Source: Zygnema cylindricum (Eukaryota; Streptophyta; Zygnematophyceae; Zygnematales; Zygnemataceae). Taken from it: 64,000 bases of DNA. Numbering within the stretch: position 1 is the stretch's first letter; every line of letters starts with the position of its first letter. Below are positions 1-64,000 of the stretch, one piece after another. The position numbers were made by a program, and so were the translations under genes. Location of the stretch: assembly GCA_037447655.1 (NCBI GenBank), contig JBBHKE010001809.1:33501-97500 (forward strand), given 5' to 3'. The notes under the pieces are model-generated. The model ran no database searches, was not told where the DNA came from, and saw only the letters and a list, made by a program, of their open reading frames with translations.

Positions 1-104
1 GGCGCCACTTTTTATGGAAATGAAGATGGTTTTGGAACCCAAGGTAATGATTAAAGATTTTTTTTTTTTTTTCTCCCTTCCTCTCACCTTCCCCTCAGAT
101 TTCT

Positions 105-185
<81 letters not shown>

Positions 186-714
186 TTCTCTCTCTCTCCT
201 CCTTTCCTCTCCCTCTCCTTTCCTCCTTCAATCTCTCTCTCTCTTCTTCCCTTCCTTTTTCATTTTCTTTACCCTTCTCATTTCTTTCTCAACTGGTCCT
301 CTGTCTCTTTTCTCCTCTCCCCCTCCCTCTCCTTCTCCTCCTCCATCCCTCTCTTCGCCCTCGACTTTTGACTATCCCTTTCCTTTTCATCTCCTCCTTT
401 TTACATCACCTCTCCCCCTTCTCACTTCCCTCCCTCCCATCCCTTCTCTTCCTCTTGCTTTCTCTCCCTCTCTTTCCATTTTCCTTTTTTTTCGTCTTTA
501 CCTTCACCTGCCCACCTTCCTCTCCCACTCCCTCTCCCCCTCTCTCTCCCCCTCTCTCTCCTCCTCTCTCTCCCCCTCTCTCTTTCCATCAAAATGTTTT
601 TGGACCTTTTAAAAACCAATTGTCGTTTCAATTCTTTTTCGGAAAAATATTAGACGTCCACAGAAAGTAAAAAAAAGAAAATAATAAATAAATAAATAAT
701 ATATATCTATATCT

Positions 715-753
<39 letters not shown>

Positions 754-3017
754 CGTGCAACTTTTGAGAGTTTGATCCGCACTAAATTTCTGTTCGTATT
801 TTTCCATTTTCGACATTTTTTATTTATTTTTGTTCGAAAATCCTTAACGTCCAACCAACTTGGCCTTCTTTTTTTTGACTTTTGTCCTTTTTCGCTTTTT
901 TGTTTTCCATGGTTTCAGGCGGCAACTGCGGGTACGGCGACTTGACGGCCGCCGGCTACTCCGTCAAAATCGCGGCCGTCAGCGCTCCCCTTTACCGCGG
1001 CGGCCTCGGCTGCGGCTCCTGCTACCGGTACGCTCAATGCTGCTGTACTTTTTTTTAGCATCCGTACAACAGTGCTTGCATCCGTACAACTCTGTACTTT
1101 TTTCTGCATCTGTACAGCATTACTGTACTTTGCGTCCGTACAACTCTGTACTTTATTTTTCATCCTTATAACACTGCTTTGCGTCCGTACAACACTGCTT
1201 AATTTTGTACTTCTGTAGATTAGGTGGTTTTTTTTTTTTTGGCAATTTGAAAGTTTTGATTTTTCCTCTTTAGAATTTATCACCAGACCGGCAAATGATC
1301 TTCTTTTTCTCGATATTTTGACTTTTTTCCTCTTCTAAACCGACCCATGAGCTCGTACATAGCTATGAACGGAATTTAAAATGGGAACCTTAATTTATAA
1401 CATATCCCGAATTTCCGTTTTTTTTTTTTTTGTTGCAGAGTCAAATGTGTAAACAGTAATTACTGTACTGGTGCGTCATTGGTCGTTCCGGTGACCGATT
1501 TTTGTCCGGGCGGCAACTGGTGTTGTGAAACGTGTCACCACTTCGATCTCAGCCAGCCAGCTTTCCGTACAATCGCCGATGTAACAGCGGGACATGTGGA
1601 CATTGAGTATGAGAGGTGAGGGATTGCAGTGAACTACTTCGATTTGGTGTCAATGCAACTGATTTTTTTTTTTTCCGTATTCTTTTCGATATTTGGCTTT
1701 GGTCGATGAAAAAAAATATTTGTTGACATGACATTGGACATTGGACATTGGACATTGGACATTGGACACTGGATGATGATGTCATCATCCATCATCCATT
1801 TTATTCTATTAAATTGCCGACTCTATTTCTAATCCAGAAGCTTGATTTTTTCATTCTGAAATCATTCTCAATGCTGACTTTTTGGAAGCATTCTTGTAAA
1901 TGAAAGACACAAATTCCATCAATGAAAGAAATGATAATTAGCCAAACTTCCATCTGGCTTATCAAATTAATAACTAGTTTTTTTTTTTTTCCAGAGTTCC
2001 TTGTCCCTATGCGGGTCCAATAGTATTTATTGTTACTGGAACCATTTATTGGATGAATGTTCTTGTCCAAAATATCGCGGGTCCTGGACAAATTGATTTC
2101 TTCGAGGTTTCCCAGGATGGAGGCAATTCCTTTATTCCATTAAAACAATCATGGGGCGCGGTAAGACTAGAAGGTTTAGCTTGTATTCTTGTTGTATGTT
2201 TATTTTCCCTTTCGTTATAAAGTGGATTTTGCAATTAGACAGCTGTTTGTTTGAGCCCTCCTTCTTCTTCTTCTTCTCCTTTTTTCTTCCCTTGCCTGCC
2301 GGTTTGATGAACTATGATTTTTTTTCTCTATTTTTTTTCTCGTGGTTGGAGAATCTCATTAATTGCATTTTCCATTTTTTTTTTTTTTTTTTTTGTCAAC
2401 AGCTTCTCACACTCCATTTTTTTTTCTTTTTCGTTCTAGACAACATGTATTATTAAACAAATTTCGGAAATGACATTTCAAACCTTTCTAAAACCCCAAC
2501 ACTATAAACAACAAATTAGTTCAGTCTAGTAAATTTGTTTCCTCCATTTCGTTTCTATTTCTACTTCTATTTCTATTTCCATTTCTATTTCTATTTCTAT
2601 TTTTCCATCAAATTAACAAGTTTCTCTTATTTTCATTTTTTTTGTGTCATCCAGAATTGGGTATATAGCGGATCTTATCCTCTCTCCAGAAATTCCCTCA
2701 TTTTTCGAGTCGGTTCTTCCGGATACCCAACTCTTACCTCTCCCCCTTGCCTTCCTTCTGATTGGACCGAAGGAACCTATCGATGCAATATTCAATATGA
2801 CAACGGATTTTCCAAACAACAGCAAAACCAAAATACGACGTCACCTCAGACTAACCAGTACCAAAGTCTCTCGCCTTCTCTTTCCCCTCCACCTCCCTCT
2901 CCTCCACCTCCTTCTCCTCCCCACCCTCTCCCTCTTCCTCCCTCCTCCACCCTCTCCTCCCCCTCGCTCTCCCCCCCCCTCTCCCTCTCGCTCTATCTCT
3001 CATCCTCTCGACGTTGA
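1..3017 (+). CDS. Expansin, 5'-partial, five visible exons with a Ser/Pro-rich C-terminal tail
   Basis: Expansins are secreted wall-loosening proteins with a double-psi beta-barrel (GH45-like) domain and a CBM63 domain. Exons read as 1-43, 919-1027, 1439-1615, 1995-2160 and 2655-3017; all introns are GT-AG and the phases agree. Exon 1 gives ATFYGNEDGFGT, which joins GGNCGYGDLTAAGYS, the family's opening signature. Exon 3 has the Cys-rich part and HHFDLSQPAF (HFD motif). Exon 4 starts VPCPYAG and begins the CBM63 domain, which continues in exon 5 (NWVYSGSYPLSRNSLIFRV) to about position 2815. Exon 5 then runs on for roughly 65 codons of Ser/Pro-rich sequence (SPPPPSPPPPSPP) to the TGA at 3015-3017. 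The signal peptide and start codon lie left of the window. The tail resembles extensin-like glycoprotein modules; ordinary expansins stop at the CBM63 domain. I cannot assign the alpha or beta class. Confidence 0.88.
61..590. repeat. Pyrimidine-rich tract with a pure (CT)n core, expansin intron 1
   Basis: A T-run at 61-72 is followed by an essentially pure (TC)n microsatellite at about 109-180 and then by degenerate CT-rich sequence to about 590, ending in a CCCCTCTCTCT array at 535-585. It lies in the intron between expansin exons 1 and 2. The open frames across it are simple-sequence artefacts. Confidence 0.9.
694..752. repeat. (AT)n microsatellite
   Basis: An AATA-rich lead is followed by (AT)n at about 716-750, in expansin intron 1. 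Confidence 0.9.
1040..1205. repeat. Degenerate tandem repeat, about 40-bp unit
   Basis: Recurrent GCATCCGTACAACTCTGTAC-like units, diverged from each other, in the intron between expansin exons 2 and 3. Confidence 0.6.
1731..1777. repeat. Heptamer tandem repeat ACATTGG
   Basis: About six copies of ACATTGG followed by short ATCATCC repeats, in the intron between expansin exons 3 and 4. Confidence 0.85.
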
Positions 3018-3019
3018 TG

Positions 3020-3575
3020 AAGATGGTAATGAGAAACGAAAGAAAGGTCGCCATCCTCCCGGAGTCGGGCGAAAACCTCCGGGAAAAGGGCGACACCCTC
3101 CGAGATTCGGTCGACCTCCGGGATTTCGCCACCCGCCCGGAATCGGACGACATCCGCTCGGAAAAGGAAAACATCCTCCTGGTAAAGGAAAACATTTACA
3201 TAGAAAGGTGAAATTGATATGAAAGAAAAACGTATGAAAGAATATTGTATGAAGGAATATCGTATGAAGGAATATTGTATCAACCATAAGAGGGAAAGGT
3301 TGTAAAGGAAATGGATCTTCTTAGGGAGAGGGAGGGAGTGGGAATGGAGACCAAGAGGGAGAGGGAGGAAGAAAAACATTTTGGTTGGACAAGGGAGACA
3401 TCCACCCGGAAAAGGAAAACATTTACATAGGAAGGCAAAATTAATATGACCGAATATCGTGTGACTGAATATCGTATGAAAAATATTGTATGACCGAATA
3501 TTGTATCACCGTAAGAAGGAAAAAGTTGTGGATCTTCTTAGGGAGAGGGAGGGAATGGGAGAGGCGGAGGGAGAG
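3020..3575 (+). repeat. Repeat cluster after the expansin stop: HPPG-coding minisatellite and diverged 230-bp duplication
   Basis: From 3040 to 3222 a short minisatellite (units near CCTCCGGGAAAAGG) keeps an open + frame that would encode HPPGxGR/HPPGKGK repeats. That frame differs from the expansin frame. Its last part (3165-3330: GGAAAACATTTACATAG, then GAATATTGTATGA units, then GGATCTTCTTAGGGAGAGGG) recurs diverged at 3395-3565, giving a tandem duplication of about 230 bp. A purine-rich stretch follows at 3540-3620. I see no independent gene; alternative splicing could bring the HPPG frame onto the expansin tail. Confidence 0.6.
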
Positions 3576-6400
3576 GGAGAGGGAAAGGGAGGAGGAGCTT
3601 TGTCTTTCTTGGAAAAGGGAAGGATGAGAAGAAAAATTGAAGTTAATGAAAAAAAGATTATGGTACGGAAGTTCTCGGTGAATTATATACAGGTAGAAAA
3701 GAGTTGGGGCAGGATGGATATTTTATGACGCCTATTTGTATAGAATATAGGAGGCGAGAATGAGAATGGCGCATTTACTGGTATAGTGGTGTATTATTAT
3801 TAAGTTAGTATTTCCATTATAGTGCGTACTAAATAGTACTATATCATCACGCATCTTTTTGCCTAGAGAGAGACACTTCTCTAGTTTTTGAGCTAGAATC
3901 ATATGAAGGATGGAAAATTGGAGGTCTTTTTTTGACATGAATAGTAGGTTTCTTTACATGTAGAAATGGTGGTTATTTACAAGTAGGAATGGTGGCTTTT
4001 TATATGTAGAATTAGTATTTTTTTATATTTGGAAATAGTAGTTATTTACATGCAGAAATAGTATTTTTTTATATGTAAATAGAGCTATTAGTAAAAGATA
4101 GTAGTAAAAGATAGTAGTAAAGGATAGCAGTAAAAGCTCAACTCCTCTTTACAAAAAGGAATTTGGGAAGAAAGTGGATTTTTGACGAAAATTGGTGGGA
4201 ATCTACCGATAGTCGATGGGTAGAAATAATTGTAAGCGGTCGCTTGCACCAATTTCTTTCAATGTTGAGCTTTAGAGCCCAACTTAAATGTGAAGGAGGA
4301 ATCATCATAGCTTTGTATCAAATAAACGACAAATGCATTAAATAGTATATTTATACAATATATATTTTTTAAGCATGTTTAAAAAATGTGTTTATGCTTC
4401 ATTGTTTTTATAATGAAAGAAATTCGCCGTACTGTTGTACGATGTTGTCGATTTTAAACAAATGATTTGAAAATAAAAATACTATGTATTGTGTGAAAAG
4501 TATTGATTTCTTCGGTCATATTGAGAGTGAAATTTTGACTTAATGTTTTACACCAATTATAGTAGGAAAAACTGTTTAAATGGTCTACTTTCTATCAATT
4601 GCCCAAAGCTCAATGTTGGTTGTGGACCACACTATATGTAAAAATTCAAGACAAAAATAATAATAAAAGTGCACCACAGTGAAACAAGATAAAGACAATA
4701 AAGAAAATCCAGCAAAATAAAACTTTATTTCACCAGAGGCTTTTCCCCTCCTTAATACAAATACAAATTCAGTGATACTTTCCCCACACACACACTCCCA
4801 CTAAATACCCTCCACATAAACAAAGAACAAATATCCTTAGAATCAATATAAGGCATAATACCTTAACTAAAGATGACCAGGTACACGCTAAGGTACGCCG
4901 GCCATAGTCTACAGCTCCTGAGCTACCTCAAGCTACCCTTCTCTTCCAGAATTCTCTCTCAGTAAACAAACCAAAATGTGGCAGGATCGCCTCAGGATCG
5001 GCCGTACAAATTGTACTGCCGCTTCACCGTACACATCGAATATTTCATCGGACGCGAAACATGAATTGCGTCTGTATTCCACGAACACAAATTAATGAAG
5101 AATCGGCGAACGTCCGATTCTCAGAATTGAACCTAACACTATATTGGGTTGGTGACAAATGTATTGTGGGTAATATAACCTTCTATATCGAAAATTCTTT
5201 AGGTGTGCAATAAATTTGCAATACTGTCCACACTAAAATTTGTATCGGATATCCACAATGAATTCTGTTGATAATAATATGGGGAAAGTTTTTTATACTT
5301 ACTCGTATGTTTTTATTCTTGGATAAAACCAATATATTTGTTTCGTCTTTTTTAATTTAACGATCAGCTTCAATTCTTTCAAATTTGAGTCGATTCATTT
5401 CATTTTTGTTCCTTTTTAAGGAATTACTCTATGTAACCTACACCGTGTATCGCTATTAGTGTTAATCACTAATAGTGATAGACGGTGTAGTATATCTCCT
5501 CAAATTTATTATATGGGCGATTTGTTTCCCTTCCTTCAGAATTTTGTAAAGCTCCAGTTCTTTGGGTAAATAATTGTTTATATGATATACTGTTGCCGGA
5601 ATTCTGCAATAACCGTATTTTTCACGTGTAATAACTAGTGTTGTGTATCGAGTAATTTTTATCACGATAATTCCTTCGCCGATATATTGAACCAATATAT
5701 CGATTATCGGTCGGTCAAAAAAAGGTACATATCGGTTACCGGCAACTGGCTACAGATACACAACACTAGTAATAACCTTATTCTTTCCTTGCGAACACAG
5801 TTACTGTTCATGAATCGCCGAAACTGCAAACACATAGAACACCGTTCATAGCTCGCCGGTCTTCACACTTTTCAGGTAACAGATTTTTATTGTAGGTAAA
5901 ACATATCATCAATTTTAACTTTTCTGCGTTGTCTCTTCCAGGATTTGAGTTTTGCACAAGAATTTTAGCTATTGCACCCTATCACTAGACCCTTAATAGG
6001 GGAGGGACATTACAGTGTATTAATAATCCAAACTGGAAATTAGGACTCTACACTCTTTTAGCGGTGTAGCTTTATTTCTGGGTGCCATAGTTAACTTGCC
6101 CATGCAAAAACGTTACCCTTTTTTCTTTTCCACAAAAGTACAAAAAAGTACAAAAGTATATATGCCTGAAAACAATTGTGAACATAAGGTGGAATGTAAC
6201 TTCACATCACATGGGACCTTTATGTTAAAATGGAACGATCTCACCTAATTTCATATGAATACAAAATACATTATACAACATAATATGACACAATCTTGTG
6301 GAACTAGCGAAATCCCATCGTGTGACAAGCTTTCAAAACTCTCTCTGCATTTCCCCTCCATTTTCCCTCTCCCTCCATTTTCCCCTCCAAAACAAATTGA
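3576..6400. other. Intergenic stretch, no gene recognised
   Basis: All reading frames are short and without family features. The stretch is AT-rich, with TAGTAAAAGATAG repeats near 4085-4135 and a GAAATAAAGTTTTATTT-like (- strand) poly(A)-type segment near 4700-4730 that could be a decayed LTR. A small palindrome at 5439-5489 is listed separately. Confidence 0.5.
5439..5489. mobile_element. Minimal palindromic member of the TACACCG terminal-repeat family
   Basis: A 51-bp near-perfect inverted repeat: TACACCGTGTATCGCTATTA pairs with TAATAGTGATAGACGGTGTA around a TTAAT centre. The ends match the larger MITE-like copies at 7905, 12617 and 29220, so this is probably a core-less derivative. Confidence 0.6.
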
Positions 6401-6407
6401 GCTATTT

Positions 6408-6611
6408 TTATTTGCCTTCGTTATTATTCCCAAACGTATGCGATTTCCACAAGTTTAATGAACGAAGGACATCACTCTCGGCTTTTCGACGTTCTTCCGG
6501 CGAAAATTTGTGGACGAGAACTCCCAAGGGTCCCGGTTTAAGAACATCCAAAACTTGGTCCACTCTATTCTCTCCTTCTCTGATGACCCCACATCCTTTG
6601 ACAACCATCAA
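6408..6611 (-). CDS. Possible terminal exon of an unrecognised gene
   Basis: An open - strand frame of about 65 codons reads KPGPLGVLVHKFSPEERRKA and then SDVLRSLNLWKSHTFGNNN before a stop at 6408-6410. It has a charged, protein-like composition unlike the low-complexity neighbours and could be a C-terminal exon. No further exon of the same gene was found up to 7.5 kb. I do not recognise the family, and a chance frame is possible. Confidence 0.3.
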   Translation of the reverse strand: MMVVKGCGVIREGENRVDQVLDVLKPGPLGVLVHKFSPEERRKAESDVLRSLNLWKSHTFGNNNEGK

Positions 6612-7025
6612 ATTATGGAAAAAAATAAAAAAGAAATAGGATGTCGAAGTGGATCATGGAGAATAAGGGATGAGGGTAAAATGAGGGTGAAACCATGCGG
6701 AGGACAAAGATAGGACGAGGATGACAATAATCCCAAGAAAATGATAGGGCAAAAAATTACACATAGGAAATCAAAAGGTTTGGAAATTGGAAGAGGAGGA
6801 GAAGAAAAAGCTCTTGTTTTCAAAACCAAAAAAAAGGAAAAAATTCAAACTGTTTTAAAAAATGCCAATTGAGAATTTGTTTAAAAACAATGAAAAATGT
6901 AAAAGATAGCCGTATAAAGCTACTAATAACCATCTTGAGACTTTCATGCTTTTGAGTTACAAATTTCGATTCTACGATATATACCTTGTGAACTTGACCA
7001 AAACTCAAAAATAAACCCAAAACCA

Positions 7026-7200
7026 CGGCCCTACATTGAAAAACCTAACCCTAATGCAAAAAGCCCTGAAGCCAAACCCTAACCACAACCATAGCTCCAA
7101 TCATAACCCTAACCCTAACCCTAACCTCAACCCTAACATAAACGCATCCGTGACTATAACCTAACCCAACTCAACCATACCACTAACCCTAACCTGCGGT
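7026..7200. repeat. Interstitial telomere-like repeats (CCCTAA)n
   Basis: Imperfect CCCTAA units, including the run AACCCTAACCCTAACCCTAA near 7100, then CCTCAACCCTAACATAA and further degenerate copies to 7200. One more CATAACCCTAAAAC lies near 7490. The unit equals TTAGGG on the other strand, not the TTTAGGG common in flowering plants. There is no chromosome end here: unique sequence and genes continue on both sides. Confidence 0.75.
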
Positions 7201-7696
7201 TAACTCCGAACCTAAAAGTAGCCCTAAGCCTGCTCCTTCACTTAACTCAAGAACCGGCCCTAGCTCTACCTCTAACTCTAACAACCTTAAACAAGAAAAA
7301 CCAAACTGAAAAACCATAGAACTCCATAGAACCACTTATACCTCATATCCTAAAAAATCAAAAACAAAAACCAAAAACAAAAACCAAAAACAAAAACCAA
7401 AAAAACCTAATCCAAACCCTAAATCTGACCTCAAACTTTTCCGAGCGCCTGCAAAAACTGTCCTCCATAGAGCTGCGGAGCTCCAGGCGCCCATAACCCT
7501 AAAACCGTTAATACTGTTACGCTTCAGCAAAGAACTTGGACTTTGAACCGCACATAGAAGAATGGGCGACGCTACAGTAGTCCTGTGTACTCTATACAGT
7601 ACACCGTGTATCGCTATTAGTGTTAATTATTTTTCCGCCACTTTAAAGCGTCTTTTCTTCGTACACACTTGTCCAATTTTCAATTTGAAACTGGCA
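7201..7696. other. Intergenic, no gene recognised
   Basis: The segment contains AAAACCAAAAACAA repeats at 7350-7405 and a TACACCGTGTATCGCTATTA half-site at 7600. The block ending GGGCGACGCTACAG at 7536-7580 recurs at 11907-11945. No coding frame has family features. Confidence 0.5.
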
Positions 7697-7904
7697 TTAA
7701 GGGTAGAATTCCATTAGGCGGTCCCAGTAAATGTACGGAAATTCTACTGGCAGTGTTTACTGGAAGACTATTCCATTTTGTCGGGTCAGTAACAAACCTT
7801 CCTCAATTATGATTGGCGCCACGTAGGTTAGAGTTCAGATTATAAAAATCTTAAAGAAAATCTTCAAACGGAAAGTCAGAACGAAATATCTGTACGACCG
7901 GAGG

Positions 7905-8107
7905 TACACCGTGAATCGTTATTAGCCTTATGTACGCTATATCGGCACCCCAAAATTTTTACATTGATACCTTAAATATAATAAACTACACTATTTAAGG
8001 ACGTGGACCATAATCTGCCACGTCTCCTGGCACTAAATTAGAATAAATGACGCTAATTTTTTCTTTACACTAATAATTTCTATACGCTAATAACGATTCA
8101 AGGTGTA
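7905..8107. mobile_element. MITE-like element, TACACCG family
   Basis: It starts TACACCGTGAATCGTTATTA and ends TAATAACGATTCAAGGTGTA: 203 bp with terminal inverted repeats, flanked by TA. It interrupts the left arm of the foldback element; the right arm lacks it. Confidence 0.75.
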
Positions 8108-8649
8108 GTTAATGACTCGTACGTAAAGTTTGCGGCCAGATTTTTGATTTTGAAAATGGAAATCAAAATTTCGAAACGGAATGGCAAAAAGTCGCGGCAA
8201 ACTTTGAATGTCGGTGGATGTCAGACGGTGCGTGCGAAAATATTTTCGGGTCACCTGCATCTAGCGTGGCAGGCGGCACATGGCCTGTACGATGTAGGCA
8301 CATGGCCTGTACGACGTGTAGACCTGTGATCGCTTGTTAAAAGTAGATATTATTTTTCTTTTTCACGTGTACCAATGGTACACGTCTAGTATCGTACAAC
8401 TCTCCTCGCGAGGAGATTACACCGCGAATCGTTATTAGGGTGAAGCTCCATTACACGAAAAGTGGGGTTCGTTACTAGACGCCGTACGTTTTCGTACAGA
8501 ACCGTACAGAGACGTACCAGATTTATTTTTTTGTCGGACGAAACATCGTTACTGGAAAGCTGTCGGGAAGCTCCAATGATGTAGGCGTAATTCCTGACCG
8601 TTGGATGTTTCACTTTTTGAGATCCGCGAAGCAATCAAGCACATCATCC

Positions 8650-8691
8650 AGTGGGCCCCAACTCTCCTCGCGAAGAGAGTTGGGGCCCACT
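8650..8691. repeat. Perfect hairpin with 16-bp arms
   Basis: AGTGGGCCCCAACTCT, spacer CCTCGCGA, then the exact inverse AGAGTTGGGGCCCACT. It lies at the inner boundary of the right arm of the foldback element. A second small palindrome, CGTGTACCAATGGTACACG, lies near 8367. Confidence 0.85.
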
Positions 8692-9536
8692 AGATGATTG
8701 CCATTCATTACCATTGGTACACGTGAAAAGGAAAAAAAATATCTACGTTGTACAAGCAATCACAGGCCTGCACGTTGTATATGCCATGTGCCTCTTGCCA
8801 CGTTGAATGCAGGTCAGGTGAAAATATCCTCGCACGTTCCGTCTGACATCCACCGACATTCCAAGTTTGCCGCAACCTTCAAGGTTTGTCGCGTTTTTTT
8901 GCCATTCCGTTTCGAAATTTTGATTTCCATTTTCAAAATCAAAATCTAGCCGAAAACTTTATGTACGAATCATTAATAACCTTCAGTGGTACAGAAACTT
9001 CGTACAGATATTATGTTTGTAGATTTTTTTCAAGATTTTTAGAATCTGGACTCCAATTTACGTGGTGCCAATCATAATTGAGGAAGGTTTGTTACTGGGC
9101 CGACACAATGGGGCGGACTTCCAGTAAACGCTGCCAGTAGACTTGTCCGTACATTTACTGGGACCACATAATGGAACTTCACCCTTCGTGTCAAAGTTTG
9201 AATAGTGTTGAAGAAAATTTACCGTAATTGATGCTAATTAAAAATTTGAAATTTTTCAAAAAAAAGGTGTATTCTAATTTCGGCGTTTATGCTAATTTGC
9301 ATAGTTGTCCAATTCGTGGATTTGGACTTTTTTACGAAAACTACGAGTATTGTTTGTTCGTGGCTGTGAATTTACTGGCCTCTTGTTTTAAAAAAATGTA
9401 ACGGACATAAAACAAAATTGCTTCATTTATGTCTTTTATTTTATCTTGTCCTCCTCCATCTTCGAAGGTAGCCGCCGTTGGAGCTGTAAATTTGTTCTGC
9501 GTGCTTAGTTATTGACTTATCAGTTTTGGGCTTTGC

Positions 9537-9848
9537 TCATAGTTCAAAAGTAGGCGTTTTTATGGTAGGCCTTTGGTCGGCGCCTTTATCGTAAGTTGTG
9601 TTATGGGCTTTTCTTGTGATCTTCTTAGATCGCTACTTTGATCAGCGACCGTCCGATCGTCCGAATCTGACGGTGTAAATAAAATTTTTTGGTCCGAATG
9701 TTTTAATTGGTCCAATTTTTGGTCCGAATGTTTTAATTGGTCTGAATAGGTCCGAATACAATATGGGTCTTAAGGTCATATTGTATGTTTTGCGTACAAT
9801 AGGCATATTGTATGGGCCTACTTTCACCTACTTTTGAACTATGGTTTT
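9537..9848. mobile_element. Short foldback element with TAGTTCAAAAGTAGG ends
   Basis: ATAGTTCAAAAGTAGGCG at 9540 is inverted at 9828-9845 (CCTACTTTTGAACTAT), giving a unit of about 310 bp. Inside, TTTTGGTCCGAATGTTTTAA occurs twice at about 9688 and 9718. The block CAATATGGGTCTTAAG... through GCATATTGTATGGGC (9760-9815) recurs at 11818-11880 together with the right end. Confidence 0.55.
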
Positions 9849-9861
9849 GCTTCATTTGCGC

Positions 9862-10009
9862 GCTCGTATTATTATCTGGGCGGCGAGCCGCGGAATTTAT
9901 GGCTTCTCGCACGCGTATTTTTATCTGAGCGGCGAGCTGCGGAATTGATGGCGTCTCGCACGCGTATTTTTATCTGAGCGGCGAGCCGCGGAAATTATGG
10001 CGTCTCCAA
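9862..10009. repeat. 49-bp tandem repeat, three copies
   Basis: The unit contains GCACGCGTATTTTTATCTGA then GCGGCGAGCYGCGGAATTGA; starts near 9862, 9911 and 9960. The third copy leads into an open + frame (9997-10230) that I cannot connect to any family. Confidence 0.75.
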
Positions 10010-10239
10010 CGGCGACTTCCTTGAACCGTTTTGCTTCATTTGCGCGCACGTATTTTCATATGTCCTCCAATCCGTCTTCAGAGGGAAGCCGCCGTTTAAG
10101 TCGCCGTAAATTCCGACGCTCGCCTCTAGTTCGTTGTACGTTTCAGTTTTTAGGGTTTTCAATATTTAAATATTTGAATTTGAAAAGTACAAAAAAGTAC
10201 GAGTTTTACCTACGAATTTTAAAAGTTTGAAATTATTTT

Positions 10240-10734
10240 ATGCGCACTCCACGTAGTATTCGTTAGTTTACTCCGTGCGTTTTATGCGCATAGGTTATCT
10301 ATGCTAATTTGGGAACAGCAAAAATGGAATATTCGCCGTACGATTATATACATAAAATATATGTATCCGTACAAAATATTAAAAATCTTACGCCGTCGCG
10401 AAATTAAAATATCCGTACATGCCATACTAGTTTACGTGTTAGACTAATCCCGTTGTTTTGAGCGCATGTTCCTATGCGTGCGCGTCTGATTTAATTCATT
10501 TTTTGTAAATTTTCACTTGAAAAGGTACATTTATGTACGGTCTGACATCGACCGTACACCACACTGTTTAGATTTTATTGTACTTTCGGGCTTTACGCTA
10601 TTTTGTACGGTACCTTAATTAACGTCAAGGAAAAATTAAAATCATGTATCCTATTTAAAAAAAAAACCAAAATTTTAAGAACCCAAATTAGAGTCATTGA
10701 CATTAATAACGATTCGCGGTATATCGTCACACTG
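10240..10734. other. Intergenic, no gene recognised
   Basis: AT-rich sequence with many GTAC motifs. A TAATAACGATTCGCGGTATA half-site of the MITE family lies at about 10706. No supportable coding frame. Confidence 0.5.
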
Positions 10735-11660
10735 GATGATGTGCGCGATTGCTTTTCGGATCTGAAAAAGTGGAATATCCAACGGCCAGGAATTACGCCT
10801 ACATCATTGGAGCTTCCCGACAGCTTTCCAGTAACGATATTTCGTGTGACAAAAAAAAAATTAAGGTACGGCGTGGTACGAATCTGTACGAAGACGTACG
10901 ACGTCCAGTAACGAACCACACTTTTCGTCTAATGGAATTCTACCCTAAGAGCGTTGTTCCATTAGGCAGTCTCTGTAAACATCAAAAATCCGTTTACTGA
11001 AGCGACCGTTCCATTGTGTCGGGTCAGTAACCGACTTTTTTTTTGCGTGGCACACTTTGATTTGGCCTCGTAATAGAAGTATACGATTCTGCTAATCTTC
11101 AAAGAATCTCTAAAAGCGAATTGTGACCACATATTTGTACCAGCGAAAGTAAAAAGTGACTCGTACGACGTATTGAATAAAATCTGTACAGGCGGACGAA
11201 ACTTAAGATGTGTAAAAGCGTACAAAAATGTCAGAAAGGTGCGTGGTTGGCAACAAAAGCGTGAAACAATATCCTACGTCAAAGATTTTCTTACGGCTTC
11301 CGGTGGCATCCCATCCTCCCTTGCGGAAGGCACATGTCATATGCGACGTGTACCCATCTGGTCGCGCGGTCGTCATGGATATTTGTGCACTTTTCCACGA
11401 GGCACGACGCTATTCGTTCAGGCGCTGAGAATTGACCTACTCCGGGTCATTTGTTGCGAACTGAAAGTGTTAGACGATGGCTTATCCGATTTTGCATCCG
11501 ACGGTCCACGATTACGCCCATAAACGTGGAGAATGAAATTTTTAATTCAGTAGCCTTGTTTTTCTAACAAATATTTTTTTTTGGTACGGCACTGTACGAA
11601 ACAGTACGGCTTTCAGTAAACAACGACATTTTTTCCCTAATGGAACCTCACTCTAAGAAG
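10735..11660. mobile_element. Compound foldback-family insertion related to the 7.7-9.2 kb element
   Basis: 10735-10950 is the inverse of the centre of the first foldback element (shared CTACATCATTGGAGCTTCCC then GACAGCTTTCCAGTAACGAT). Two terminal motifs then stand head to head (TAATGGAATTCTACCC at 10931 and TTGTTCCATTAGGCAG at 10955). The segment closes at about 11637 with CCCTAATGGAACCTCACTCT, the inverted end motif. Open frames across it look accidental. Confidence 0.55.
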
Positions 11661-11817
11661 CTGAGAATTTTACCTTTCAATCTCAACCGTCAGATCCATT
11701 GGTGCTTTCGAGCGTCGAGGACCTGGGAGCCCTCCTCCTTCAGTCCTTACTTCTTTTTACCGTCAACGCCTATCTGTGGCTCTACAACGCTGTTACTATT
11801 TTATTTCATTTTGCGGC

Positions 11818-11945
11818 CAATACAATATGGGTCTTAAGGCCATATTGTATGTTTTGCATACAATAGGCATATTGTATGGGCGTACGGTCACCTACTTTTG
11901 AACTATGGTTCGAACCGCACATAGAAAGTTGGGCGACGCTACAGT
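11818..11945. repeat. Dispersed repeat shared with 9757-9848 and 7536-7580
   Basis: ATGGGTCTTAAGGCCATATT through CACCTACTTTTGAACTATGG copies the right half of the short foldback at 9537-9848. The following block ending GGGCGACGCTACAG copies 7536-7580. The same modules are arranged differently in the two places. Confidence 0.65.
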
Positions 11946-11949
11946 TCAG

Positions 11950-12469
11950 TACACCGCGAATCGTAATTAGCGTTATGTACACTAATTTCGTCGCCCCAAA
12001 TTTTGACTCTCTCACCTTATATAGAGTACATAATTATAAATTATTCTTTACATTATTTAAGGTACTTTTGGAATCAGCGTTAACAACTCTTACATAGTGC
12101 TGTTTTAAATAGTGTGGCGTACAGTCTCTGACTGTGCAAAATTGTACTTTATTAACTAAAAACGTACAAAAAATGATTTAATACAGGCCGTTATTATGTA
12201 ACTGCGTTTTCACTAACCGCGTAATGCAAACGTCATAATGACGTGAAACTGTACAGTTGTCAGATTCTGTAAGTGTACCTAATTTACAGTAGAGATATCA
12301 GCGCGGATAATTAGTAAGGACAGAAACCCAAATTAGAGTTATTGATAAATTAGAGTAAAATTTGTTTTTGAAAAAAATCGATTACACAATTTAGAGTTAA
12401 TAGCTCTAATTCTTTTTTTCATTTTTTTACTCTAATTATTTCTTTACTCTAACCACGATTCGTGGTGTA
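11950..12469. mobile_element. TACACCG-family element, long or composite copy
   Basis: It starts TACACCGCGAATCGTAATTA and ends CCACGATTCGTGGTGTA, 520 bp, longer than the 200-220-bp copies. It may contain a further insertion or be two neighbouring half copies. Confidence 0.5.
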
Positions 12470-12616
12470 CAGTCCTGTACTCTATATAGTACGGTACATC
12501 GAACCGTACTGTGACCGTACTATATTGCTGCACGGCTGTACTATTGTGTTCGCCGCGTGTAACACGGATTTGTAGTAATCATTGGTGGTATAGTCTCGTA
12601 GTTCCGTCCAGTACAG

Positions 12617-12836
12617 TACACCTTGAATCGTTATTAGCGTATTGAACGCTAATTCGGGTCCCACAATTTTTTCCCAAATTCTCAAATAGAATTATCCATA
12701 CTATTTAAAAAATGAACCTAATTCCTAATTAGAGTAAATGATTTCTTTGAAAATTTCCAAATTCCCAATTAGCGTTAATAACGGTGATTATTCCTATACG
12801 CTAAAAAACTTCTACGCTAATAACGATTCACGGTGT
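12617..12836. mobile_element. MITE-like element, TACACCG family
   Basis: It starts TACACCTTGAATCGTTATTA and ends TAATAACGATTCACGGTGTA, 220 bp with terminal inverted repeats flanked by TA. The interior is AT-rich and has no coding frame. Confidence 0.75.
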
Positions 12837-12839
12837 AGT

Positions 12840-14529
12840 ATGGATCTAGATAGCGTTCACAAGTAAACCAAACCGTACAGTGAACGTACTGTAATGGTGT
12901 ACTGCTGTACTATGCTGATGGACGGAATTGCAATACATACGTCTATGTTTCATTGAAAATCCCTGCGACTGCGCCCTTATAGTTCTGTACAGTAACCTGG
13001 TACACCGTACGGTATGGTAGGGTACAATTATAAGTCATAAGCTGTAACCAATTGTCTTTGTCGAGGATGTTTTCGTTTTTGGCTTTTTTTGTTTCCACCA
13101 TTTCTACTTTCATTGCTTTTTTTCTTTGCCACCTCTATCACCGATTTGTACACTATTTGTTCTTTTTATCATAGCTTTTTATCCCTTAAATTAAAAGTAT
13201 ACCTTTTCATCACCACATGCGTGCAGTAATGTGGCGAAAATAGAAAGTTAAAATTAAAATCTTCAATGGGAACACTTTTTTTTATGTACAGGAAAACGGA
13301 AATATAGCAATGGATGGTCAACATATAGAACTCATTTTTTATTTTTTTTACTATTAGAAGGTTTTTTTTCCTACTTTCTCCAGTTCACAGTGAACCAAAT
13401 TGGACAAATTTCTTGATACATTAAAAACTTCGCATTTTATTATTTTTAAACGAAACATTCCACGTGAAAAAAAAATAAAAAAAAATTGGTACCAATGTTT
13501 AAATCCCTTGAATAAGGTGGATTTTTGACCCATTTGTAATTTTCTTGTTTATTTATCTGCTTCGGTTAATTCTTTACTGAAAATTGGTCACTAACTAATA
13601 AGCGTCACATAGATCCCGTTATGGACAACAATAGAATGGACAATTTTTTTCCTATTTCCTCGATATACAAACCCTAAAAAAACCTACACCTAAAATAAAA
13701 AAATAAAAAAACAATTAAAATGTTAACAATACAAAATTTACTCTCTCATTTACCAGTATGGATGAATACATAAAAGACAAAAACGACTTTCAAAATCGCC
13801 ATGAGAAATGCAAATAACTAATAAAAAATGAAAACCAAACAATAGACATTTATGGCAAAAAAAATACACACAAAATAGTTTGAAAAGAATCTTAATTTTT
13901 CCCCTTTCAAGATGGCCATCAACTTAAAGAGTCAATTTACACTAAAGCCCAAAAAAAAGAAAAAAAAAAGCCCAAAAATTTCAAATTTCGTAAACCTACC
14001 AAGAACCAATCCTTTTATCTGTTTTCTTCGTTACCTTAGTATGACTGTAATATATGTACAAATTTATACAGTTTTTTTTTTCACCTGGTTTATACATAAA
14101 GTCATAGGAAGCTTTACAATCCCACCTTTTTTACATATACCTTCATCTAATCAAAGTGGAAACTGCCTTAGGAAAACAGAAACAAACTGTTTTTTAAACT
14201 ATTATTTAATCTGTTGTTTAAACTGTTGCTTAAACTATTGTTTTAACTGTTCCTTTTAACTGTTCCTTTTCACTCTCCCTTTTTTAACTGTTCGTTTACA
14301 TTGTTCCTTTAGCGTAATTGTCGTTTCAACCAAATTAATGTTTATTCTTGTGACGTGACAAATGGAAAAAAGTGTCTCGACATTTTTTACATACGCCTTC
14401 ATTTAACCGAAATAGGAACTGCCTTCACAAAACAGAAACAAACTGTTGCTTTCACTGTTATTTTAACCGTTGTTACAGTTTCTTTTAATGGTTCCCTTTA
14501 ATTGTTCCTTTAATGGTTCCAATTACCGT
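12840..14529. other. No gene recognised; downstream of the F-box/LRR gene
   Basis: AT-rich sequence with runs of A or T. A duplicated block (TTACATAYRCCTTCAT... through AACAGAAACAAACTGTT) occurs at 14133-14195 and 14387-14445. TTTATTCTTGTGACGTGACA occurs at about 14341 and again at about 14529, over the end of the F-box/LRR coding sequence, so part of the gene's 3' end was duplicated downstream. A + frame at 13912-14259 is low-complexity and unconvincing. Confidence 0.5.
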
Positions 14530-16855
14530 TTATTCTTGTGACGTGACAAATGGAAAAGGTTGTCCATCGATACACAATTCGACTAAAGGACGATCCATGT
14601 GATAAGATTTCATAGCCTCCTCCGTCAGTTTTGCCCTGTAAATATCAGTAAATCACAAATGAAAAAAACAGAAAAAAAGAAAAATATATATATATTAGAA
14701 CGAACAACTTTTGAGAAGGACCCATTTTCCCATTTTAATAGAGAGTTTTATTGGACCCAAATCTCACTCGTTCGAAAAGCTTTGTTTTAAAGAAGTTGAA
14801 TTAAGTAAACCAAAGTAAACGACAAAAAATAAAACCTAAATTTACAGGAAGGGAAATCAACTTAATACGAATGTCGGAATTGAGTAGTCTCAAGATTCAT
14901 TAAAATCTGTATTATTGATGCTGCCTCTTTAACCTTTTTATCCTCTTTATCCTTTTTATTCCCTTTATACTCTTTTTGAAAAAAGAGGAAAAACCAAAAA
15001 ACAAGTTTACTGACCTCGCGAGATCCACAAATCGTAAAAATGAGGTTTCTCGTAAATGTGGAAAAAGTCCATTGGATAATTTTGGACATCCCTGCATGCT
15101 GAGGTGGCGCAATCTCAATCCGGGACCGCAAAGAGCGCGAATCGACGGATTGCTGAGTAGGCGACAGCTGTCAAGTCTTATTTTCAAAAGTCGAGAACAA
15201 GACAAAGCAATCGAGATCACTCCTGCATCTGAGACGTGTTCACACCCACTGATTGACAGGTGGCGAAGGAGAGGACAGCCGGAAGCAATCGCCTTTAAAC
15301 CCTGGAAAAAGAAAAGGGAGAAGAAAAAGAGATTTGACTTTGGCTTAAATCGGTTTATATCCGGTTTTCAAACTCTGATTTGCCTCTAGTTTAACTATGG
15401 TTTAACTGTGGTTTAATCAGGTTTAACCATGGTGTAACTGCAGGTTAACTTGATTTAACTCAGTTAACTCGGGTTTACTCCGTGCTCATAGTGGTTCTGG
15501 AACTGTGTTGAATCAAAGATAAAAAAATAAAAAACAAGACAAAGCATTCGCAAAAAAAAATTCGATGAAAGAGGTCGGAGGAAGTTAAGATGATGTAGCT
15601 CCTGTGGAGATGTTTTGTAAGGTTATAATGTTTCAAATTAAAATATAGGTTTTTGTTTTGTGGTAAGTTGCGGGAAAAAACACGGTTTAGGTTCGGATTA
15701 GGTTTTTGTTTTGTGTTTCCTCTGAAAGACGAAAAAACTGCTTTACAAATGTGAAGGATTGAGTCAATTTTAGAATGCCTTCACCATTTAACATGAAAAA
15801 ATTGGTAGGAGGTGAAACAAAAAGAAAATAAAAATAAATAAAAGTTGATATGAAATTACAAAAAACGAGAATTGACTCTGAGAATTGTTCTCTTTTCTCG
15901 AGAATTGCCTTTATTTTACGACTACCGCAAGGCATCTTTTTTTAAGTACAAAATTTTAAGTGAACTTGGACTGTTAAATTTAAAAAAAAATATCATAAAC
16001 CAAAGCCTGACGCCACTATAAACAGTTTTCCTCCTCCCTCTTCTTAAGATATTTTAACTTCTCCAAGTTCTGCGATTTGTTCAGTTCTTTCGTTCTCTTT
16101 TATCCTTTCATTTCCAATTTTGACCTCTAGAAAATGATGCAAATAGTGACATTTTCACTCTCTCCCTCTTTTTGGTTCTTTACGAAAAGATAACACAAAC
16201 AGAAAGATTTCCAAAACTAGCGCCTACCGTCCTCTTCTTCAATTGTTTCCCTATTCTTTCTACTTCTTCTTCTTCTCCTATAATTCTTTTCTTTCTTTCT
16301 TTCTTTCTTTCTTCTTTATTCTTTTTCCATTTTCCTTTTTCTTTGTAGGATTTTTAGGCCAGTAACACAACACAACAAATTAGTGTGCATTTTGTTGCCA
16401 ACTTAGCTTCCAATTTAACATGTGATCTTTTCTTAATCAGGTAAGTCAACAATAATTTTCCATTTTTCCTGAAAAAGCCCACTAAAAAGACTCGAGCCCA
16501 GAAGAATGTGGTCCAAATCAAAACCATTGACTCTAAAACTTAAAAACCTCAAAACCTCAAAAACCTCAAAAAACCTCAAAAAACAAAAACTTCAAAGACC
16601 TCAAAAAACTCAAAAAACTTCAAAGACCTCAAAAAACTCAAAAAACCTCAAAAACCGCAAAAAACCTCAAAAACCGCAAAAAACCTCAGAAACCCAAACT
16701 TCCCGAAAAACCCCAAAACTAAAAAAAATCCTAGAACAACCCCAATTTACCTTATTTGTGATCCTAGGGCAATTATGTAGAGCCAATTCTTGCATTCGAG
16801 GACAACCTGAAATCGCTATTAGGGCAAGATCGGACAAATGACCGTAGTTCAAAAC
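14530..16855 (-). CDS. F-box/LRR-repeat type protein, C-terminal exons only
   Basis: Three - strand exons join in phase: 16855-16751, 15301-15015 and 14635-14530. Exon a gives LSDLALIAISGCPRMQELAL and HNCPRITNK, which joins exon b GLKAIASGCPLLRHLSISGC. Exon b ends FLRFVDLAR in phase 2 and continues in exon c (AKLTEEAMKSYHMDRPL, then PFPFVTSQE and stop). The repeats follow the cysteine-containing LRR pattern of F-box/LRR (FBL, AMN1-like) proteins, which recognise substrates of SCF ubiquitin ligases. About 165 residues are present; an F-box and the upstream repeats would be expected 5' of exon a but are not found, because GA-rich DNA and a truncated retroelement start directly above 16870. The family assignment rests on the repeats alone. 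Confidence 0.75.
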
Positions 16856-16867
16856 CTGCGAAAAAAA

Positions 16868-17177
16868 AGAAAATATAAACAACAACATATAAATACAGGG
16901 AGATAGGGAGATAGGAAGATAGGGGTAGACAGTGATAGATAGTTAAAAAAATAGGGATAGAGAGATAGCGGGGAAAGGGGGGAGACGGGAAAGGGAGAGG
17001 GAGAGACAGGAAAAGGGGAAGAGAGGGAGAGAATTAGAGAGGGGAGCAGGGCGGAAGGTGGAGGCAGAGAGAGCGGCAAAATAGCAGAAGGAGAGAGGGA
17101 GAGAGGAAGAGAGGGAGAGGGGGAGGAGGAAGAGAGGGAGCAGGGGAGCGAGGGAGAGAGGGAGCGACGGAGAGAGT
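16868..17177. repeat. Purine-rich (GGGAGA) tract ending at a truncated LTR
   Basis: GATAGG units, then GGGAGAGAGGGAGA-type sequence, stop abruptly at 17177 where TE1's 3' LTR begins in mid-sequence. A recombination or assembly breakpoint; see findings. Confidence 0.85.
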
Positions 17178-17468
17178 TTGCTAAAGTAGTAACTGAGAGT
17201 GTCACTGAGTGTCACTCTGACAAACTGTCCTACAGCCTACGTGATCCCGAAGGGTCACTTGTCTTTACATAGCATGACGAAAGGGCAAGGTGTCCTTTCG
17301 TAAGAAGAGGAAGAAAATATCTAAATCTGAATCTAAGACAGAGGTACAGAAAATAGATAACGAAAAGCATAATACTAGATTACGTTATCTAGCACTAAGA
17401 CTAATAAAACAAGTTTGTAGCAAAGGAGAATAAAGACGAATCCAGGATTCCAACACCCCCCCGCTTTG

Positions 17469-20400
17469 CTAGAAACGGAGGCCGGCGGAGGACCGGTGAG
17501 CTTCGAATAGTGGCCGAGGAAGAGCCTTTGTCAGAAAATCGGCCATTTGTTGAGTAGTGGGGCAGTGGGAGAAGGTAACTGTGCCTGCAGCAATGGCGTC
17601 GCGAGTAAAGTGAAACTGGATGTCAATATGCTTCGTTCGGCGATGATGAACAGGGTTGTTCATCAAGGCAAGGGCCCCTTGAGAATCACAAAAGATAGTT
17701 GTGGCAGATGATGGACAGAATTGCAGATTTAAGAGGAGAGAACGAAGCCAGAGAGCCTCCTTAGTGGCGTGTGTGGCAGACATGTATTCGGCTTCAGTGG
17801 AGGAGAGGGCAACAGTAGGTTGCTTTTTAGATGCCCAAGAAACAAGAGCGCTGCCGAGTGAAAAACAAACGCCGGTGGTGCTGCGACGAGAATCCAGATC
17901 ACCGCCCCAGTCGGCATCGCAGTGGCCGACGAGAGCTGGAGGAGAGGAGCCGGTGAAGGTGAGTTTCAAAGTCCGAGTACCCTGGAGGTAGCGCAGGACT
18001 CTTTTGGCTGCAAGGAGGTGGTCAGTGGAGGGGTTGGAGACAAATTGACTAAGCTGGCCAACAGCTACAGCGATGTCCGGACGAGTTCCAGTCATTGCAT
18101 ACATAAGGCTGCCAACTATAGATCTGTACTGATCATGTATATCTCTGGGGACAGGCCCACCAGAGTTTCTAAGGAGTTTGACATTTGGATCTAGAGGGGT
18201 TGAGATAGGGGAGCAATCAGCCATAGAAAATCGGGTCAGAATTTCACCTATGTATTTATCTTGGGAAAGGTAAAGAGTCCTAGTGGGGCGATCCCGACCG
18301 ACAAAAATGCCAAGGCAATATTCTACTTCCCCTAGATCTGACATTGAGAAGTGGGTGTTGAGCATGAGTTTAACAAGATGAATAAGAGAAAGAGAGGGGC
18401 CAGCAAGGAGGAGATCATCTACATAGATGACGAGGATGACGAGTGTATCTGTAGTGCCTCGAATGAACAGTCCAAAATCTGCATTTAATTTTGAGAAACC
18501 TTCACGGAGGAGAATTGCCTCGAGATGCTTGTTCCACACTCTAGGAGCCTGCTTGAGGCCATAAAGAGATTTGAGGAGACGACATACCAGGTGTTCTTTG
18601 CCGGGAGACACATACCCTTCCGGTTGATGGAGGAAGATTTCCTCAGTGAGGGAACCGTAAAGGAAGGCGGTCTGCACATCCATGTGGTGGACATGCCAGT
18701 CTTGGGCAGCTGCAAGGGAGAGAAGAACCCGAATTGAGGTGAATTTTGCAACAGGAGCATATGTCTCCGTGAAGTCGACGCCTTCCTTCTGAAGAAATCC
18801 TTTTGCCACAAAGCGGGCCTTGAATCGGTCAAGAGTTCCGTCAGACTTTGTTTTGACCCGAAAGACCCATTTCGATCCGATTACTCTTCTGCCAGGGGGT
18901 AGTGAGGCAAGTTCCCAGGTGCCGTTTTGCTGGAGAGACGCAAATTCAGAATCGGTGGCGGCTTTCCATTCTGCAGCTTGAGGACCAGCCATGGCGGCAG
19001 AAAAGTTAAGGGGAACAGCAATGGTGGCAGAATTTGCTGTTCCATGAGTAAGAAGCTGCGCCTGAAGGCGTTCACTTCGGCGAGGGGCAGGAGCAGAAGG
19101 AGAAATTTGGTATAGAGGATCTTTAGGGTGAATGGGAGAAAGAGAGTAGGGATCAGAGGCTGTCCGAGTGAGGGGTGATAGTGTGGATAGGGGAAGGGAT
19201 GCAGAAGTTGTTCTGGTGAGAGTGGAGGAAGGGAAGGAAAGGAGATTTGCAGGAGTGGAGGGAGTAAGACTTGTTAAAGGGAGAATGACAGAGAGAGGAT
19301 CAGTGGATGCAAGAGTAGATGGTCCGGAGAATGAGACAGATTGCGGAGGAGTCGAAATACGCATGGAGTCATAGATTTTCTCGATAAGTGGCATTTCGTT
19401 GAAAACGACATCCCTGCTGAGGACGACTTGACGTTCTTTTGTCAGCCAGATGCGGTAAGCTTTGGATTCCGTACTGTAGCCGACTAAGACGCCGTGTTTG
19501 GCGCGGCTGTGCCATTTGCCGGCAGGTGCCAGGTCTTTTATCCAAGCATCGCAACCGAATATTCGAAGGTGTGATATGGTTGGTTTGGTGCCAGTCCAAG
19601 CCTCATAAGGGGTAACAGCAGGTAATGCGGAAGTCGGACAGCGATTGCGAATGTAATTCGCTGTCGAGACAGATTCTGCCCAAAAAGTGGTGGGCAGAGT
19701 GGAAAAATGTAACATTGAACGTGCCATGTTGAGGAGAGTACGGTTGTACCTCTCTGATACACCATTTTGCTGAGGGGTATTGGCGGTCGTTGACTGGTGA
19801 ATGATACCATGAGTTGCAAGGAATGAGGAGAATTCATTGGAGAAGTATTCTCCTCCATTATCTGTACGGAGGGTTTGAATTCTGCCTGACAATAAATTTT
19901 CAACAAGGGCTTTATACTCCTTGAATTTTTGAAATGTTTCAGATTTTCTGCGTATGGGATAGAGAAAGGAGTAGCGAGTTGCGTCATCGATGAAAGTGAC
20001 GAAGTAAAGCGCACCAGTGGGGCTGGGAGTGGACATTGGGCCGCAGAGGTCAGAGTGGATTAATTGGAGGGGATTGGAGGTTTTGGAAGTGCTGGAGGGA
20101 AATGATGGTCTGGCAAGTTTGCCTTCAACACAGCCAGAACAGAAGACTAGTTGTTTTTCAGTGAAGGGCTCCAAGCCGATGACGAGACCTTTGCTGAGTT
20201 GGAGTAGGCCGGATTGGGACAGATGTCCATATCGAAGATGCCATTTGGATAAAGTGGAAATGGCAAGAGGTGTGGCGATGTTGGCGGATCCAATGGTGGA
20301 AAAATAGCGAAGAATGTAGATTGAACCATTTTTAATTCCAAATCCGACTGTACGATCTCCAATAGAACGATTGGTAGTGGAGAAGAATTTGACATTGGTT

Positions 20401-21745
20401 TGGGAGAAAACAGCTGTGGCGCCTTGATGAAGAGCAGCACCAACGGAGAAGAGGTTTTTTTTAAGGCCAGGGACAAGAAGCACATGAGACAGTGTAATGG
20501 AGAAACCTGTTGAAGGCTCCGTTGGCGTGCAGATTTGCCCAAAGTGTGTGGCAGTGAGGGCTGCGTCATTGCCAAGGAGTATCGTCATTGGCGGACAAAG
20601 AGGAGAAATCGTGTTAAACCAGTCGGATCTATAAGATAGATGGTGGGAGGCACCAGAATCGACTATCCAAGAATCGGCCGATGGAGAAAAGTCGAGAGGG
20701 GAAGCCGTAGTCAAGGCGTAGCCGAATTCGGATGAAGACGATATGTACGGATTGGGTTGGCTGGAAGTATCCATCGGCAGGATCGGATTAGGAGGAATCG
20801 GACTGTAGGTGTACTGAGAGTACGGATTGAGAGATACTGGGGAGCGTTCTGGCAGATTTTGGTGACCGGGGATCAAGGGTTGGATAAATGGATTGGTTGG
20901 CGTAAAAGGATCGTTGGCGGTTGAAAAAATCGCCTCAGCACTGGATGCGTGACCGGAGTAGAGATTTCGGCCAGGATTTTGTCCACGTCCAGGCTGGCGT
21001 CCATAATTTCCTTGACGGTCGTTTTTTCTTTTGAGGACCGGGCAGACGTCAATGACGTGATCCGGCGCACGACAGTACCGACAGGAGGAATTTTTTGGAC
21101 TCCGATTGGGTGGAGGAAAAGTAGCCAAAGCTACACCAGGAGGTGGGGAAAAATTGTGTTTAGTTTCCTCGTGAAGTAAACCGGCCGTAAGAGAGGGGAT
21201 GGTGACAGCTGTAGATGAGTTGTCGATAGAGGAGATAAAAGCCGAATAGGACGTTGGAAGACCGCCCAAGATGGCCGAAATGATGTCCTCATCCGAGATG
21301 ACAGCACCGACGGTTTTGAGACGGCCGGCAATAGATTTGATGTTGTTGATGTAGGCTTGAATAGATTCGGCAGGATTTTTCTGAGCAGTGTTGAGTTGGC
21401 GGCGAAGAAGTAGTTTGTTAGACCAAGATTTGTTCTCATATGCTGTGGACAGAAGCGTCCAAGCACCGTGAGCTGAGGTGGCATCACGAATGAGATCAAG
21501 TTGCGAGGGTTCAAGTGCGAGAACCAGCCTAGAGTGCGCCTCCTCATTTTTAGCGAGCCAGGCGGATTTAGCGGCGGCATCGGAAGGTTCCCCTTCGCTT
21601 CCGTTTATAACGGACCAAAGTTTTTCGCGCCGGAAAAGGTGCTCAATCTGGAAAATTTCCAGCCGTAGAAATCCTTGCCATTGAATTTGGCAACGGTATT
21701 CGAACTAACGGGGAGAGGCCCATAGCCTATTGAATTAATAGTCAT
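17469..21745 (-). CDS. TE1 Gag-Pol polyprotein, one frameshift near the N-terminus
   Basis: The ATG at 21745-21743 lies within the LTR and starts MTINSIGYGP. After GWKF (about 21652) two extra bases shift the frame. From there one frame is open to the stop at 17469, with 1266 codons downstream of the first in-frame Met alone. Domains in order: Gag; zinc knuckle CRYCRAPDHVIDVC (CX2CX4HX4C); protease VDSGASHH; integrase [24 protein letters not shown]; reverse transcriptase MDVQTAFLYG and YVDD; RNase H CDADWGGD, STEAEYM, DSQGA. All catalytic motifs look intact, so only the frameshift stands against activity. Whether the frameshift is real, programmed or a sequencing error cannot be told here. 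Confidence 0.9.
21717..21727 (-). promoter_or_regulatory. Primer-binding site of TE1 (half-tRNA type)
   Basis: GGCTATGGGCC directly abuts the 5' LTR. It differs by one base from GGTTATGGGCC of the sister elements, which is complementary to the anticodon arm of initiator tRNA-Met. It is also in the Gag frame (GYGP). Confidence 0.7.
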
Positions 21746-22119
21746 AGCAGCGGGCACGAATACAAAAAGGACAGAAAATGGGCAGGTAAAATAATTGCCA
21801 AAATAGTTTAAAAAAAAGGTTATTTTACAATGAAACAAAAATTGCTAAAGTAGAAACTGAGAGTGTCACTTAGTGTCACTCTGACAGACTGTCCTACAGC
21901 CTACGTGATCCCGAAGGGTCAATTGTCTTTTCCTAGCATGACGAAAGGGCAAGGTGTCCTTTCGTAAGAAGAGGAAGAAAATATCTAAATCCGAATCTAA
22001 GACAGAGGTACAGAAAATAGATAACGAAAAGCATAATACTAGATTGCGTTATCTAGCACTAAGACTAATAAAAAAAGTTTGTAGCAAAGGAGAATAAAGA
22101 CGAATCCAGGATTCCAACA

Positions 22120-22756
22120 AAATCCTCACCCATGTCACCGCAAACTCGACTACCATTGATGTTCCTCTCAACTTTTTTGTGGCCATGGTCGACCCTCAAG
22201 CCGCCGAATGGAAAGCCGCCACCGATTTTCAATTTGCATCTTTTGACGTGACACCTGGGACTTGCTCCTTCCAGCAGAAGGTTATTGGCTCAAATGGGTT
22301 TTCAAAGAGAAAACCAAATCCGATGGACCCTTCATCGCTTCAAAGCCTGATTTGTTGCCAAAGGATTTCTTCAAAAAGAGGGTGTGGACTTCACCAAAAC
22401 TTACGCTCCAGTCGCCAAACTCACCTCGATCCACGTTCTCAACTCTCTTGCAACTGCCAAAGACTAGCATGTACAGCATATGGACGTCCAGACCGCCCGG
22501 TTTCCTTTACAGCCAGAAGGGTATGTATCGCCCGTTATGGAACATCTGGTATGCCGCCTCTTCAAATATGTCTATGGCTTCAAACAAGCTCCCCAAGTAT
22601 GGGATAAGCATCTTGAAGCCATCCTCCTGCGTGAAGACTTCTTAAAACTTGATGCCGACTTTGGCTACTTTTTTTGGGAAACCACACATACACTCATAAT
22701 CCTTGGAATCTATGACGATCACCTCTTATTTGCTGGGCCCTCCCTTTCCCTCATGG
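22120..22756 (+). pseudogene. Element A (old copia), reverse transcriptase fragment, part 1
   Basis: The translation is broken by several frameshifts but resembles TE1 from just before the RT onward: VAMVDPQAAEWKAATD, then YGFKQAPQVWDKHLEAILLR, then the YVDD region (seen as YDDH), to AGPSLSLM. It is cut by TE2 at 22757 and resumes at 28467. Its 5' half (LTR, gag, protease, integrase) is absent: TE1 starts directly at its left edge. Confidence 0.85.
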
Positions 22757-24602
22757 TATAGGATTAGATGACATGGCAACGGACAAAGTAGGAGGGAAGT
22801 ATTTCTTAATTGGTGATGAACAATACAGAGTTGTCGTTTAAGTAGAAGAGAGAAAGTCATAAGTATGACTTTTAAAATCTAGGGAGCTTATGTGACTCTG
22901 AAGGGTCACTTGGCTCATTTGCCGAAAAGGCAGAATTTGGATCCTTAGGTGTCAGTGAGAGCTAAGAATCAGATCTACTGGCAGAAACTGTCAAAAACTA
23001 CAGTGGCTGCAGTGTGCGCTTCTAAGAAGTTCCAGGAGTAGAAAACAAAAATAGATAACTAAAACAAAAAACTGAAACTAAAACAGAAAAATGAAAGAAC
23101 AGAAAACTGAACTAGGTGAAAAGCATAGGCTAGACTGCTCTAACTAGCAAGATAACGCAAATTGGAATACCGGTTTGCGTTATTAACAAAGGTAGGGTTA
23201 GTTCGAAGATTCTAACAAAGGAATAATTTTAACATCCCCCTTCTTGGTTAGAATCGAAGGCCGGAGGAGGAAAGATGAAGTTCGAATTGAGGACGGGCAA
23301 GGGCTTTAGTGAGGAAATCAGCCAGCTTGGAAGTGGGACAGTATGTGAACTCCACAGTGCAAGCAGCAATGGTGTCGCGTGTGAAGTGGAACTGGATGTC
23401 AATGTGCTTCGTCCTTCGATGGTGTACTGGATTGCCCATAAGGGCAAAGGAACCTTGGGAGTCGCTGAAGATGATAATCGCGGAGGGTTGTGGAAACTGA
23501 AGGTTGGAGAGGAGAAAGCGTAACCAGATCGCCTCTTTGGTGGCAAGAGTGGCAGCCATATATTCGGATTCGGTGGAGGAAAGAGCAACGGTTAGTTGCT
23601 TCTTGGAAGACCAGGAAATGAGGGCGCCATGAAGGGAAAAACACACACCGGTAGTGGAGCGTCGCGAGTCCAAATCGCCCCCCCAAGTCCGCATCACAAA
23701 AACCAACCAGCTCAGGCGAAGAGGAGCCAGTGAAGGTGAGCTTGAGGCTTTTTGTCCCTTGGAGATAACGAAGAACCCTTTTGGCAGGTGATCTGCGGCT
23801 AGACACAAATTGACTGATCTATCCAACTGCTACTATCCAACTGCTACTGCTATATCTGGACACATCCCTGTCATAGCATACATGCATGAGACTCCGAACA
23901 ATGGAACGATAAAGTTCATGGGTTGCTCCGGGGACAAGCCCACCGGAGTTTTTGATAAGTTTTACATTGGGGTCTAATGGAGTGGAAATCAGGCTGCAAT
24001 CTGACATGGAAAATCTGGTGAGGATTTCATTGATATATTTTTCTTGGGATAGGTATAAGGTTTTGGAGAGTCGATTTTGACCGACAAAAATACCAAGACA
24101 GTATTCCACCTCGCCTAAGTCAGTCATGGAGAAGTAGAGGTTAAGCATGGTTTTTACTAGATTGATGAGGGAAAGAGAAGGACTGGCTAGAAGAAGATCA
24201 TCTACATAGATAACTAGGATGACTAGAGACTCGTCATTACCTCGCAAAAAAAGACCAAAATCTGCATCAAACTTGTTGAAGCCCTCCTTGAGAAGAACGG
24301 CCTCCAGGTGTTTATTCCAAATGCGAGGCGCTTGTTTCAGGCCGTAGAGAGATTTGAGAAGACTGCGTGCTCGGTGCCAGGCGCTACATATCCTTCCGGT
24401 TGGCGGATGAAGATTTCCTCGCTTAATGTGCCGTAGAGAACAGCTGTTTGCACATCCATGTGATGGACGTGCGAGTCACGCGCAGCGGCAAGGGAGAGGA
24501 GTATACGAATGGAAGTAAATTGTGCTATTGGAGCGTAGGTTTCGTTGAAGTCAACCCCCTCCTTCTGCAATAAACCTTTGGCGACAAAGCGGGCCTTAAA
24601 GC

Positions 24603-24960
24603 GGTCAAAGGATCCATCAGCTTTAGTTTTGATGCGGAAAACCTATTTCGATCCGATGACCTTTCGATCTTTTGGAAGGGAGATGAGTTCCCACGTGCCA
24701 TTTTTTTGCAAGGATGCAAACTCCGTGTCTGTGGCCACTTTCCAGGAGGCAGCATGTGGCCCATTCATGGCAGCTGAAAAAGGTCAAAGGATCCATCAGC
24801 TTTAGTTTTGATGAGGAAAACCTATTTCGATCCGATGACCTTTCGATCTTTTGGAAGGGAGGTGAGTTCCCACGTGCCATTTTTTTGCAAGGATGCAAAC
24901 TCCGTGTCTGTGGCCACTTTCCAGGAGGCAGCATGTGGCCCATTCATGGCAGCTGAAAAA
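24603..24960. repeat. 179-bp perfect-looking tandem duplication in TE2
   Basis: GGTCAAAGGATCCATCAGCT starts at 24603 and again at 24782. The two copies run to 24781 and 24960 with very few differences (for example GATGCGG versus GATGAGG). It repeats the start of the RT domain. Confidence 0.9.
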
Positions 24961-26797
24961 GATCGAGGAACGGCGAAAGTGGCAATGTTTGCTGTTCCAT
25001 TAGCTTCACGAAGCTGCTGGTTGAATTCACTCTTTCGAAGGGGGAGGGCGGTAGCATCAGGAGTAGGAACGGAATTTTCCTTTTGAATAACATATGGTGG
25101 ATCGTTAGGATTGACTGCGGAGAGGGAATAAGGGTCGGAAACAGTCCGAGAGAGTGGGGAAGGGGAGGATGGTAAAAAGAGTTCTGAAGTAGATCTGAGG
25201 AGTGTGGAAGGAGGGAGGAGCAGAGAAGGGTGGGAGAGTGAAGAATGATTGGCCGAATGAGGAGGATTGGCAGGGGAGATGATGAAAAGGGGTGATGAAA
25301 GAGATTCAAGCTAGGTAAGGGGAAGAGGAGGAGGGGAAGGAAAAGGAGGTGAAGCATGCAGGAGTTTGAGAAGGAGAGGTGCTTCATTAAAACTGACGTC
25401 AGGGCTGTGGACGACTCGACCTTCGCTAGAGACCCAGATTCAGTATGCCTTGGATTCGGTTGCAAAACCAACTAAGATGCCCGATTTGGCTTGGCTGTCT
25501 CACTTGCCGGCTGAAGTAAGATTCTTTATCCAAGCGGTACAACCGAATATACGAAAGTGTGAGACGTCTGGTTTTACTCCTGTCCACGCTTCATGAGGGG
25601 TTTTCCGGGAAGAGCGGAGGTTGGGGAAAGGTTACGTAAGTAATTTGCAGTGGTTACAAATTCTGCCTAGAAAATTGTTGGCAGGGCAGCGAAATGTAAC
25701 ATGGACCTCGCCATGTTGACCACCGTACGATTATATCTCTCGGAAACACCATTTTGTTGTGGTGTATGTGTAACTGTAGATTGGTGAATAATTCCGTGAT
25801 TACTGAGGAATCGCGAAAATTCGGTGGAGAAGTATTCCCCCCCTGTTGTCGGTCCTTAGACATTTGATACGACAGTCAAGGGAGTTTTCAACAAGGGATT
25901 TGTATTCTTGAAATTTGTGGAACGTGTCAGATTTGCGCCGAAGAAGGAAAAGATGACAGAAGCGTGTGGCATCATCAATGAAGGTTACAAAATATAGGGC
26001 GCCGGTGTGACTGGGTACAGACATAAGACCACAGACAATGGACCACAGAGATCAGAGTGAACCAATGGGAGGGGGCCGCTGGATTTAGAAGTGGAAGATA
26101 GAAAAGACGGACGCATTGACTTGCCTTGGACAAGCAAAAAGGTAGATTTTTCGTTGAAAATGGATCTAGGCCGTTGACAAGACCTTTGCTTAATGCTTGC
26201 AGACTGAAGGCGGAAAGATGGCCGTATTGTAAATGCCATCGTGGGAATGAATGTGGCGATGGCGATACGGCAAAGTTGGTAGATCCAACGGAGTTAAAAT
26301 GAGATAGGATGTATATAGAGCCGGATTTGATTCCAAGTCCTACTTGAGCGTGAGTAGACAAATAGAATGTAACAGAGGTTGTGGAAAAAACAGCAGTGGC
26401 GCCTTGATGAAGGGCGACGCCAATTGAGAAAAGATTATTTTTCAGTCCAAGGACGAATAGGACGTGAGAGAGTATTATTGGTGATGTCACGTTGGGGCGG
26501 CCGACAGTGGAGATTTCACCGATTTGGGTGGCCGTTAAAGCGACATTGTTACCTAGTAGAATCGTGATAGGAGAGAGTAGCGGCGATATGTTTGTAAACC
26601 AATCAGAGAGTGAGGATAAATGATGGGACGCTCCAGAGTCCATGACCCAAGAGTCGTTTGGTATAAGTGGATCGGGTACCGCGGACGTGACAAGGGCGAA
26701 ACCATAATCAGGTTGTGTTGAAGGATATTGAGCAGCCGGTAATTGTCCCAAGACAGCTAGAGCGGGACCATAAAGATAATTGCTGTACAGATGGACG

Positions 26798-27043
26798 TGT
26801 TGGAGAATTGTCCACTTTGGACTCCACACGTGTGTATCGCGCTGTAAGGTGGTTCGCCAGTGCACCGCTAAATCGCCGTATAAATTCGGTATTAGGCGCT
26901 TGCGTACACATCGGCCGGGTAGCTCAGTTGGTAGAGCTAGTGTACGGTTCACACAGGTCTCGGGTTCGAACCCTAGCTTGGCCATTTTCCAAAGTTAACA
27001 CTTTGGCGCCTTAGCGATTAGTTGAAAATCGCCGATTCTAACA
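26798..27043. mobile_element. Solo-LTR-like element carrying a tRNA-like pol III unit
   Basis: 246 bp inserted in TE2's gag-protease region. It begins TGTTGGAGAATTGTCC and ends GCCGATTCTAACA: TG...CA ends with short inverted repeat TGTTRGA/TCTAACA. The 5-bp target duplication GGACG stands at 26793-26797 and 27044-27048. It shares no sequence with the copia LTRs here, which end in TA. Inside, 26913-26984 folds like a tRNA and has A and B boxes and a TTTT terminator. The size and layout recall Cassandra TRIM LTRs, which carry 5S rRNA sequence; here the pol III module is tRNA-like. A SINE is less likely because the tRNA part does not start the insertion. Confidence 0.75.
26913..26984 (+). tRNA. 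tRNA-like sequence inside the solo-LTR-like element (probably not a working tRNA)
   Basis: The acceptor stem GGCCGGG pairs with CTTGGCC (two G-U pairs). D arm GCTC/GAGC with loop AGTTGGTA. Anticodon stem AGTGT/ACACA (one mismatch) around loop ACGGTTC. T loop TTCGAAC on a weak stem. A box TAGCTCAGTTGG (26920-26931), B box GGTTCGAACCC (26963-26973), TTTT at 26985-26988. Position 33 is C instead of the invariant U and the T stem is mismatched. Read literally the anticodon would be GGT. Best seen as a tRNA-derived pol III promoter module. Confidence 0.6.
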
Positions 27044-27929
27044 GGACGATGGGCGGTGGTGGAAGATATTCACCAAAAGGAGCATTGGCGCATCTAGAGG
27101 AATGAGGATTGGCGAAAGGATTTGTTTGCGCGAAATATTCGGGATGACCGGTTGGATCGCTTCAACCATAGAGGCTTGGCCAGGATAAAGACCGTGGCCA
27201 CCTTTTCGTCCACGCCCACTTGTACGACAAGGACCTCCTTGACGATCGCGTTTTAGTGCAGGACAATTGTCAATGATGTGATCAAGCTCGCGGCAATAAC
27301 AACACGAAGAGATCTTGGACGGCCGGGTGGATGGATAATAGGTTGCCAAAGCGACACCAGGAGGTAGAGTTTGTTTCGTCTCTTTATGCACCAGACTGAC
27401 GGTCAGAGACGGAATAGTGATAACTACAGAAGAGTTGTCGATTGATGAAATGAAGGCGGCATAGGAAGACGGCAGTCCTTCTAAGATTGTCGTAATAATA
27501 TCTTCATCAGATACAGTAGAGCTGATACTCTTCAGACGTCCAGCAAGTGATTTGATATTGTGAATATATTGTTGGATACTCTCAGAGGGAAGTTTCTAAG
27601 AAGAAATCAGTTGTCGACGAAGGAGGAGTTTGTTGGACCACGACCGAACTTCGTACGCGTTGGTTAACATTTTCTAGGCGTCGTGAGCAGAATTAGCGTC
27701 ACGGATGAGGTCGAGTTGGGAAGGCTTAAGAGACAGAACCAATCGCGAATGCACCTCTTCATTGCGAAGTAGCCAAGTAGGTTTGGCGGTGACATCAGAT
27801 AGTTCTGCCTCGCTTCTGTAGACAATAGACCAAAGTTTCTCCCGCCGCAAAAGGTGCTTGATTTGATACTTCCATCCGTAGAAGTCCATGCAGTTGAATT
27901 TTGCAACGGTGTTTGAGTTCGTAATGAAA

Positions 27930-27940
27930 GGCCCATAACC
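27930..27940 (-). promoter_or_regulatory. Primer-binding site of TE2 (half-tRNA type)
   Basis: On the - strand GGTTATGGGCC follows the LTR end CTATA directly. All 11 bases complement the anticodon arm of eukaryotic initiator tRNA-Met (GGCCCAUAACC) and encode Gag GYGP. Confidence 0.8.
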
Positions 27941-28466
27941 TATAGGATTAGATGACATGGCAGGGAACAAAGTAGGAGAGAAGATAAATGCATAAAAGGA
28001 CAAAGGTAGAGAAAGACAATTGTATTTCTTAATTGGTGATGAATACAGAGTTGTCGTATAAGTAGAAGAGAGAAAGTCATAAGTATGACTTTTCAAGATC
28101 CAAGGAGCTTATGTGACTCTGAAGGGTAACTTGGCTCTTTTGCCGAAAAGGCTGAAATTGGATCTTTAGGTGTAAGTGAGAGCTAAAGATCAGATCTACT
28201 GCCAGAAACTGTCAAAAACTACAGGGCTGCAGGGCTGCAGTGTGCGCTTCTAAGAAGCTCCAGGAGTAGAAAACAGAAATAGATACCTAAAACATAAAAC
28301 TGAAACTAAAACAGAAATTGAAAGAACAGAAAATTGAGCTAGGTGAAAAGCATAGGCTAGACTGCTCTAACTAGCTACATAATGCAAACTGGAATACCGG
28401 TTTGCGTTATTAACAAAGGTAGGGCTAGTTCGAAGATTCTAACAAAGAAATAATTTTAACACATGG

Positions 28467-29549
28467 AGCTTGTAAAATCCATGTTAAACGCTCATTTCTC
28501 CATGGCAAACGTAGGGGAAGTCGAATAGTGTCTTGGCATATTTGGAGGTAGCGATCGTCCATCTTGAACTCTTTATCTTCCCCAAGAAAATTACATTGGT
28601 GAAATTCGGACCGCATTCTTTATGGCAACTTGCACCCTTATCTCTACACCATTATATTTCTCAATGTCAAGCTTATCAAAAACTACTATGTGGGTGGGCC
28701 TATCTAGGGGGGGATATACATATACATGATCAGTTTAGGTCCATTGTTGGTAGTTTAATGATTGCCATGACTTTTAGGCATCTATTTGCTGCCAAAAGAG
28801 TGCCCCATTACCTCCTAAGGCACTAAAACTTTGAAAATCACCTTCAATGATTCATCACCTCTAGATCTTGTCGACCACTGCGACGCCGCTCGAGAGGTGA
28901 ACTGGATTTTCGTCGCTCCAAAACAGACGTCTCCTTTTCCCTCGCAGGTGCCTTTGTTTCTTGGGCCTCCAAGAAGCAACCAATAGTTGCTTTGTCCTCC
29001 ACCGAAGCACAATACATGGCTGCCAATCACGCCACTAAGGAACGGTCCCTTCTCCTCAACTTACAATTCTGCCAATCCCCTGCCACCACCATTTTCTATG
29101 ACTCGCGAAAGGCCCTTGCCCTCATGAACAATCTGGTTCATCATCGCCGGATGAAGCATATCGACATTCTATTTCATTTTACCCGCGACGCCATTGCTGC
29201 CGACCCTGTCTTTTTTTACTACACCGCGAATCGCTATTAGCGTCAAGAAATAAACAACATAAAAAAAAATAGCGTTATTAACGCTAATTGGGAATTTCAA
29301 AATTTTCAAAGAAATCATGTACTCTAGTTAGAATTTACTCTAAGTTTAAAATATAATTACTTTTTCTATTTAGGAATTTGGGTCAAAATTTGGGGGAACC
29401 GAATTAGCGTTATATACGCTAATAGCGATTGCGGTGTATTGCCCCTCTTCTCTCCAAATGGCTGATTTTCTGATTAAAGCCCTTCATTGTCCTCAATTTG
29501 ATGCTCACCGCTCCTCTGTTGGTCGTCGTTTCTAGCAATCCGGGGAAGG
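28467..29549 (+). pseudogene. Element A, part 2: end of RT and RNase H
   Basis: It continues from the TE2 insertion: ELVKSMLNAHFSMANVGEVE at 28467, then the RNase H region with [20 protein letters not shown] near 28970 and [20 protein letters not shown] near 29140. After a MITE (29220-29438) it finishes with QMADFLIKALH and a purine-rich CCGGGGAAGG before the LTR. Frameshifted throughout. Confidence 0.85.
29220..29438. mobile_element. MITE-like element, TACACCG family, inside element A
   Basis: It starts TACACCGCGAATCGCTATTA and ends CTAATAGCGATTGCGGTGTA, 219 bp, splitting the RNase H frame between TFTY-like codons and CPSSLQMADFL-like codons. TA flanks both ends. It inserted after element A. 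Confidence 0.8.
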
Positions 29550-29970
29550 TGTTGGAACTCTGAATTCTTCCTTATTCTTCTTTGCTCCAAACTTAGCCTA
29601 TTAGCTTTCGTCGTAGATAAAAAGGCTAGAATTCTATTTCTCGTTATCTCTCTTTGTACCTCAGTTTTAGATTCAGTTTTAGATTCTACTTTCAACCTTA
29701 TTCTCCATTAGATTTGATCCCTTTTTTACCTACAAAAAGACACTTTGCCCTTTCCTCCTATGTTAGGAAAAAACCAAGTAACCATTCGAGATCACTTGAG
29801 ATGCCTATCAGATTGTTTAGATGTCAATACGTGACATTATCACTTAGTGCTTTAGTTCTTTTTCTTCATTGTAATATTTACCATTTTTATTTTTTTTGGC
29901 AATTACTTTGCCTTTTTCTTACCTGTCATTTTCTACATTTATGTCGGCTCCCGTGACTTCTAATTCGATA
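29550..29970 (+). mobile_element. 3' LTR of element A
   Basis: TGTTGGAACTCTGAATTC ... CTAATTCGATA, 421 bp, preceded by a purine tract. As in the sister elements it ends with an ATG-started mini-frame (ATG at 29941, MSAPVTSNSI). GA-rich DNA starts immediately after. Confidence 0.8.
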
Positions 29971-30448
29971 AAATGGAGGGAGAGGGAGAGGAGAGCAAGA
30001 GGGAGAGGGAGAGGTATAAGGAGAGGGAGAGGGAAAGGGAGGGGGAGAGGGGAAGGAGAGGGAGAGGGAGATGGAGGGCCAAAGAAAAAGGGACAGGAGA
30101 GGGGAAAGAGAGGAAGGGGGGGAGGGAGAGAGAGAGGGAGAGGGAGAGGGAGGGCCAAAGAAAAAGGGACAAGGAGTGGGGAAAAAAAGGGAGAGGGAGA
30201 GGAGGGGAAGGAGAGGGAGTGGGAGAGGACGAGGGGGAGGGGTAGGAGAGGGAGAGAGGGAGGGGTAGGAAAGGGAGAGGGAGCGGGGGAGGGGGAGGGG
30301 AAAGGGAAAGAGAGGGAGAGGGAGAGGGAGCAAAAGAGGGAGAGGGAGAGGAAGAGGGAGGGAGGGAGAGAGACGGAGAGTGGGAGAGGGGTAGAGAGGG
30401 AGAGAGGAAAAGCGTGGGAGAGAGATATTGGTGAGGGAGAGAAGGAGG
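29971..30448. repeat. GGGAGA purine tract
   Basis: An AATGGAGGGAGAGGGAGAGG-type sequence containing a duplicated module (AGGGCCAAAGAAAAAGGGAC at about 30075 and 30149). It ends with GGAGG, the target duplication of TE3. Long open frames here are repeat artefacts. Confidence 0.9.
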
Positions 30449-30966
30449 TGTTAAAATTACTCCTTTGTTAGAATCATCAGGCTAGCTCTACTTTTAAGAA
30501 ATAACGTAAACTGGTATTCCAGTTTACGTTATTTAGCTAGTGCTAGCATTCTAGCCTATGAGACTCACCTAGTTCAGTTTTCAGTTTCCAGTTTTCTGTT
30601 TTTCCTTTTGCTTTAGTATCAGTTTTCTGTTTTCTGCTCCTGGCGCTTCTTAGAAGTGCACACCGTAGCCTCTGTAGCATCTGACACTAGATTTGATCCT
30701 TAGTAGCTTCTGACACTAGACTTGATCCTCTAGACTAAGGATCTCAATTTTTGCCTTTTCGGCAAAAGAGCTAAGTGACCTTTCAGAGTCACATAAGCTC
30801 AACAGACCTTGAAAAGTTACATTCGTGACTTTCCCTATTCTACTTAAACGACTGCCTTGTACTTTCTAAAATACCAAGAAATACAATTTGTCTTTCTCTA
30901 CATTTTTGTCCTTTTCTATATTACTTTCATCCTACTTTGTCTGCTGCCATGTCATCAACTTCTATA

Positions 30967-30977
30967 GGTTATGGGCC
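30967..30977 (+). promoter_or_regulatory. Primer-binding site of TE3 (half-tRNA type)
   Basis: GGTTATGGGCC directly after the LTR end CTATA. All 11 bases complement the tRNA-iMet anticodon arm; the site overlaps Gag codons for GYGP. Confidence 0.8.
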
Positions 30978-33900
30978 TTTCAATGCTAACTCCAACAACG
31001 ATGCTAAATTCAACGGCACGGACTTCTACGGATGGAAGTTTCAGATTGAGCACCTTTTGCGGCGGGAGAAACTTTGGTCTATTATCAACGGAAGTGAAGC
31101 AGAACCTTCGGATGCTACCGCCAAACCTGCTTGGCTGCTTTGCAATGAGGAAGCACATTCGCGATTAGTTTATAGCCCTTGAGCCTTCCCAACTTGGACT
31201 CATCCGTGACGCTAGCTCTGCTCATGACGCCTGGAGACTTCTGACAAATGCCTACGAAATTCGATCTTGGTCAAACAAACTTCTTCTTCGTCGTCGACTG
31301 ATTTCTTCTCAGAAACTTCCCTCCGAGAGTATGCACGACTACATCCAAAATATCAAATCTCTGGCTGGTCGTCTGAAGAGCATCGGCTCTACCGTCACTG
31401 ATGAAGATATTATTACGGCAATCTTAGGAGGACTACCGCCCTCTTACGCCGCATTCATTTCATCGATTGACAATTCTTCTGTCACTGTTACTATTCCTTC
31501 TCTCACCACCGGTCTGGTGCATGAAGAGACAAAACAGAATCTGCCTCAGCCCCCTGGTGTCGCTTTGGCAGCCTATCATCCGTCCACCCGGCCACCCAAG
31601 ATCTCCTCCTGTCGCTATTGCCGGGAGTCTGACCACGTTATCGAAAATTGTCCTGCACTCAAGCGTAAGCAGGACCGACAAGGACATCCTGGTCGGGCAG
31701 GTGGGCGTGGCCGCCAGGGTGGCCGCGGCCTTTATCATGGTCACGCCTCTACGGCTGAAGCAATTCCTCCGGTCGTCCCTGACTATTTTGCCCAGACAAA
31801 TCCTTTCGCGTATTCTCATTCACCTGGATATGTCAACGCTCCTCTTGGCGAATATTCTCAACCGTCGCCTGTCGCCCAGCCGTACAACACTTATCCTTAT
31901 GGTTCCGTTCCACCTGTTGCCGCACAATCACTGGCTGCCCCATATACTTCACCACCTCCTGATTATGGATTTGCCCTGGTCGCATCTGCACCGCCCGATC
32001 CTCTCATCCCAAACAACTCTTGGATCGTAGACTCTGGAGCGTCCCATCACTTATCCTCCCGCTCCGATTGGTTCACAAAATTATCGCCGCTTCATTCTCC
32101 CATGACGATTTTACTTGGCAACAATGCCGCCTTAACGGCTACTCATATCGGTCAGATCTTAACTGTCGGCCACAATAATGTGACATCACCGATAATCCTC
32201 TCTCATGTGACTGAAAAAGAATCATTTCTCCGTCGGCGCAGCCCTCAATCAAGGCGCCACTGCTGTTTTCTCCACCACCATTGTCACATTCTATTCATCT
32301 ACTCATGCGCAAGTAGGTCTTGGAATAAAATCAGGATCTATATACATCCTATCACACTTCCAATCCGTTAGATCTGCCAACTTAGCTATATCCACTTCAC
32401 CTCAATCATTCCCACGATGGCATCTCCGATATGGCCATCTTTTCGCCTCCGGTTTGCACACATTAAGTAAAGGCCTTGTCAACGGCCTAGATTCATTTTC
32501 GCCCAATAATCTGCCATTTTGTTCGGGATGCGTCCAAGGCAAACTAACTCGGCCGTCCTTTCCATCTTCAACCTCTAAATCTGACGGCCCTCTTACATTG
32601 GTCCACTCGGACCTCTGTGGTCCCATGTCTGTACCCAGCCATACCGGCGCCCTATACTTCGTCACATTCATTGATGATGCTACACGCTTTTGTCACCTTT
32701 TTCTCCTTCGTCGAAAATCTGACACATTCCACAAGTTTCAAGAGTACAAATCCCTCGTTGAAAACTCCCTTGACTGTCGCATAAAATGTTTGAGAACCGA
32801 CAATGGGGGAGAGTACTTCTCCACCGAATTTTCGCGATTCCTCAGCCTTCACGGCATCATTCACCAATCGACGGTCGCAAATACGCCACAACAAAACGGG
32901 GTTTCAGAACGATACAATCGTACAGTCATCAACATGGCAAGATCTATGTTACATTTCGCTGCTCTACCGACAAACTTTTGGGCAGAATCTGTCACTACGG
33001 CAAATTACCTACGTAATCTTTCCCCAACTTCCGCCCTTCCTGGAAAAACCCCTTATGAAGCCTGGACGGGAATTAAACGCGACGTTTCCCATCTTCGTAT
33101 ATTCGCGGCGTGGGTGAAAAATCTAACTCCGGCCGGCAAGTGGGATAGCCGAGCCAAATCGGGCGTCCTAGTCGGTTTTGCCACCGAATCAAAGGCATAC
33201 CGAATCTGGCTATCCACCGAACGTCGAATTGTCCTCAGCCGTGACGTCAGCTTTAATGAAACTCCTCTCCTTCTCAAACTCCTAAACTCCTCCTCTCCCA
33301 TTCCTTCCATTCTTCCCCTTACTACTGTCCACACAGAGCCTCCTTCATCAGCCCTATCTATCATTTCCCCTGCCATTTTTCCAAATTCGACCGATCCTCC
33401 TTCACTCTCTCCTCCTCCTTTACCACTATCTCCCACCCCACTCATCCGGACAACTTCAGAGCCACATTTACCATCCTCCCCTCCCACACTCCCTCGGACA
33501 GTTTCAGACCCTTACTCCCTCTCCTCAGTCGATCCTCATGCTCCACCATATGTTATTCCAGTTGGCAATCTTGCGGCTCCTCCTGCTGCCATTACTCTCC
33601 CCATCCGACGAAGTGAAAGAGTTACTCTCCTGATCCGACGAAGTGAAAGAGTTCATGCTCGGCAGCTTCGCGATTCAAATGGCACAGCAAACGTTGCCAC
33701 TGTCGACGTTCCTCATTCCTTTTCAGCCGCCATGAGTGGACCAAATGCTGCCTCCTGGAAAATAGCCACGGACGCTGAATTTGCCTCCTTACAAAAAAAT
33801 GGCACGTGGGAACTCACCTCCCTTCCACAAGGTCGAAAGGTTATCGGATCGAAGTGGGTCTTCCGCATCAAAACTAAGGCCGATGGATCCCTTGATCGCT

Positions 33901-34566
33901 ATAAAGCTCGCTTCGTTGCGAAGGGCTTTCTCCAAAAGGAAGGTATTGACTTCCATGAGACCTACGCTCCTGTAGCAAAGTTCACCTCAATCCGTATCCT
34001 TCTCTCCCTTGCTGCTGCCCGTGACTGGCACGTACATCACATGGATGTACAGACCGCTTTCCTCTACGGCACATTAAGTGAGGAAATTTTTATCCGGCAA
34101 CCTGAAGGATATGTCGCGCCAGGCACCGAGAACCTCGTCTGTCGACTTCTCAAATCTCTTTATGGCCTGAAGCAGGCGCCTCGTGTTTGGAATAAACACC
34201 TGGAGGCAGTTCTCCTCAAGGAAGGTTTTCATAAACTTGATGCATATTTCGGTCTTTTCCACAGAGGTAATCAAGAGTCTCTTACCATCTTAGTCATCTA
34301 TGTCGATGATCTTCTCTTAGCTGGTCCCTCTCTTCCCCTCATTAACCTTGTCAAAACCATGCTCAACCTTCATTTTTCGATGACTGACTTAGGAGAAGTC
34401 GAGTACTGTCTTGGTATTTTTGTAGGACGAGACCGGCCCTCCAAGACTTTATATCTTTCTCTGGAAAAATATATAGGTGAAGTCCTTAGCAAATTTTCTA
34501 TGTCTGATTGCAGTCCAGTTTCTACTCTATTAGACCCAAATGTCAAGCTTACCAAAAACTCCGATT

Positions 34567-35095
34567 AGAGGGTCGTGTGGTCGATTAGAACGACGTGTTT
34601 GGCGCGACTGTTCGCTAATAAGAGCCAGATATTTGATTTGGGCGTTGCAAAAAATATTCGGAGGTAAGAAACGTCAAGTTTGTTGCATATCCATGCTTCG
34701 TACGGAGTGACACCGGTATAGCGATTTTGAATAAAATTTGTTGTTGCGACCAATACTGCTAAAATGATGTAGAGGGCAGACTACATAATGTAACATGGAG
34801 CAAGCAATGTTAAAGACGTTACGATTATACCTATTGGAAACGCCATTTTGCTATGAAGTATTGGCGGTTGTGGATTGATAAGTGGTTCTGTGACTTGTGT
34901 GAAATGAAAAAAAATCATTGTAGAAATACTCGGCCCCGTTGTACGTATGAAGAATTTTGAGGCGACTAGATAATTGATTTTCAGCGAGAGCTTCATTGTA
35001 GAAGTACTCGGCCTCGTTGTATGTATGAAGAATTTTGAGGCGACTAGATAATTGATTTTCAGCGAGAGCTTCATTGTAGAAGTCCTCGAGCTACA
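34567..35095 (-). pseudogene. Antisense copia integrase fragment inside TE3, with 78-bp tandem repeat
   Basis: Read on the - strand it resembles copia integrase: [20 protein letters not shown] at about 34710-34650, and a QQNG/RYNRTV-like region upstream. A 78-bp unit (TAGAARTACTCGGCC through GAGAGCTTCATTG) is repeated at 34921 and 34999. It replaces the short link between LTKNS and [10 protein letters not shown] of the host polyprotein. It belongs to a different, diverged copia copy. Confidence 0.7.
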
Positions 35096-36296
35096 CATGA
35101 GTTGTATCGTTCTATTGTTGGTAGCCTCATGTATACTATGACAAGATCGCGTCCAGATATAGCTGTAGCCGTAGGACAGCTCAGTCAGTTTGTCTCTAAC
35201 CCTTCAACAGATCACCTCCTTGCTGCCAAAAGGGTTCTGCGTTACCTTCAAGGAACAAAAACCCTCAAGCTCACCTTCACTGGTTCCTCCTCTCCTGAGC
35301 TGGTTGGTTTCTGTGATGCGGACTGGGGGGGCGATTTGGATTCACGCCGCTCAACAACTGGTGTATGTTTCTCCCTCCATGGTGCCCTCATTTCTTGGGC
35401 TTCCAAAAAGCAACCAACCGTTGCTCTTTCTTCCACCGAATCCGAGTATATGGCTGCGACTCATGCTACGAAAGAGGCGATCTGGTTACGTTTTCTCCTC
35501 GCCAATCTTCAGTCTCCTCAACCCTCCGCCACTGTTATCTTCAGCGACTCCCAAGGTGCCCTTGCACTCATGGGAAACCCAGTGCATCATCGAAGGACGA
35601 AGCACATTGACATCCAGTTCCACTTCACGCGGGATGCCATTGCTGCTTGCACTGTGGAGTTCACATACTGTCCCACTTCCAAGCAGCTGGCTGATTTCCT
35701 CACTAAAGCCCTTGCCCGTCCTCAATTCGAACTTCATCTTTCCTCCTCCGGCCTTCGATTCTAACCAAGATGGGGGATGTTAAAATTACTCCTTTGTTAG
35801 AATCCTCAGGCTAGCTCTACTTTTAAGAAATAACGTAAACTGGTATTCCAGTTTACGTTATTTAGCTAGTATTAGGATTCTAGCCTATGAGACTCACCTA
35901 GTTCAGTTTTCAGTTTCCAGTTTTCTGTTTTTCCTTTTGCTTTAGTATCAGTTTTCTGTTTTCTGCTCCTGGCGCTTCTTAGAAGCGCACACCGTAGCCT
36001 CTGTAGCATCTGACACTAGATTTGATCCTTAGTAGCTTCTGACACTAGACTTGATCCTCTAGACTAAGGATCTCAATTTTTGCCTTTTCGGCAAAAGAGC
36101 TAAGTGACCTTTCAGAGTCACATAAGCTCAACAGACCTTGAAAAGTTACATTCGTGACTTTCCCTATTCTACTTAAACGACTGCCTTGTACTTTCTAAAA
36201 TACCAAGAAATACAATTTGTCTTTCTCTACCTTTTTTGTCCTTTCCTATATTACTTTCATCCTACTTTGTCTGCTGCCATGTCATCAGCTTCTATA

Positions 36297-36594
<298 letters not shown>

Positions 36595-36663
36595 AGAGAG
36601 AGTTTATTCCAATGAAGTCTAATGCTATATATTTAGTGAAGTGAAATAAAGGGAAAAAATTAC

Positions 36664-39600
36664 CTGAAAAGCTTCCATGCGGATCACCGCATTTTTGTCC
36701 TTATTATCATCTGAAAGTCTCCTCAAATGAGACCGAACGACTTTATTCGCAGAGTCGAGAAGAATCTAACGATCAAAATTATTTCACCGAACGAAAGAGT
36801 TTAAGGTTCATATCACTTAGTAATACAAAATTGTTGAAGTAAAATAAAGAAAGAAGCAGAAGAAGCATTTCATCTAACAAAAAAACTTAAAAAGACAAAT
36901 CAATGCTTGAAATATTGAACAAACAACAAATAAAAAGGAAAGCAAAAACAAGGTGACAAACCAAAAAAACTATTTACAAAACAAAAGATTACAAAATACT
37001 AGCAAGACCGAGACATGTATAGTTGAGATTTGCAGAAAAACTGTCAATGGCGAACAGCAAACTCTTACCCACCTCATGCAGTTTCTCTAAAGACTGCCAT
37101 GTGGCACTTAAGGAGAGGTGGATACCTCTGCGATTCTGTATGGAAGTTTCCCGGAAATGAAAGCTCGTCCGTGAATAGATGTCACATGACCTCGGTCCAC
37201 AAGCTGCAAGGAGGAGAGCGAGAGAGAGAGGAATAATTTGCCAAAGATGAAAACTTATTGAGAAAGTTTAAAGTGAGAGCAGGGAGGAGAGGAGAGTGAG
37301 GAGAGAGGAGGGAGGGACAGGAAAGAAGGATAAAATTGTTGTAGACAATGTTGGACTTAGTACTTTGCTAGAAGCTCACCTTATTTTTAGCCTTAGGCCT
37401 CTGCTAAAGGCTTGTCTTATTTTTGTTATTTCTGGTTTTATTTAATAACGAAAACTAGCATTCCAGTTTTCGTTATTTAGTTAGCCTTCTTATTCTAGTT
37501 CACGTTATTAGTCATTTTGTCCTTTCTGTTCTTTTTGTTTACTTTAAAGCGTTCAGCTTAGCATCTAGTGTCAGATCAGATCCTAAGCTGTCCGACGCCT
37601 AATTAGAGATCTTCCTGCCCTTTCGGCATAATGTGTCAGGTGACCTTTCAGGTCATCTACGGTTTCTAGATCTTGAGAAGTCACTTCGTGACATTATTTT
37701 CTCTACTTAACGATCTCAACATGTTGTACCTTTTACACTTTCTAATCAAAAGCTATTTTGTTTCTTGCCCCCTTTTGTCCTTTCCATTTTTCTTTTCCTT
37801 CCTACTTTATCTGTTGCCATGGCATCTGCTGCAATTGGTTATGGGCCTTTCAATGCTAATACCGTTGCTAAATTTAACGGCTCGGATTTCTATGGTTGGA
37901 AATATCAAATTGAGCATCTTTTTCGCCGCGAGAAACTCTGGTCCATCAATAACGGTAGTGAGGCTGAGCCCTCCGATGCAACTGCCAAACTTGCCTAGCT
38001 TCTCAGGAATGAGGAGGCGCACTCTCGTTTGGTTTTAGCTCTTGAATCTACCCAACGTGACCTCATACGCGACGCTCACTCAGCTGATGACGCCTGGATA
38101 TTGCTGTCCAATGCGTACGAAGTCAAATCCTGGTCTAACAAACTCCTCCTTCGTCGGCAGTTGAACACTTGTCAGAAAGTTCACACCGAATCTATTCAAC
38201 AGTACGTCCACAATGTAAAATCTATTGCCGGCCGACTCAAGAGTATCGGTGCTTCAGTTTCGGAGGAAGATATCATTTCCGCGATCCTAGGAGGCTTACC
38301 TTCCTCTTACTCTGCATTTATTTCCTCTATTGACAACTCTTCCACAGTTGTCACTATTTCGTCACTTACCGCCGCTCTGGTCCACGAGGAAACTAAGCAG
38401 AATCTTTCCCCAGTTCTCGGTGTAGCTTTGGGAACCATCGCTCCGTCCAACCGTCCACCTAAGATTTCCTCTTGTCGTTATTGCCGTGAGAGCACCCACA
38501 TCATTGACGACTGCCCTGCTGTAAAAAGGGTAATAAGTAAACCACAACACACTACAATGCACAGGGGAAAGACTCCAAGGATCTCCTCGTAGCAACAGCA
38601 ACAGTACACAGCATACACGGATAAGATAGAGCTTTATTATTCGGAAGAAGGTTACAAGTTGAAAGCTCGCTGCGAAGGTCTACTCAAAGAGTCTACTGTT
38701 CGCTAAGTTTACTTTACTATTTAAACCCACTAGCTGCTAGTCAACCTAGTACTACACAATTGTACACGTGGACCTTCATGGTCAACCGAGGTCCATCCAA
38801 ACTATCTTTCTACAACTATGTAGTTCAATCTACATTCTGCGGCGTTGCTATGTTGCTACGCTGCGTTACTATGCTACACTACTAAGTTGCTACGTTGTTC
38901 TGCTGCGCTACTCTGGCACCGCAGCTGCGCTGTTCTGGAACCGCAACTACAGCAGCCTCGCCTCTAACAATATTGCGCTGTTCTGGAACCGCAACTACAG
39001 CAGCCTCGCCTCTAACAATATTGTACACTTTTTAGGGTTACAGTGCCTCCCACTAAGGATTCAGCGTCCCGCTGAACCTACTTACTCAGGCAAACTGAAG
39101 CTGACGGAGTATGTCGTATGTCTCCTCTCGGTACTCCTCGAATTCTTGTCGCAGAGTGTCCAATTGGTTTTAGAGCTGCTCACATCGAGTCTCTAACAGC
39201 GCAATATGATGGCCCACCGCTGCCAGACGTCTCCGAGTGATCCGCTCCCGAACTTGGTCCTCCCCTTCTTCCGGTGCAATCGCTGGTAATTTAAGTATCG
39301 TATGACGTAGCTCCTGGTTTGTCGAAACGTAGAGTCTAGTTGTCTGACTCGGTCTGTACCGCCACATACCATTGGCGGTTCGAACTAATACTTTCCGTTT
39401 CACTAATTTCTTGATTGTCACGTCTTCGTCGTATGCGGCCTTAATCCTACTTAACCACTGGTCGTCCACTTATACCATACTGGTCACTGCACTAAGTTTC
39501 GGATCTTGCGCTTTGTCCGACGTTGCGGTGTCTTTTTTCACAAAGTTGTCGCTTCTATCCTGCGATGCTTGCGATCGTTGCTCTTTTATTGGCGCAGCTA

Positions 39601-42600
39601 CTCCGGGTCTTCTCGACAGCGCATCCGCCGGGTTTGTCTTGCCCGGTTTATACTCAATAGTTAGCTCCGGTCCGAAGGTCTGAAGAAACGTCATCCATCA
39701 AACCTATTTCTTTGACAACTTCGGTTGTGTCTGGAGATACTGTAGGGCGTGGTGATCGGTGATGATTGTGATCCGTTTCCCTTTAACGTAGCATTTCCAA
39801 ACTTCCAGCGCGTTAATAATTGCGATTGTCTCCTTTTCATGTGTGGCCCCGTTAAGTTTCGCTGCCTTTAGTTTCCGATTGTCGTAGGCAATGGGTTGAA
39901 GGCTTTTTCTTTGATCCTCCATAAGGATCGCTCCAATAGCCGTATCGCTGGCGTATGTAATTATCGTCCAAAGTGATTCCGGGTCGGGGACAGCTAACAC
40001 AGGGGCGGTAACCAACCGCTCTTTTAGCGTGTTAAAGGCTGCCTCTTGCAACGTTTTCCGGTCATAGGGCACGTCATTCTTAAGTAATTCCGTAAGTGGT
40101 GCATCAATTTTTGCGAAACCTTCGACAAAACGGCGATAGTAGGAGCATAGTCCAAAAAAGCTCCGTAACTCCGTAATGTTCGTCCGCTGCGGCCACTCCT
40201 TCACTGCCTTAGTTTTGTTCGGATCCACTGCGATCCCATACTGGCTCACCAAATGACCCAAAAACTCAATTTTCTCCTTCAAGAAGTCACATTTACTACT
40301 CTACGCGTATAACTTATTCTCCCGAAGGACTTGTAAGACCGTTCGTAGGTGCTCCACATGATCCTTCAACGTCTTGCTATACACCAAGATGTCGTCCAAC
40401 AAGACAATTACAAAGGCGTCCAAATATTGCCGAAAAATTGAGTTCATCAAGTGCATAAAGGTCGCCGGCGCGTTGGTCAATCCCAATGGCATAACCAGAA
40501 ATTGGAAATGACCGTACCGAGTCCGGAATGCAGTCTTTTCCACGTCTTTTTCGGCAATTCTGATTTGGTGATAACCACTTCGTAAGTCGATCTTGAAAAA
40601 TATTTGGCACCTCTTAACCTATCTAATAATTCATCTATCCTTGGTAGAGGGTACGCATTTTTCACCGTCAGCTTAATTAGCGCTCGGTAATCCACACACA
40701 TACGAAAACCTCTATCTTTCTTATTCACGACGAGGACAAGGGCTCCATACGGTGACTTGCTCGGTTCGATTGCTCCGGCATCGACCAACTCCGCAAGTTG
40801 CTTTTTGAGTTCATTTAATACAGTGTAGCTCATCTTGTACATCCGATTTGCCGGGGGTACCGCTCCGGGAATAAGCTCTATCTTGTGGTCTACTTTGCGC
40901 TTCGGAAGTAAGCCTACTGGGAGCTTCGGGGGAAAGACATCAACATACTCCTCGAGAAGTTTTGTCACGACTTCCGGGGCCTCTTCGGAAGTCTTTCCGG
41001 TGTCGTCACTCTTTTTTGAGTCGAAGTCGGGATCCTTCTTACTCTATTCTTCCGGAATCCCCTCTTTCTCTTCCTCCATAGGTTGGACGACCGCCATACC
41101 AATTGTCTCCCTTTTCCTGAGAGCCCTCTTTAACTGTAAGGCCGAAAGCAGGCGTCCCTCTTCCGTTTCCTTACCAGCCGCTCTCACCTTTACCTCAAAA
41201 TCTTTTTCACCTTTCTTAACTCTCATGTTGCCACTTCTCCAATCGATCGTCAGGTTCAATTTTTGCAACCATGGTTTCCCCAAGATTACTTCATGGTCTC
41301 CAAGCGGTAATACATAGAGGGTGTTAAACCAGTGGAAATTCCCAATTCCGACGCGTAACCTAGGAGTACGATGAGTAATGGATAGGGATCTTCCGTCAGC
41401 CAATTGCACCGACTGACGATCCGTTAGCACCACTAGAGGAAGTTTCAACTTTTTCACCGTCAGCTCGTTAATGAAGTTCCCTGTACGCCAGAGTCCACTA
41501 TGAAGCTAGCTGCGCTCACTTTGATTCGACCTTGAAATATTAAAGGATCTCCTCCCTCACCAGCTAACCTCATGACGTTAGCTTGCCTTTTTTAGGACCT
41601 CTCCTTTTTGGGCATTCCTCGGGCCATATGGTCTAGGGAACCGCACTGGAAACATAAGCCGTTTTGCCTCCTTCATTGGAGCTTCTCAAGGGACAAGTCG
41701 TTAGTCTTAGCCTTGCTAGTTTTTTTTTTTTCCGTAGCATGTTGACCACCTCCTTATCCTCGTCAATTGCTCCAAGCTCCATGGGAGTTGGACCATCAAC
41801 ATGTCGACCTCCTCCACCACTACTCGACCCATAATGATATGGTCTGCTTAAGGTGAAGTCCACTAAATCGGTCCGTTCCGAAAACTGAATAATGGTCGAT
41901 AGAGTAGGAGTCGTACTTTCCCAAGCGAGCCATTGTTCCACAACCCTCCGAATAGATGCTTTAAGCCCCTTCACGTAACAATCCACGGCTTCATCCTCCG
42001 TCATCGTGGGTATTTGCACCTTGCACTCCAAGAACCGCTGCGTATACTCGAACACCGATGTTCGTTGCTTTAAAATCACGATCTTATCCCTTGCAGCCTT
42101 AACCTTATTGACAGGTTGCCAAGAGTCACGGAGGAGTTGAAAGAAAAGGGCCCAAATCGACGGTATCTCATCGTTTTCTACCATCTTTCTTCACCATGCT
42201 CTCGTTGCACCTTTTAGAAGACCACCCGTATAATGAATCTTCTCACGATCCGACAGGCTAGTAAAATCCTCAAGGTAATTCGCAACGGAGAATAGCCACG
42301 CATCAAGATTCTTGTGTTTGGCTGGGTCAAACTCATCGGGAATTATTAACTTCGGTCTCTTTAAGTCTCTCTCTATGCCTCAATGAGGTCGTTCACCCAA
42401 ACGAGATTCCAGTGTTGCGACGGTGTTGCTCAATTGCGCATTTTGTAATCTCACGTTTTCTATCTCCGGGAGAACCTACGCTAACATATCTGTGGTGTAC
42501 ACGCCGTCTTCACTCATGTTGTCGCGTCACGAGAATTGTGCTCCGATACTAGTGTAAAAGGGACATGATAACACAATGCACAACGAAAGAAACCAAGGAT

Positions 42601-45600
42601 CTCCTCGTAGCAACAGTAAGAACACACCGCATGGACAGGTAAAGGTTGCGCTTTATTACTCGGGAGAAGATTACAAAATTCAGCGCTCGCTGCGAAGATC
42701 TACTTAAAGAGTCTACTGTTCGCTAAGTTTACTTTACTATTTAAACCCACTAGCTGCTAGTCAACCTAGTACTACACAATTGTACACGTGGACCTTCATG
42801 GTCAACCGACGTCCATCCAAACTATCTTTCTAGAACTATGTAGTTCAATCTACATTTTGCAGCGTTGCTATGTTACTACGTTGCGTTACTATGCTACACT
42901 ACTAAGTTGCGTTACTATGCTACACTACTAAGTTGCTACGTTGCTATGTTGCGCTACTTTGGCGCCGCAGTTGCGCTGCTTTGAAACCGCAACTACATCA
43001 GCCTCGCCTCTAACAATATTGTACACTTTCCTGTAACCCTGTTACACCTGCTCTCCGACGGAAACTTGAACGACAAAGAGGTTTTGAACGTACAGGAGGG
43101 CGTGGACGCAACAATGGACGCGGTCCTTACCATGGTCACGCCTCCACGGCCGAAGCTATTTTTTCTGCTGGTCAGGAATATTTCGCGTCAACCAATCCCT
43201 TCGTCCATTCTCCAGGCTACGGCAACAATTATATTGGCGACGTTCCACAAATGTCCCCAGGTGTCCAACCGTACTATCATTATTCATACAGTCAATCAAT
43301 TCACCCTCCAAATCCAGCTGTCCCTAAACCTTTGCCAGCAGTCCATTATCCTCCAACTCACCGGATTATGGATTTGCTCTTGCCACATCCGCGGTCTCAC
43401 ATTCACCTGTCATCGTTTCCCCTATGCCGGCCGATTCATGGATCGTGGACTTTGGAGCTTCACATCATCTCTCCTCACGCTCTGATTGGTTCACACCCAT
43501 GTCACCACTTCGTCCTCCTATGACAATCTTTCTGGGCAACAATGTCGCTTTAACTACCACTCACCATGGCCAAATCTCCACTGCCAAGTTGGCAATCACT
43601 CTCTCATGTACTGTTCGTCCCCGGCCTCAAAAAGAATTTATTCTCTGTTGGCGCCGCACTTAATCAAGGCGCCACAGCTGTCTTTTCTACTACCACTGTC
43701 GCTTTCCTTTCCCCAAACAAGTCTCACGTGGGACTTGGCCTAAAATCAGGATCAATCTATATCCTGTCGAACTTCCAATCTGTTGGATATGCCAACATGG
43801 CCACATCCTCTTCCTCTCACACGTTTGCGAAATGGCATCTTCGATACGGTCACCTGTCCTCTTCTAGCCTCCAATTATTAGGCAAAGGCCTTATCACTCA
43901 TTTACCAACAAAAATCTCGAATTTTGCTCAAGATGCGTCGAAGGCAAATTGACTCGACCATCCTTTCCGTCTAGCAAATCCAAATCTAACGGTCCCCTGT
44001 CATTAATCCACTCTGACCTTTGTGGCCCGATGTCAGTACCCAGCCACACTGGAGCACTCTACTTTGTTACATTCATTGACGATGCAACCCGATTTTGCCA
44101 TCTTTTTCTCCTACGTCGAAAATCTGACACCTTTCAAATATTCCAACAATACAAATCATTGGTTGAAAATTCCCTTGACTGCCGCATCAAATGTCTCAGA
44201 ACTGACAACGGCGGGGAATACTTCTCCAAGGAATTTTCTAATTTTCTCACCACTCACGGAATCATTCACCAATCAACGGTTCCCAACACCCCCCAGCAAA
44301 ATGGAGTTTCGGAGAGGCATAACCGTACCGTTATCAACATGGCACGTTCTATGTTGCACTTCGCCAAACTGCCCACAATCTTTTGGGCAGAATCTGTCAC
44401 GACTGCGAATTATCTACGCAACCTCTGTCCCACCTCCGCCCTACCTCCGCCCTTTCAGGTGTGACGCCTTATGAAGCCTGGATAAGCATCAAACCAGACG
44501 TCTCTCACCTCCGAATATTTGGCTGCAACGCTTGGGTTAAAAACCTTACGCCGGCCGGGAAATGGCAGAGTCTGGCGACATGCGGTGTTCTAGTCGGATA
44601 CTCGATAAAATCCAAAGCCTATCGAATTTGGCTCTCAGAAGAACGTCGGGGTCATCTTAAGTCGTGAAGTCATTTTCAACGAAACTCCACTCCTCAAACT
44701 CACTACTTCCTCTACCGCCTCTTCCCCTACTCTTCCACCCATTAACTTCCAGACCAACACTTCACCTCTCTTAGTCATCTCTTTTACTTCTTCCCCTATC
44801 CCCTCATCATCCCTCCCCTCTCTATCTATATCTCCTTTACCCTTAATCAGATCCACATCCGACAAGGGTCCAAGGGGGTGGACTCTTATTGTCCACCCCC
44901 TTGCCAATCCACCGCACAAACTCTGACCCTTACTCTCTCTCCCCCATAAATCCCGTTGCTTCCCCGTATGTCATTCCGCCAACCTCTCCTACGGCCCTTT
45001 CTACTGACGTCCCCCCTTGCCATTCGCAAAAGTGAACGCATCTATGCCCAAAAGCTTCGCCAAATCCATGGCACTGCCAATATTGCTAACAATGCGGACA
45101 TTCCTATCCCTCAATCATTTTCTGCCGCCATGTCCAGTCAAGATGCTCCTTCTTGGAAATCTGCTACAGATGCAGAATTTGCATCTTAACAAAAGAATGG
45201 CACTTGGGAACTCACCTCTCTCCCTCATGGGATGAAAGGTCATCGGTTTAAAGTGGGTCTTCCGCGTCAAAACGAAGGCAGATGGAACCCTGGATCGCTA
45301 CAAAGCTCGTTTTGTTGCAAAGGGTGTTTTGCAAAAAAGAGGGTGTAGATTTCAATGAAACCTATGCGCCTGTCGCGAAATTCACCTCAATTCGTATACT
45401 TCTATCGCTTGCTGCCGCTCGTGACTAACACATCCACCATATGGATGTTTTAACTGCCTTCTTTTATTGCAAATTGGACAAGGAAATCTTTATCCGCCAA
45501 CCTGAGGAACTATATCTCGCTCGGTACACAACACCTTGTCTGTTGGCTTCTCAAATCCCTCTATGGTCTGAAACAAGCCCCCCACGTATGGAACAAACAC

Positions 45601-48600
45601 CTGGAGGCAGTTCTTCTCAAAGAGGGATTCCTCAAGCTTGATGCGGATTTCGGCCTCTTCCTTCAAGGTAAATCTGACACTTTTGTCATCTTAGTCGTTT
45701 ATGTAGATGACCTTCTATTAGCCAGCCCCTCTCTCCCACTCATTCATTTAGTTAAAGCAATGTTTGATCTTTTTTTTTCAATAACTAATTTAGGAGAAGT
45801 AGAATATTGTCTTGGAATTTTTATTGGTCGAGACCGGCATTCCAAAACTCTCTACTTATCTCAAGAAAAATACATAACCGACATTCCCCACCGTTTTTCC
45901 ATGTGAGATTGCAATCCTATCTCCACTCCTTTAGACCCCAATGTAAAACTCATTAAAAACTCTAGTGGGCCTGTCCACGGAGCTACTCATGAGTTATATC
46001 GATCCATTGTGGGCAACCTGATGTATGCTATGACAGCCACTCGCCCGGATATAGCTGTGGCTGTAGGACAGCTCAGCCAATTTGTCTCTAACCCCACAGA
46101 TGTGTTGAGACTACTTCTTTGTTAGAATCTTCAGGCTAGCTCTACCTTATCAATAAACGCAAACTGGTATTCCAGTTTGCGTTATTTAGCTAGCCATAGC
46201 GGAATAGCCTATGACATCTACCTAGCTCAGTTTTTGCTTCAGTTTCAGTTTTTAGTTTCCTATGTTTTTCTTTCTGCTTTAAGCTCCTGGCACTTTTTAG
46301 GAGCGCACACTGAGTCTGCTACACTTACACTAGATCTGATCCTTAGCCCTCTGACAACTAAGGATCTTACCTTTTGCCTTTTCGGCAAAAGAGCCAAGTG
46401 ACCTTTCAGTGTCACATTAGCCTCCTAGATCTTGAAAGGTCACAGCCGTGACTTTCTCATTCTACTTAAAACGAATGTCTTGTAATTCCTTTTCAACCAA
46501 GAAATTATATTTGTCTCTTTCTACCTTTGTCCTTTTTCATCCACTTTGTCTGCTGCCATGTCATCAACTACTATAAGATGACCATCTCCTTGCTGCAAAG
46601 AGGGTTCTCCGGTACCTCCAAGGTACTAAATCCCTCAAGCTCACCTTCTCTGGCTCCTCCTCCCCCGATCTGGTTGGCTTCTGCAATGCTGATTGGGGGG
46701 GGCGATTTGGACTCCCGCCGCTCCACCACCGGTGTTTGCTTCGGCCTTAATGGCGCTCTCATCTCTTGGGCGTCCAAAAAGCAACCCACAGTTGCCCTAT
46801 CCTCCACCGAAGCGGAGTACATGGCCGCCACTCATGTCACCAAAGAGGCTCTGTGGCTTCACGGTCTTCTCGCCAATCTCCACTCTCCTCGCCCTTCTGC
46901 CACTATTATTTTTTGCGACTCCCAGGGGCGACCTTGCCCTCATGGGTAACCCAGTGCATCACCGATGAACGAAGCATATTGATATTCAGTATCACTTCAC
47001 ACGTGATGCTATTGCCGCTGGCCAGGTCACCTTCACTTACTGCTCCACCGCCCGGCAGCTGGCCGATTTCCTCACCAAGGCTATTCCTTGGCCTCAGTTT
47101 GAACAACATCGACACTCCTCCGGTCTTCGCTTCTAACAAAGCTGGGGGGTGTTGGACTTAGTACTTTGCTAGAAGCTCACCTTATTTTTAGCCTTAGGCC
47201 TCTGCTAGATGCTTGTCTTATTTTTGTTATTTCTGGTTTTATTTAATAACGAAAACTAGCATTCCAGTTTTCGTTATTTAGTTAGCCTTCTTATTCTAGT
47301 TCACGTTATTAGTCATTTTGTCCTTTCTGTTCTTTTTGTTACTTTAAAGCGTTCAGCTTAGCATCTAGTGTCAGATCAGATCCTAAGCTGTCCGCCGCCT
47401 AATTAGAGATCTTCCTGCCCTTTCGGCATTATGTGTCAGATGACCTTTCAGGTCATCTACGGTTTCTAGATCTTGAGAAGTCACTTCGTGACATTCTCTT
47501 CTCTACTTAACGATCTCAACATGTTGTACCTTTTACACTTTCTAATCAAAAGCTATTTTGTTTCTTGCCCCCTTTTGTCCTTTCCATTTTTCTTTTCCTT
47601 CCTACTTTATCTGCTGCCATGTCATCTGCTGCAATAGAAAGAGGTAATTAAGACAGGAGAGAGGCGAGTGACGAGATAGGACAGGTGAGTGGAGAGGAGA
47701 AAGTGGAAAGAGGAGAGGGAAGAGAGGAGAGAGGAGAGACAGAGGAGAAAGGAATGAAGAGTGAGGTAAGGAGAGAGGAGAGGAGAGACGACAGAGAGAG
47801 GAGAGAGGAAAAAAGAGAGGAGAGGGCGAGGAGAGAGGAGAAAGGAGAGAGGAGAGAGGAGAATGGAGAGGAGAGGAGAGAGGAGAGACGAGAAAGAAGA
47901 GAGGAGAGGAGAGATGTTACTAAGTCACATTTGCCAAACTCACCGTAAGCGGTGGTAACATTGAAGGAGAGTCTTTCGCTTTCCCTCCCATTGTAAGCAA
48001 GAGCTCTCCTTGTCCGTAAGGATAAAACCCCCGTCTGAATCCCTCCAAACGAAAACAAAAATAACATTTTAATCCGTTTTCTTTGCATAAAATTTAAAGA
48101 TTCCATATTCAATCCATGTATTCCACAAAAAACTGCTAAAAACACGAAACTTATATCTTTTTCTCTTCCCTATCCATCGTTTCACTTGACTCATCTCCTT
48201 TCTCATGCAGAAAACACACTGCATCTTTTTTTAGGGTTTATTTAGAGTTTTTTCTTTCCTCCAGGTCTTATCTCTTCCAAAAATCCAACAAAATACGTGA
48301 TTAATAAAAGTTCCTCTATCACAAAATCACAATATTCTTGAGAAGTCTAAAACCATTAATGTAGTGAAATTATCCATGGCAGTAAGAATTCCAACGAAAA
48401 GGAAAAGAAAGTCGAAAAGGAAAGTGGAAAAGAAAAGTAGAAGAAATAGAATAATACTTTATAAGGTCGACAGAAATGTCGATACCAAAATGTTTATTTA
48501 ATGTGGGAAAAAGAATGTGGAGAACGTAATCGATTGGAGGAGCATGTGGATTATTCGTTCCTCCAACCAACCGAACCACTGATTTGGAGTTTTCCGAAAC

Positions 48601-50221
48601 AATTGTTCCAGACGGTGAAGTCAAAGGAGAGGCAGAGGAAGGAAAGGGAGGGAAAGGAGAGGGAGGGGTAGGAGAGGGAGAGGAGGGAAAAGACGAGGAT
48701 TCTGCAGGAAATGATGAGCCTTGAGCAAGTAGAAGGCAGGGAAGGATTGCCTACATGCGAAAATCATTGGAGAGAGGAGAGAGAGAGGAGAGGAGAGAGA
48801 GAGGGAGAGAGAGAGGAGGAGAGCGGAGAGAGGGGAGAGAGAGGGGAGAGAGGGGGGAGAGAGGGGGAGGAGAGAGGGGAGAGAGAGGGGAGAGAGAGGG
48901 GGAGAGAGAGGGGGGGAGAGAGGGGGAGAGAGGGAGAGAGAGAGAGAGAGGGAAGAGAGAGGGGAGAGAGAGGGGGGAGAGAGGGGGGAGAGAGGGGGAG
49001 AGAGGGGGGAGAGAGGGGGGAGAGAGGGGGGAGAGAGGGGGGAGAGAGGGGGGAGAGAGGGGGGAGAGAGGGGGGAGAGAGGGGGGAGAGAGGGGGGAGA
49101 GAGGGGGGAGAGAGGGGGGGAGAGAGGGGGGAGAGAGGGGGGAGAGAGGGGGGAGAGAGAGGGGAGAGAGAGGGGAGAGAGAGGAGAGAGAGGGGAGAGA
49201 GAGGGAGAGAGAGGGGGGAGAGAGGGGGGAGAGAGGGGGGAGGAGGGGGGAGAGAGGGGGGAGAGAGGGGGGAGAGAGGGGGGAGAGAGGGGGGAGAGAG
49301 GGGGGGGAGAGAGGGGGAGAGAGGGGGGAGAGAGGGGGGAGAGAGGGGGGGAGAGGGGGGAGAGAGGGGGGGAGAGAGGGGGGAGAGAGAGGGGAGAGAG
49401 AGGGGAGAGAGAGGGGAGGAGAGAGGGGGAGAGAGAGGGGAGAGAGAGGGGAGAGAGAGGGGAGAGAGAGGGGAGAGAGGGGAGAGAGAGGGGAGAGAGG
49501 GGGGGAGAGAGAGGGGAGAGAGAGGGGAGAGAGGGGAGAGAGGGGGAGAGGGGAGAGAGGGGAGAGAGGGGAGGGAGGGGAGGAGGGGAGGAGACGGGGA
49601 GGGACGGGAGGGACGGGAGGGAGGAGAGGAGGAGAGGGAGGAGAGGGAGGAGAGGGAGGAGAGGGAGGAGGGAGAGGGAGAGGGAGAGGGAGAGGGAGCA
49701 GGAGCGGGAGCGGGAGAGGAGGGGAGAGGGAGAGGGAGAGGGAGAGGGAGAGGGGAGAGGGAGAGGGAGAGGGGAGGGAGGGAGAGGGAGAGGGGAGAGG
49801 GAGAGGGAGGGAGAGGGAGAGGGAGAGGGAGAGGGAGAGGGAGAGGGAGAGGGAGAGGAGAGGGAGAGGGAGAGGGAGAGGGAGAGGAGAGGGAGAGGGA
49901 CAGGGCGAGGGAGAGAGAGAAATGAATCATAGACATTAATAATAAAGGTGCTCCCTCATTCAAAATGCCAAATTTCACACATTTCTTTAGTTTTCAGAAA
50001 GTAAAACAAACACTGCAGATGATGTGATACACATAATATCTATATTACAATATATACCTACATAAATGTTTATAGAGAGAGAGGGAGGGAGGGAGGGAGG
50101 GAGGGAGGGAGGGAGGGAGGGAGGAGGAAGGGAGGGAGGGGGGGGAGGGAGGGAGGGGGGGGGAGGAGGGAGGGGGGGAGGGGGGGTAGGGGGGGAGGGG
50201 GGTGTGGGAGGGGGAGAGGGA

Positions 50222-50267
<46 letters not shown>

Positions 50268-52573
50268 TATACAAACATTGTTTACATGTACATGTACATA
50301 TATCTACATTGTATATATGTCTGCGGAATACATATTATCATATTATAAAAATATATATAGAAACATCATATTATGGCTTATTTGAAGATATATATATATT
50401 TTGTTTATACTAATCAATACCTCCCCAATTCTCTTGGTTCAAACGAATCAAGCTTCATGCAAAAGAACTTCAGAAGAATTAAGTTTTCAAATAAATCATA
50501 TTTTGAATGAAGCAAGTTTTGAATCAAACTAGTTCCAACTTAATCGTGTTTCATTATACAAAGAAAGGTTCTCAGAAAATTAATGTCAAACCTGTATTAG
50601 TAAAGTGGTAGATCCTGCGGTATTTGGGCTTGCATAAAATTGTCCTCCAATTGGTTTTCCTGGATAAAATCGTAATTCACTTGAATTCAAATTTGCTCCT
50701 TTTAATTGTCCTCCGGATATGGCTGCCACAAGCTCCACCTGTAGGCGCCTTAAAGGGAATAAATATTCACATTATAAAAAGTAGAAAAAGAAAAACAACA
50801 GACACACACAAAAATGGCCAACGTTTTTGAATTTGCTTCACCAAAACCAATCCAAATCTTCATGATATATACTGCTGGAAGTCGCCAATTTGTATTCAAG
50901 TTGTTTTTTTTTGCCTACTGAGTTTGTGTGCAATAGATTCAACATCTGTTGCGATTTTTTGAAAAATAACTGCAAAAGATTCTAAATGCTTGCACGTATA
51001 TTAATCTGGACTACAGTGTACCTTTCATCGCTATTAGAGTTAGTAAGTTTAATTTGGGCAGGTTTATTTTTACCAAAAATGTTACAAACTCTAGTTTATG
51101 AAGCGGCTAAAAATGAGTCACGTCATCCAACCATCGGTTAGTGTTGTTAATCATAGCGATTTAAGGTGTAATCTTCAACACAAATATATCTGTATGCCCT
51201 TTGTCATAAAAAATTGCATCACTTGAACTAAACAGACTTAATCAAGATTATTTATAAAGAGCAGTGCTCCTTTCTGATAATCAAAGTGTGTCCAATAAGT
51301 AAGGCTACCTGAAATTTTCTTCTTTATGTTAAATTTTTTATTTTCTTAGATGCATTATCACATAATCTTGTTTGCAAATCTATTGTTGAACATATTAAAG
51401 GAAAGAAGCCATTAACTGGTTAAAGACTCCCCTTCATCTACTGTCGAATCAAAGAGCAGATTCGATGTTCTATTGGGTTCTGTTCTGTTCATTTAAATGT
51501 TCTTAGTAAATGTTGTTTGACATAAGAGATAGCATTTACCCCTGCAAGATGTTGAGGTTGTAAACCTCCACGACTCCGATTCGCTCTCACTTTGTTTATA
51601 TGCAATTTCTTTTGACCAGCCACTGCTAAAGCTGTTGCCATTCTCAGAATCTGATCACCCTCACATTAACAATCAAGTTCATAAAAACCTCGGACTGTTG
51701 CAAATAGGATTCAGCTTAAAAATTTAGAAATGAGTTAGCGTGGGGTTGGTAAAGACGAAAAAAGAGCATTTTTTGGCCAGCATATGTGATTTTTTTCATG
51801 CCACAGAATTCTCGCATCTAGCAGTTGATTTTAGAATGGATGCACAAAACAGGAAGACTTTAATTGTCAACAGAAATTTTGCCAAAAAAAAAACAGCATC
51901 TTTCATTTCATCGGTGTTGTGAGAATGCGAGACACAACATTTGGCAATAATACGAGTTTTGCTTACATGTAAAACAACAAGGGGTAGCCAGTTATGTAGC
52001 TTACACCGCTCTAGAACAAAGACATACATACACACGTGGGCTTTACTTAAAGTACAAAACTGTACTTCTTTTGTTGACTTTTCATAAAATTAAATCAACG
52101 AAAGAGTGGAAAAGATTCAGTAAAATGTCCTTGGATGCATATAAGTAAGAGTTGAATTTCCTGATTAACTTTGAAGCAGCTTCTAGAATTTTGGCTTAGC
52201 TTTCTGTTTCCACATCAGCTGACTTTCTAGGAAGTTTACATAATTTTATACAATATGAACAATACTGAAACCTGCTTAAATTTTTGCTCAAGATTCAAAT
52301 CCAAAACTACGATCAAATTGTGATGTTGAAACCTACCTGGCCTCCTCCTTCAAGAAAACTGCCGTCCAACAAGACTTCATTCCATTCATCCAAATCAGAA
52401 TCTGGAAGGTCATTCCAGCTTTTGATAGCTTCGCCTTGGAGGCCAATTCTATATGATAGAGGTTTCTTTTTTGCTCCTCCACTGGCAATTACGGCCATGC
52501 TTTTAAATTTTGACATTCTTCTAAAGTTTGATCTTTCAAGAGGAGCTGTGTAGCTCACTGAAGTGTCTTCCAC
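36664..52573 (-). CDS. RTCA: RNA 3'-terminal phosphate cyclase, seven exons, 3' end missing
   Basis: RTCA converts RNA 3'-phosphate to a 2',3'-cyclic phosphate using ATP. The - strand exons join in phase: 52573-52337, 51650-51540, 50738-50592, 48750-48458, 48034-47944, 37203-37126, 36765-36664. Together they give [114 protein letters not shown] and a basic helix ([16 protein letters not shown]). Exon 4 carries a Ser/Pro-rich insertion of about 35 residues. An in-frame TAG lies 9 bases upstream of 52573, so translation starts at Met 52516 or 52498, or in an upstream exon spliced at about 52574. The C-terminal third (catalytic His region) is not found below 36664. The exon 5-6 intron holds TE4. 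Confidence 0.88.
37837..37847 (+). promoter_or_regulatory. Primer-binding site of TE4 (half-tRNA type)
   Basis: GGTTATGGGCC next to the 5' LTR, identical to TE2 and TE3 although this LTR belongs to another subfamily. It overlaps Gag GYGP codons. Confidence 0.8.
38520..43046 (-). mobile_element. Ty3/gypsy LTR retrotransposon nested in TE4 gag, integrase core missing
   Basis: LTRs at 43046-42553 (5') and 39042-38520 (3'), ends TGTAA ... TTACA, target duplication CCTGC at 38515-38519 and 43047-43051. The 3' LTR is longer because a block of about 48 bp (GCGCTGTTCTGGAACCGCAA... ) is duplicated in it. Next to the 5' LTR the - strand reads TAGTATCGGAGCA, a diverged match to the usual iMet primer site (TGGTATCAGAGC). 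A purine tract (GTGGGAGGCAC) precedes the 3' LTR. Insertion split TE4's Gag after CPA. Confidence 0.9.
39050..42520 (-). pseudogene. Gypsy gag-pol remnant (Gag, protease, RT, RNase H; no integrase core)
   Basis: Gag covers 42500-41633 with several breaks ([20 protein letters not shown]-type context). The aspartic protease region has [20 protein letters not shown] (about 41285). [40 protein letters not shown], then after a frameshift [13 protein letters not shown] (LLDD catalytic pair, about 40400). RNase H-type region: [20 protein letters not shown] and [14 protein letters not shown], then [16 protein letters not shown]. After [16 protein letters not shown] and [14 protein letters not shown] the frame jumps to a coiled-coil C-terminus ([20 protein letters not shown]); the zinc finger and DDE core of integrase are gone. 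Confidence 0.85.
46103..46575 (+). mobile_element. Solo copia LTR with target duplication AGATG, inside TE4
   Basis: TGTTGAGACTACTTCTTTGT ... CAACTACTATA, 473 bp, flanked by AGATG at 46098-46102 and 46576-46580. Removing the LTR and one AGATG restores [14 protein letters not shown] of TE4. The LTR belongs to the TE2/TE3 subfamily. A full element inserted here and then lost its interior by LTR-LTR recombination. Confidence 0.9.
47660..47925. repeat. GAGAGGA purine tract between TE4 and RTCA exon 5
   Basis: AGGAGAGAGGAGAG-type sequence, intronic for RTCA. Open frames on both strands are repeat artefacts. Confidence 0.88.
48760..49922. repeat. 1.15-kb purine minisatellite (GGGGGGAGAGA)n in RTCA intron 3
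   Basis: Almost pure purine on the + strand. Units are about 11-12 bp (GGGGGGAGAGA, GGGGAGAGAGA), changing to GGGAGA hexamers after 49620. All six frames stay open for about 400 codons, which is meaningless for coding. It lies just upstream of the acceptor of RTCA exon 4 (48750), where the RTCA transcript reads as polypyrimidine. Confidence 0.93.
50066..50266. repeat. GGGA / G-run / (GA)n tract in RTCA intron 3
   Basis: (GGGA)n at 50075-50120, G-rich GGGGGGGAGG-type to 50215, then pure (GA)n to 50265. Confidence 0.92.
51019..51170. mobile_element. Diverged TACACCG-family MITE in RTCA intron 2
   Basis: It starts TACCTTTCATCGCTATTAGA and ends TCATAGCGATTTAAGGTGTA, about 152 bp with recognisable inverted ends. 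Confidence 0.55.
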
Positions 52574-52912
52574 AAACAGCTAAACCGGGAATATGGTACT
52601 TTTTGCCTCTTTGCAATGCTGAAACTTGAATAATAAATGGTGAAATCGAGATTGATGTCTTGACTTCCGTACTTCAGCTGAATCTTGAATACAAACCGTT
52701 TACATCAAAATCTGAAGGTGAAGGAACGAGGAAGAGTCTAAATATTGAAGAAAGTTGTTTGCAGTTTTAACGCTAACTCGATTAATAATGAAGGAGATCT
52801 AGCCTTGATGTACGTTGCAATGCGCCTCTATAAAGTTTTTCTTTGAATTCAAAAAGAAAAAGCTGAAAACTGTTCTTTAGAGACTTCTATTTTTTTCTAA
52901 AGAGAAAGGGCG
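52574..52912. promoter_or_regulatory. Putative bidirectional promoter region between RTCA and recN
   Basis: The 339 bp between the first recognised RTCA codons (- strand) and the recN ATG (+ strand) hold no other coding signal. Head-to-head genes this close usually share a promoter region. No clear TATA box was identified. If RTCA has an additional 5' exon this stretch would include it. Confidence 0.4.
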
Positions 52913-55900
52913 ATGCTTCCAAGCTTAGTTCTCTCTCTCTGGAGGAAACCGTTACAATTTGTCTCACATCCAATACTTCATTGGCATCTGCCCTATTTTA
53001 CTCTTTCAAGTGAAAAGATTTTTGTATGTCCGCCAGGAAGGTGGCGAATAGACTCTCAATTTCGGCAACAAAAGAGTTTAATTTCTCAGGTGCCATTATC
53101 ATCTCACTTTAGTCAAGGATTTTCGGCGAGTTGTGCAACTGATCTCATGTCACGCTCGGGATTGCCTCATGGTCCTCAATGTCTTGTAAAATCTTCTATT
53201 GCTTCATCTGATTTTGGAAGAATTTTGCTTTTTCAACCGAATAGGGTGGGTATCTCTAAAGTTACCCGTTCATTGTCACCACAATGCCAACTTTTATTTA
53301 ACAGTTTTTTTCCTAAAAGAAACTGGTTACCAGGTTTAGGCTCAAAGTCAAGCTCATTCAGTTCTGCAGACAGAAGTTTGCTATTGTTCTCAGACTTAAA
53401 TGGACATGTTTACAACAAGGAAGTTGCTGGTTGCTTTTTTCCATGGAACTGGATGCCTCCCTTCAGAAATTTGTTGTCTCTGTTCCAATTTCAATGGCAA
53501 AAGGACATTCGTTTATTCCTTCTCATGGTTAGATGCAATTCGAAAGACGGAACTGATAGACTTATTGACAGTGTGCAAATTGAGAATGGAATTAGGGGGA
53601 ACCAAAGGCAGGAAGAGTGGAACGATGTCAGTAATGGCTTTAGAATTATGGAGCTTGAGCTGGTTGAAGCTAAAAGCATGGAAAGTCAAAAAAGAGGAAT
53701 GCTACGGAATACAGGAGAAAAGCATTCTGCAAATGTACTAAGTTCAAAGAAAACAGAATCACACAATTATGAGTGTGTTGGAACTTGGCGTGATTTTGGA
53801 GATGGCAAGGAAGTTAGGATTGGCAAAGACGTTATGTCTGTTCCATCAAAAACTGGATTAGAGGAATCCACAGGAGTAGTACAGGAGCAAGAAAGGGTTG
53901 TGGAGGTTACCGAAAAAAGGCTAGAGATTTCAAAATTTTCAAAAATTCACTGCACCGCTGTTCATGAACCTAATTCAATTTCAGAAAATATTATGGTTCT
54001 GCAATCAGAAGCAGTTCATCCATATGAAGATCGTCAAGCACTTGGTGAGAGCATGGGGGTTGATTTTCAAGACAAAACGAACCAGTTCAAGGGCTCTGTT
54101 TTCCTGAGAGAGCTTCATTTAAAGTAAGTTTTCTTAGTTCATGAATTTTTATTTCATGGACGTCATTTCAATCTTAAGAATGTGAATAGAGTTCCATTTT
54201 GTACCAGGATGATGAAACTTGGCAACTTCTTAGTCACTTCAAGGTTGTGAAGTTCACACTTGGTGTTTGGACCTTTGAATTGACGATGATCCATGATGTA
54301 AAAGGTAATTATGCTGTGTGTTTATACAAAAGTCTATTTGTATGGAAATGGGCCATAAAAACAAAGAAAGAAATCTGAAGGTTGCCAATCGGGAAAGATT
54401 CAGCAGTCGAAATTCTGCGTAGTCTTGGAAGGATCCATATGTTTCCCAAAGCAGATATTTTGAACCATGTGACATTTATTGTGAACAATTATTGTTTTTT
54501 TCCCAAAGAAGATGTTTTGGACCATGGGACATTTGTTATTAACAATTATTCTTGAACCATGCAACTCAGTGCTGAACCCCCAACAAGGTTCATTTTATAT
54601 TTTTTATCCTTGAAAATTTATAGTTTGATGAGATCACATCATTGAGCTTGTCAGAGGAGTTCAACTTGTGCAGTACAGCATGCAGGATGCATGTTTTTCT
54701 TCTCATTGTTAAAATCTTCTGGTTTCCTGAAATTACATAATTTGATTAATCAGCCATGTACATGCGTTTTGCAAGTTACCGAATTGTTTTTTTTTTTTCT
54801 GAACTTAATAGTGTTTGACATTAGCCCTCGGAAGGCACAAAACTGTTTAATGTGTGTACAGCTTTTAAGTACGGCATAGGACAGCTTTTAACATGGAGCA
54901 GCTTTTGGATCTGATTTTTTTGCTTCTCCATTGCTGTCAATGTGAAAGTGTGATGATTTTTCAAATAAACCCTTCATGAAAAGGGATTTATAGGCAAAGT
55001 AATGGCGGCATTGTCAAATTGCAGAAAGGACTTGCAAGGATGTTTGTGAGTCTATTTTCGTAGCTTTCATTTTTTCAAGAGCATAAAACACCATTCATTT
55101 GATTTAATGGAGAAGCAGCAAAAATTTTAGAGTCACAACTAAAAAAGGCTAGTCACAACTGAAAAACAAGTTAGGAGAATTGCAAATTATATTCAACATT
55201 CTTGTGGTTGAGAGACCGAATTGGAGATAATCTAATCATCTTCACTCATTTCCTAATAAGTTTCAGATGAATTCAAGATTTTGGCTGGAAATGTTGCAAT
55301 TGCAATCTCCTTTGTGATCGATACGCTCCTTCTTGGACGCTCTATTATTAAACACCCTCTCTCTTGAACATTTTAGGAGTATATTATTCAAAACACAACT
55401 CTTTCAATTGTTTCAACCTCGTAATGCATAGATACACATTGCCGTTTCCTACTCCATGTACAGTAGCCTCGGTACTATTTATGTTCTGAAATTATAAGCT
55501 TCAAGCCAAGCCATAACACTACTCATTATGCTTATCCATTCACCTTTATGCCTAAGGCAAGCCTTATCATTACATCTTTAATTTCCTTCCCTTTTTGCTT
55601 CTATCCATCCTGCCAATCTGAAGTTTGGCTCAGGAGTATATCCATGCATTTTCATTGTACCTAGCTGTGTTCGTTAAGTGTTTCTGTACGGAATTAGCAC
55701 ATTTGCCAAACGAAGAAACTTTTTGTAGTTTGGACATGGAAAAAGTCATACAGTATATAGAATGAACTCAAATAAGATCGTGGATATTCTTGGCTTTCCC
55801 TCGAACATAACATTACAGATCACTATCCGTGACGGTTATGACGCCTTCATTATGTATATGGGAGAATTAGGCAACAGCATTTAATGTTATTGAGAATCTC

Positions 55901-57541
55901 TCAACATCCTTTTTGTTTATGTTAACAGGGACTTCATTATTGTCAAGAATCTCTCTATCCAGTTTGGACCGAGTCTGAACATCTTGACAGGAGAAAGTGG
56001 AGCTGGAAAGTCCATTATCTTAAGTGCAATCAATCAGGTGCAAAGCCTCATTCCATAAAAGAATATGCTTTCCGAATCCTTAGAAAAGGTGCAAAAACTC
56101 ATTCCATATAAGAGTCTGCTTTTCAATTTTTTAAAAAATATTGGGCAAGGTTTGAAGTACGAGCAGAATCACATTTTGACATGACTGAGTTGTGAGATTC
56201 ATGTGACAATTGTCCCCTCTCTGCAATAGACACACCAGGCATTCCAATCTATTGGTGTCCATTTTCCCTCAACACCACCTGAGAGTCGACTCGATTCAGG
56301 TCAAATCAAGTCTAGTCGAGTCGAGTCGAGCCGAGTCAAGTGGAGTCGAATCGAGTCGAGTTAAGTCAAGTCGAGTCGAGTCGAGTCGAATCAAATCAAG
56401 TCAAGTCAAGTAAACTCTCCTCTTATGCTGACATATATGTTTATTGAAAATATGTGACTTTTTGGTTTCGCAGGTTTTGGGTGCGCCCATGATGGAGGAG
56501 AGCGTGAGGCAACCTGCCAGCTCAGCACTATTGCAGGGCAGTTTTTCGGTGGAATCCACTTTATTTTCTGTTATCTCGGAATTGTTAGGGACACCTCCTC
56601 CTTCAACAACAGCCACGGATCCTGCTTCTCAGGAAAAAAGAGAGAGACACCGTGAATTGTTAGTGGAAAGGGAGATCCATAAATTTTCACCAATCATCGA
56701 TGTGTCGACATCCTCAGGTTTATCTCTCATTTTCCATTCTGATCTCTTATCTTTAAACCTCTCTTCTGATTGTCTGTTTATATTCGAGATTTTAATTTTA
56801 CCTTGTAAAGCTCTAATCCTATCGAGTGTCTTATTGGATAGATCTGTCGTATGGATTTCTGGTTGGAGAGGGACAGGGGGGAACAAAATGGGGTCTAAAT
56901 CTCCCAAAGGACGAAGTATTTGCCGAATTAATGGTACAATCGTCCCTCTTAAAATTCTAAGGGCCATTGGTTCTTTATTAGTCGATGTGAATGGACAAAA
57001 CTCACAGGTGAGTTTTTTTACTTTAACTAGAAATGAAATTCCCAAGGGCTCCTTTCGTACAACTGCTCTCCCAAGAGGTTTTCGTAAACATTTGCCATAA
57101 ACAATTTATCTGTCTTAGGCTTGTTTTGTAAACTTTTTTGAATCTTTTCACGATTTTTGGTCAATGATTGTGAAGATTTTGCACACGTCCCCTCCTTTTT
57201 GGTTCTTTATTGTAAGCTTTTTTGTGTTCTTTACGATGAGTGTCAACAGTCATCTTTGACATAAGGTTTATAAACGGTTTTTTCTGTTTTAGGCTTGTTT
57301 TTGTAAAACTTCCTTTTCATTTTTTCACGAGTTTTAGCCTTTTTTTGTAAGCATTTCACAAACGTACTCATTTTTAGGCTCTGTTTTGTAAGATTTTTAT
57401 GTTTTTTAATGATGAGTGTGGATGATAATTTTTGACAATTGGGTACAGCAAGGATAATAATGTGTCACAACATCTTGATGTCATTTGTTAAAAGTTTAAA
57501 TTCCAGGTTTTGAGAGCAGTATATACCTCTCAAAACCTGGG

Positions 57542-57603
<62 letters not shown>

Positions 57604-60600
57604 CAGTGCAATTCTGATGCCCTCTTCTTATTTTTACACACTTTTTGTTGAAGTTTCTAATAATTGATTGAAGTTGTTAACAAAAAATTTGGAAATAGGT
57701 CCAATGGTAGTACACAAACAACACTTGGACTCCAAGTTTATTGATAACTCTTTGGGAGAAAAACTAAAGAAACTTCCAAGCTCAGTCATTTGCACCATAA
57801 TTAGTATGGATGAATTAATGGTACTCATGTGAAAATAATACAGTGTGTGCCGAAATCATTTTCGCAAACAAAAAAGGTTCCTCCAAGGAGACAATCCCAA
57901 AAGTCTGAAGATCGTAAAACAGTAATAGTCCACGCTGTTTGTGTGCGCTTGATTCAAACATCTCCTCGTAAAGCTATTATGTTCCACACTAAAAAAATAA
58001 TAGATTGCAGAATAACTGTTGTTCACACTAATTTGTGAGTGTAGGAATTGAATAACTAAAACGTCACCTAATTTTGTTCCTCACTAATTACGATATTGGT
58101 GGTGTACTGTTTCTAGGTAGCTCTGCGAATGCAGTCCACTCAATTGAATTTGCTGGATTATTATGCAAATACTTGGGAGAAAGGGAAGGATTTTGGTGAA
58201 CTCGTAAAGAGAGCTTTTGATTTATCACAGGAGAAACAGGAACTTGAAAAAGGGGGATACGTGGTAGAGGACGATTTACGTGAACTGGTAAGGAAAATCT
58301 CGCATTCACATTTAGCAAACGCAATATTCTACCTCAAATTTTGTGGGATTTTTTTGATGGGGTTTTTCGAAATAGATTGAGCGGATTTTGAGAACAGTCG
58401 AAAGGAAATATTTTGTTATTCAATTTGTGTGATTTGCAATTGTTTGTAATTGAACCGCTAGCTTAAAGGTCTTGTAGATTGTTTCTTTATAGAAATGCAC
58501 TTTAACTCAAAGAAATTAGTTTTTCCATCTCAAAACAACATGGGTGTTTGTTGAGGGACAGGTGTCAGATGTTGAAGGCCTCCATCTCAATCTGGGAGAA
58601 GTGGAAGACCTTAAGAAGGAGTTGAGAATGCAGGTATATTTTGAATATTTTTCCGTGAAACCACGATATAGTTTTTTAATTCAAACTTTAGTGACGAAAT
58701 AGGTGCACAAAAAGGTTTAATACATGTATAAAAACCAGTCACAGATGGACACAGTTTTTGTCCGTAAGAACTATTGTGTGGTTAAAGGTTCCCGGTGGTG
58801 AAGCTCAAGAGAACCTTTATATATTTTAATCGCTTTCTTCCTTCAGTTCATAAACTGCTCATGAGAATCTTTTGGAGGAAGATATCATTCAGAAGTCTTT
58901 TTGTTACTCTTCTTCAGATCCATGGACTGAGTCATTAAGTTCATGTTTTGCTAATGGATATACTAGTCTCTCTTTCTGTTAGTTTATGACCACCCATGCT
59001 CCTCTTTCGAAGGTCGACATAGTTTTAATAAGTCGTTAAGAAGTGTTTTTGTTACTCTTTTTGATCGACAAGCTTGTTTTTGTCTTTCATTCTTTCATTT
59101 CTTTCATCGATCGTTGGTCGAGGCACAGAAAACAGCAATAAGTGTTGGCAAAGTCCATAATTTTGTTAACATTTTTTCTTGTCTGTCTTCTGTCACTATG
59201 TAACTGTTCACGCTTATCTTTCTAGGAAGTTATCACTAAAAAGTTGTTAAGCACTTCTGACGCTCTTTTTCAGATCTATAGACTTTTTTTCTCTCTCTCA
59301 TTGCCCTTATCTGTCTTCAGTAGAAGGACAAAAGACAGCATTAAATGCAATCGAGTCTATATTTTATTAACGGTTTTTTAGTCCCTCTCCTCCGAGGGGT
59401 TAAGTAGTCTTTTTATTACTCTTTTAAGTATGGACTTATTTTGTCCCTCGCTTCCCTCCCCCTGTCTTTGGTTGGTTGAGTTCATTCTCTATCTTCTCTC
59501 TCTCTATCTTTGGTTGGTTGAGACACAGGAAACAGCACAATTGCTGGCAAAGAAATGCAGTCAAGTCCATAATTTGTTGACAGAAGGGGGAATGTCGAGA
59601 GGAGAGGGCTCCTCCTTCAGAAATAGTATACAAGGTCGTCTCCAGGCAATCCAACAGGAATTAAGTACTATGGAAGATACGGCAACCAGATTGGTCGAAA
59701 TTGATGGAAATATCGACGGCATTTCTTGTGGGAGTCCAAATGAAATCTCAAATACGTTATCTTTAGTTTCCGAGGCAGAGAATCTCTTACGGCAAGCGGT
59801 GAGTGGATTTGTGGATTTAAAATTTTTGTTCTCATTTCAATATTAGTTATACATTTGCATATGATACGGAGATTTTTCGCGTAGTTCTGAAACTTGCGGT
59901 AACTGCTTGTGGTTTTGCACTATCGAAATTTTTCCTCGTCTTATGGGTAAAAATACTCATAAAAAACAACGATCAAAAACGTGATCAATTGTACAAGCTG
60001 TGATAGGGTAATTACACTGTGGAAATTTACCTGTTGAGAGTAACCAGTAACTGTACTTTTTGTACTTTTTTGTTCTTTTTGTACTTTTTTGTTCTTTTTG
60101 TACTTTTGTACTTTTTTTTGCCGGTAATTGAAAGCATTTCTACGGTAACAGTGACTAGGGTAATATCCTTATAGCTCAGGTTCGACTGGGAAAATTGGGA
60201 TAATATCTTTTAAGTTTATTGCATTCAATATCTTTGAGGTTATCATAAGTTAAAAAAGTTATCTAATAGTGTTTCAGTTATTAAAGGGCCTTTAGAATTT
60301 TAGAAGAGACTCTGAAAGGCAGATTCTTCTGCAAAGAAATATCCATTTAGATCAGACTAATAACGGTGATTCATATCGTTTGTGTTCTTGACTACCCATA
60401 TGAGGTAGGTGTCACAATAGCCATTTCATCTTAAAATGAGAAAAATAAACTGAGTAGGAGATGGGCTTACCGAAAAATAGTTTATAACCTTTTGAAATAA
60501 AATAAAGTCAAATTTTATGCGAGACTCATGGTCTTCTTGCACTGAAGCTTCTTGCGCTATTTCTGTAAATCTGCGTCGTTGTAACACTCCAAATCAAAAT

Positions 60601-63600
60601 GGATTTTGTTCGATTTTGTTTGATTTGTTCGGTAAAGCAAGAAGGCAATCTACGAGCTTCTGTTTTTGGTACGGCTGTACTTTTCAAACTGTGTGACAAA
60701 TCTGGTAGGACAAAGGAGCCCAAATGCTCTCCTAAGGAGGACCCGGATTTCTTAAGAACGTCGATGAGAAACGTTTTCGGCTGTCGATGAAAAATAATTG
60801 GTTTAACGCAACGGCCTTTTGTCTCTATTCCTGTTAACAGAACAGTGCTCGCATGTTTTTTGCTGCCCGGAAAGGTTTGAAAAGTTTTGACAGAAACATC
60901 GCAAGGCATAGAGTGAAAAGGTTTTTGTTATCAATGAGTGTTTACGGCTTAGAAATCAGAGGAGTTCAGAAAATCAGAGATGTAATATAGAAAAAATTGT
61001 GTGCAGATTTTTCAAACATTAAGTAATTGCTCCTTAATTAAGTAAACGGATCACGAGATGAAGGATATCTGTTAAGCGGACAGATCATGAACTACACTGC
61101 GAATCAATGTTAATGTTAAGGAATAATTAGTATATAGGCGAAATTAGTATCAATAACACTAATTTAGAATACATTGATGCGGAAGACTGTTGTCCACTCC
61201 CTTAAATAATGTCATTAATACCTATTTTATGACTTTGTCGCAAGAAACCCACAACCAATTTTATATTGCAGGAAGCATCTATAGAGTCATTTGGTTCCGA
61301 AATTCTTTTTTTGGAGCAACGTATCACTGACATCAAAAATCGTCTGAGAAAGGTATGTGTGTTTTTTAACCATTCAAATTTATCTGTGCATGTATTAAAA
61401 CGTTCAAATTTAGGTGATGCATGCATATGAAACATTAAAAGTTTAGTAATGCATGCATTTAAAACATCCAAATGTAGGTATTGTGTGTATTTAAACATTC
61501 AACTGAACTTGTACATGTATACAACATTCAAATTTATGTGTGCATTTGTAAACAAATTTACGTGTGCATTTGTAAACAAATTTACGTGTGCATGTGTTTA
61601 AACATTAAAATTTAGGTGTGCATATGTTTAAACATTAAAATTTAGGTGTGCATGTGTTTAAACCCTCCAATTTTGAGCCCCTACTCAATTTTATTTCGCT
61701 TTTAAATCAACATCGCCTATCTGTCACAGTAAAGAGTTACTGCAACTATTAGAAACACTCGCGCGCTTTACAAGGAACTTGTTTTCTCATCGATTCATCT
61801 CCACTACTCCATTCTGCATTTGGGTTGAAGACTTTTGCAGTAAAACCATTTTGGAGCAAAAGATACCATTGAAGCGACATTTTGTACTTCTTTTTGGTGA
61901 AAAAAGATGCTTTTGAAACGACATTTTCTGTACTTCCTGATTTCTTCAATGACAAATCAAAAGGTGGGAAATTGGGTGAACAGATAGATGTGGTGAGGAG
62001 AAAACACAATGCTCGTACATCCGAAGATCTCATCTTTATGGCAGAGGAGGCAGTAACTCGACTCTCGAGTAGTGGTAAATGATTAACTTTGTTTCCGTGA
62101 TAAAATAATCTATTCAAACTTTTCATGCGCTTGAACTCAAAATTGTGAATCCACACTTAATTGCAGTGTATGGCACTAGAAATTTTCCCACTTTTTCCAC
62201 TCATGTTTTAAAATTGTAGACCATAGAGTTCCTACTTGATTTTCTATTACTCTTGAAATCCAATATTGTAGATCCACACTATACACGGTGAATGCCAAAC
62301 TAATTATTTCTTTGGTCCATTCTCTTGAGCTGGAAATTGTAGATCCACACTAATTAAGGTGAATTGCATTAAATATTTCCTATTTGTCCTTGTTCACTAT
62401 AGCTCAAAATTGTAGATCCACACCAGTTATGGTGCATGGCAATAGAAATTTTACATTTGGCCTGATTCGTTTAAATTCAAAAATTGTATTTTTACAATAG
62501 TTATGGTGTATAAAAATTCATTTGGTCCGTTCTCTTGAATGCAAAATGGTTTTTCCACCCTCGTAAATGGCGGTTAAAAAGGGGTATAAAAGGGGTAAAA
62601 ATGGGTGTAAACAAGGGCAAAATAGGAGGTAAAAAAGGGTAAAATAGGAGGCAAGAATGGGTGTAAAAAGGGGTAAAAAAGGGGGTAAAAGTTGGGTAAA
62701 AAAGGGAATAAAAAAAGGGGTGCAAAAGGGATAGATTGGTGGATGGTGTATTGGGTGTATTGCAGTTGACACGGAGTCCAAGTTCGAGGAGATAGAGACG
62801 AATCTTGCTGAGGTGGCGGTACAGATGGGAGATCTTGCGGTCGAGATTAGCCGAAGGAGACGAGTCGTGGCGGAAAGTCTTCAGGATACCGTAGAGGAAG
62901 CCTTATCGAAGCTCGGAATGAAAGAAGCTCGGTTTCGATGTGATGTTTCGTGGGTGAGTTTTGAGAATGTTTCCAATGTACATCATCGTAATTTGCTTTT
63001 CTTTTTTTTGGTCGGGTTTCGATGTGATTTTTTGTGGGTGAGTTTTCAAGAACGTTCCAATGTACATCATCATAATTTGTTTTTTGTTCTTTTCTTTTCT
63101 TTTTTTCGCGTTTCGGTGTGATCTTCCGTGGGTAGGTCGTCAGAAACTTTCCTCTGTATCTCATTATATGAAAAAGTTTCAAATACTTATTGTCAATTTT
63201 TGAATTGACGCTGCTCATCTTCCAGAATGTTTAAATACACATATAAAACCTCTGTGAATTTTAGCACGCAACTCATTATACATTGATAAAATACAAACTG
63301 TACTACTCATCTCATCAATATCGATGTTGTGGTCTAAAGTAAAAAAGTAAAATTAGCAATATTAAAATCAAACAAGTATTGAATTAGGTTTTATTCTGTC
63401 AAATGCACAGGAAATGGGAACTCCTAAATCAGAGACTCACAAAGGAACCTCAATTTCTTCAAATCGACAAGTATCTATGGTTGGAGAAGATGAAGACGAA
63501 GAATATTTCACTGAAGAAGGGGATAAAGAAGGAGAGGGAGAGGGGGAGAGAGAGGAAGAAGTTGATAACAGAGGCTTTCTTCTTGTGGAAGAGTCCTTAA

Positions 63601-63677
63601 TGAAAATTCCACGTGCTATGGAAGTGGGAGAGATCCCACATTTATTTTACCGCTACTCGAGTACAGGATTGGACAAG
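52913..63677 (+). CDS. recN: RecN-like DNA repair ATPase, ten exons, 3'-partial
   Basis: RecN is an SMC-like ATPase of double-strand break repair; plant homologues are predicted to be chloroplast-targeted. Exons: 52913-54123, 55929-56037, 56474-57007, 58117-58287, 58562-58633, 59529-59798, 61272-61352, 61984-62074, 62766-62953, 63411-63677; phases agree at every junction. About 998 codons are seen. Exon 1 is a roughly 400-residue extension, Ser-rich at its start like a transit peptide, ending FLRELHLK, which joins DFIIVKNLSIQFG and Walker A TGESGAGKS (residues about 425-432). Exon 3 has GRSICRINGTIVPLKILRAI and LLVDVNGQNSQ. Exons 4-9 form the coiled coil (VVRRKHNARTSEDL, RRRRVVAESLQDTVEEALSK). 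Exon 10 ends STGLDK; the SGGE signature and Walker B lie beyond the window. The exon 8 acceptor (61983) has a weak pyrimidine tract and is the least certain junction. Confidence 0.88.
56285..56412. repeat. Degenerate pentamer repeat (TCGAG/TCAAG)n
   Basis: About 24 units of GTCGA/GTCAA, in recN intron 2. Confidence 0.85.
57503..57606. repeat. Hairpin followed by (AT)n, recN intron 3
   Basis: CAGGTTTTGAGAG, 10-base loop, CTCTCAAAACCTG (13-bp perfect arms, 57506-57541). Then GGTATATAC(AT)n and the inverse GTATATACC-type end at about 57595-57605, so a second cruciform encloses the AT run. Confidence 0.85.
61093..61160. mobile_element. Half copy of the TACACCG family, recN intron 6
   Basis: TACACTGCGAATCAATGTTA followed by AATTAGTATATAGGCGAAAT; no matching right end found. 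Confidence 0.4.
61370..61672. repeat. Degenerate minisatellite, recN intron 7
   Basis: Units of about 30 bp built on AAACATTMAAATTTAGGTGT followed by GCATRTGTTT; the last units are near identical. Confidence 0.8.
62160..62750. repeat. Two repeat arrays in recN intron 8
   Basis: 62200-62520: four to five degenerate units of 60-75 bp around AAATTGTAGATCCACACTAA and GGTGAATGCC. 62570-62750: purine-rich AAAAAGGGGTAAAAAAGGGG units. No coding signal. Confidence 0.75.
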
Positions 63678-64000
63678 GTACTGGTTCTAAACCATAATAA
63701 TAATAATTACAAAAAAAGGTTGTCTAAACTATAAGAAACAATAGTTCAGCTTATATATGAGTAGTATATGTGTGAGTCTTAAAAAGGTTTGTGATTGTAA
63801 TACGTCAACCAGCGACCGTGCATACTATATATTGTATACTATACAATATAGACCATATAGAAATATAGACCATATAGAAATGTATAGGCGATAACAATTT
63901 CTCTGTCACCATGCAATGTATTGGCACTCCTTCCCATTCGATTGTTGGTAATATCAATTATCGAAAATATCGCAATAGAAAATTTACCAATACACAACAA
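63678..64000. other. recN intron 10, runs to the window edge
   Basis: It begins with the donor GTACTG after exon 10. AT-rich, with a CTATATATTGTATACTATAC palindromic stretch near 63825. No further recN exon is visible. Confidence 0.6.

Follow-up and report, generated by a model that had tools for sequence, protein, structure and literature searches.

We found that the 246-bp insertion at positions 26798-27043 (plus strand) of the window, a 64,000-nucleotide stretch of contig C1356 in the 352.8 Mb assembly of Zygnema cylindricum, is very probably the solo LTR of a non-autonomous, non-coding TRIM retrotransposon that carries a tRNA-like sequence within its LTR (Helenus/TRIMp3), with the life cycle proposed below. 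The structure of the element, its copies in the genome, their target site duplications (TSDs), an empty site and a primer-site match carry this reading. By its structural features, the element is a new family of the Helenus kind, and its layout has been known since 2024.

The insertion and its family in the genome

The insertion has the termini TGTTGG...CTAACA and is flanked by the 5-bp target site duplication GGACG on the left (26793-26797) and on the right (27044-27048). It interrupts a degraded minus-strand Copia copy (24784-28462, the span of the alignment to a paralogous copy), and the paralog, at approximately 30448-33895 of the window and on the opposite strand, contains the empty site at 31873-31877 (plus strand), as placed by BLAST breakpoints and by alignment of the joined flanks. 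The joined flanks are identical to the empty-site paralog at 304 of 394 positions (77%) and gap-free at the insertion site, the sole gap being 1 base at a distance of about 90 bases. The sequence-only reading had described a 246-bp insertion with TG...CA ends and an exact GGACG duplication, all of which is confirmed, with the empty site in the paralogous Copia copy. Recombination between two LTRs would account for the solo form.

When the assembly was searched with the 246 bp, at least 54 matches were obtained at E ≤ 0.001, of which 53 lie outside the window (40 of the 306 candidates were scored), and the element is therefore not a chance occurrence. A unique tRNA pseudogene is ruled out by these matches together with the paired copies. 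Matches to this type, which we term Thr-1, are mostly full length, with an identity of 90-97%, and those with a query start of at most 4 and an end of at least 240 (48 of 53) form, together with the window copy, a set of 49 LTRs. LTR pairs in direct orientation recur approximately 307 bp apart, and the 39 Thr-1 units examined comprise 10 complete elements and 29 single rows, the window copy included. A typical complete element measures 553 bp, with two LTRs of 246 bp around an internal part of about 61 bp (61 bp in 8 of 10 elements, 60 bp in L039 and 62 bp in L034), which spans the primer-binding site (PBS) TGGTATCRGAGCCAG to the polypurine tract (PPT) TGAGGGGGCG and is too short to code for a protein. 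The internal part starts with TGGTATC(A/G/T)GAGCCAG in six elements (L009, L010, L012, L016, L036 and L039); the PBS start is shifted one base later in L034, and L018, L025 and L041 show further changes. It ends with TGAGGGGGCG in nine of the ten, L039 being one base shorter.

Exact 5-bp TSDs flank 6 of the 10 complete elements and 18 of the 29 single rows (window included), with 4 of 5 bases matching at the complete element L018 and none found at the complete elements L034, L036 and L041; several of the 11 single rows without an exact TSD are visibly truncated beside the PBS or the PPT. LTR-pair identity in the complete elements ranges from 227/250 to 246/246, and the identical pair, that of L016, points to recent activity of the family. 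In L025 and L039 a second LTR, 1.7-2.0 kb from the complete element, has one flank in common with it, as though by duplication of that flank. The reading made from the sequence had taken the insertion for an LTR of a miniature retroelement and had proposed a search for direct-orientation pairs around a short internal part and for further 5-bp duplications; the structure was right, this being a multi-copy TRIM with PBS and PPT in ten complete elements, and both the pairs and the duplications exist in the numbers given above. Where it had named a SINE with a tail or a unique tRNA pseudogene as the alternatives, paired multi-copy elements were found instead. A DNA transposon was set aside once LTR pairs, PBS and PPT had been found.

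The tRNA-like cassette in five LTR types

Within the 246-bp LTR, a U3-like part (26798-26912, the boundary being drawn from the tRNA start) precedes the tRNA-like sequence at 26913-26984, which occupies LTR positions 116-187 and is the proposed R region. ARAGORN calls it tRNA-Thr (ggt), and Rfam RF00005 matches it with 33.9 bits, above its gathering score of 29; no other Rfam hit in the window reaches gathering level. It contains an A box, TAGCTCAGTTGG (26920-26931), and a B box, GGTTCGAACCC (26963-26973), the motifs of which, TRGCNNAGNNGG and GGTTCGANNCC, are each intact in 41 of 49 LTRs, and it is followed by TTTT at 26985-26988 (48 of 49 LTRs) and by a U5 hairpin, CCAAAGT..ACTTTGG, at 26989-27006, obtained by folding the segment. 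CACATC stands directly 5' of the tRNA-like start at 26907-26912 (43 of 49 LTRs), with CAACATC in its place in 32 of 48 Gln-type LTRs, and TATAAAT lies 34 bp 5' of that start at 26879-26885 (TATAAA in 44 of 49 aligned LTRs); all these features are on the plus strand. The boxes and the TTTT directly after the tRNA-like part were thus located where the earlier description had put them, and both ARAGORN and Rfam call a tRNA; the TATAAAT is an additional feature that this otherwise accurate description of the cassette had not contained. TATA, CAA and poly(T) are described as elements of plant tRNA genes in the accessible text of a published study (PMC11700998). Judged by its motifs, the tRNA-like part is probably a pol III promoter.

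The idea that the A and B boxes are conserved above the LTR background failed, with a conservation of 0.978 at the box positions and 0.962 in the rest of the LTR, which random columns match in 28% of cases (P 0.28). The idea of slower evolution failed as well, the tRNA part evolving no more slowly than its surroundings in 47 Thr and 75 Gln-like copies, all full length. Fold energy alone is not significant for the tRNA-like part of the window (z −1.39, with 18 of 200 shuffles equally good), and one T-stem pair that the Thr-1 family majority keeps intact is broken in the window copy.

The genome holds five tRNA-LTR types, Thr-1, Thr-2, Gln, Glu and Lys, and the last four have a plan like that of Thr-1, the Lys type being without T4. 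An LTR end followed by the PBS occurs at 455 genome sites (control 6); a non-random sample of 40 loci, picked from 100 listed of these 455, contained 56 such joints, of which 48 are Gln or Glu (types pooled), 2 Thr-1 and 6 damaged or unassigned. A stricter pattern, consisting of the B box GGTTCGANNCC, 40-70 bases, and AACA with the PBS, matches exactly at 169 sites (control 0), and the 100 listed among them are all Gln, Glu, Thr-1 or Thr-2 by eye; the Lys type cannot match this pattern, since it has GGTTCAA. The Gln type (tRNA-Gln (ctg) by ARAGORN) has an LTR of 229 and an internal part of 57 bp. The Glu type comprises 45 non-redundant copies, at least one of them Gln (the middle LTR of L105), and is 83% identical to the Gln type outside the tRNA part (131/158), while Thr-2 and Thr-1 are approximately 83% alike. 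The Lys type, with an LTR of about 221 and an internal part of 66 bp, has at least 80 genome matches (40 of 911 candidates scored), including one LTR pair identical at 221/221 positions. BLAST similarity between Lys-type and Gln-type loci is limited to the stretch from the TATA to the tRNA end, at mostly 82-88%, a pattern suggestive of cassette movement between LTRs.

Among 47 readable Thr-1 LTRs, the T run next to the tRNA-like part has four T in 38, five in 8 and three in 1; in the Gln type it has four T in 36 and three in 2 (38 readable of 48). In Thr-2 the run is broken (TTTAACC) and a TTTT begins 12 bases past the tRNA end (GTTTTCAC for GTTAACAC), a layout seen in 7 of 16 Thr-like rows of the strict pattern, with 1 more decayed, 2 with both runs and 6 Thr-1. 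In the Lys type, 8 LTRs from 4 loci lack a T4 over the 28 bases that follow the tRNA-like part. A universal T4 stop is contradicted by this type, and a weak stop is common across the types and not universal. At about 2546-2620 of L046, at least roughly 230 bases 5' of a truncated Gln-type joint, there is a second tRNA-like stretch (TAGTAGCCTAATGG...GGTTCAAATCC), possibly a SINE.

A functional tRNA gene has U at position 33, before the anticodon. The anticodon loops read ACGGTTC in Thr-1 (the window type), AGCTGAA in Gln, AGCTCAA in Glu and AGCTTAA in Lys, with C, G, G and G, respectively, at position 33, which by eye is not U in any of these four types. A functional tRNA gene was set aside on this ground for the four types; some Thr-2 copies have U, as in L119 and L120, where the loop is ATGTCTA and the anticodon Asp-like (ARAGORN).

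We also examined the RNA fold. The cloverleaf is the lowest-energy fold of the Gln majority, all 20 cloverleaf pairs are formed in the Thr-1 majority, and the Glu majority has a lowest-energy fold other than the cloverleaf, although all 21 cloverleaf pairs can form. In the tRNA part, 7 sites and one indel distinguish the Gln majority from the Glu majority; 5 of the 7 sites are in the anticodon stem, and all 21 pairs are intact in both. Two pairs are changed on both sides, 29-41 from CG to GC and 27-43 from TA to CG. When the changes were placed at random (200,000 trials), all pairs were kept in 1.2% of trials, and in 0.015% two or more double changes occurred as well. For 12 hand-chosen copies (9 distinct), the covariation score reaches 0.181, whereas shuffling gives 0.125 ± 0.016 (0 of 500) and sliding gives 0.050 or less; in the same 12 copies, the numbers of double-changed pairs (3) and of pair types (9) are not above those of shuffles. 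The Gln and Glu types separate in a tree from which the tRNA columns were left out, and L052 and L062 have the 27-43 change together with the older base at 41, which leaves the 29-41 pair open; given this tree and these intermediates, the anticodon-stem changes look stepwise rather than like one block swap. The stem covariation comes from one branch and two pairs, and a swapped anticodon arm may be an alternative. Within two families, the full-length Thr and Gln-like copies counted above, broken pairs are fewer than after shuffling (15 vs 22.5, P 0.014; 65 vs 77.5, P 0.020), a deficit that is weak because the copies are related. The compensatory stem changes make it testable whether the tRNA fold, beyond the promoter boxes, serves the element.

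Primer, proposed life cycle and tandem arrays

Two host genes at C301 end with GGATCGAAACCTGGCTCTGATA; they are two of four matches to a tRNA-end pattern (control 0) that included the CC of CCA, and each of the four has 2 mismatches, which at C301 lie only at that end. With CCA added, this ending at C301, which we take to be that of the initiator tRNA-Met of plants, is exactly complementary to TGGTATCAGAGCCAG, the 15-base PBS in its A variant. By base complementarity, then, the putative PBS of the TRIM matches a host tRNA of initiator type. A putative Copia partner would supply the enzymes in trans, and the TSD length of 5 bp fits Copia mobilisation. No autonomous partner was found among the Copia elements examined, this PBS being absent from the paired-LTR Copia element at 17178-22119 of the window and from four Copia 5' stretches. 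A first look at the genome gave 22,405 candidates for Copia reverse transcriptase, of which 150 were scored; many of these lie within uninterrupted frames of about 1454-1457 aa, and Copia therefore looks recently active.

In the proposed life cycle, pol III would start near 26907-26913, would sometimes read through the weak T4, and would stop at the T4 of the 3' LTR, whereby the tRNA-like part would form the R repeat. A Copia enzyme acting in trans and priming from the host initiator tRNA-Met would then make the cDNA, Copia integrase would leave the 5-bp duplication, and LTR-LTR recombination would afterwards yield solo copies such as 26798-27043. The T4 stop cannot be general, as the eight Lys-type LTRs examined lack a T4 over the next 28 nt.

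A different account, which we regard as quite improbable, would make this a Copia-type LTR transcribed by pol II, with the TATA setting the start at the tRNA head and the tRNA-like part serving packaging or stability as an RNA fold instead of acting as a promoter. It would agree with the TATAAA kept in 44 of 49 LTRs, with the TATA of the Lys type, which is without a nearby T4, and with the covariation between Gln and Glu types of an anticodon stem that lies outside the boxes, but A box, B box and T4, the needs of a pol III gene, are all present together in the Thr-1 family. A tRNA-derived SINE, with which our element shares a tRNA-like part bearing A and B boxes, has practically no chance of being correct: the tRNA-like part is at 116-187 of 246 and not at the head, the ends are TGTT...AACA with a 5-bp TSD, and it is already refuted by the 10 complete copies, in which PBS and PPT lie between two LTRs.

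The tRNA-LTR TRIM also occurs in tandem arrays. Uniform arrays are enclosed by one exact TSD in L059 (4 LTRs, GTTAT) and L045 (5 LTRs, CTCAC), and mixed types were found in 7 of 65 multi-LTR groups (L062, L064, L067, L103, L105, L121 and L122). L103 has the order Glu (cut), Lys, Glu, Thr-2 within ATATT...ATATT, L105 the order Glu, Gln, Glu within CTTCT...CTTCT, and L127 the order Thr-2, Lys within AATTG...AATTG; L127 and L128 were selected because the genome-wide joint list indicated mixed joints there. The TSD of L121 matches at 4 of 5 bases only, and L122 and L128, as portions of longer arrays, are without a testable TSD. At the seven joints read where the internal types differ (three in L103 and one each in L121, L122, L127 and L128), the internal part is always of the type of the downstream LTR, and at six of them the upstream LTR is complete to AACA with the PBS immediately next. 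In the exceptional joint, Glu to Lys in L103, the upstream LTR breaks off within its tRNA-like part and the internal part follows: at 1010-1209 of L103, a Glu-type LTR is cut inside the anticodon arm and fused to a Lys-type internal part over a short stretch common to both, which resembles a template switch. Compared with one another, the flanks of L103, L105, L121, L122, L127 and L128, each of about 110 bases or less, gave no homology.

Genome-wide, going by a visual reading of the final LTR letters, a Thr-2 LTR precedes 4 of 52 Lys-type internal parts (control 1), all four with a verified downstream LTR, and a Lys (5) or Glu (1) LTR precedes 6 of 64 Thr-type internal parts by eye (control 0), with the downstream LTR verified for the Glu case (L103) only; a few ends in both lists are ambiguous. 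PBS position 8 is the host tRNA base (A) at 5 of 6 mixed Thr-type joints vs 19 of 58 others, by eye. L031, a damaged stretch with pieces of a Lys LTR, a Thr-type internal part and a Thr-1 piece, may be another mixed joint and is not counted.

We infer that the mixed joints are best explained by a transfer of plus-strand strong-stop DNA between co-packaged elements via the shared PBS. The strong-stop DNA, an LTR plus the primer-site copy made from the initiator tRNA, would anneal in one type to the primer-site complement of another and be extended. This step could repeat, as the enzyme, once past the downstream LTR, would reach the tRNA primer and make a new PBS end; with every extension ending in a new primer-site copy, LTRs would be added serially and the mixed chain would integrate as one unit. 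Taken as one joint reading, co-packaged types of tRNA-LTR TRIMs, serial LTR chains mediated by the PBS, a tRNA part kept as an RNA cloverleaf besides its role as promoter DNA, and a TATA-to-tRNA cassette exchanged between otherwise unrelated LTRs have, in our estimate, slightly better than even odds of being right.

For tandem TRIM arrays, two explanations are given in the accessible text on Cassandra, recombination after insertion and template switching in reverse transcription, the latter named by Kalendar and colleagues as an option for Cassandra arrays (PMC7215508), and recombination between packaged elements has been reported for Onsen in the text available to us (PMC5668417). Unequal crossing over between LTRs after insertion, as the origin of mixed and uniform arrays alike and corresponding to the recombination proposal for Cassandra (PMC7215508), is in our view unlikely. 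The uniform arrays L045 and L059 fit either model, but the mixed arrays join LTRs without homology at an LTR end/PBS joint and inside one exact TSD (L103, L127), whereas two insertions that had crossed over would have TSDs that do not match. The two published explanations can be distinguished by arrays in which types lacking common LTR sequence are mixed.

Relation to described TRIMs and other window features

Helenus (TRIMp3) was described by Kojima in 2024 as TRIMs with a tRNA-derived sequence in the LTR, from fungi, animals and one plant, and the only plant family in the accessible text is Helenus-1_SMo of Selaginella moellendorffii, with an LTR of 120 and an internal part of 85 bp (PMC10886601). 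The sequence-only reading knew of no described plant or algal family with this layout; Helenus-1_SMo is one already published (PMC10886601). As this text characterises Helenus, the likeness extends to a non-coding TRIM of less than 1000 bp with two LTRs (here 10 elements, typically of 553 bp), to LTRs that contain a tRNA-like sequence bearing A and B boxes, to a PBS complementary to a host tRNA and a PPT at the internal ends, and to 5-bp TSDs (in plants and fungi) with solo LTRs that also have TSDs. Tandem arrays, as found here, are recorded there for LTR-11_DR, the pol III promoter is putative in both cases, and the fungal Helenus families are described as mobilised by Copia (PMC10886601). 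In contrast to the 120/85 bp of LTR and internal part in Helenus-1_SMo, the types found here measure 246/61, 229/57 and about 221/66 bp. Five LTR types occur in this one genome, and several Helenus families per genome are also reported for rusts (PMC10886601). Predicted RNA structures of Helenus do not support a tRNA function (PMC10886601), a view with which the non-U33 of Thr-1, Gln, Glu and Lys agrees, but the pairing is kept here, and U is present in some Thr-2 copies. Mixed arrays and a covarying anticodon stem are the features of the elements found here, and, set against the available part of the published Helenus description, they form two leads beyond it.

Our literature search, which covered titles and the starts of abstracts, with subscription papers mostly outside it, found no other Helenus/TRIMp3 paper and none on mixed TRIM arrays. 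Since the layout is a discovery of 2024, the window element extends its range, and as far as this search shows, Z. cylindricum is a second green-lineage host, with many copies, young ones among them.

Cassandra, in the accessible text, is likewise a plant TRIM with a pol III promoter in the LTR (a candidate here), a PBS TGGTATCAGAGC and tandem arrays of LTR and internal part (PMC7215508). It carries 5S rRNA where the present element carries a tRNA, and no differences between array units are reported in that text, whereas some of the arrays here mix types (PMC7215508). Cassandra was rejected for the window, in which no 5S rRNA was found and the tRNA is the only gathering-level Rfam hit. With canonical TRIM/SMART elements, as they are described in the accessible text on Helenus, the present element shares a short internal part of PBS and PPT only, but their LTRs are without a pol III cassette (PMC10886601).

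Elsewhere in the window, an expansin gene with introns and at least three exons lies at about 900-2170, with DPBB_1 and Expansin_C in two exons; its best relative is an alpha-expansin of Klebsormidium nitens (47%, the first of 7 hits), and the other named hits are from land plants. A 408-aa open frame, most of which was used as query, gave no match. On the minus strand, reverse transcriptase (RVT_1), retroviral protease and gag domains occur at 40304-42190, in fragments that are probably Gypsy-like, and at 48770-49920 there is a long GA-rich tandem repeat with a period of about 11, open in several frames.
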